A stretch of DNA of 33,030 nt from Lachnospiraceae bacterium (lineage in GTDB: Bacteria; Bacillota; Clostridia; Lachnospirales; Lachnospiraceae): the NCBI GenBank assembly GCA_030524665.1, contig JAUNGL010000022.1, positions 1 through 33,030 on the forward strand. Direction: 5' to 3'. The notes under the pieces are model-generated. The model worked only from the letters and a program-made list of their open reading frames with translations, was not told the DNA's origin and did not search any database. Both the position numbers and the translations under genes were made by a program. This document shows, piece by piece, positions 1-33,030 of this stretch. Position 1 is the first letter of the stretch. Each line of letters opens with the position of its first letter.

Positions 1-98
1 AGCAGCCCAAATGCGGATTCCCGGCGTCCGTCCATCGTCAACTAAACACGAATTTGGCCGAGCGGTAACAGGGAAAAGGCATGCGGAATAAAAAAAGA

Positions 99-127
99 TT
101 GACAAATCCATCCCAACCGAATATACT
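99..127 (+). promoter_or_regulatory. Sigma-A type promoter of the trp operon
   Basis: A consensus -35 box TTGACA (99-104) is followed after exactly 17 bases by TATACT (122-127). Transcription should start near 134, just upstream of the T-box leader. Bases 1-98 upstream hold nothing I can assign. Confidence 0.85.
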
Positions 128-133
128 GGTAAC

Positions 134-456
134 AGATTTTAATTTAATACGTCAAACCGATGAAGCGGAAGTAAAAGCAATTCGTGCACTTACAGAGAGT
201 CCGGGTGGGTGAGAGCCGGATGGAACGCAGATTGCCAGAATGGGCCGCTGAGGGCGCAGTCAAAAGCGTAACGGGAGATGCCGATGAGATGGCAGAACCG
301 GGCGCCAAGTATTCTGCGACGTGAGGGCATACGTCAGTTGCCGGAAATATGTTGGTATTTCGCAAAGAGCACAGGTTTCTGTGAATCAAGGTGGCACCGC
401 GGGAGATTATTACCCGCCCTTGACGAATGGTATCGTTCGTCATGGGCGGGTTTTTT
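134..456 (+). promoter_or_regulatory. T-box riboswitch, tryptophan-specific
   Basis: This leader RNA senses uncharged tRNA and controls read-through into trpE. Stem I is closed by GCGG (165-168) with CCGC (245-248). It contains the GAGAGT element near 195-200 and, on its 3' side, the triplet TGG at 241-243 in the usual specifier position (context AGAA-TGG-GCC), which is the tryptophan codon. The highly conserved T-box AAGGTGGCACCGCGG lies at 388-402 and would pair with the tRNA acceptor end in the antiterminator. A terminator follows at 413-456. The specifier agrees with the downstream trp genes. Confidence 0.93.
413..456 (+). terminator. T-box controlled intrinsic terminator
   Basis: CCCGCCC (413-419) pairs with GGGCGGG (444-450), with an inner TGACGAA/TTCGTCA pairing, followed by six T (451-456). 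It competes with the antiterminator that contains the T-box sequence just upstream. Confidence 0.9.
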
Positions 457-498
457 GTTTCATCGGAAATTTCTTCGGATTTCCGATGAAACAAAAAA
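451..498 (+). repeat. Perfect 20-bp inverted repeat after the T-box terminator
   Basis: Bases 451-470 are the exact reverse complement of 479-498, with an 8-base loop. The left arm includes the T-run of the T-box terminator. It would fold into a very stable hairpin in read-through transcripts and could also terminate transcription arriving on the minus strand. Function is not known. Confidence 0.8.
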
Positions 499-500
499 CG

Positions 501-602
501 CTCCGCAGGGATGCGCACGCAAATGCAGAAGAAATATGTCGCTTATGCGGCGCATTTGCGGCGCAGAATCTCGCAAAGCGAGATTCTTTTTATCTGCATT
601 TG
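501..602 (+). promoter_or_regulatory. Second structured leader/attenuator before trpE
   Basis: A hairpin AGAATCTCGC (565-574) / GCGAGATTCT (578-587) with an AAA loop ends in five T (587-591) and looks like a second intrinsic terminator. GCAAATGC (519-526) can pair with GCATTTGC (552-559). The overlapping CAAATGCAGA (520-529) can instead pair with TCTGCATTTG (593-602), which encloses the terminator. The two pairings exclude each other, as in attenuators. The element begins with CTCCGCAGGGATGCGCACG (501-519), which recurs in front of the epimerase gene at 21571. Confidence 0.55.
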
Positions 603-624
603 TGTATAAAAGGAGGAATTTGAT

Positions 625-2100
625 ATGTTGTATCCAAGTCTGGAGACGGTTACACAGTTTCAAAAGACCGGAGAGTATTTTCGTATTCCAGTGAAGGAAG
701 AGATGTATATGGATATGCTGACGCCAATTCAGGTGGTGCGCATCCTGAAACGTGTCAGCAGGCACTGTTTCCTGCTGGAGAGTGCGGAACAATCACAGAA
801 ATGGGGACGGTACACGTTTCTTGGATATGATCCGGGACTTACTGTAACATGTCTCGACGGAGTCGTGAAGATCAGCAGTACAACAGAATTTGTGACGGAT
901 CAGGAGAATCCGAAGCACATCATCCGCAGGATTCTGGCTGAGAACCGGGCGCCGAGGCTGAAGGAGATGCCGCCGTTTTCCGGAGGACTGGTCGGATACT
1001 TTGCATATGATTATATCAAGTACAGCGAGCCGGTGCTGAATCTGGATGCGAAGGATGAGGAATCCTTCCATGATCTGGATTTGATGCTTTTTGACAAGGT
1101 CATTGCGTTTGACCATTACCAGCAGAAGATTTTCCTAATCAAAAATATCCGTCTGGATGACCCGGAGACGGAATATCATAAGGCAGAGATGGAGTTGCGC
1201 AGCCTGAAAGAGCTTCTGGAATCAGGTGTTTATGCGGAAAACCGGCCGCTGAAGCTGCATTCAGAGTTCCGGGCGCTGTTTTCGGAGGAAGAGTACTGCC
1301 GGATGGTAGAGCGGGGAAAGGAATATATCCGGGAGGGCGATATTTTTCAGGTGGTGCTGAGCAACCGGATGGAAGCGGAAATGTCGGGCAGCCTGCTGGA
1401 TGCATACCGGGTGCTGAGGACGTCGAATCCGTCCCCCTATATGTTTTATTTTTCGAGCGATGATCTGGAGATTGCGGGGGCTTCCCCGGAAACACTGGTG
1501 AAGCTGGAATCAGGGGTTGTCCATACCTTTCCATTGGCAGGTACAAGGAGGCGCGGAGCGACAGAGGAGGAAGATCTGGCGCTGGAGCGGGAACTTCTGT
1601 CGGATGAAAAGGAGCGCGCCGAGCATAATATGCTTGTAGACCTCGGAAGAAATGATGTCGGGAGGGTCAGCCGCTTCGGTTCAGTGGAGGTCGAGAAATA
1701 TATGTGCATCGAGCGGTTTTCACATGTTATGCACATCGGCTCTGTGGTGCGCGGTGAGATGAGTGAAGGAAAGGATGCCATGGATGCGGTGGATGCGATC
1801 CTCCCGGCAGGAACTTTATCGGGAGCGCCGAAAATCCGTGCCTGCCAGATTATCAATGAACTGGAGGGCAACAAGAGAGGCATCTACGGAGGAGCAATCG
1901 GGTATCTTGACTTCGGCGGGAATCTGGATACGTGTATCGCCATCCGGATTGCATTTGCAAAGAACGGGAAAGTATATGTCCGTTCCGGCGCAGGTATCGT
2001 GGCGGACAGTGTACCGGAGAAAGAATATCAGGAATGTATCAATAAGGCGAAGGCTGTGGTACAGGCGCTGAAAATGGCAGAGGGAGGAATCGGGGCCTGA
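625..2100 (+). CDS. trpE: Anthranilate synthase component I
   Basis: The 491-residue chorismate-utilising subunit makes anthranilate from chorismate with ammonia supplied by TrpG, the first committed step of tryptophan synthesis, in the cytoplasm. The N-terminal domain carries the LLES motif (residues 50-53) typical of the tryptophan feedback site. The C-terminal chorismate-binding domain shows GDIFQVVLSNR, the PSPYMFYF and SPETLVKLE segments, GTRRRG, and LPAGTLSGAPKIRA near residues 394-407. Length is normal for the family. The ATG follows AAAGGAGG by about seven bases. First gene of the trp operon, under T-box control. Confidence 0.97.
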   Translation: MLYPSLETVTQFQKTGEYFRIPVKEEMYMDMLTPIQVVRILKRVSRHCFLLESAEQSQKWGRYTFLGYDPGLTVTCLDGVVKISSTTEFVTDQENPKHIIRRILAENRAPRLKEMPPFSGGLVGYFAYDYIKYSEPVLNLDAKDEESFHDLDLMLFDKVIAFDHYQQKIFLIKNIRLDDPETEYHKAEMELRSLKELLESGVYAENRPLKLHSEFRALFSEEEYCRMVERGKEYIREGDIFQVVLSNRMEAEMSGSLLDAYRVLRTSNPSPYMFYFSSDDLEIAGASPETLVKLESGVVHTFPLAGTRRRGATEEEDLALERELLSDEKERAEHNMLVDLGRNDVGRVSRFGSVEVEKYMCIERFSHVMHIGSVVRGEMSEGKDAMDAVDAILPAGTLSGAPKIRACQIINELEGNKRGIYGGAIGYLDFGGNLDTCIAIRIAFAKNGKVYVRSGAGIVADSVPEKEYQECINKAKAVVQALKMAEGGIGA

Positions 2101-2123
2101 TGTGTGCCGCAGGGAACGACCGG

Positions 2124-2185
2124 GAAACTCCTGATGAATCCGGAGGAATGAGCCGGGAATATGTATTTACGGGAACAGGAGTTTC
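2124..2185 (+). repeat. 10-bp inverted repeat between trpE and trpG
   Basis: GAAACTCCTG (2124-2133) and CAGGAGTTTC (2176-2185) are perfect inverted copies separated by 42 bases, in the stretch just before the likely trpG start. In mRNA they would form a stem that encloses the upstream alternative start at 2148. Confidence 0.55.
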
Positions 2186-2207
2186 AGACAGAATGGGGGC
2201 AGAAAGT

Positions 2208-2786
2208 ATGATACTGTTAATTGATAATTATGACAGCTTTTCCTACAACCTGTATCAGCTAGTCGGAGAGCTGAATCCGGATTTGAAGGTCATCCGGAAC
2301 GATGAATGTACGGTAGAAGAAATCCGTGCGATGAAGCCGGAGGCTATCATCCTCTCACCGGGGCCGGGACGCCCGGCGGATGCAGGAGTCTGCATTGCGG
2401 TTGTGAAGGCGCTGGCCGGAGAAATTCCAATCCTCGGGGTCTGCCTCGGGCATCAGGCGATCTGTGAAGCGTATGGAGGTGCTGTCTCCTACGCGAAACG
2501 TATGATGCACGGAAAGACCTCAGTGGCTGCACTCGATACGGAATCTCCGATCTTTGCAGAAATCGGGAGCACGATGCAGGTGGCCCGGTATCATTCACTT
2601 GCGGCGCTGGAGGAGACACTGCCGCAGGAATTGAGAATAACAGCCAGAACGGAGGATGGAGAAGTGATGGCTGTGGAACATAGAGAAAAATCAGTATATG
2701 GACTGCAATTTCATCCCGAGTCGGTATTGACTCCGCAGGGAAAAAATGTATTAAAAAATTTTCTGGAGGTAGCGAAGCATGATTAA
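2208..2786 (+). CDS. trpG: Anthranilate synthase component II (glutamine amidotransferase)
   Basis: This class I glutamine amidotransferase subunit hydrolyses glutamine and feeds ammonia to TrpE. The 192-residue product begins [11 protein letters not shown], the usual family start, and has the oxyanion motif SPGPGRP, the nucleophile Cys79 in GVCLGHQ, and the His/Glu pair in LQFHPES. The same frame is open back to an ATG at 2100 that overlaps the trpE stop and has a good GGAGGA site, so a 36-residue N-terminal extension is possible. I chose 2208 because family members begin there and the extension resembles nothing I know. The 3' end overlaps trpD by eight bases. Confidence 0.94.
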
Positions 2787-3789
2787 GGAAGCAATTTTAC
2801 AACTGGCAAAAAAGGAAAATCTGACATATGACACGGCGCTTGCTGTCATGAATGAGATCATGGGCGGGGAAGCAACACCGGTACAGATGAGTGCATATCT
2901 GACGGCACTTTCCCTGAAGGGTGAAACGATCGATGAGATCACAGGTTCCGCGAAGGGAATGAGGGATCATTGTATACGTCTCCTGCACGATATGGATGTG
3001 CTGGAGATTGTTGGAACAGGCGGGGACGGGGCAAATTCCTTCAATATTTCCACAACCTCATCACTGGTCATTGCGGCAGGCGGTGTCCCGGTGGCAAAGC
3101 ATGGAAACCGTGCGGCTTCCAGCAAATGCGGTGCGGCGGATGTACTGGAAGCCCTGGGAGTCAATATTACGGTATCGCCGGAGAAGAGCAGTGAGCTTCT
3201 GAAGGACATCGGAATCTGCTTCCTGTTTGCACAGAATTACCACATTGCCATGAAGTATGTGGCGCCGATCCGGCGGGAGCTGGGAATCCGTACTGTGTTC
3301 AATATCCTTGGCCCGCTTTCTAACCCGGCAGGAGCGAATATGGAGCTGATGGGTGTTTATGATGAATCTCTGGTGGAGCCGCTTGCGAGAGTAATGAGCA
3401 ATCTGGGTGTAAAACGCGGTATGGTTGTATACGGACAGGATAAGCTGGATGAAATTTCCCTGAGCGCACCGACAAGCATCTGCGAGATCCGGGACGGAAA
3501 ATATGAGAGCTATACGATTACACCGGAAATGTTCGGTTTTGAGAGATGCACGAAGGAGGAGCTGACCGGAGGGTCTCCGCAGGAAAATGCAGCTATTACA
3601 AAGGCGATCCTCTCCGGAGAAGAGCAGGGAGCGAAGAGGAATGCGGTATTGATGAATGCCGGGGCAGCACTTTATCTTGCAGGAAAGGCAGATACGCTGC
3701 AGGACGGTGTGAAGCTGGCCGGAGAGCTGATTGACAGTGGAAGGGCACTGGCGAAGCTGGAAGAGTTCGTGAAATATTCAAATGAGTGA
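2779..3789 (+). CDS. trpD: Anthranilate phosphoribosyltransferase
   Basis: It transfers phosphoribose from PRPP to anthranilate (second step). The 336-residue length is standard. The PRPP-binding GTGGDG lies at residues 79-84, followed by NSFNIST and KHGNRAASS (107-115), all diagnostic of TrpD. It is a stand-alone enzyme, not fused to TrpG. Its start overlaps the end of trpG by eight bases, suggesting translational coupling. Confidence 0.97.
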
Positions 3790-3878
3790 GGATAAGTCCG
3801 GGTGATGCGTGTTCTGGATGTATGGTGTACGTTTGGGGAACATCAATGGCGTGCCGGAATACGCGTAAAAGGAAGGGA

Positions 3879-3893
3879 ATGAAAGATTTATGA
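3879..3893 (+). other. Four-codon minigene (MKDL) overlapping the trpC start
   Basis: In the 100-base trpD-trpC gap, AAGGAAGGG (about 3869-3877) precedes an ATG at 3879 that reads four codons and stops at TGA 3891-3893. This stop overlaps the trpC ATG (3890) as ATGA. trpC has no good ribosome site of its own, so re-initiation after the minigene would explain its translation. This is inferred from spacing only. Confidence 0.35.
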
Positions 3894-4783
3894 TATTAGA
3901 TGAAATAGCGGAGAAAACCAGAGTACGGGTCGAGGAGAGAAAAAGGTCGGTTCCGCTGGAAATGCTTCAGAATGAAGCAGAGCAGCTGGACAGAAAGCAG
4001 AGGGAAACCGGGATGCCGCATGACAGAAGGAAAATCGCAGCAGTATCGGGCGAAAGGCAGGAGGAAGCGGGAGTATCGGTTCAAATGCCGGAAAAAACGA
4101 ATTCTGTGAATCGAAGCTTCCGGTTCGAACAATCACTTCGCACGCCGGGACTCTCCTTCATCTGCGAAGTAAAAAAAGCCTCCCCCTCCAAAGGAGTGAT
4201 TGCAGAAGAATTTCCGTATCTGGAAATAGCGAAGGAATATGAGATGGCAGGTGCCAGCGCGATTTCCTGCCTGACGGAGCCGTATTATTTTCAGGGACAG
4301 GATACGTACCTGAAGGAGATTGCAGGCGAGGTGGGAATACCGGTACTGCGGAAGGATTTCACCGTAGATCCATATATGATCTATGAGGCAAAGCTGCTCG
4401 GCGCATCTGCGGTGCTGCTGATCTGCGCGATCCTGACGGACCGGGAGCTGAGAAGCTACCGGGAGTTGGCAGAGCGGCTTGGAATGTCCGCACTTGTAGA
4501 AGCGCACAGCGAAGAAGAAGTGCGCAGGGCGATGGAGTGCGGTTCAAAGATTGTGGGTGTAAATAACCGGGATCTGAAGACCTTCGAAGTGGATATCAGA
4601 AACAGCATTCGGCTGCGTCCGCTGGTTCCGGATACGTGTGTATTTGTCTCTGAGAGCGGTATCCGGTCCGAAGAGGATATGAAAGCACTCTATGAAAACG
4701 GAACGGATGCAGTATTGATAGGTGAGACATTGATGCGGGCAGCAGACAAAAAGGCGATGATTGAACGGCTGCGGAGAGGATAG
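3890..4783 (+). CDS. trpC: Indole-3-glycerol phosphate synthase, with N-terminal insert
   Basis: It closes the indole ring from CdRP to give indole-3-glycerol phosphate. The (beta/alpha)8 signature CEVKKASPSKG (residues 92-102) has the catalytic Glu and Lys; later come LRKDF, GVNNRDL and VSESGI. At 297 residues it is about 35-40 longer than usual. The excess is a charged, low-complexity stretch at about residues 34-76 inside the N-terminal helical region that covers the active site. The barrel appears intact, so I expect an active enzyme. Start at 3890 overlaps the stop of a four-codon minigene. It is separated from trpF by three bases. Confidence 0.96.
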   Translation: MILDEIAEKTRVRVEERKRSVPLEMLQNEAEQLDRKQRETGMPHDRRKIAAVSGERQEEAGVSVQMPEKTNSVNRSFRFEQSLRTPGLSFICEVKKASPSKGVIAEEFPYLEIAKEYEMAGASAISCLTEPYYFQGQDTYLKEIAGEVGIPVLRKDFTVDPYMIYEAKLLGASAVLLICAILTDRELRSYRELAERLGMSALVEAHSEEEVRRAMECGSKIVGVNNRDLKTFEVDIRNSIRLRPLVPDTCVFVSESGIRSEEDMKALYENGTDAVLIGETLMRAADKKAMIERLRRG

Positions 4784-4786
4784 CAG

Positions 4787-5473
4787 ATGGCAAAAATTAA
4801 AATCTGCGGCCTGAGCCGCAAAGAAGACATTTCCTATGTAAATGAGGCAAAACCGGATTACTGCGGATTTATTATCAACTTTCCCAAAAGCCGGAGGAAC
4901 GTAACGCCGGATCAGGTGAGAGCGCTAGTGAGGGAGCTGAATCAGGATATCTGTCCGATTGGTGTATTCGTCAATCAACCGATGGAGGAGATTCTCTCCC
5001 TGGCGGTTGACGGAACACTTGGGGCAGTACAGCTGCATGGCTCTGAGACACAGGAATATGTGAGAGAACTGAAGAAGAGACTTTCGGAAATTCAGGAACA
5101 GCATTCGGAAGGAATTACGGAAAAGCAGATCGAACGATGCAATGAGAGAAGGCTGCCCGTCATTCAGGCATTCCAGATTGCGGAGACGGAGGATGTCAGG
5201 CGGGCTGCTGCAAGCGAAGCTGATTTCATTCTGCTTGACAAGGGAACCGGAAGCGGTCAGACTTTTGACTGGAATCTGGTACAGGAGATCGGACGCCCAT
5301 TCTTTCTGGCCGGGGGTCTTGGACCGGAAAATCTCGCGGAAGCGATCGTGCGGCTGAAGCCGTATGCGGTGGATATGAGCAGCAAGGTAGAGACGGACGG
5401 GATCAAGGATGGCAAAAAGATAGCGGAAGCTGTCAGAATCGTGCGGGCAGTGCCAAATGGATCGGTATTCTGA
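4787..5473 (+). CDS. trpF: Phosphoribosylanthranilate isomerase
   Basis: It performs the Amadori rearrangement of phosphoribosylanthranilate to CdRP, supplying TrpC. The N-terminal KICGL carries the catalytic Cys7; GAVQLHG, ILLDKGTGSGQTFDW, LAGGLGPEN and the phosphate-site AVDMSSKVE follow in family order, including the catalytic aspartates. At 228 residues it is slightly longer than average because of a helical segment around residues 88-120. A separate gene rather than a TrpC fusion. About 150 bases without a gene follow before trpB. Confidence 0.95.
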   Translation: MAKIKICGLSRKEDISYVNEAKPDYCGFIINFPKSRRNVTPDQVRALVRELNQDICPIGVFVNQPMEEILSLAVDGTLGAVQLHGSETQEYVRELKKRLSEIQEQHSEGITEKQIERCNERRLPVIQAFQIAETEDVRRAAASEADFILLDKGTGSGQTFDWNLVQEIGRPFFLAGGLGPENLAEAIVRLKPYAVDMSSKVETDGIKDGKKIAEAVRIVRAVPNGSVF

Positions 5474-5623
5474 ATGCAGGCTGTGAAGCGCCTGTAAGTA
5501 ACGAGGAGAAGCGTAGGTCAAATATCACAGCTATGATGTGATGCAAGTGTGATGTCCCGTAAGCTTGCTGCGGAATATTTGGCTGATAAAAATGAAAAAG
5601 CAGTGAAAGATGGAGGAAAAAAG

Positions 5624-6808
5624 ATGTCAAAAGGACGTTTTGGCATTCATGGCGGGCAGTATATGCCGGAAACGCTGATGAATGCAGTGATAGAACTGGA
5701 GGAAGCCTACAACCATTATAAGAATGACCCGCAGTTCAATGCAGAACTGACGGAGCTGTACAATGAATATGCGGGCCGCCCATCGCGGCTGACGTATGCG
5801 GCTCACATGACGGAGAAACTTGGTGGGGCCAGGATTTATCTGAAGAGAGAAGATCTGAACCATACGGGCTCCCATAAGATCAACAATGTACTTGGGCAGG
5901 TGCTTCTCGCAAAGAAAATGGGAAAGACGCGTGTGATTGCTGAGACAGGTGCAGGGCAGCACGGAGTAGCTACAGCTACGGTCGCAGCGCTAATGGGAAT
6001 GGAATGTGAGATATTCATGGGTGAGGAGGATACGATCCGTCAGGCGCTCAATGTATACAGGATGCGTCTGCTGGGAGCACAGGTTCACCCGGTTAAGACG
6101 GGAACTGCTACGCTGAAGGATGCTGTCTCGGAGACGATGCGTGAGTGGACCAACCGGATTGAGGACACACATTATGTGCTTGGTTCCGTCATGGGTCCGC
6201 ATCCGTTTCCGACCATCGTGAGAGACTTTCAGGCTGTGATCTCGCGGGAGATTAAGTCGCAGATACTAGAGAAGGAAGGACGGCTGCCGGACGTTGTAAT
6301 GGCATGTGTCGGCGGCGGTTCCAATGCAATCGGGGCATTTTACCATTTTATTGAGAATGAAGAAGTGCAGCTGATCGGTTGCGAGGCAGCAGGCCGCGGC
6401 GTAAATACGAAAGAGACAGCCGCAACGATTGCAACTGGAAGGCTTGGAATCTTTCACGGCATGAAATCGTATTTCTGTCAGGACGAATACGGCCAGATTG
6501 CTCCTGTCTATTCGATCTCCGCAGGTCTGGACTATCCGGGTATCGGGCCGGAGCACGCGCACCTGTATGATACAGGCCGTGCACAGTATGTGCCTGTGAC
6601 GGATGATGAGGCAGTGGAGGCATTCGAATATCTGTCACGTACCGAGGGAATTATCCCGGCAATCGAGAGTGCACATGCAGTGGCACATGCGATGAAGATT
6701 GCACCGCAGATGGATAAGGATAAGATCATCGTAATCAATATTTCAGGGCGGGGGGATAAAGACTGTGCGGCGATTGCACGCTACCGCGGGGAAGAAATCT
6801 ACGAGTGA
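5624..6808 (+). CDS. trpB: Tryptophan synthase beta chain
   Basis: It condenses indole with serine to tryptophan using PLP, as the alpha2-beta2 complex with TrpA. The PLP lysine is Lys85 in [23 protein letters not shown], the phosphate loop [10 protein letters not shown] and the C-terminal ISGRGDKD complete the TrpB1 signature. The frame is open upstream to 5549, but the ATG at 5624 has GGAGG (5612-5616) at seven bases and begins at the usual family start, giving 394 residues. Its short upstream gap (5474-5623) holds only small imperfect hairpins. Confidence 0.97.
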
Positions 6809-6877
6809 CAGCAGAAATCCCGGATGTGAAGAATGAGAACAGACAGTTACACTGGAAAAGTATGGAGGATATATTTT

Positions 6878-7654
6878 ATGAGCAAGATACAGAATGCATT
6901 TCAAAACGGCAAAGCATTCATACCGTTCATTACCTGCGGTGATCCCTCACTTGCGGTGACCGAACAGCTCGTCTATGCAATGGAAGAAGCAGGAGCGGAT
7001 CTGATCGAGCTTGGAATCCCGTTTTCAGACCCGACGGCAGAGGGTCCGGTGATTCAGGCGGCAAATATGCGCGCGCTCTCTCAGGGAGTGACGACGGATG
7101 ACATCTTCGAGATGGTATTCCGTATTCGGAAGAAGACGCAGATTCCTATGGTATTTATGACGTATGCAAACGTTATTTTTTCCTATGGGGCAGAGCGTTT
7201 TATCCGAAGGGCGTCAGAGCTTGGCATGGACGGCCTGATTCTCCCTGATCTTCCTTTTGAGGAAAAAGAAGAATTTGATCCGCTGTGCAGGCAGTACGGG
7301 ATTGACCTTGTGTCCCTGATCGCGCCGACCTCGAAGGAACGTATCTCAATGATCGCGAAGGAAGCTTCCGGATTCGTTTACTGCGTTTCGTCGCTCGGCG
7401 TTACCGGTGTCCGCAAGGAAATCCAGACCGATATAGGAGCGATGGTGAAGCTTGTCAAGGAAGCAAATGATATTCCATGTGCGGTCGGTTTTGGGATTTC
7501 CACTCCGGAGCAGGCAGCAAGGATGGCGTCACTTTCGGACGGGGCGATTGTCGGCTCGGCGATTGTGAAAATCTGCGCGGCGTATGGGGAAGACTGTGTT
7601 CCCTATGTGAAGGAATATGTACGTGAGATGAAGCAGGCATGTCTGGAAGAATAG
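6878..7654 (+). CDS. trpA: Tryptophan synthase alpha chain
   Basis: It cleaves indole-3-glycerol phosphate to indole and glyceraldehyde 3-phosphate and channels indole to TrpB. The 258-residue product has PFITCGDPS, the catalytic Glu44 in ELGIPFSDP, and the family motifs VYCVSSLGVTG and GFGISTPEQA. At the position of the second catalytic acid (Asp60 of E. coli) the motif reads TAEGPVIQ, so a Glu55 replaces Asp. The ATG at 6878 has GGAGG (6864-6868) at nine bases; an in-frame ATG at 6833 has no comparable site. Last trp gene. Confidence 0.96.
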   Translation: MSKIQNAFQNGKAFIPFITCGDPSLAVTEQLVYAMEEAGADLIELGIPFSDPTAEGPVIQAANMRALSQGVTTDDIFEMVFRIRKKTQIPMVFMTYANVIFSYGAERFIRRASELGMDGLILPDLPFEEKEEFDPLCRQYGIDLVSLIAPTSKERISMIAKEASGFVYCVSSLGVTGVRKEIQTDIGAMVKLVKEANDIPCAVGFGISTPEQAARMASLSDGAIVGSAIVKICAAYGEDCVPYVKEYVREMKQACLEE

Positions 7655-7656
7655 TG

Positions 7657-7681
7657 TGAGAAAATGCGGGGCATTTTCTCA
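7657..7681 (+). terminator. Hairpin after trpA, weak terminator candidate
   Basis: TGAGAAAATGC (7657-7667) pairs with GCATTTTCTCA (7671-7681) around a GGG loop, just after the trpA stop. It has no T-run, so it may protect the 3' end rather than terminate on its own. Confidence 0.5.
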
Positions 7682-7736
7682 GGTTCAGGAAACAACCAAT
7701 ATATAATATAGAAGAAAGATACCACCCGCAGGTATT

Positions 7737-7785
7737 CTGTGATTCTGAGGATCGTTCAGAGAACGAAGCAATCAGGGGATCACAG
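7737..7785 (+). repeat. Imperfect stem-loop in the trpA-MNT gap
   Basis: CTGTGAT (7737-7743) and ATCACAG (7779-7785) are inverted copies. They enclose a small CGTTC/GAACG hairpin (7753-7765). The structure abuts repeat copy 1. Function unknown. Confidence 0.45.
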
Positions 7786-7922
7786 GTGACTGTTCATAGG
7801 GTAGCTGTCCCGCGAGGTGTTCAGGTGTGGTTACGCACCTGAATCCCGAGTTTTGTGGAGTGAAATCGCATGAAATGCGATTTCTGTGCATCGCGAAGCG
7901 TCGTTGCCCCGTGAACAGTAAC
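7786..7922 (+). repeat. Palindromic repeat, copy 1 (expanded)
   Basis: The arms GTGACTGTTCA (7786-7796) and TGAACAGTAAC (7912-7922) match the arms of two shorter copies at 8695 and 21233. Here the centre is enlarged by two internal hairpins: CAGGTG/CACCTG at about 7822-7841 and GAAATCGCA/TGCGATTTC at about 7862-7884. It lies between the end of the trp operon and the MNT gene. Confidence 0.65.
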
Positions 7923-7980
7923 TGTAATAAGCCTGCGGGAGCTGTGTTGTTAGGTTAGTATGGAATTTGTGATAGATTTC

Positions 7981-7989
7981 TGGTACAAT
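7981..7989 (+). promoter_or_regulatory. Extended -10 promoter candidate for the MNT/HEPN pair
   Basis: TGGTACAAT provides an extended -10 (TG-N-TACAAT at 7981-7989), 29 bases before the MNT ATG. No clear -35 box is visible, which is common for extended -10 promoters. Confidence 0.4.
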
Positions 7990-8017
7990 ATGATAAATAC
8001 ATATCAGGAGCGGGTGA

Positions 8018-8302
8018 ATGATGAATACAATGCCTATTTCAGAATTGATCGAGAAAGTTGCGGAAATATGTAAGAATAATGGTGTGAAGCGACTGGATTT
8101 ATTTGGATCTTTTGCCACAAATACGGCAACACCAACCAGTGATATAGATTTTGTGGTTTATGGATGCAAAGATATCCTGCGTCTGGAAGAGTCTCTGGCT
8201 GCAATAGAAACACTTCGGAAGATTGATGTTTTTGACTATGATTCTATTCACAATAAATTTTTATTGGAGGATATCGAAAAATATGGAAAGCAAATATATT
8301 AA
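8018..8302 (+). CDS. MNT-type minimal nucleotidyltransferase (antitoxin-like)
   Basis: The 94-residue minimal nucleotidyltransferase has the pol-beta superfamily signature GS-(x10)-D-x-D: Gly30-Ser31 in LFGSFA and Asp42/Asp44 in SDIDF. A third candidate Asp lies in KIDVFDY. In characterised MNT/HEPN pairs the nucleotidyltransferase neutralises its HEPN partner, by adding AMP to it in studied systems. Here the next gene is such a partner and overlaps it by 20 bases. The start has CAGGAG at about seven bases; a second ATG follows directly. The region is AT-richer than the trp operon, consistent with acquired DNA. Whether it is a true toxin-antitoxin pair is not shown by sequence. Confidence 0.9.
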   Translation: MMNTMPISELIEKVAEICKNNGVKRLDLFGSFATNTATPTSDIDFVVYGCKDILRLEESLAAIETLRKIDVFDYDSIHNKFLLEDIEKYGKQIY

Positions 8303-8684
8303 TCGCTATAATACATTTTGTAAGAGTCTGAAAAATTTAGAAAAAAGTAAATCTGCTGATCTCAAAGCAGATTTTGTGCTGGAAGGGACCGTGTTGAATT
8401 TTAATCTTACATTTGACATTTCGTGGAAAGTGATAAAAGATATTCTGGTAAAGCAGATGGGAATTCTTGATTTTGCAATTGGGTCTCCAAGAGAGACATT
8501 ACAGCAGGGGTTTATCAATAGAATTATTGAGGATGATCGGTGGATGCAGATGCTTCGTGTCAGAAACCAGCTTGCTCATGATTATGATGGAACTTATGCG
8601 TTAGAAAAATTCCAGGATATCATTACGGTTTATTATTCTTTGTTTGAGAAATTAAAAGATAAAATTGAAAAATATTATAAATGA
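8283..8684 (+). CDS. HEPN-domain protein, nucleotidyltransferase substrate-binding (HI0074-like)
   Basis: The 133-residue all-helical protein carries the HEPN signature R-x4-H at Arg94-Asn-Gln-Leu-Ala-His99, followed by Tyr101 (R-N-x3-H-x-Y). In studied HEPN toxins this motif cuts RNA, and the Tyr is the residue modified by the MNT partner. Its layout best fits the HI0074 substrate-binding type. The frame is open further upstream inside the MNT gene, but ATG 8283 with TTGGAGG about a dozen bases upstream is the credible start. The pair is bracketed by palindromic repeats at 7786 and 8695. Confidence 0.88.
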   Translation: MESKYINRYNTFCKSLKNLEKSKSADLKADFVLEGTVLNFNLTFDISWKVIKDILVKQMGILDFAIGSPRETLQQGFINRIIEDDRWMQMLRVRNQLAHDYDGTYALEKFQDIITVYYSLFEKLKDKIEKYYK

Positions 8685-8694
8685 TAAGAGTTTT

Positions 8695-8734
8695 GGTTAC
8701 TGTTTACAGGACAGCTACCCCGTGAACAGTAACC
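8695..8734 (+). repeat. Palindromic repeat, copy 2
   Basis: GGTTACTGTT (8695-8704) pairs with AACAGTAACC (8725-8734), extended inward by TAC/GTG and GG/CC pairs to a long hairpin. GATTTTT follows, so it could act as the terminator of the MNT/HEPN transcript. It shares arms and centre with the copies at 7786 and 21233. Confidence 0.8.
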
Positions 8735-8777
8735 GATTTTTCTGTACGGTGGTTTGTCTGAATCGCTGCAGATTGAC

Positions 8778-8806
8778 TTGTATGTTTACCGCATGCTTGG
8801 TACAAT
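8778..8806 (+). promoter_or_regulatory. Promoter remnant upstream of the glycosyltransferase pseudogene
   Basis: TTGTAT (8778-8783) and TACAAT (8801-8806) are separated by 17 bases. The -10 context GGTACAATATG is the same as that upstream of the MNT gene. Confidence 0.35.
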
Positions 8807-8821
8807 ATGCCATAAAATTTT

Positions 8822-9125
8822 GTGAATAAGGAAGTAAGGGAGTACGATTCCAGTGGATACCGTTTTCCGGTGTATCTGACTGCATGGGGCAGCGGCATGA
8901 ATGCGTTGAATACCTATTTGATGATCCCCTTTATGGCTGTTTTCGGCGCCGAAGTCTGGGTGGGTTCGGTCCTTTGGGCGGTTTCATTTTGGCATTGATG
9001 TAGAAAATCCGGATCCTGACAATGTTTATATTCTGGTTGAATCAGCGGCGCAGAAAAATTTCTCAGATGCCGGGTTTACGCTTGAGACGTACGGAAATTT
9101 TACAGTGGCTTTTTGTGAGCCGTAA
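8822..9125 (+). pseudogene. Decayed membrane glycosyltransferase (GT39/ArnT-like fragments)
   Basis: Two fragments in different frames look like the beginning and end of one integral-membrane glycosyltransferase. The first (8822-8998, ending in TGA) contains YRFPVYLTAWGSGMNALN and a hydrophobic run, typical of the first periplasm-facing loop region of dolichyl-phosphate-mannose-type transferases. The second (about 8985-9125, ending in TAA) reads DPDNVYILVES and ends ETYGNFTVAFCEP, a plausible C-terminus of the same family. Some 400 or more residues are missing between them, so an internal deletion with a frameshift is the simplest explanation. No start with a good ribosome site is visible. 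Family assignment is from memory of the motif style and is moderate. Confidence 0.65.
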
Positions 9126-9189
9126 ATTGGGAGACAGAACGATTATAGGAGAATAGACATATATTTGTGTGTAAATAAAGGAGAGATAA

Positions 9190-9690
9190 ATGGGAAAATT
9201 CAAAAAGTATGTGCAGATGATTTGCGAGGGACTTGAGTTGATTGCGTCCGTGTTGGTATTGATCGGAATTTTGCTCTCCGTATACAGTCTTGTAAAGGAT
9301 TTTGAGATTTTTGGGGAGCTTTTAAATGATATTTCCACATTCCGGCATTATCTGGAACAGGTTTTTTCACTTGTAATCGGAATTGAGTTTCTCCAGATGC
9401 TTTGCCGGCCGAATTCGGATAATGTTATTGAGGTACTGATCTTTCTGGTCGCACGGCATATGATTGTGGGAGATACGACGCCCTATCAGGACTTTGTGTC
9501 AGTGATCAGTGTAGCACTCCTCTGTGTGCTGAGAAGGTATCTGAGAATCTCGCAGGAGGATCGTGACCGGAAATGGAAGACCGTGGAGAATAAAGAAGCG
9601 GATGGAAAGAGGGAGATATACGGCCAGAAGCTACAGCAGCTTTCAGGAAAAACTGACGGGTGCACAGAGCATAAAGCAGTGCGGGAGTAG
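9190..9690 (+). CDS. Small PsiE-like integral membrane protein
   Basis: The 166-residue protein has an N-terminal hydrophobic helix (about residues 12-35) and two to three further hydrophobic segments (about 55-70, 78-92 and 97-113), then a charged, hydrophilic tail (about 115-166). The order of helices and the patterns GIEFLQML and VIEVLIFLVARHMIVG recall the PsiE/phosphate-starvation-inducible membrane family, but the match is weak and no function can be claimed. The start has AAAGGAGAG at about seven bases. It lies between the pseudogene and the Hxs operon and is separated from the latter by a likely promoter. Confidence 0.75.
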   Translation: MGKFKKYVQMICEGLELIASVLVLIGILLSVYSLVKDFEIFGELLNDISTFRHYLEQVFSLVIGIEFLQMLCRPNSDNVIEVLIFLVARHMIVGDTTPYQDFVSVISVALLCVLRRYLRISQEDRDRKWKTVENKEADGKREIYGQKLQQLSGKTDGCTEHKAVRE

Positions 9691-9771
9691 GTCTGCCTGT
9701 TTCCCCAAATTGACAGTGACAAGAGTCTGTAAAAGAAAGTATGTTTTTTAATGATTTTATGTAATACAATA

Positions 9772-9800
9772 TTGTAATTTCCTGTCATACAGAGTAAAAT
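9772..9800 (+). promoter_or_regulatory. Probable promoter of the Hxs operon
   Basis: TTGTAA (9772-9777) and TAAAAT (9795-9800) are separated by 17 bases, in an AT-rich gap 40 bases before the first Hxs gene. No operator is evident. Confidence 0.45.
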
Positions 9801-9839
9801 AATTTTGAACGATGAAACTGCAGAAAGAAATAGAATTTC

Positions 9840-10235
9840 ATGAAAAAAGTTTGTGTGAGAGTCGGGAAGGATGAAGGGTTGAGTATGCGATACAGTTTCA
9901 GGAAAGATTTATATTCAAAAGAGTCTTTCATAAAAGCTGCATATAATTTTGTCGATGATTTTTATCTCCATCTGGACAGCGACGATGAATATTACATTGT
10001 GGATATGGAACCGCGGAGAACAGGGACAGACGGTCCGCAGATGCAGGAATTTCAAAATGAAATGCTGATCCAGGAGACGAGGAGAATCGTGAATGACAGA
10101 ACGATGCATTTACGGGAAATGATGTATGCGAGGGCTATGGCTTCCACTGTGATTGAGGAGCCTGCAGAAGAAAAGGTTTTTGCAGAAGAAAGCGCTGAAA
10201 AAATACTGACAGATTGGTTTGAAGAAAATGAATGA
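9840..10235 (+). CDS. hxsD: His-Xaa-Ser system protein HxsD
   Basis: HxsD is a small conserved protein of the His-Xaa-Ser peptide-modification system; its biochemical role is not known, and a maturase- or precursor-binding role is only inferred. The match is the core KDLYSKESFIKAAYNFVDDF, followed by an alternating strand (HLDSDDEYYIVDMEP) and a helix with FQNEMLIQETRR...DRTMHLREMMYARA, which follows the layout I know for HxsD. The C-terminal 30 residues are acidic and unconserved. The ATG at 9840 has no clear ribosome site. An in-frame ATG at 9885 has GAAGGG at six bases and starts MRYSFRKDLYS, so the true product may be 116 rather than 131 residues. First gene of a seven-gene coupled operon. 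Confidence 0.8.
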   Translation: MKKVCVRVGKDEGLSMRYSFRKDLYSKESFIKAAYNFVDDFYLHLDSDDEYYIVDMEPRRTGTDGPQMQEFQNEMLIQETRRIVNDRTMHLREMMYARAMASTVIEEPAEEKVFAEESAEKILTDWFEENE

Positions 10236-10440
10236 TAGTCTGTGGTTAAACAAAGAGCTGTATAGAAAGAGCACAATTCAGCAGGCATTGAAGGATTATT
10301 CCGGAATCTGTGAGGTACAGCTGCTTGAGGAACAGAATTACTATGTCTGCCGCTTCCTGAGGACCGTGCCGGAGCGGGGATTGACGATGAAAGAATTTGA
10401 AGATTATTTAATTAGTCTTACCAGAAAATATGAGTATTGA
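10228..10440 (+). CDS. Second, shortened HxsD-like protein
   Basis: This 70-residue protein aligns by eye with the first HxsD. NKELYRKSTIQQAL matches RKDLYSKESFIKAA, NYYVCRF matches EYYIVDM, and MKEFEDYLISL matches MQEFQNEMLIQ. It lacks the C-terminal helix and acidic tail. I therefore read it as a divergent paralogue, perhaps forming a heterodimer with HxsD or binding a different maturase. The ATG at 10228 overlaps the hxsD stop by eight bases; an in-frame TTG at 10219 is also possible. It ends inside the start of the A24 peptidase gene. Confidence 0.7.
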   Translation: MNDSLWLNKELYRKSTIQQALKDYSGICEVQLLEEQNYYVCRFLRTVPERGLTMKEFEDYLISLTRKYEY

Positions 10441-11500
10441 TTATGTGATTGTGGGAATCCTGCTGGGGCTGTGCCTGGTCTGCAGCTATACGGATTTGAA
10501 GGATGGAGTCATCAGAAACAAATATCTTGTTACTCTGGGTACGGCAGCAATTTTGCTGAATGCAGTCTCTCTCTGGCTGCATCAGAGCAGGGGGAGCAGG
10601 GAACTGATGTGGCAGCAGTATCTGTCTATGCTCGCAATCGGAGCGGCGGCAGCTCTGATTTTGTATGCAGTTAAAATATGGGCGGGCGGAGACTGTAAGC
10701 TGTACCTGGCTGTGACACTGGCGTTGCCTTATGATATCACGGTCCGGACCTTTTTGGGGATTGGTTTTGGACTCTATATTCCGATTCTGGCATTTTTATT
10801 TGGATATCTGTATATTATTTTCGATTCCGTGATTCGGGGCATACGGAATAAGAAACAGGATCCTGGCGGTTCGGAGCAGAATACGGAAAGGATTTCTGTT
10901 TTCAAACGTTCCGCATCAGGTTTTGTTGTCTATTTGAAATATTACGTGGCGATGGCATTTGTCAATAGTATGGTTGTATTTGCGGTTGAGTGGCTGGGAA
11001 TCTCGTGGGCGGATCAATGGATGCTGCTTTTACTGAATATTCTGATACTTTTTCTGATTGCGAAGCTGAAGCTGCTGGAGTACAAAAGTGTGCTGCTGGT
11101 GCTGCTGGCAGCCGACGTGATATTGGGGATTGTGAGTCTGGATACGGTCTGGAACAGACAAACACTTCTGACCTGGCTGGCCGTACTGTTGTCCGGTCTG
11201 ATGAAAAATATGTCGGATAATTACAATTATGAAGAAATCGAGACAGGAAGCCTGAAAAAGGGGATGATTCTGTCTGCGGCCAGTTCTCTGCTTTTGGTCA
11301 ATAACAGGTACAGTGGATTCCGGAAGATTTCAGATGAATCGCTGAATTCCAGGCTGACGGAAGAGGATATCAAAGCAATCCTTGATTTCAGTAAGAAAAA
11401 AAGTGCTCCGCAGAAGGTCTGTATCGTGAGAAAGGTGCCGTTTGCATTATTTATATCGCTGGCTGCTATCGTTGTATTGGCGGGAGGTATCCTGTTATGA
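10430..11500 (+). CDS. A24-type (prepilin/preflagellin peptidase-like) membrane aspartyl protease
   Basis: The 356-residue polytopic membrane protein has the two aspartates of A24 peptidases. Asp22 lies in SYTDLKDGVIRNK at the end of helix 1, and Asp88 in the GxGD-type motif AGGDCKL (residues 85-91). About six more hydrophobic helices follow. The C-terminal part (about residues 255-356) reads ETGSLKKGMIL, then RLTEEDIKAIL, then VPFALFISLAAIVVLAG, an order reminiscent of the soluble insert and last helix of archaeal FlaK-type preflagellin peptidases. The N-methylase domain of classical PilD is absent. No pilus, Tad or competence genes are nearby. The likely substrate is the precursor HxsA of the same operon (inference). 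The start overlaps the upstream gene by 11 bases, and the stop overlaps hxsC as ATGA. Confidence 0.85.
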   Translation: MSIDYVIVGILLGLCLVCSYTDLKDGVIRNKYLVTLGTAAILLNAVSLWLHQSRGSRELMWQQYLSMLAIGAAAALILYAVKIWAGGDCKLYLAVTLALPYDITVRTFLGIGFGLYIPILAFLFGYLYIIFDSVIRGIRNKKQDPGGSEQNTERISVFKRSASGFVVYLKYYVAMAFVNSMVVFAVEWLGISWADQWMLLLLNILILFLIAKLKLLEYKSVLLVLLAADVILGIVSLDTVWNRQTLLTWLAVLLSGLMKNMSDNYNYEEIETGSLKKGMILSAASSLLLVNNRYSGFRKISDESLNSRLTEEDIKAILDFSKKKSAPQKVCIVRKVPFALFISLAAIVVLAGGILL

Positions 11501-12600
11501 TGTTGAAAATAAGAAACTATAAGCATGGCTATCATATTGCATCATTTGCAAAAAGTGATAAGGCGTTTGAAGATATGAAAGCCAGAGGATACAGTGCCGT
11601 ATGTCTTACGGATGCGGAATTGTTTTTTTATCCGGAATTCTGGTCTGTGAAGCTGGACGTGGAGGAAGCCGCTGCATTTTCCGGGGTTGAAGAGTACAGT
11701 ATTCTGGAATTCAGTGACAGAGGGGCATATCTGTATCTGGATGCGGGCTCGGCGGATCATACGCTGTTTATTACGAATAAGTGTAATTCAAACTGTATCA
11801 TGTGTCCTGTCAGCGATCCGGTCAGAAAAAACAGTGAGATAGAGACCGCGGATACCTTGCTGAAAATCGCCGGACAGATCCCCTGTGATACCAGGCATAT
11901 TACGATTACAGGCGGGGAGCCGTTTATGATGAAGACCGATATTTTCCGCCTGTTTGATTATCTCAGAAGGAATCTGAATCAGACCGAGTATCTTCTTCTG
12001 ACGAACGGAAGAATACTGGCGGACCGTGAGTATTTTACGCAGTTTGAAGCATCGGTTCCGGACAAAATGCTTGTCGGCGTACCTCTGCATGGATACGATG
12101 CAGAGACGCATGACCGTATCACGAGAGCCAGGGGCAGCTTTGAACAGACGATGAAAGGTCTCAAAAATCTTTTGGCGGCTCATATCAAAGTAGAAATCAG
12201 AATTGTTGTGAGTCGGCTGAACCTTGATTTTATGGATCAGATCGCAGATTTCATTGCCAGAGAGCTGAAAGGTGTTTACACGGTGAAATTTATGGGGCTG
12301 GAAATGCTGGGGAATGCCAGACATAATTTTAGTCAGGTGTGGGTGGATTACAAAGAATCCTTTCCATATATGAAGGAGGCCGTGAAGAAGCTGGTTCTCC
12401 AGGGTTTTGATGTTGGCATTTATAATTATCCTCTGTGCTGTGTAGAGAAAGGCTACTGGCCGATCTGTGAAAAGAGCATTACGGACTATAAGATCAGATA
12501 TCTGCCGCAATGTGACAGTTGTACCAAAAAGGATGCCTGTGGTGGAATGTTCGCCGGAACGTTCCGTTTGATGGAAGGAATTGTTGAGGCAATCAAATGA
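11497..12600 (+). CDS. hxsC: Radical SAM maturase HxsC
   Basis: The 367-residue radical SAM enzyme has its [4Fe-4S]/SAM motif at Cys96, Cys100 and Cys103 (TNKCNSNCIMCP), ITGGEPF after it, and a further Cys-rich C-terminus (YPLCCVEKGYWPIC, then CDSCTKKDACGGMF). This suggests auxiliary iron-sulfur ligands. The overall layout, with an N-terminal domain of about 85 residues before the radical SAM barrel and the ending ACGGMFAGTF, fits the HxsC family paired with HxsB. It presumably acts on the His-Xaa-Ser repeats of HxsA in the cytoplasm before export. GGGAGG lies nine bases before the ATG, which overlaps the peptidase stop. The 3' end overlaps hxsB as ATGA. Confidence 0.88.
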   Translation: MMLKIRNYKHGYHIASFAKSDKAFEDMKARGYSAVCLTDAELFFYPEFWSVKLDVEEAAAFSGVEEYSILEFSDRGAYLYLDAGSADHTLFITNKCNSNCIMCPVSDPVRKNSEIETADTLLKIAGQIPCDTRHITITGGEPFMMKTDIFRLFDYLRRNLNQTEYLLLTNGRILADREYFTQFEASVPDKMLVGVPLHGYDAETHDRITRARGSFEQTMKGLKNLLAAHIKVEIRIVVSRLNLDFMDQIADFIARELKGVYTVKFMGLEMLGNARHNFSQVWVDYKESFPYMKEAVKKLVLQGFDVGIYNYPLCCVEKGYWPICEKSITDYKIRYLPQCDSCTKKDACGGMFAGTFRLMEGIVEAIK

Positions 12601-13982
12601 TAGCACCGTTTCATTTTAAAAAACTGAAGGACAGGATCATTATTACAAATGATCTGGGAAGGTATGCATTTTTATCTTTGGATGAGTTCAGGAAATTTGC
12701 AGATGGAGAGCTGGATTCTGAGTCGGAATTGTATCAGAAGCTGAAGAAAAATTATTTTCTCTATGATACTTCTCCTGAGAGATATCTTGAGGATATCAAA
12801 CCGGAGCTGCGGTATGGCAAAAGCTATCTGTTTTCGGCCACAAGCCTGCATATTTTTGTAGTGACGAATTATTGTAACGCAGCATGCATTTATTGTCAGG
12901 CGCAGAGCGGCAGCATTCACGGGTGTAAGAAAATGACCAGAGAGGTGGCGCGGAAGTCTGTCGACCTTGCGCTGCAGTCGCCGCAGAAGGAGCTGAGCTT
13001 TGAATTTCAGGGCGGTGAGCCACTGAGTAATTTTGCAATGATCAGATATATTGTGGAATATACAAATTCAGTGAATACAGATAAAATCATTCATTACAGC
13101 GTGGTAAGCAATCTTTCTCTGCTGACGGAAGAGATGGTTCGATTTTTTCAGGAGCATAGTGTATCGATTTCGACTTCTCTGGACGGGGACAGAACCCTGC
13201 ATGGATGGAACCGCCCATTGGGCGACGGAAGCAATTCGTACGACATCCTGAAGCAGAAGCTTGAACTGCTGAAATTAAACGGCTTAGGCTATGGCGCGAT
13301 ACAGACAACCACCAGAAATTCGCTGAGCCGGTCGAAACAGATGATCGATGAGTATCTGAATCTGGGACTGGACAGTATTTTTATACGGCCTTTAACGCCA
13401 CTCGGATATGCAGGAAAGCGCTGGGCGGAAATCGGATATACAACCGGGGAATTTCTGGATTTTTACCGGAGCTGTATCTGCTATCTGCTCGAGGTCAACC
13501 GTAAAGGGTATTTTATGAGAGAAGGACATGCTTCGATTTTTCTTTCAAAGATACTGAATGGCTATGGCATGAATTATATGGAACTCCGTTCTCCGTGCGG
13601 CGCGGGAATCGGCCAGCTTGCTTATTATTACGATGGGAATGTGTTTACCTGCGATGAGGGAAGAATGCTCTTTGAGATGGGGGATGCATCCTTTAAGCTT
13701 GGGAATGTGGTCTCAGATGATTACGACAGCCTGATGAATTCAAAGCTCTGCAAAACGGTATGTAAGTACAGCATTATAGAGAGCCTGCCGAAATGCTGTG
13801 ACTGCGCATATCAGCCGTACTGCGGAACCTGTCCGGTTGTGAATTATGCGCTGGAGAGGGATATCATCAGCAGGAGCAATAAAAATTACAGATGCAGGAT
13901 ATACGAAGGAATGCTGGATATTCTTTTTGAACTTTTAGAGGATGAGAAAAATACAGATATTTTAAGGAGATGGTCAGAGTGA
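12597..13982 (+). CDS. hxsB: Radical SAM/SPASM maturase HxsB
   Basis: The 461-residue protein has an N-terminal domain resembling peptide-binding (RRE-like) folds (residues 1-80), a radical SAM motif at Cys93, Cys97 and Cys100 (NYCNAACIYCQA), FQGGEP, and a C-terminal SPASM domain. That domain carries CGAG, FTCDEGR and KCCDCAYQPYCGTCPV, which would bind auxiliary clusters. Such enzymes modify ribosomally made peptides, often through carbon-centred crosslinks. HxsB together with HxsC defines the His-Xaa-Ser system; the exact product is not known to me. It overlaps hxsC by four bases, and its stop overlaps the MORN gene start as GTGA. Confidence 0.9.
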   Translation: MIAPFHFKKLKDRIIITNDLGRYAFLSLDEFRKFADGELDSESELYQKLKKNYFLYDTSPERYLEDIKPELRYGKSYLFSATSLHIFVVTNYCNAACIYCQAQSGSIHGCKKMTREVARKSVDLALQSPQKELSFEFQGGEPLSNFAMIRYIVEYTNSVNTDKIIHYSVVSNLSLLTEEMVRFFQEHSVSISTSLDGDRTLHGWNRPLGDGSNSYDILKQKLELLKLNGLGYGAIQTTTRNSLSRSKQMIDEYLNLGLDSIFIRPLTPLGYAGKRWAEIGYTTGEFLDFYRSCICYLLEVNRKGYFMREGHASIFLSKILNGYGMNYMELRSPCGAGIGQLAYYYDGNVFTCDEGRMLFEMGDASFKLGNVVSDDYDSLMNSKLCKTVCKYSIIESLPKCCDCAYQPYCGTCPVVNYALERDIISRSNKNYRCRIYEGMLDILFELLEDEKNTDILRRWSE

Positions 13983-14893
13983 AACGTGTTTTGGAGAAAA
14001 AAGATAACAGAGTTCCATGCAGAGTAATCGTCAGTATTGCAGTTATCTGTATGCTGACCTTCGTGTCTCTCGCAAATCCGGAGCTGACGCAGATTGAAGT
14101 GGCGGACGCTGCGGAAATGGAAGAAATTACAACTTCCAGCGGTACGTATTACGGAATTGATACATACGGGGTAGTTGATTATGCCCAATTTATATTCAAT
14201 AATGGAGATTCCTATGAGGGAAGCTGGTATGCAGGGGAATTCGATGGAAAAGGGAAATATGTTTATCAGGGAATCGGGACATATTCCGGAGATTTTGAAT
14301 ACAGTCAGCGCTACGGAGACGGAGTATTCACGTGGAATGACGGAAGCACTTATTCCGGTCAATGGTATGATGACAAAATCGAAGGTTCAGGTACCTACAC
14401 GTCAAACACCGGTTTTATTTTGAAGGGAGAGTTCATCAGTAACAGGTTTTATGAGGGATATCTGTTTTACAAAAAATCAGGAACTACCTACAAATATGAA
14501 GTCGTAAATGGAAAATATACCGGAAAGATTACGATTCAGTATAAGAACGGAAGCAAGTATACGGGAACCTATAAGAACAACAAAATTACCGGAAAAGGGA
14601 CCATGAAATATAAAAATGGCGATAAGTATACCGGTACATTTAAGAATGGAAAAAAATCCGGTACAGGTAAGTATACCTGGAAGAATGGAGCACGTTATCA
14701 GGGAAGCTGGAAGGATGATAAAATGAGCGGAAACGGAACCTACTATTATCATTCCAGTTCAAAAGGAAAAACACTCAAGGGTAAATTTTCCAAAAACAAG
14801 CCAACCGGTGAATGTGTCTATTTAAGCAGAAAAGGAAAAAAGTATAAAACTACCTGGAAAAATGGTAAATGCACAAAGGTAAAGGGGTATTGA
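13979..14893 (+). CDS. Secreted MORN-repeat protein of the Hxs operon
   Basis: The 304-residue protein has an N-terminal signal or anchor: basic residues, then a hydrophobic stretch at about residues 14-33 and a possible ADAA cleavage site near 43-46. About eight MORN repeats follow, of the form Y-x-G-x-[WF]-x-[DN]-x-K-x-x-G-x-G-x-[YM]-x-[YW]-x-[ND]-G, for example GDKYTGTFKNGKKSGTGKYT. MORN repeats form beta-hairpin scaffolds that bind lipids or proteins. Its place between maturase and precursor suggests it holds or displays the mature peptide outside the cell (inference). I chose GTG 13979 because AAGGAG (13964-13969) is nine bases before it. The in-frame ATG at 13970 directly abuts that site and would add three residues. 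Confidence 0.85.
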   Translation: MKRVLEKKDNRVPCRVIVSIAVICMLTFVSLANPELTQIEVADAAEMEEITTSSGTYYGIDTYGVVDYAQFIFNNGDSYEGSWYAGEFDGKGKYVYQGIGTYSGDFEYSQRYGDGVFTWNDGSTYSGQWYDDKIEGSGTYTSNTGFILKGEFISNRFYEGYLFYKKSGTTYKYEVVNGKYTGKITIQYKNGSKYTGTYKNNKITGKGTMKYKNGDKYTGTFKNGKKSGTGKYTWKNGARYQGSWKDDKMSGNGTYYYHSSSKGKTLKGKFSKNKPTGECVYLSRKGKKYKTTWKNGKCTKVKGY

Positions 14894-14897
14894 TCAC

Positions 14898-15383
14898 ATG
14901 AGTAATGAACTGTTTCCGATAATAGAAAAATCAATCTCTGATCTGATCAACGATGAGGAGGGAAATATTCCGAGAGGAAAACTGGTTGTACTCGGCTCTA
15001 CCATTATGTTAATGGGAATGATTATGGGAATTGATTCCTTTGCGGCTCATTCGTCGCACCGGTCTCATTCGTCGCATCGGTCTCATTCCTCCCATTCTTC
15101 TCATCGGTCAGGGTCCGGTCATGCTTCGCACAGCAACCATGCATCACACAGTAACCATGCGTCCCATAGTAATTCGCATTCGTCACACAGCAATGTTGCT
15201 CATACAAATTCCAACACGAGACCAGGCCATATCAACAATGCGGGCGGAAGCATTCCGGGAACAAAAGAGATTCCGGTACCGAAGCAGCCGCAGTCAAACA
15301 GTTTTGTGAAGGACATACCGAAAGTGTCATCTGCGTTCAACCTGACGTTGAATCCTGGTGTTACCAGGGACGCAGAGATGTAA
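14898..15383 (+). CDS. hxsA: His-Xaa-Ser repeat precursor peptide HxsA
   Basis: This 161-residue protein is the probable substrate of HxsB and HxsC. It has a 28-residue polar leader, a hydrophobic segment (about 29-45, rich in Leu, Met and Gly) and a core with His at strict three-residue spacing: 51-69 (seven), 75-90 (six), then 94, 97 and 102. The units alternate between HSS/HRS and HAS/HSN. A Pro/Asn-rich tail of about 55 residues follows. The leader contains DEEG-N (Gly22) and PRG-K (Gly27) just before the hydrophobic stretch, resembling class III prepilin or archaellin sites; S-F-A-A-H near 47-51 is an alternative signal peptidase I site. It starts five bases after the MORN stop with a weak AAAGGGG site. 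No terminator is evident after it. Confidence 0.88.
   Translation: MSNELFPIIEKSISDLINDEEGNIPRGKLVVLGSTIMLMGMIMGIDSFAAHSSHRSHSSHRSHSSHSSHRSGSGHASHSNHASHSNHASHSNSHSSHSNVAHTNSNTRPGHINNAGGSIPGTKEIPVPKQPQSNSFVKDIPKVSSAFNLTLNPGVTRDAEM
15048..15173 (+). repeat. 18-base tandem repeats in hxsA
   Basis: At least two 18-base units encoding HSSHRS (15048-15065 and 15066-15083) differ by one base. Three units encoding HASHSN (15120-15137, 15138-15155 and 15156-15173) differ by a few third positions. The core therefore grew by in-frame duplication of six-residue units. Confidence 0.85.
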
Positions 15384-15468
15384 GATGCTCTATATTCTGT
15401 ATGTGACAAAGGTAAGACTGAATAATGATACAAATGTTTGCTGGACACGCACAAATGATTTTCTATAC

Positions 15469-15497
15469 TTGACAAATTAGAACACAGTGAGTATATT
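15469..15497 (+). promoter_or_regulatory. Promoter of the peptide importer operon
   Basis: TTGACA (15469-15474) and TATATT (15492-15497) are 17 bases apart. Transcription should start near 15504, leaving a leader of about 190 bases before the binding-protein gene. Confidence 0.8.
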
Positions 15498-15503
15498 AAT
15501 AAG

Positions 15504-15626
15504 TGAAAATGTCAGTGTCTGTGAGCCGATGTTGGAAGTACGAAGGCAAATGAAGGTAGTAATTCGCATATGCTCTTTATGGGACGGGAGAGGCAAAGAT
15601 GCCCCAAAAGAGTATATGCGTTTTTT
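15504..15626 (+). promoter_or_regulatory. Orphan attenuator-like leader of the peptide importer operon
   Basis: Between the promoter and the first gene lies a strong terminator: CGCATATGCTCTTTATGGG (15565-15583) pairs with the arm at 15601-15620, followed by six T (15621-15626). Upstream of it are small stems such as GCC...GGC within about 15525-15548. A promoter-proximal terminator in a leader implies regulated read-through by a riboswitch, protein or ribosome. I do not recognise the aptamer. Confidence 0.6.
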
Positions 15627-15693
15627 GTTTCCACAGGCTTCGTTCAGACCGCTGGCTGAGAAGTAAAGGTTCAACGAATGAGGAGGAAAAAAC

Positions 15694-17253
15694 ATGAAAA
15701 GAAGCTTGGTAAAAGCAGCGCTTCTTTGTGCGGTTACTGCATCTGTTGCGGTATGCAGCGCACTTACGGTAGGAGCAAGCGAAGGTTCTAAGGTTGTCAG
15801 AGTAGCAGCGGTTGACCCGCAGGTTGCACTTGACCCGCAGCAGTACACCTACAGTATTGTTATGAAGATTACGGACAACGTTTCCGAGTCTCTGCTTACA
15901 ACGAATGCAGATGGAAGCCTTTCACCGACACTTTTGACAAAGCTCCCGGAGGTTTCTGAGGATGGTATGACCTACAGTTTTGAACTGCTTCCGGATGTGA
16001 AGTTCCACAATGGTGAGACTCTGAAAGCATCTGACGTCAAGTATTCCTATGAGCGACTTGTAAAGCTGGCAAAGATGGCAACTCTTCTGGAGAATGTCGT
16101 AGGATATGAAGAACTGAGCAATGGCACCGCAGACGAACTGTCAGGTGTACAGGTACAGGATGATACTCATTTCACAATTCAGCTGACCAAGCCGTATGCG
16201 CCGTTTTCATCTGTACTGTCCACTGCATACTGTGCAATTTATCCGGAAGCAGCGTGTGAAGAGGCAGGGGATGCATGGGGAATGCAGACACTGTATGGTA
16301 CTGGCCCGTTCAAGATGGACAGCTATCAGACAGGTGTAGGTGTGACTCTTTCCAGATTTGATGATTATCATGACGGTGCGGTTGCACTGGATGGTGTGGA
16401 TTATAAGTTTATCGAAGATGTCAATACACAGGTACTTGAGTACCAGGCAGGCAACGTAGACTACGTGGATGTAGACCCGTCCATCTATCCGGTATACTCC
16501 AGCAATCCGACTCTGGCAGAGCAGATGCATGGCTTCCAGCCGACCGGTAACTACAGTCTCACAGTAAATGTTAAGACCTACCCGGATGCAAAAGTAAGAC
16601 AGGCGATTGCACTTTCTATCGACCGTAAGTCTATCTGCGAGAGTATTCTCCATGGAACAGCTACCGTTCCGACTTCTTATATTCCGTCAGGCATCATCGG
16701 ACATGATGACACACTTCCAGAGTTCGAGTATGATCCGGAGACAGCAAAGTCTCTGCTTGCAGAAGCAGGATATCCGGATGGAATTGATGTGAGAGTTACG
16801 GTTAATACCAAGTATCAGGGAAATGTAGCTATCGCTACTGCTTTCCAGGAGCAGGCAAAGGCAGCAGGCATCAACGTAGAAGTAGAGCAGGTAGACTCCG
16901 CAGCTTGGTCTGATATGAAGAAAAATGGCGGTGTTGACTGCAGTATTTCCAACTGGTATGTAGACTACTCCGATCCGGAGAGTATGCTGTACCCGATGAC
17001 AAAGACGGATACAAACTCCAGCTTCTGGCACAATGATGAGTTTGATCAGCTTCTTCTGGACGGTATCGCTACGACTGATGCAGATGAGCGTCAGGAGATC
17101 TACGCAAAGGCTGAGCATATCATGACGAGAGAGGACTGGGCTACGACTCCGATTTACAATGAGACGAAGTTCTATCTCCTGAATCCGAGCATTACTGGTT
17201 TTGAGATGGATGCTACCTTCCGTATGTTCTGGAAGAACGCTGATATTCAGTAA
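15694..17253 (+). CDS. Oligopeptide/dipeptide ABC importer substrate-binding protein (SBP_bac_5)
   Basis: This 519-residue Opp/Dpp-type binding protein captures peptides outside the membrane for the BCDF transporter downstream. Family marks are LDPQQYTYSI near the N-terminus, the motif VKFHNGETLKASDVKYSYER, GTGPFKMDSY, VRQAIALSIDRKSI and the C-terminal FEMDATFRMFWKN. The signal peptide ends VGA-SEG (cleavage after Ala28). The two Cys residues (12 and 21) do not fit a lipobox, so it looks secreted rather than lipid-anchored, which is unusual for Gram-positives. AGGAGG lies before the ATG. A hairpin terminator follows at 17276, probably allowing partial read-through. Substrate cannot be read from sequence; the neighbouring epimerase suggests cell-wall peptides. 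Confidence 0.93.
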   Translation: MKRSLVKAALLCAVTASVAVCSALTVGASEGSKVVRVAAVDPQVALDPQQYTYSIVMKITDNVSESLLTTNADGSLSPTLLTKLPEVSEDGMTYSFELLPDVKFHNGETLKASDVKYSYERLVKLAKMATLLENVVGYEELSNGTADELSGVQVQDDTHFTIQLTKPYAPFSSVLSTAYCAIYPEAACEEAGDAWGMQTLYGTGPFKMDSYQTGVGVTLSRFDDYHDGAVALDGVDYKFIEDVNTQVLEYQAGNVDYVDVDPSIYPVYSSNPTLAEQMHGFQPTGNYSLTVNVKTYPDAKVRQAIALSIDRKSICESILHGTATVPTSYIPSGIIGHDDTLPEFEYDPETAKSLLAEAGYPDGIDVRVTVNTKYQGNVAIATAFQEQAKAAGINVEVEQVDSAAWSDMKKNGGVDCSISNWYVDYSDPESMLYPMTKTDTNSSFWHNDEFDQLLLDGIATTDADERQEIYAKAEHIMTREDWATTPIYNETKFYLLNPSITGFEMDATFRMFWKNADIQ

Positions 17254-17275
17254 GTGAAAAAATTCCGAAATAGAA

Positions 17276-17306
17276 GGGGCTATAAGTTACTTATAGCCCC
17301 TTTTTT
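17276..17306 (+). terminator. Intercistronic terminator after the peptide-binding protein
   Basis: GGGGCTATAA (17276-17285) pairs perfectly with TTATAGCCCC (17291-17300), followed by six T. Its place inside an ABC operon suggests partial termination that yields more binding protein than permease. Confidence 0.9.
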
Positions 17307-17332
17307 CATAACAGAAAGCCAAGGAGGTAAAA

Positions 17333-18265
17333 ATGCTTCGATATACACTGAAACGTCTGGGACAGACGGTGTTTGTCCTTTTAGGTATCAGCCTGATTAC
17401 CTTTATTCTGCTTCAGGTTGTCCCCGGTGATCCGGTAGCGCTGATGCTGGAAAAGAGGGCGGACCCTGAGACTATAGAAAAGGTAAGGCATGAGCTGGGG
17501 CTGGACCTGCCGTATTATGTCCAGTATCTGAATTTTCTGAAGGGTGCGGTCCATCTTGATTTTGGTACATCCTATTTTACGAAGGAACTGGTATCAGATG
17601 CACTGATCCGCTGCTTCAAGGTTACTTTGAAGCTGGCCTGTATGTCCTTTGTTTTTGCGGCAGTCATTGGTATTCCGTGCGGTATTTTTTCAGCAGTGAA
17701 GCGCGGGAAGGGTATTGATACGGTTGTTATGGTGCTTTCGATTGTCGGTGTGTCCGCACCGTCGTTCTGGGTGGCTATCATTCTCCAGATCGTATTCGGA
17801 CTGAAGCTCGCCTGGTTCCCGATTTCCGGATTTGATAAGGCAATCGCCTACGTGCTTCCGAGTATTGCTCTCGGTACCAGGTATGCGGGAAGTATGGCGC
17901 GAATCACCCGTACGAGTATGCTGGAGGTCATGGGACAGGATTATATCCGCACCGCTAAGGCAAAAGGTGTGGCACGTATGCTGGTGATTATGAAGCATGC
18001 GTTGAAGAATGCCATGATTCCGATCGTTACGATGGTAGGTACGGATTTCGGTTATATGCTGACAGGTTCCATGCTGATTGAGAAGGTATTTTCGATCCCG
18101 GGTATCGGTAAGCTGGCAGTCGATGCCATGTCCAACCGTGATCTTCCGCTTCTGGAAGGAACGGTAATGTATATTGCATTCATATTTGTTATTGTGAACC
18201 TGATTGTTGATTTGTCCTATGCATTCCTGGATCCGCGAATCAGATATGGGAAAGGAGAAGCATGA
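17333..18265 (+). CDS. Peptide ABC importer permease, OppB/DppB type
   Basis: This 310-residue inner-membrane permease has about six helices. It opens with the family start MLRYTLKRLGQTVFVLLGIS, then VVPGDPV. The cytoplasmic EAA-like loop TRTSMLEVMGQDYIRTAKAKG is the contact for the ATPases, and it ends near the conserved LDPRIRYG. AAGGAGG stands six bases before the ATG. Its stop overlaps the next permease gene as ATGA. Confidence 0.95.
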   Translation: MLRYTLKRLGQTVFVLLGISLITFILLQVVPGDPVALMLEKRADPETIEKVRHELGLDLPYYVQYLNFLKGAVHLDFGTSYFTKELVSDALIRCFKVTLKLACMSFVFAAVIGIPCGIFSAVKRGKGIDTVVMVLSIVGVSAPSFWVAIILQIVFGLKLAWFPISGFDKAIAYVLPSIALGTRYAGSMARITRTSMLEVMGQDYIRTAKAKGVARMLVIMKHALKNAMIPIVTMVGTDFGYMLTGSMLIEKVFSIPGIGKLAVDAMSNRDLPLLEGTVMYIAFIFVIVNLIVDLSYAFLDPRIRYGKGEA

Positions 18266-19176
18266 GTAAGATATTACATTTTTTTAATAAACAGAAAGAG
18301 TTTGAACAGGAAGTTATGGATGGCGGCATGCAATATTCCAGCTTCTATGGCGACAGCTTTAAGCGTTTAAAGAAAAATAAAATGGCAATGGTCTGTGCAG
18401 TGGTTCTGATCTTGCTTGCTCTGGTTGCAATCTTTGCTCCGCTGCTGACTCCATACGATCCGACGTATCAGGATTATTCGGCAGTTCTGGCGGAACCGAG
18501 CTTCGCACATCCATTCGGAACGGATGAATTCGGCAGAGATATCCTTGCCAGAATTATTTACGGTTCCCGTGTGTCGATCAGCATTGGTATTGTGGCACAG
18601 CTGATCGCCTGTGTTGTGGGCGTACTTCTCGGTTCACTTGCCGGCTATTACGGCGGGATCATTGATACTGTGATTTCGCGTATTATGGAGATTTTCCAGG
18701 CATTCCCGGATTTGATTTTTGCTATGGCGATCATGACCTTCCTCGGGAAAGGTGTTCTGAACCTCTTCATTGCGCTGGGACTTCTGACCTGGGTCAGAAC
18801 GGCACGTATGATCCGCGGTTCTGTCATGCAGCTGAAGGAGAAGGAATATGTCGAGGCTGCGCGTGCCTGTGGTGCGAGCACCTGGTGGATTATCATGAAA
18901 GAGCTGATCCCGAACTGTCTTTCTACGATTATCGTACTTGTCACTCTGGGTATTCCGAATGCGATTATGTATGAGGCATCCTTAAGCTTCCTCGGAATCG
19001 GTATCCAGCCGCCGACACCGTCCTGGGGAAATATGATCAGTGCGGCGCAGACATTTATCAGCTACCGCCCGCTGTACAGCATTATGCCGGGTGTTGCGAT
19101 TATGATTACGGTAATAGCGTTCAATATTTTTGGTGACGGACTGAGAGATGCGCTTGATCCGAAGCTGAAAAACTAG
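18262..19176 (+). CDS. Peptide ABC importer permease, OppC/DppC type
   Basis: This 304-residue permease pairs with the upstream one to form the channel. An N-terminal cytoplasmic segment and first helix precede the conserved HPFGTDEFGRDILARIIYG region. The EAA loop KEKEYVEAARACGAS follows, and the C-terminus reads GDGLRDALDPKLKN, a classical DppC ending. It is translationally coupled to the previous gene. Confidence 0.95.
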   Translation: MSKILHFFNKQKEFEQEVMDGGMQYSSFYGDSFKRLKKNKMAMVCAVVLILLALVAIFAPLLTPYDPTYQDYSAVLAEPSFAHPFGTDEFGRDILARIIYGSRVSISIGIVAQLIACVVGVLLGSLAGYYGGIIDTVISRIMEIFQAFPDLIFAMAIMTFLGKGVLNLFIALGLLTWVRTARMIRGSVMQLKEKEYVEAARACGASTWWIIMKELIPNCLSTIIVLVTLGIPNAIMYEASLSFLGIGIQPPTPSWGNMISAAQTFISYRPLYSIMPGVAIMITVIAFNIFGDGLRDALDPKLKN

Positions 19177-19191
19177 GGGAGGCAGCGAGTT

Positions 19192-20181
19192 ATGGGAGAA
19201 AAGATATTAGACGTACAGCATTTAAAAACTTATTTTCGTACAGATGCGGGCCTTACCAAAGCGGTCAATGATGTTTCCTTTTCCGTGGAAAAGGGGAAGA
19301 CGCTCGGAATCGTAGGTGAGTCGGGATGCGGAAAGAGTATCACATCGCTGTCTATCATGGGACTGGTGGAGAAGCCGGGCGAGGTGGTCGGAGGAAAGAT
19401 TTTCATGGAGGGAGAAAATCTTCTGGACAAAACGGAAAAGGAAATGAGAACCATCCGGGGCAAGAAAATCGCGATGATCTTTCAGGAGCCGATGACATCC
19501 CTGAATCCCGTCTTTACGATCGGGCAGCAGATTATGGAAGCGCTGATGCTGCATGAGAAGATGACAAAGCAGCAGGCGAGACAGAAGGGAATCGAGATGC
19601 TGAAGCTGGTCAAGATTCCGCTGGCGGAGAAGCGTTTTGACGAATATCCGCATCAGCTTTCAGGCGGTATGCGCCAGAGAGTCATGATTGCGATGGCACT
19701 GTGCTGCAATCCGGAGCTGCTGATCTGTGATGAGCCGACGACGGCGCTGGACGTGACCATCCAGGCGCAGATCCTGACATTGATCAATGAACTGAAGGAG
19801 AAGACCGGAACCTCTGTTATGATGATTACACACGACCTGGGTGTCATTGCCGAGGTGGCAGATGATGTGATGGTAATGTATGCCGGCAAGGTTGTGGAGC
19901 ATGCGACTTGCGACCAGATTTTTGAAAAGCCGATGCATCCGTATACGCATGGTCTGATGAACTGTATTCCGAAACTGGATGACGATGATTCCAAAGAACT
20001 GAGCGTGATCGAAGGAATGGTACCGAGTTTTGACGATATGCCGAAGGGCTGTGCATTCTGTCCGCGGTGTCCGGAAGCAATGGATATCTGCAAGGAGAAG
20101 ATGCCGAAGCTTGCTGAGACAGATGGCCGTAAGGTGCGCTGCTTTAAGTATACGCAGGAATGGGAGGAGGATGCCGAATGA
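19192..20181 (+). CDS. Peptide ABC importer ATPase, OppD/DppD type
   Basis: This 329-residue ATPase has Walker A GESGCGKS (residues 42-49), Q-loop FQEPMTSLNP, signature LSGGMRQR, Walker B LLICDEPTTALD and a switch His in MITHDLG. The C-terminal oligopeptide-transporter extension contains CAFCPRCPEAMDIC, a cysteine cluster which in some Dpp importers binds an iron-sulfur cluster. GGGGAGG precedes the ATG by about nine bases. It overlaps the second ATPase gene by four bases. Confidence 0.95.
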   Translation: MGEKILDVQHLKTYFRTDAGLTKAVNDVSFSVEKGKTLGIVGESGCGKSITSLSIMGLVEKPGEVVGGKIFMEGENLLDKTEKEMRTIRGKKIAMIFQEPMTSLNPVFTIGQQIMEALMLHEKMTKQQARQKGIEMLKLVKIPLAEKRFDEYPHQLSGGMRQRVMIAMALCCNPELLICDEPTTALDVTIQAQILTLINELKEKTGTSVMMITHDLGVIAEVADDVMVMYAGKVVEHATCDQIFEKPMHPYTHGLMNCIPKLDDDDSKELSVIEGMVPSFDDMPKGCAFCPRCPEAMDICKEKMPKLAETDGRKVRCFKYTQEWEEDAE

Positions 20182-21182
20182 GTGAGAATATGAGCCAGAC
20201 GCCTTTGCTGGAGGTCAGGAATCTGAGAAAGCTGTTTCCGGCGAAGTCATCCTTTTTGTCAAAGGAAAAAACTTATATCAAAGCGGTAGACGATGTCTCC
20301 TTTACCCTGAATCCGAAGGAAACGTTAGGTGTCGTAGGAGAGTCCGGCTGCGGAAAGTCTACGATGGGACGTTCTGTATTGCGGCTGATTGAGCCTACGG
20401 ACGGAGAGATTATCTATAAGGGACAGAATTTCCGGAATGCCAACGGACAGGAGCTTCGTAAAATGCGTGCAGACATGCAGATTATTTTCCAGGATCCGTA
20501 TGCGTCCCTGAATCCACGAATGACAGTCGGTGAGATTATCGCAGAGCCGCTTAATATCCAGAAGAGATACTCCTCCAGGGAAGAGGTGCGGGCGGAGGTC
20601 CTGAAGATCATGGAGGTCGTTGGACTGAATCCGAAGTATTACAACCGTTATCCGCATGAGTTTTCCGGCGGGCAGCGTCAGAGAATCGGAATTGCGCGTG
20701 CAATCGTGCTGCATCCGTCCCTGGTAGTCTGCGACGAGCCGGTGTCCGCACTGGACGTATCGATCCAGTCTCAGGTACTGAATCTGCTGCGCAGGCTGCA
20801 GGATTCCATGGGAATGGCATACATCTTCATTTCGCACAACCTGAGCGTCATCAAGCATATTTCAGACCGTGTCATGGTCATGTATCTTGGTCATGTAGTA
20901 GAGATGGCGGACAAGAAAGAGCTGTTTGCGAACCCGAGCCATCCATATACGCAGGCGCTGCTGTCCGCAATTCCGATGCCGGAGCGCCACAGTAAGCGCA
21001 AGAAAATTATTCTGGAGGGAGATTTGCCAAGCCCGGCGAATCCGCCGTCCGGCTGTATCTTCCACACCAGATGCTTCATGGCACAGGAAATCTGCTCGAC
21101 ACAGAAGCCAGAGCTGAAGGATCTCGGGGATGGCCATTTTTGCGCGTGCCATTTCTGCGGGAAGTGTAATACGAATGCCTAG
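20178..21182 (+). CDS. Peptide ABC importer ATPase, OppF/DppF type
   Basis: This second ATPase of the heterodimer has 334 residues. Walker A is GESGCGKS (about 54-61), followed by Q-loop [11 protein letters not shown], signature [14 protein letters not shown], Walker [13 protein letters not shown] and switch His in ISHNLS. The C-terminal extension has CIFHTRC and ends with CHFCGKC. An in-frame ATG at 20160 exists, but the ATG at 20178 has AGGAGG (20165-20170) at seven bases and overlaps the OppD-type stop as ATGA, so it is the better start. Last gene of the importer operon. Confidence 0.95.
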
Positions 21183-21232
21183 GAGGGATTCGGGGAAGCT
21201 TTAGTTGTATGCTATGCGGTGGTTTGACTTTG

Positions 21233-21268
21233 TTACTGTTTGCGGGACAGATGTCCTGTGAACAGTAA
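21233..21268 (+). repeat. Palindromic repeat, copy 3
   Basis: TTACTGTT (21233-21240) pairs with AACAGTAA (21261-21268). The inner TGCGGGAC pairs with GTCCTGTG with three G-T wobbles, leaving an AGAT loop. It is close in sequence to the copies at 7786 and 8695 and again lies just after the end of an operon. Confidence 0.8.
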
Positions 21269-21298
21269 TATTGTCTTTTCATTGGCCATACGCCGTTC

Positions 21299-21356
21299 AA
21301 AAATGAAAATACAGTCCTTAGCAAGTAAACTTGCACGGCCTGTCTTTTCATTTTTT
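21299..21356 (+). terminator. Terminator of the peptide importer operon
   Basis: AAAAATGAAAA (21299-21309) with TACAG pairs with CTGTC-TTTTCATTTTTT (to about 21356). An inner GCAAGT/ACTTGC hairpin lies at 21321-21334. The 3' arm is T-rich. It may work on both strands because the 5' arm is A-rich. Confidence 0.65.
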
Positions 21357-21378
21357 AAGCATGGCTGAACTGTAATGA

Positions 21379-21407
21379 TTGCAAAATGTCGAATTTTGTA
21401 TTATAAA
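21379..21407 (+). promoter_or_regulatory. Promoter of the epimerase-peptidase operon
   Basis: TTGCAA (21379-21384) and TATAAA (21402-21407) are separated by 17 bases. The predicted start near 21414 coincides with the left end of a large nested inverted repeat, giving a leader of about 280 bases. Confidence 0.6.
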
Positions 21408-21413
21408 TAAGCT

Positions 21414-21565
21414 GTAAATGTTTATTGTCTGCAGTGCAGGCAGTTTCACAAATGAAAACATGTTCGCCAGACACAGACAGTTCAGCATGCCTGCATAATG
21501 AACTGTCTGTACTTGCCTCACTGTTTTCATACTATAGTGACGACAGACAAATTTGCCGTTTACTA
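21414..21565 (+). repeat. Nested long palindrome forming the 5' leader
   Basis: Four arm pairs are nested around one centre: GTAAA (from 21414) with TTTAC (about 21560-21565), TTGTCTG (21425-21431) with CAGACAA (21544-21550), ATGAAAACA (21452-21460) with TGTTTTCAT (21522-21530), and ACAGACAGTTCA (21473-21484) with TGAACTGTCTGT (21499-21510). The arms are separated by non-matching bulges. As RNA this is one long rod; as DNA it could be the remains of a small palindromic mobile element. Confidence 0.7.
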
Positions 21566-21570
21566 TAGCC

Positions 21571-21660
21571 CTCCGGGGGATGCGCACGATTTTTGCATAG
21601 AGGATTCTGCGTTTATACGCAGCAAAATCGGCGCAGGAAATGTCATAAAGAGACGTTTCC
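21571..21660 (+). promoter_or_regulatory. Structured leader element shared with the trpE leader
   Basis: CTCCGGGGGATGCGCACG (21571-21588) nearly repeats 501-519. It is followed, as there, by a stem (GATTTTTGC with GCAAAATC, containing CTGCGT/ACGCAG), by CGGCGCAG, and by a second hairpin (GGAAATGTC 21636-21644 with GACGTTTCC 21652-21660). The AGGAGG ribosome site (21681-21686) lies 21 bases beyond. Unlike the trpE copy, the last hairpin has no T-run. Confidence 0.55.
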
Positions 21661-21693
21661 TATAAAAAATATACAGTTTTAGGAGGAATTGAT

Positions 21694-22779
21694 GTGAAGA
21701 TCACAGATATTAAGACGCATATCATGCGTGTACCTCTGGTGAGCCCATTTCGGATTTCACTTGGAGTCATCACTCATGCAATGAGCTGCCTCGTGGAAAT
21801 CGAGACAGATGAAGGGATCACAGGTTACGGCGAGGGTTCTCCGGGACCGCTGATCACCGGGGAGAATCTGGAAGGAACCGTAGCGAGTATCCATGTCCTG
21901 AAGGAAAAACTGATCGGCATGGATCCGAGAGATATCGAAGCGGTCTATACGGTGATGAATCGTTCCATCGCATATGCAGGTACAGCTAAGGCCGCAATTG
22001 ATATTGCATGCCATGATATTATCGGTAAGGCATGCAATCTGCCGCTGTACAGAGTACTTGGCGGACTCAGCTCCGAGATTGAGACAGATATGACGGTTGG
22101 TATTGACGAGCCGGAGGTCATGGCAGCAAAAGCGAAGGCTCATGTAGAAGCGGGCTTCAATGTGATCAAGACGAAGGTCGGCACTGATATTGCAAGTGAT
22201 CTGGCGCGTGTGAAGGCAATCCGTGAAGCAGTAGGCAGCGATGTGAAGATCAGACTGGATGCAAACCAGGGCTGGCATGCAAAGGAAGCGGTAAAGCTGC
22301 TTGACCGTCTGAATGAATATGATATTGAGCTGATAGAACAGCCTGTGCCGAGATATGATTTTGAGGGATTGAAGTATGTAACCAGCCACAGCAGTGTTCC
22401 GGTTATGGCGGATGAAAGCTGCTGGGATGCAAAGGATGCGCTGAAGCTGGTGTCTGAGCGTGCCGTAGATTTTATCAATATCAAGCTGATGAAGTGCGGC
22501 GGTCTCTACGAGGCGAAGAAGATCGTAAATATCGCAGAGGCAGCAGGTGTAGAATGTATGCTCGGCTGTATGTCAGAAGAGAGCGGTATCGCAATCAATG
22601 CGGCTGCGGCACTCGGTGCGGCACTGAAAAATATCACGAGAGCTGATCTGGATGCAAGCTTCTCTCTGACCGAGCTTCCGTATGAAGGCGGCTTCACAGT
22701 GAAGGATACCAGACATCTGATTCTTTCTGAGAACCCAGGTCTGGGATTAAGCGGCCTCAGGGAGGATATGCTTCAATGA
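21694..22779 (+). CDS. Dipeptide epimerase (enolase superfamily, L-Ala-D/L-Glu type)
   Basis: The enzyme epimerises the second residue of dipeptides, typically L-Ala-D-Glu from murein to L-Ala-L-Glu. In 361 residues it shows the muconate-cycloisomerase-like barrel: catalytic Lys159-x-Lys161 (IKTKVG), metal ligands Asp189 (RLDANQGW), Glu215 (IEQPVP) and Asp240 (MADES), and second-base Lys264 (NIKLMKCGG). The D-x-D at Asp318/Asp320 (ADLDAS) is the dipeptide epimerase mark for binding the substrate amino group. The start is GTG at 21694, seven bases after AGGAGG; an ATG one base earlier in another frame is followed at once by a stop. The stop overlaps the next gene as ATGA. Exact dipeptide specificity is uncertain. 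Confidence 0.9.
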   Translation: MKITDIKTHIMRVPLVSPFRISLGVITHAMSCLVEIETDEGITGYGEGSPGPLITGENLEGTVASIHVLKEKLIGMDPRDIEAVYTVMNRSIAYAGTAKAAIDIACHDIIGKACNLPLYRVLGGLSSEIETDMTVGIDEPEVMAAKAKAHVEAGFNVIKTKVGTDIASDLARVKAIREAVGSDVKIRLDANQGWHAKEAVKLLDRLNEYDIELIEQPVPRYDFEGLKYVTSHSSVPVMADESCWDAKDALKLVSERAVDFINIKLMKCGGLYEAKKIVNIAEAAGVECMLGCMSEESGIAINAAAALGAALKNITRADLDASFSLTELPYEGGFTVKDTRHLILSENPGLGLSGLREDMLQ

Positions 22780-24179
22780 AACATCTGACACCAGATAAAG
22801 TACAGTCACTTGAGACACTTACCAGACAGATTATGGAAGAAAATGATGCCCGCGGGATAGCCGTGGGCATCACCGACGCAGAAGGAAATATTCTGTATGA
22901 ACATTATTTTGGATGGAGAGATGCTGAGAAAAGGCTTCCGATTAACCGAGATACCATCTTTGGAATGGCATCTGTGACGAAATCGTTTACTGCGCTGTCC
23001 ATCATGCAGATGCAGCAGGCGGGTATTCTTTCTGTGGACGATCCGGTGAAGGATTATATTCCCGAATTTACGAATAAGAATCAGAAGGATCTGGTGAAAA
23101 TCCGGCACCTGATGTGCCACAGCGGAGGATATTTTCCTCTGCCAAGAATTGTCGTCGACAAAACCGCACAGGAGATGAGGATCGAGGATTCTCTGGAAAA
23201 TGAGCTGATCTACCGGGATGACTTTGCCGATGAAGGAATCCGACGTGTGGCTGAACGGTTGGATAATCAGACACGTTTTACCGGAAGACCAGGCCAGCGC
23301 CTGAGCTACTGCAACGATGGATTCGGGCTGTTATCGGATATCGTACGGCGTCATTCCGACTGCAGTTCTTTTGCGGAATATCTGGACCGCCATATTCTGA
23401 AGCCGCTCGGAATGAACCGCAGCAACATCAGCTTCATCCGCAACACGCTGGATGAAAATGCTGCCGTTCTCTACTATAAAAAGGACGGTGTCTGGAGAGG
23501 AGATCATGATTACCAGAATGATGCATTTGTCCTGCACGGAGGCGGAGGGATGAAATCGACGCTGGGTGATATGCTCAAATATGCAGCTATGTATCTGAAC
23601 GAGGGCTGCGGCGCAAACGGCGTGCGGATCATTGACCGTTATTCCATTCAGGAGATGTGCAAGCCGCGTCAGCTGATGAAGCCGAGAGTTTATTACGGAT
23701 ACGGCCTGGAAAGCAGCCTGCTGGGAGACATGACCGTCATCGAGCATGGAGGAAGCCTTCCGGGAGTATCATCGAACTTCTCCTTCAGCACACAGGCAGG
23801 CGTGGGAATTGTGGTACTCTGCAATACTATGGATGTACCGGTCTACGCAATCTCGGAGATGGCAATGCGAATCTGCTGCGGACTGCCGGCAGAGGATGTG
23901 TGGCTGTTCGGCCATCCGCGGAAGTGGACCGAAGAAGAGAAGCAGGAGCTGATCGGGGAGTATGTGTCCGGCGAAGGCGAGCAGTTTGCATTGACCCTGG
24001 ATGAAGACGGTGAGCTGCGTATGTCTGTGAAGGGAAAACCTGTGCCTCTGGAAGGCGCATATCCATGGCTGGGCGTGGTGCGGAAAAAATACACAGATGT
24101 GTATCTGACTGCTGTCCGGGATGAAGAAGGTCATGTGATCGGAGCGCAGTATGGCAGCAGGATCTTTCCGAAGATGTGA
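22776..24179 (+). CDS. Cytoplasmic serine peptidase of the beta-lactamase/S12 family
   Basis: This 467-residue S12-fold hydrolase has the catalytic Ser66-Val-Thr-Lys69 (ASVTKS), Tyr178-Cys-Asn180 (LSYCNDG) and His324-Gly-Gly326 (IEHGGS), the three conserved active-site motifs of class C-like serine hydrolases. A C-terminal beta domain (about 385-467) resembles that of D-aminopeptidase-like members. There is no signal peptide, so it acts inside the cell and is not a resistance beta-lactamase. Coupled by ATGA to the dipeptide epimerase and downstream of a peptide importer, it is probably a D-amino-acid-directed peptidase for imported peptides (inference). A strong terminator follows at 24275. 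Confidence 0.88.
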   Translation: MKHLTPDKVQSLETLTRQIMEENDARGIAVGITDAEGNILYEHYFGWRDAEKRLPINRDTIFGMASVTKSFTALSIMQMQQAGILSVDDPVKDYIPEFTNKNQKDLVKIRHLMCHSGGYFPLPRIVVDKTAQEMRIEDSLENELIYRDDFADEGIRRVAERLDNQTRFTGRPGQRLSYCNDGFGLLSDIVRRHSDCSSFAEYLDRHILKPLGMNRSNISFIRNTLDENAAVLYYKKDGVWRGDHDYQNDAFVLHGGGGMKSTLGDMLKYAAMYLNEGCGANGVRIIDRYSIQEMCKPRQLMKPRVYYGYGLESSLLGDMTVIEHGGSLPGVSSNFSFSTQAGVGIVVLCNTMDVPVYAISEMAMRICCGLPAEDVWLFGHPRKWTEEEKQELIGEYVSGEGEQFALTLDEDGELRMSVKGKPVPLEGAYPWLGVVRKKYTDVYLTAVRDEEGHVIGAQYGSRIFPKM

Positions 24180-24274
24180 GCATAGGGTTGGCTGTTATAC
24201 TCTATATATGAAAATATGATTTTAAATATTAAAATCAAGAGATTTTAGGCTAAATAGTGAATGATATGAAACAA

Positions 24275-24306
24275 AGAGCAGATATTTTTAAATATCTGCT
24301 CTTTTT
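24275..24306 (+). terminator. Terminator of the epimerase-peptidase operon
   Basis: AGAGCAGATATTT (24275-24287) pairs with AAATATCTGCTCT (24290-24302) with a two-base loop, followed by a T-run to 24306. Confidence 0.92.
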
Positions 24307-24404
24307 GTACAGCATAAAAAACGAAAAGACAGGTATCACTGCAAAATAATACAAAAAATAAATTTAAAAATAACTTTTTTTGTGGAAAATGATCCAAAAA
24401 GTAC

Positions 24405-24433
24405 TTGCAAAAGATATACTATTATGTTATAAT
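24405..24433 (+). promoter_or_regulatory. Promoter of the sugar-importer/glycosidase operon
   Basis: TTGCAA (24405-24410) and a perfect TATAAT (24428-24433) are 17 bases apart in a strongly AT-rich stretch, with transcription expected near 24440. Confidence 0.8.
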
Positions 24434-24448
24434 TCTGGTATCAAAAAA

Positions 24449-24475
24449 TGAAATATAAATTTCATAAAATGAAAT
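24449..24475 (+). promoter_or_regulatory. Candidate operator
   Basis: The palindrome TGAAAT-ATAA-ATTTCA (24449-24464) lies just past the predicted transcription start. A third TGAAAT half-site follows at 24470-24475. A repressor bound here would block early elongation. No regulator gene is in the window. Confidence 0.45.
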
Positions 24476-24506
24476 TAAAGAAAATTTAATGTAATTAGGG
24501 AGGATT

Positions 24507-24524
24507 ATGTTAATCAAAAATTAA
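24507..24524 (+). other. Five-codon minigene (MLIKN) before the sugar-binding protein
   Basis: GGGAGG (24498-24503) is followed by ATG at 24507, five codons and TAA (24522-24524). The AAGGAGG of the next gene begins almost directly after. It could be a leader peptide or only a chance start. Confidence 0.3.
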
Positions 24525-24540
24525 TTAAGGAGGAAAAACA

Positions 24541-25911
24541 ATGTCATTCAAACGTGTAACGAGCATGCTGCTGGCAGGAGCAATGATTATAACTATGACG
24601 GCAGGATTAGGTGAAACAGTGCAGGCGAGTGAAGGGAATGTGCAGCAGATTCATTTTTATGCCTGGACGAATGAGGAGAATATGGTTCCGTTGGTTGGTG
24701 CCTTTAATGAGGATTACGCAGGACAGTATGAGCTCGTATATGAAAAAATTGCGAATGCGGATACTATGACGATCAACACAGCGCTCTCATCCGGGGAAGA
24801 TATCGACATTATGTCTCAGGCAAGCGCAGGAGACCTGAGGGATCGTGTAGATGATGGAGTGTATCTTGGGCTGAAACAGTTCTTTGATAAGGATGGTATG
24901 GATTACGCAGAGATGATGGGTGACTCTGTAGAGGAAACCATGAATATCAACGGCGATTATTATGCGATTCCATATAATAACAACATTAATATGGTGTTTT
25001 TCAATAAGAAGATGTTTGACGAAGCCGGCATTGATTATCCGCAATCCGGATGGACATGGGATGATTTCCGTGACACCGCGATGGCGCTGACAACAGGTGA
25101 AGGGGCAAATAAGGTATACGGGGCGATGATCGATGTTGCCGGAACAGGCGGCGGTGGCGGTGATAATTACTGGGATTTGATTGCGAGACAGAAGCTGGGA
25201 GCGTTTGTATATTATAATGATGATTTTACGGCTACCCAGTTTGAGCTTCCTGAGTTCAAGACAAGTCTGGAATACTTCTATAATCTGGCAATGGAAGATA
25301 AATGTATCGTACCGTATGACGAGTATATGGCGCTGCAGTATTCCAATGATACTACCGCAATGGCAGGTCTTTACAATGGGAAGTATGCTATGTGGATTGC
25401 ACCTGTTTACGGATGCCTGTATCTGAAATCAAGCTACGGTGAGATTCCGGAGGGAACGGATATTGGCCTGGTTGATATGCCGACGCTGGAAGGCGGCGAA
25501 ACTGTGACAACCTGCTATACTTCTACAGTCAGCATACCGGCAAACTGTAAAAATCCGGAAGCTGCGTGGGAAGCTATAAAATATATTTGTTTTGAGAGAG
25601 CAGATTTATTTGCAGGTGTAAAAGCTATGAACCCAGGATATCTTCTGAAGACAGATGAGGAAAAAGAAGAATTTTATAACATTATTTTTGATGAAAAGCC
25701 TGGCTTGGATAAGGATATGGCAATGAACACGATGTTTCTTGATCGTACGCTGGTCAGCAAAGACTGTACAGTAAGTGCAGGACAGACTAAGATCACAGAT
25801 TTGGTGAATGAGACAATGTCATTGGTGTTCACTGGTGAAATGGGGGTAGAAGAGGCGCTTGAAAAGCTGAAAACAGATGGGGATGCTGCGATAGCGGCAG
25901 AACTGGAATAA
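24541..25911 (+). CDS. Carbohydrate ABC importer substrate-binding protein (family 1)
   Basis: This 456-residue extracellular solute-binding protein of the sugar type has IHFYAWTNEENMVPLVGAFNE, then the hinge segment YYAIPYNNNINMVFFNKKMFDEAGI and the W-T-W-D-D-F motif. The signal peptide ends VQA-SEG (cleavage after Ala29) and contains no Cys at all, so it cannot be a lipoprotein. The first binding protein of this window shows the same SEG mature end. Substrate is unknown, though the downstream enzymes imply a glycoside. AAGGAGG precedes the ATG; a terminator hairpin follows. Confidence 0.93.
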   Translation: MSFKRVTSMLLAGAMIITMTAGLGETVQASEGNVQQIHFYAWTNEENMVPLVGAFNEDYAGQYELVYEKIANADTMTINTALSSGEDIDIMSQASAGDLRDRVDDGVYLGLKQFFDKDGMDYAEMMGDSVEETMNINGDYYAIPYNNNINMVFFNKKMFDEAGIDYPQSGWTWDDFRDTAMALTTGEGANKVYGAMIDVAGTGGGGGDNYWDLIARQKLGAFVYYNDDFTATQFELPEFKTSLEYFYNLAMEDKCIVPYDEYMALQYSNDTTAMAGLYNGKYAMWIAPVYGCLYLKSSYGEIPEGTDIGLVDMPTLEGGETVTTCYTSTVSIPANCKNPEAAWEAIKYICFERADLFAGVKAMNPGYLLKTDEEKEEFYNIIFDEKPGLDKDMAMNTMFLDRTLVSKDCTVSAGQTKITDLVNETMSLVFTGEMGVEEALEKLKTDGDAAIAAELE

Positions 25912-25917
25912 GAATAG

Positions 25918-25959
25918 ATAGCGGCTCTGAGAACCTCCCGAAGGAGCCGCTATTATTTT
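25918..25959 (+). terminator. Intercistronic terminator after the sugar-binding protein
   Basis: ATAGCGGCTC (25918-25927) pairs with GAGCCGCTAT (25944-25953), followed by TATTTT. It probably reduces expression of the permeases relative to the binding protein. Confidence 0.85.
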
Positions 25960-25986
25960 ACACTTCTTTATGGAAAGGGCGTGAAT

Positions 25987-26907
25987 ATGACAATGACATT
26001 TACAGGCAGCAGAACTAAAAAGAAAATGTCACCTATGGAGAAAAAAGAGAATATAGCAGGCTGGATGTTTATCTCATTAAATCTGATCGGCTATTTTTTA
26101 TTTAAGCTGATTCCTATTTTGCTCGCGGGAGTGCTGAGCTTTTCCGAGTGGAATATTGCGACGGATATCTCATCCCTGAAGTTTGCGGGTTTTGATAATT
26201 TTATAAAAATGTTTTCGGATAACGTGTTTAGGATCTCCGTGAAAAATACCCTGATATACACCGTCATCATGGTGCCGGTTGCGATCTTTCTTTCTCTGAT
26301 CTTTGCAGTGATACTTGATAAATATGTTTTCGGAAAGGGATTGCTGAGATTGGCTTTTTATCTTCCGAATATTTCTTCTATGGTGGCAGTGTCTATTGTA
26401 TGGATGATTCTTTTTCTGCCGTCATATGGACCGATTAACAATTTTCTGCGTACACTGGGAGTAGACAATCCACCGAAATGGCTGAATGGGACGGCAACTT
26501 CGCTGATTTCTATCGTAATTGTTGGAGTATGGCAGAGGATTGGATACAACATTATCATAGTTCTGGCCGGATTACAGGGGATTTCCACGTCACTGTATGA
26601 GGCGGCGGAGATAGACGGAGCAAATGTCGTACAGAAGTTCCGTTATATTACAATACCGGGATTGAATAATACCTTGTTTTTCCTGACAATTATGTCCATC
26701 ATCAATTCTTTCCAGGTGTTTACCCCGGTAAAGGTTATGACTCAGGGAGGTCCGGGTACCTCATCTTCCGTACTGGTTTACTATATTTATAAATCAGCAT
26801 TTATGAACAATGAGATCGGTTATGCGAGTGCAATGGCATGGGCTCTTTTTGCACTGGTATTTGCAGCTTCTGCAGTCAGAATGATTGTATCGAAGAAGAA
26901 AGACTAA
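25987..26907 (+). CDS. Carbohydrate ABC importer permease, MalF/UgpA type
   Basis: This 306-residue permease has six hydrophobic helices. The charged N-terminus (KKKMSPMEKKENIAGW) precedes helix 1, and the EAA loop EAAEIDGANVVQKFRYITIPGL lies in the C-terminal third, followed by GGPGTSSSVLVYYIY, typical of MalF-like subunits. GTG at 25981 is in frame, but ATG 25987 has AAAGGG at seven bases, whereas the GTG is directly adjacent to that site. It forms a heterodimer with the next gene product. Confidence 0.94.
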   Translation: MTMTFTGSRTKKKMSPMEKKENIAGWMFISLNLIGYFLFKLIPILLAGVLSFSEWNIATDISSLKFAGFDNFIKMFSDNVFRISVKNTLIYTVIMVPVAIFLSLIFAVILDKYVFGKGLLRLAFYLPNISSMVAVSIVWMILFLPSYGPINNFLRTLGVDNPPKWLNGTATSLISIVIVGVWQRIGYNIIIVLAGLQGISTSLYEAAEIDGANVVQKFRYITIPGLNNTLFFLTIMSIINSFQVFTPVKVMTQGGPGTSSSVLVYYIYKSAFMNNEIGYASAMAWALFALVFAASAVRMIVSKKKD

Positions 26908-26918
26908 GGAGGCCAGTT

Positions 26919-27755
26919 ATGGGAAGAAGAAAAAAACAATTGACTATTAAAATAGTAATGACTGTTTTGATGGGAATTATTTCTATCATCATGCTGCTGC
27001 CCTTTGCATGGATGCTGTCAGCATCATTCAAATCGGATAATGTGATATTTAATTTTCCGATCGAATGGATCCCTTCCGCACCGACTCTGAATAATTATAT
27101 TAAGGTATGGGCGTCGGATGTTCCGTTTTCAACATTTTTTCTGAATTCGGTCAAGGTATCAGGAATTTCTCTGATCGGGGAAGTGTGCACCAGTGCGTTG
27201 GCTGCTTATGCTTTTGCAAAAATCAAGTTTAAAGGAAGAGAATTTGTTTTCCTGATCTATTTGTCCACGCTGGCCTTTCCGGCACAGATGATGCTGATAC
27301 CGAGATATGTATTATTTAAGGAGGTTGGGATTTTAAATACACACCTGTCATTAATTCTTCCGGGAATGTTTACCGCATTCGGGACCTTTTTGCTGAGACA
27401 GGCATTCAGATCAATCCCGGATGAGCTTTGCGAGGCGGCCAAGATCGACGGTGCAAGTCATTTTACTGTTTTTACAAGGATTGTGTGCCCTCTTTCAAAA
27501 GCAAATTTCAGTGCATTGATTATTTTTCAGTTTGTGACTTCATGGAATGAGTATGAAGCGCCGCTGGTGTATATCAGGAACAAGGTACTGGCAACGATTC
27601 CGTTGGGATTGAATTTCTTCCGTGATGAGAATGCTGCGAGCTATGGTGCCATTATGGCGGCATCGGTCTGCTCGTTGATACCGATATTTATTGTATTTTT
27701 AATATTCCAGAAGCAGTTTGTTGCTGGAATTGCAACCTCCGGTATGAAAGAGTAA
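26919..27755 (+). CDS. Carbohydrate ABC importer permease, MalG/UgpE type
   Basis: The second permease has 278 residues and six helices. Marks are the LLPFAWMLSASFK segment after helix 1, the EAA loop EAAKIDGASHFTVFTRIVCPLSK, and the family ending KQFVAGIATSGMKE. An upstream in-frame ATG (26838) lies inside the previous gene; ATG 26919 has AAGGAGG at six bases and is the true start. No ATPase gene accompanies the permeases, so a shared MsmK-like ATPase encoded elsewhere is expected. Confidence 0.94.
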   Translation: MGRRKKQLTIKIVMTVLMGIISIIMLLPFAWMLSASFKSDNVIFNFPIEWIPSAPTLNNYIKVWASDVPFSTFFLNSVKVSGISLIGEVCTSALAAYAFAKIKFKGREFVFLIYLSTLAFPAQMMLIPRYVLFKEVGILNTHLSLILPGMFTAFGTFLLRQAFRSIPDELCEAAKIDGASHFTVFTRIVCPLSKANFSALIIFQFVTSWNEYEAPLVYIRNKVLATIPLGLNFFRDENAASYGAIMAASVCSLIPIFIVFLIFQKQFVAGIATSGMKE

Positions 27756-27784
27756 AACGCGGAGTATGTTGGAAAGGATAAGAG

Positions 27785-30328
27785 ATGACAATTTATTTAA
27801 GTAAATTTGGTATTTCTGATGAAGCAATATATGGGATAAGTGAATTTGAAAAGGCTGTTAAAGCGCGCGGTGCCGAGGTGGCCTGCAGTCCTGTTCCAGA
27901 CCAGGTGACAGCGGAGGACAGGGATATCCAGGTGGTTGCGGGCCCGGGCAGTGATCTGCGGGTGAAGGATCTGCTGGAAGCGAACGGTCTGGAATCACTG
28001 GCTCTGAAGGAAGAAAGCTTGTTGTGCCACTGGTGCAGGACAAGAAACGGAAAAGTACTTCTTCTTTCGGGAAGAGATGCGGCGGGGGTTATGTATGTAC
28101 TCCTTGAGATGGCCAGAAGGATTAAATTGTACGGCATGGACGCATTGGTAAAAGCAGAGAATTACAGTGAAGCCCCTGAGAATCGGGTGCGCTGTATGGA
28201 TCGGTATATCGTTGGACATCTGGACAATGAATGGTTTTTAAACGATGATTTCTGGGATTCTTATATGGCAAAACTGGCATATGCAAGATTTAACCGGTTT
28301 TGTCTGATTGTTGGATTTGATACTGCATATATGTCGCCCCCGTATCCGTTTTTCCTGCCACCGCTTCCGGAATATCCGGAGGTCAGAGTATTGAAGATAA
28401 CGGAGCAGGAAGTTGCGCAAAATTGTGAACAGCTTAGGAAAATCGGACGGAAGTGCCATGAGCATGGGTTAAAATTTGTCTTTGCTACGTGGCAGCAAAG
28501 ACCCTGGACAACCGAACAGGATAAAATGGTAGATGGTCTGCCGGAAGGGGAATCGGAACTAAGTGAATACTGTTATCAGGGATTAAAGACGCTGCTGTGT
28601 GCAGTGCCGGAAATAGATATCGTACAGTTTCGTGTGAATCATGAATCTGGTGTCGGCACGCAGATTTCCGCTGCAGATTTCTGGAATCGCTGTGTGGACG
28701 CAGTAGCTGATGCCGGGGAATTGGCCGGAAAAGAGTTTATTATGGATCTCCGTGCAAAAGGTCTGACAGAGGATATGGTCACACATGCGCTGAATGACGG
28801 CTTACAGGTTGAGGTGCCGACAAAGTATTGGTGTGAGCATGCCGCATTGCCGTACCATATTACTGCCATGAGAACGGAAGAGCTGGCGCACCTTGATAAT
28901 TATAATCATTCCAGAAGATATTCGTACGCAGACATGCTGAGAAAACCGAAACGATACAGCGTAATATTCCGATTGTGGAATTATGGCTCTGTGAATTTAT
29001 TTCTCTGGGGCGATGCCGATTATGCAAGACGTTTTGCAAAAAGCTGTTCAATCGGGGGAGCGGCCGGATATCAGGTGAATGCGCCTCTTTCCCTGAAATA
29101 CGGACATGAATTGTCTCATAGGCAGCGCTGGGATATCTTTAAAGATGAAAAGATGCGTTACGGGAGATGGGAGGAAGACCGTTTCTGGAATTGGTATACA
29201 ATATACGGAAGGCTTGGTTATAATACGGAAACAGACCCGGAGGTCTGGAAAAGTGAGTTTGCCGTACACTTTGGGAAAGGTGCGGAAGCAGCGGAAAAGG
29301 CATTGGAATCGGCAAGCAGGATATTGCCGATGATTACCACGGTTCATATGCCTGTTCACCCATCTCTTCGTTATTGGCCGGAAATGAACACCGGATGGGC
29401 GCTTTTTGAAGAGAACAATATGGAAGAGTCAGAAGCGTACGATTATTATACACATCTAACATACGGATCGACAGAGCCGAGTGATCACCAGCTTTTTTAT
29501 GGGATCGATGAATACGTCCGTGACCGGGAAAACGGCGTTTTGAAGGGAAAATATACACCAATCCAGTATTCGGCATGGCTTGGACAGCTTGCGGATACAG
29601 CCGAAAAATGGCTTGAGACATTTGAAGATTCCTGTGAAGCAGAGGAAGCAGAAAAGCTGTCCTTCCAGACGGATCTGAAGATGTTGATCCATCTCGGACG
29701 TTATCATGCCATGAAGATTATGGCCGCGCTCTATGTGGAAGCTGCAAGGTATGGAGAGAAGGAATGGTATCTGCAAAAAGCGCTTTCTAGTATGCAGGCT
29801 GCCGCTGACTACTGGCATCGTCTGGCCGAGATGGGAGAAAAATACTACTATGAGGATCTGGATTTCAGCTCTGCTGGTTCGCTCAGCAGACGCGGTAACT
29901 GGAAAATACTAGAAAAAGAGATACTGGATGATCTGCAGACGCTGAAGGATGCGGTTGGAGAAGGGGGGGCTCCTGCAGACGCGGCAGCTTGTAGTATGCC
30001 GGAGTCGTTTGAAGCTGAATTGGCAGAATGGATTCCGGTCGGGAAAGAGCTCCGGGTACAGGTACGTCTTAATTTGAAACCGGAGGAGACGCTGACTCTG
30101 CATTACAGGCATTTGGATCAGACGGAGGGAATGTTCCATGAAACAGCATTTGAGAACCTGAACGGTGTCTATGAAGCAACTGTCCCGGCGGATTATATCT
30201 CGGAAGAGTTTGATTTGATGGTGTATATTTCGAGAATCTCAGAGGAAAAAGGATGCAGGATATTCCCGTGTATCTATCACGATAAGTTTCCGTATCCGTA
30301 TCATATAATTGAAGTAAAGGAGAAATAA
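27785..30328 (+). CDS. Large cytoplasmic glycoside-hydrolase-like protein
   Basis: This 847-residue protein has no signal peptide. Residues 1-125 resemble the alpha/beta domain found before GH20, GH67 and GH84-type barrels, with the tell-tale LLSGRDAAGVMYVLLEMAR. Residues about 130-480 look like a TIM barrel: DRYIVGHL, FNRFCLIVGF, LKFVFATWQQRP, and FRVNHESG, where Glu287 is a candidate catalytic acid. A mainly helical region (about 490-740) and a beta-rich C-terminal domain (about 755-847) follow. I cannot name the family. It follows a sugar importer and precedes two FAD oxidoreductases four bases away, so an intracellular role on an imported, possibly oxidised, glycoside is likely (inference). 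RBS AAAGGATAAGAG is modest. Confidence 0.75.
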   Translation: MTIYLSKFGISDEAIYGISEFEKAVKARGAEVACSPVPDQVTAEDRDIQVVAGPGSDLRVKDLLEANGLESLALKEESLLCHWCRTRNGKVLLLSGRDAAGVMYVLLEMARRIKLYGMDALVKAENYSEAPENRVRCMDRYIVGHLDNEWFLNDDFWDSYMAKLAYARFNRFCLIVGFDTAYMSPPYPFFLPPLPEYPEVRVLKITEQEVAQNCEQLRKIGRKCHEHGLKFVFATWQQRPWTTEQDKMVDGLPEGESELSEYCYQGLKTLLCAVPEIDIVQFRVNHESGVGTQISAADFWNRCVDAVADAGELAGKEFIMDLRAKGLTEDMVTHALNDGLQVEVPTKYWCEHAALPYHITAMRTEELAHLDNYNHSRRYSYADMLRKPKRYSVIFRLWNYGSVNLFLWGDADYARRFAKSCSIGGAAGYQVNAPLSLKYGHELSHRQRWDIFKDEKMRYGRWEEDRFWNWYTIYGRLGYNTETDPEVWKSEFAVHFGKGAEAAEKALESASRILPMITTVHMPVHPSLRYWPEMNTGWALFEENNMEESEAYDYYTHLTYGSTEPSDHQLFYGIDEYVRDRENGVLKGKYTPIQYSAWLGQLADTAEKWLETFEDSCEAEEAEKLSFQTDLKMLIHLGRYHAMKIMAALYVEAARYGEKEWYLQKALSSMQAAADYWHRLAEMGEKYYYEDLDFSSAGSLSRRGNWKILEKEILDDLQTLKDAVGEGGAPADAAACSMPESFEAELAEWIPVGKELRVQVRLNLKPEETLTLHYRHLDQTEGMFHETAFENLNGVYEATVPADYISEEFDLMVYISRISEEKGCRIFPCIYHDKFPYPYHIIEVKEK

Positions 30329-30331
30329 GCT

Positions 30332-31705
30332 ATGGAAAAATATATTGTTGAAACATTAAAGACTCCGGTAAATTATGAATGTGATGTGCTGGTGTGCGGC
30401 GGCGGGACAACAGGCTTTACGGCGGCTCTGGCTGCGGCGAGGAATGGCGCGAGAACGATCCTGATCGAGCGGGAGGGGTATGTCGGCGGCGCCCTGATTA
30501 ATGGGGCAGGCCCGATCCATAGCTTTTTTAATCTTTATAAATCATTTGAGAATGCAGAGCGTATACAGGTTGTCAGAGGGATTGCGCAGGAATTAATTGA
30601 CCGGATGGCGGAAAAGAATCTCAGCCCGGGACATCTTGAAATGGAGAAGGGCGGAAGCTACGATTCTGTTATTACGTTGATTGACTGGGAGGGATTCAAG
30701 GATACAGCGCTTCAAATGCTGTCGGAAGCGGGGGTAACGGTGCTTCTGCATGTTGTAGCGGCTGGTGCGGTTATGGAGGGCAATGCAATACGCGGCGTTA
30801 TAATTGAAGGAAAGTCCGGCAGGGAAGTTATTTCTGCAAAAGTTGTAATCGATACGACTGGCGACGGAGATGTCGCGGCTTTTGCCGGTGCGGAGTTTGT
30901 CAAAAAGCATGACACCACGAATGTCGGATTCCCATTTGGCATGTCGAATGTAGATATGCCGAAGCTGGTAAAGTTTCTGGAAGAGCACGATATGGTAAAT
31001 CAGATTATTCATGCGGATAAGGGAGATGAGTATGATGATATTATCAGGCTGGGATTTGAGCTGAAAAAGATCCCTGTTTTCAAAGAATTTATGGATAAAA
31101 ACGGAATGTGGGGTCCTCTCGGAGTATCACTGCATCCGGGAAACTATAATTACATTAATTCGGCTGCGCTTCAGAACGTGGATACAACCAATACGCTGGA
31201 ATTTTCGAAGGCAGAGATCATTTTGAGACATCAGGCTACTACTTTGGGGCTGATGCTGAAGGAGCATATTCCGGGATTTGAAAATGCGTATATCAGCTGG
31301 ACGCCTGACTGTGCGGGAGTGAGATATACACGTGCAATCGTATGTGAGCATGACATGACAAACGATGAGATTGTGAATTGCGCCAGATTTGAGGACGAGG
31401 TAATGCTGTATGGTTTTCATGACTGTGCACCGAGAGTCCGCATCAAGGATGCGGGATACTACGGCATACCGTACAGGGCTTTTATTCCGGTAAAAATAGA
31501 GGGAATGCTTGTAGGGGGACGGCTGATCACAACGGAGTGGACAGCTCATATGTCGACTAGAAATACGGGTTCCTGTCTGGCACAGGGACAGGCGATCGGT
31601 ACGGCGGCAGCCTTGTGCAGCAAGGCCGGGGTTACGGTCCGGAATGTGGATATGAAAGAGCTTCAGAAAACCCTGAGGGAGCAGGGCGTTTTCCTCGGTG
31701 AATAA
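30332..31705 (+). CDS. FAD-dependent oxidoreductase (FAD_oxidored/pfam12831-like), copy 1
   Basis: This 457-residue flavoprotein has the N-terminal Rossmann motif Gly23-Gly-Gly-Thr-Thr-Gly28 (VCGGGTTG), the ribose-binding Glu46 (ILIERE), GGA at 52-54, the second nucleotide motif DTTGDGDVAAFAG and the C-terminal FAD contact IPYRAFIPVKIEGMLVGGR...HMSTRNTGSCLAQGQAIGTAAAL. This family is known mainly from genomes, often near sugar-utilisation genes; reaction and substrate are unknown. It is paralogous to the next gene, with matching ends. It starts three bases after the glycosidase stop with AAAGGAG, so they are co-expressed. Confidence 0.88.
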   Translation: MEKYIVETLKTPVNYECDVLVCGGGTTGFTAALAAARNGARTILIEREGYVGGALINGAGPIHSFFNLYKSFENAERIQVVRGIAQELIDRMAEKNLSPGHLEMEKGGSYDSVITLIDWEGFKDTALQMLSEAGVTVLLHVVAAGAVMEGNAIRGVIIEGKSGREVISAKVVIDTTGDGDVAAFAGAEFVKKHDTTNVGFPFGMSNVDMPKLVKFLEEHDMVNQIIHADKGDEYDDIIRLGFELKKIPVFKEFMDKNGMWGPLGVSLHPGNYNYINSAALQNVDTTNTLEFSKAEIILRHQATTLGLMLKEHIPGFENAYISWTPDCAGVRYTRAIVCEHDMTNDEIVNCARFEDEVMLYGFHDCAPRVRIKDAGYYGIPYRAFIPVKIEGMLVGGRLITTEWTAHMSTRNTGSCLAQGQAIGTAAALCSKAGVTVRNVDMKELQKTLREQGVFLGE

Positions 31706-31726
31706 AGAGAAAGGAGATAAGAGGTA

Positions 31727-33030
31727 ATGGAATATATGATAAGACCGGAAGCGAAGGTGGCGGTGCGTAAATATGATGTAGTAGTCTGCGGCGGAGGCAC
31801 AGCCGGTGTATTTGCAGCGATTGCTTCGGCAAGGAACGGCGCCAGAACGGCTCTTGTCGAGGCAAAGGGATATGTAGGCGGGATCGCTGCTGAGGGCGGA
31901 TGCGGGCTGCACAGCTTTTACAATCTCTGGAAGGCATTTCCGGGAACAGAAAAAACAAAGGTAATCAGAGGACTTCCGGAAGAGTTCATTGACCGTCTCA
32001 CTGCTTTGGGAGGAGCTTCGGGCCATCAGGAAACAGTGGTGGGTTATGATTATGATTCGGATACCTTATGTGTTGATGTTGAAAAATATAAATATCTTGC
32101 GCATAAAATGCTGTTGGAAGCCGGAGTTGATGTTATGGTTGATACGATGCTGACGGATGCCGTAACGAAGGATGGCACTGTACAGTATGTGATCACAGAA
32201 TCGCATGGAGGCTCGGAAGCTTTAGCTGCCAGAATGTTTATTGATGCTACAGGCTATGGCGATCTGTCCGCAAGAGCAGGGGCGGACTATACGGAGCCGA
32301 ATGATTATATGGTGGCGAACAGCATTGGAATTGCCGGCGTAGATATTGATAAATACTATGAGTTCCTAAAAGAGCATAATGCAGTAAAAGAGTATGCTTA
32401 TGGAACCAGATCCGGACATCCGGGGTTAGTGCGCGTAGACGGCAGGTGGAATGAAATTGATCCTGAATTAAACAGGAGAGTACTCAGCATCGGTCTTCAG
32501 ACTCCGACAACAACGTTGTACGACAATTATTTCATGTTCCTGAAGGTAAACCTTCATCTGGAAGCTTCACCTACGAATCGGGATGTGTTGTCCGCAGGTG
32601 AATTTGAATTGAGGAGAAGGCAACAGGAAGTGTTGAAAATCGTGCAGGAAACCATTCTGGGAGCAGAACATGCATTTATTACGAGGACAAGTCCCGCAAT
32701 ATCGATCCGGAGAGCACGTTGCATTAAATGTGAGTATGATTTGGCGAATGAAGAAATTATCGGGGCTACGCATTTTTCAGATGACCTGTTTGCCTATGGC
32801 TTCCATGATTATGCTCCGAAATATCAGATTGCGCAGGGAAGTACGTATGGAATACCGTACCGGGCAATTCAGGTAGCTTCTCTGAATAACCTCATGGCAA
32901 TTGGTATGATGATTACAAGTAATCACGAGGCGCATATGTCAACGCGCAATACCGTTTCCTGCATGGCGCAGGGGCAGGCAGCAGGTACGGCGGCGGCACT
33001 GTGTACAGAAAAGAAGCTGGGAGATATACG
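31727..33030 (+). CDS. FAD-dependent oxidoreductase (pfam12831-like), copy 2, cut by the window end
   Basis: The frame is open from ATG 31727 to the window end (434 codons). The product begins MEYMIRPEAK and has VCGGGTAG (Gly22 to Gly27), Glu45, the GYVGGIA segment, DATGYGDLSARAGA and the C-terminal GIPYRAIQVASLNNLMAIG and HMSTRNTVSCMAQGQAAGTAAALC. Comparison with copy 1 suggests only some 10-15 residues are missing. It shares clear sequence similarity with copy 1 over its whole length, so the two arose by tandem duplication and diverged, perhaps acting on different substrates or as a heteromer. AAGGAG lies ten bases before the ATG. Confidence 0.9.
   Translation, partial: MEYMIRPEAKVAVRKYDVVVCGGGTAGVFAAIASARNGARTALVEAKGYVGGIAAEGGCGLHSFYNLWKAFPGTEKTKVIRGLPEEFIDRLTALGGASGHQETVVGYDYDSDTLCVDVEKYKYLAHKMLLEAGVDVMVDTMLTDAVTKDGTVQYVITESHGGSEALAARMFIDATGYGDLSARAGADYTEPNDYMVANSIGIAGVDIDKYYEFLKEHNAVKEYAYGTRSGHPGLVRVDGRWNEIDPELNRRVLSIGLQTPTTTLYDNYFMFLKVNLHLEASPTNRDVLSAGEFELRRRQQEVLKIVQETILGAEHAFITRTSPAISIRRARCIKCEYDLANEEIIGATHFSDDLFAYGFHDYAPKYQIAQGSTYGIPYRAIQVASLNNLMAIGMMITSNHEAHMSTRNTVSCMAQGQAAGTAAALCTEKKLGDI

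Follow-up and report, generated by a model that had tools for sequence, protein, structure and literature searches.

Seven closely packed genes at 9840-15383, all on the plus strand of the window (the whole 33,030-nt stretch of DNA that was analysed), form a His-Xaa-Ser (Hxs) cassette of the HxsA3 type. On balance, this cassette is likely to make a surface-anchored, radical-SAM-modified His-Xaa-Ser peptide, with a cassette-encoded peptidase of family A24 removing the HxsA3 leader as in Flp prepilin. The set of seven genes, the overlap of each of the first six with the following gene, and the 4-base gap between the stop of the MORN gene and hxsA3 all agree in coordinates with the initial annotation of this DNA.

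Gene content and family assignment

The first gene, hxsD (9840..10235), scored 69.9 bits against the NCBIfam model TIGR03976 (cut-off 50). An internal ATG at 9885, with a GA-rich stretch upstream, is an alternative start that agrees with the starts in relatives, and may be the real one. The HxsD-like protein encoded by hxsD2 (10228..10440, with a TTG at 10219 as a possible alternative start) scored 61.3 bits against NF038315 (cut-off 41, NCBIfam), which bears out the earlier call of a second HxsD-like gene. It is followed by the gene for an A24 (GxGD-type) membrane aspartic peptidase (10430..11500), with 30.8 bits against PF01478 (Pfam, cut-off 26.5). The two radical SAM maturase genes, hxsC (11497..12600) and hxsB (12597..13982), scored 306.2 bits against TIGR03977 (cut-off 267.9) and 519 bits against TIGR03978 (cut-off 370), both over the NCBIfam cut-offs, so that the placement of these proteins in HxsC and HxsB, set beforehand as a test, held. 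The Pfam Radical_SAM domain was found in both, and the C93/C97/C100 cluster and later cysteines of HxsB are invariant columns in a 10-row alignment. A membrane-anchored protein with six stretches of MORN repeats (PF02493, Pfam) is encoded at 13970..14893.

The precursor gene, hxsA3 (14898..15383), scored 89.7 bits against the NCBIfam model NF038309 (cut-off 65) and only 14.2 bits against TIGR03979 (cut-off 121.65), so that a classical HxsA identity was rejected. By these profile scores the precursor is HxsA3 and not HxsA, as it had first been named. HxsB, HxsC, HxsD and the His-Xaa-Ser repeat precursor, the components of an Hxs system, are all over curated cut-offs, and HxsA3 is predicted to be a RiPP with a post-translationally modified core. 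HxsA3 and the second HxsD-like protein are already known, since NF038309 and NF038315 name these two proteins and their counterparts in the window score above both cut-offs. These two parts of the suggested little-described form therefore have earlier descriptions.

Two other readings of the genes were rejected. A defence viperin had only generic radical SAM matches, with E values of 2.5e-14 at best compared with 1.7e-91 for HxsC and 1.1e-155 for HxsB. Recurrence of this gene set in distant genomes rules out a chance array. Searched by sequence against solved structures, neither the possibly RRE-like HxsD (best E 0.17) nor the A24 protein (best E 0.16, to the peptidase FlaK) had a significant match. 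An Rfam search of the window returned no match, and scans of the window for promoters, terminators and repeats gave nothing informative.

Co-occurrence with HxsA3 across loci and genomes

Among the scorable HxsA3-type loci, the A24 protease was found in 11/11, the MORN protein in 9/11 and HxsD2 in 8/11, whereas the 12 classical Hxs loci yielded no example of any of them. The earlier proposal that protease and MORN protein travel with the precursor therefore holds throughout for the protease and in most loci for the MORN protein. Left out of the locus table were an apparent near-copy of L005 (L033), L019 (contig beginning inside hxsC), L020 (broken hxsB), L042 and L043 (partial or weak), and L025, whose HxsB scored 388.6 bits (over cut-off) but sits on a long branch, and where neither an A24 gene nor a His-Xaa-Ser ORF was flagged. 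In the family samples, HxsA3 was present in 4/195 genomes and the A24 subfamily in 4/200, both in the same four genomes. All 33 MORN matches in the nine cassette genomes fall inside the cassette. A further genome (G332) carried HxsB and part of HxsC on a contig that begins inside hxsC, and no A24 or HxsA3 was found in it. The HxsB proteins of HxsA3-type loci all lie on one side of a single branch of the tree, so the co-occurrence may trace to one event. A search of the same-genus genome G152 with a 15 kb stretch gave no clean empty site, as the flanking genes matched on separate contigs, and viral contigs scanned with the A24 and HxsA3 alignments gave no relatives.

Classical Hxs systems, in which HxsA or HxsA2 occurs with HxsB, HxsC and HxsD, have these HxsB, HxsC and HxsD families in common with the HxsA3 form, and the cores of the two are almost alike. 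They differ in gene order, which is D-B-C in 12/12 classical loci with the precursor at either end, but has C before B in 11/11 HxsA3 loci. No A24, MORN or second HxsD was found at these classical loci, and their precursors (12/12) have 35-54 residues between the hydrophobic segment of the signal and the core, unlike HxsA3. In the parts of the literature covered by our search, Hxs systems are named only, and no characterised Hxs product was found.

The cassette A24 proteins

The PF01478 match over cut-off and two catalytic aspartate motifs place the protease in peptidase family A24. Asp22 (codon at 10493..10495), the predicted first catalytic residue, lies in a T/S-D-x-K/R ... N motif, and Asp88 (10691..10693), the predicted second, lies in a GGDxKL motif. 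Both residues are invariant in a 9-row A24 alignment, and both motifs were present in 11/11 cassette A24 proteins. The window protein is only 24-28% identical to eight relatives, and the motifs are nonetheless kept. PF01478 is weak in the relatives, as a search at E 0.001 recovered 8/9 cassette A24 proteins, including one below cut-off, and missed that of G1227, which the subfamily profile does find. The two Asp motifs are shared with TadV-type peptidases. The cassette proteins differ from these in an extra C-terminal region with a terminal PFAxF motif and in forming a group separate from 12 other A24 proteins (support 100/99, to be read with caution about long branches). By sequence comparison, the cassette A24 is a distinct Hxs-linked clade.

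Likeness of the HxsA3 leader to prepilin leaders

HxsA3 begins with a hydrophilic leader of residues 1-22 that ends in DEEG (14898..14963), with a predicted A24 cut after Gly22, followed by a six-residue linker, NIPRGK (14964..14981), a mostly hydrophobic segment of 22 residues with an AxA-like site at its end (14982..15047), and the His-Xaa-Ser repeat core (15048..15194, from sequence and alignments). This layout was found in 11/11 HxsA3 proteins; the leader ends in Gly in 10 and in Ala in one (L037), the linker always has six residues with Lys last, and the hydrophobic segment has 23 residues once. Type III leaders are described in PMC10191384 as hydrophilic, with Gly or Ala at the end and then 20-25 mainly hydrophobic residues, and prepilin peptidases as cleaving on the cytoplasmic side. 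A hydrophilic leader with a Gly/Ala end ahead of a hydrophobic segment is likewise present in 11/11 HxsA3, but the partly charged linker lies between.

The leaders of four Flp1-like pilins from Tad loci of cassette genomes (G102, G159, G008 and G650) end in acidic residues plus Gly/Ala, as in HxsA3. Profile alignment placed HxsA3 and Flp in the register of this acidic Gly/Ala end (P 5e-4; controls 0.12 and 0.35), with a weak overall match of the Flp profile to HxsA3 (probability 30%). Of 107 scanned proteins with an N-terminal hydrophobic segment, 13 had the pattern acidic-acidic-x-Gly/Ala before it, nine HxsA3 and four others. This motif was defined after the sequences were seen, the 29 scanned loci had been picked for their hxs and A24 genes, and the filters removed 2/11 HxsA3 and 3/4 over-cut-off Flp1-like pilins. 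The four others were one Flp1-like, one weak Flp1-like, one TadE and one unnamed protein beside an A24 gene. The acidic end is seen in only 4/17 listed prepilin-like candidates and is therefore no general mark of A24 substrates.

The Flp-type leader end and the conserved catalytic aspartates support the earlier suggestion that A24 trims the leader, and the cleavage itself is predicted from them. More tentatively, HxsA3 may be a pilin-RiPP hybrid, in which a dedicated prepilin-type A24 would cut the leader and the modified core would be displayed on its own membrane helix.

The chief alternative, which we consider rather unlikely, is that the N-terminus is a long ordinary Sec signal, with signal peptidase I cutting at AxA to free the peptide and A24 trimming the leader first or clearing the leftover helix. 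A possible signal peptidase I site, [ASV]-x-[AG], does precede the core His in 11/11 HxsA3, and the hydrophobic length fits a signal peptide. However, several classical precursors have a like small-residue step before the first His, 35-54 residues away from their hydrophobic segment, so the step may be a feature of the core, and the conserved acidic Gly/Ala end and the dedicated A24 would be left without explanation.

That A24 acts instead on the MORN protein or host pilins, while HxsA3 keeps its leader, seems improbable. Pilin processing does exist in cassette genomes, because 8/9 have further A24 matches outside the cassette and four of these have Flp1-like pilins. Yet the A24 gene persists where MORN is absent (L018 and L021), G992 (93% complete) has no A24 match besides that of the cassette, and the clustering of the cassette proteins apart from 12 others (100/99) also argues against such substrates. 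A pilus-like filament of HxsA3, for which the prepilin-like leader end would speak, is hardly credible, as the +5 Glu is absent in 11/11 HxsA3 and a Pfam scan of the 7 proteins of the cassette and 10 flanking ones in the window detected neither a pilus ATPase nor a platform protein. The type IV pilin rule taken from PMC3244431, [GAS]-four uncharged-[DE] followed by an uncharged run, fits 0/11 HxsA3, all of which have Lys at +6 and some a charge at +4, and the window HxsA3 matched none of the pilin Pfam families. These departures from pilins, like the possible signal peptidase I site, also speak against the favoured reading of prepilin-type cleavage.

Proposed maturation and surface display

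In the favoured reading, in which A24 removes the leader, HxsD and HxsD2 would act as helper or recognition proteins that present HxsA3 to HxsB and HxsC, and the two maturases would, still in the cytoplasm, modify its His/Ser core. Crosslinks are one possible modification, and the product may be metal-binding, adhesive or antimicrobial, as the initial annotation suggested. HxsA3 would then be inserted in the membrane with the leader inside and the core outside, and A24, like TadV on Flp prepilin, would take off the leader by cutting on the cytoplasmic face behind the conserved Gly (Ala in one case). The modified core would remain outside, held by the hydrophobic helix and adjoining the membrane-anchored MORN protein, which probably ties it to the cell wall.

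In the HxsA3 form, a compact set of dedicated genes comes with a cut site that is predicted precisely. A prepilin-type A24 enzyme acting as a RiPP leader peptidase was not found in the published literature searched, and a term search of the main text of a review on RiPP leader proteases (PMC10885120) found no prepilin, aspartyl, aspartic or A24. If true, the proposal would add a new class of RiPP leader peptidase, join RiPP maturation with type IV pilin processing, and show a way to hold a modified peptide at the cell surface.

The MORN protein has an N-terminal hydrophobic segment preceded by positive residues, and its repeats are predicted to lie outside the cell. A PG_binding_1 domain is carried by 4/4 long classical precursors tested and also by the MORN protein of L037, which suggests that the classical precursors and the MORN protein both act outside.

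Architecture and co-occurrence of the cassette genes

The seven-gene cassette is located on the + strand of the window at 9840-15383, with the first six genes overlapping and the seventh following four bases on, which bore out the packing described in the initial annotation. NCBIfam models assigned the window proteins as HxsD, an HxsD-like protein (HxsD2), HxsC, HxsB and HxsA3, each over its curated cut-off, in agreement with the earlier naming of the two radical SAM genes and of a doubled hxsD, and Pfam assigned Peptidase_A24 and MORN. The precursor had been called hxsA; it scored only 14.2 bits against the HxsA model (cut-off 121.65) and is HxsA3 instead. The cassette is genuine, and the first picture of its anatomy was largely right.

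We then compared 11 scorable HxsA3-type loci (the window, L005, L016, L017, L018, L021, L022, L023, L024, L027 and L037). All six precursors tested (window, L018, L027, L037, L016 of genome G102 and L017 of G159) passed the NF038309 cut-off, and the remaining five were recognised by phmmer. The A24 gene was present in all 11 loci, MORN in nine (absent from L018 and L021) and HxsD2 in eight (absent from L022, L024 and L037, the last with an HxsD recognised by eye in the gene listing), which supported the proposal that the protease and the MORN protein travel with the precursor. hxsC was located ahead of hxsB in every HxsA3-type locus, and the order was D-B-C in all 12 classical loci (L028-L032, L034-L036 and L038-L041). 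None of these 12 was matched by the A24-subfamily, MORN or HxsD2 profiles within 5 to 6.5 kb on each side, the A24 profile being tuned to the subfamily and liable to miss a very different A24. In samples of the window's family, the A24 subfamily (4 of 200 genomes) and HxsA3 (4 of 195) were found in the identical four genomes, G000, G008, G102 and G159. Genome G332, which carries HxsB and in which neither A24 nor HxsA3 was found, may count against such co-travel, although its contig begins inside hxsC. At an E-value limit of 0.001, the nine cassette genomes searched gave 33 MORN matches, every one of them in the cassette gene; no match came from the two whose cassette lacks MORN.

Both A24 motifs, T/S-D-x-K/R...N and GDxKL, were retained in all 11 loci, and eight relatives were 24-28% identical to the window A24. 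The cassette A24 proteins clustered (100/99), on long branches and with weak inner forks, away from 12 other A24 proteins of the cassette genomes, namely those with a recognisable motif among 18 matches outside the cassettes. No second A24 match was found in cassette genome G992; in G1227, PF01478 missed the cassette A24 and the subfamily profile matched it.

HxsA3 carries a predicted prepilin-type leader

In all 11 HxsA3 precursors, the leader was hydrophilic with Gly as its last residue (Ala in L037); six residues followed, the last of them Lys, and then 22 mostly hydrophobic residues (23 in L037) up to the first core His. The core is much alike in the classical precursors, but there the most hydrophobic segment lies 35-54 residues ahead of it (12 of 12). 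Passages of PMC10191384 describe type III signal leaders as hydrophilic, with Gly or Ala at the end, followed by 20-25 mainly hydrophobic residues in which Glu at +5 is frequent though not universal; the cleaving enzymes, according to the same passages, act from the cytoplasmic side and have two conserved Asp. HxsA3 matches this description except for its charged linker, and its leader may work in the same way. A section of PMC3244431 reports that Flp precursors are cut by TadV and gives a pilin detection rule ([GAS], four uncharged residues, [DE], then an uncharged run); all 11 HxsA3 failed the [GAS]-four uncharged-[DE] part, and by this rule HxsA3 is not a pilin.

The leaders of four Flp1-like pilins, from G102, G159, G008 and G650, all above the PF16982 cut-off, end in a similar way to that of HxsA3, with acidic residues and then Gly/Ala. 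This acidic end was absent from the other 13 of 17 prepilin-like candidates; HxsA3 thus resembles Flp1-like pilins rather than A24 substrates in general. The pattern acidic-acidic-x-Gly/Ala before an N-terminal hydrophobic segment occurred in 13 of 107 proteins from 29 loci. This count is rough, because the loci were centred on hxs and A24 genes, the sequences were inspected before the motif was defined, and filtering removed two of the HxsA3 along with three of four Flp1-like pilins above the cut-off. The 13 comprised nine HxsA3, one Flp1-like protein, one weakly Flp1-like (27.5 bits where the cut-off is 33.5), one TadE, and a protein that matched no pilin family but adjoins an A24 gene. When the N-termini of HxsA3 were aligned as a profile with five Flp-type sequences, the match had a probability of 30% and a P of 5e-4, with a shared leader-end register; the control P values were 0.35 for MORN and 0.12 for classical precursor N-termini.

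Alternatively, signal peptidase I could act at a small-x-small step that precedes the core in all 11 HxsA3. Several classical precursors, however, have a similar step at a distance from their signal segment, and the step may belong to the core; even so, signal peptidase I could act there. What appears new is the pairing of a prepilin-type leader on HxsA3 with a dedicated A24 peptidase predicted to cleave it. Within the open-licence PMC literature, His-Xaa-Ser occurs in three papers, PMC6537148 among them, and Hxs gene names in seven, of which two appear to concern these genes. PMC9062424, citing Haft and Basu, gives HxsB and HxsC as putative maturases, and PMC8446631 names hxsA-D within a gene list. 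In the same literature no mention of HxsA3 was found, nor of radical SAM, prepilin peptidase and RiPP together; MORN repeat and radical SAM co-occurred in one bioinformatics paper. The terms aspartyl, aspartic, prepilin and A24 were absent from the searched main text of a review on RiPP leader proteases (PMC10885120).

The MORN proteins had an N-terminal hydrophobic segment, preceded by a net positive charge in eight of the nine tested (zero in L024). We infer that the repeats face outward, where they may link HxsA3 to the wall. PG_binding_1 was present in all four long classical precursors tested (L028, L031, L032 and L034); the MORN protein of L037 had both MORN and PG_binding_1, and three other MORN proteins tested lacked the latter. 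HxsA3 was 236 and 230 residues long in the two MORN-less loci and 138-197 in the other nine, a hint from two cases that would fit a fused surface part.

Distribution and evolution of the cassette

In overlapping samples that each include the window's own genome, the number of genomes with an HxsB over the cut-off was 5 of 397 for the window's family, 4 of 392 for the order, 4 of 391 for the class and 2 of 398 for the phylum. One class match, G739, had a divergent HxsB with neither A24 nor a His-Xaa-Ser ORF nearby. This HxsB (388.6 bits, over the cut-off, on a long branch) lies amid several radical SAM-like ORFs at L025:608-9751, and two short ORFs further on look nif11-like. A tree of 25 HxsB proteins placed all 12 rows labelled HxsA3-type, among them L019, whose precursor was unseen, to one side of a single branch (97/95). 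Genomes of the window's family did not cluster on that side, but eight inner forks of the tree were too weak to resolve. A single origin followed by sideways spread of a rare cassette would be consistent with these data. Loss also seems to occur: G243 kept just a broken hxsB, and HxsA3 and A24 were not found in the genome. This relic (L020:7848-8738) contains an in-frame TAG.

A whole cassette was also present on an unverified human faecal scaffold labelled 'Bacteriophage sp.' (L033:1-7575), which by eye is like the Faecalibacterium locus L005 and is probably host DNA. Classical hxsDBCA was located on a Klebsiella plasmid (L034:4723-8120), and Klebsiella accounted for 316 of the 340 plasmid records in which HxsB was matched.

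Genes neighbouring the cassette

A same-strand module adjoining hxsA3 is common to three distant HxsA3 loci (L022:644-6732, L023:9519-14880 and L027:1-6808, the last with its AAA ATPase cut by the end of the stretch). It contains an uncharacterised 255-259-aa protein, a relative of the L023 DUF5050 protein, an AAA ATPase and a protein kinase, and could partner the cassette in signalling. A PF10112 gene (5-bromo-4-chloroindolyl phosphate hydrolysis) is located immediately past hxsA3 in L017 (12061-13182) and in L016, where two TelA genes come after it (11448-14655). In the window, 8018-8684 encodes a nucleotidyltransferase and its substrate-binding partner (PF18765 and PF08780), which we take to be a possible toxin-antitoxin-like pair; a genome of the same genus carries a 78% identical stretch at a different location.
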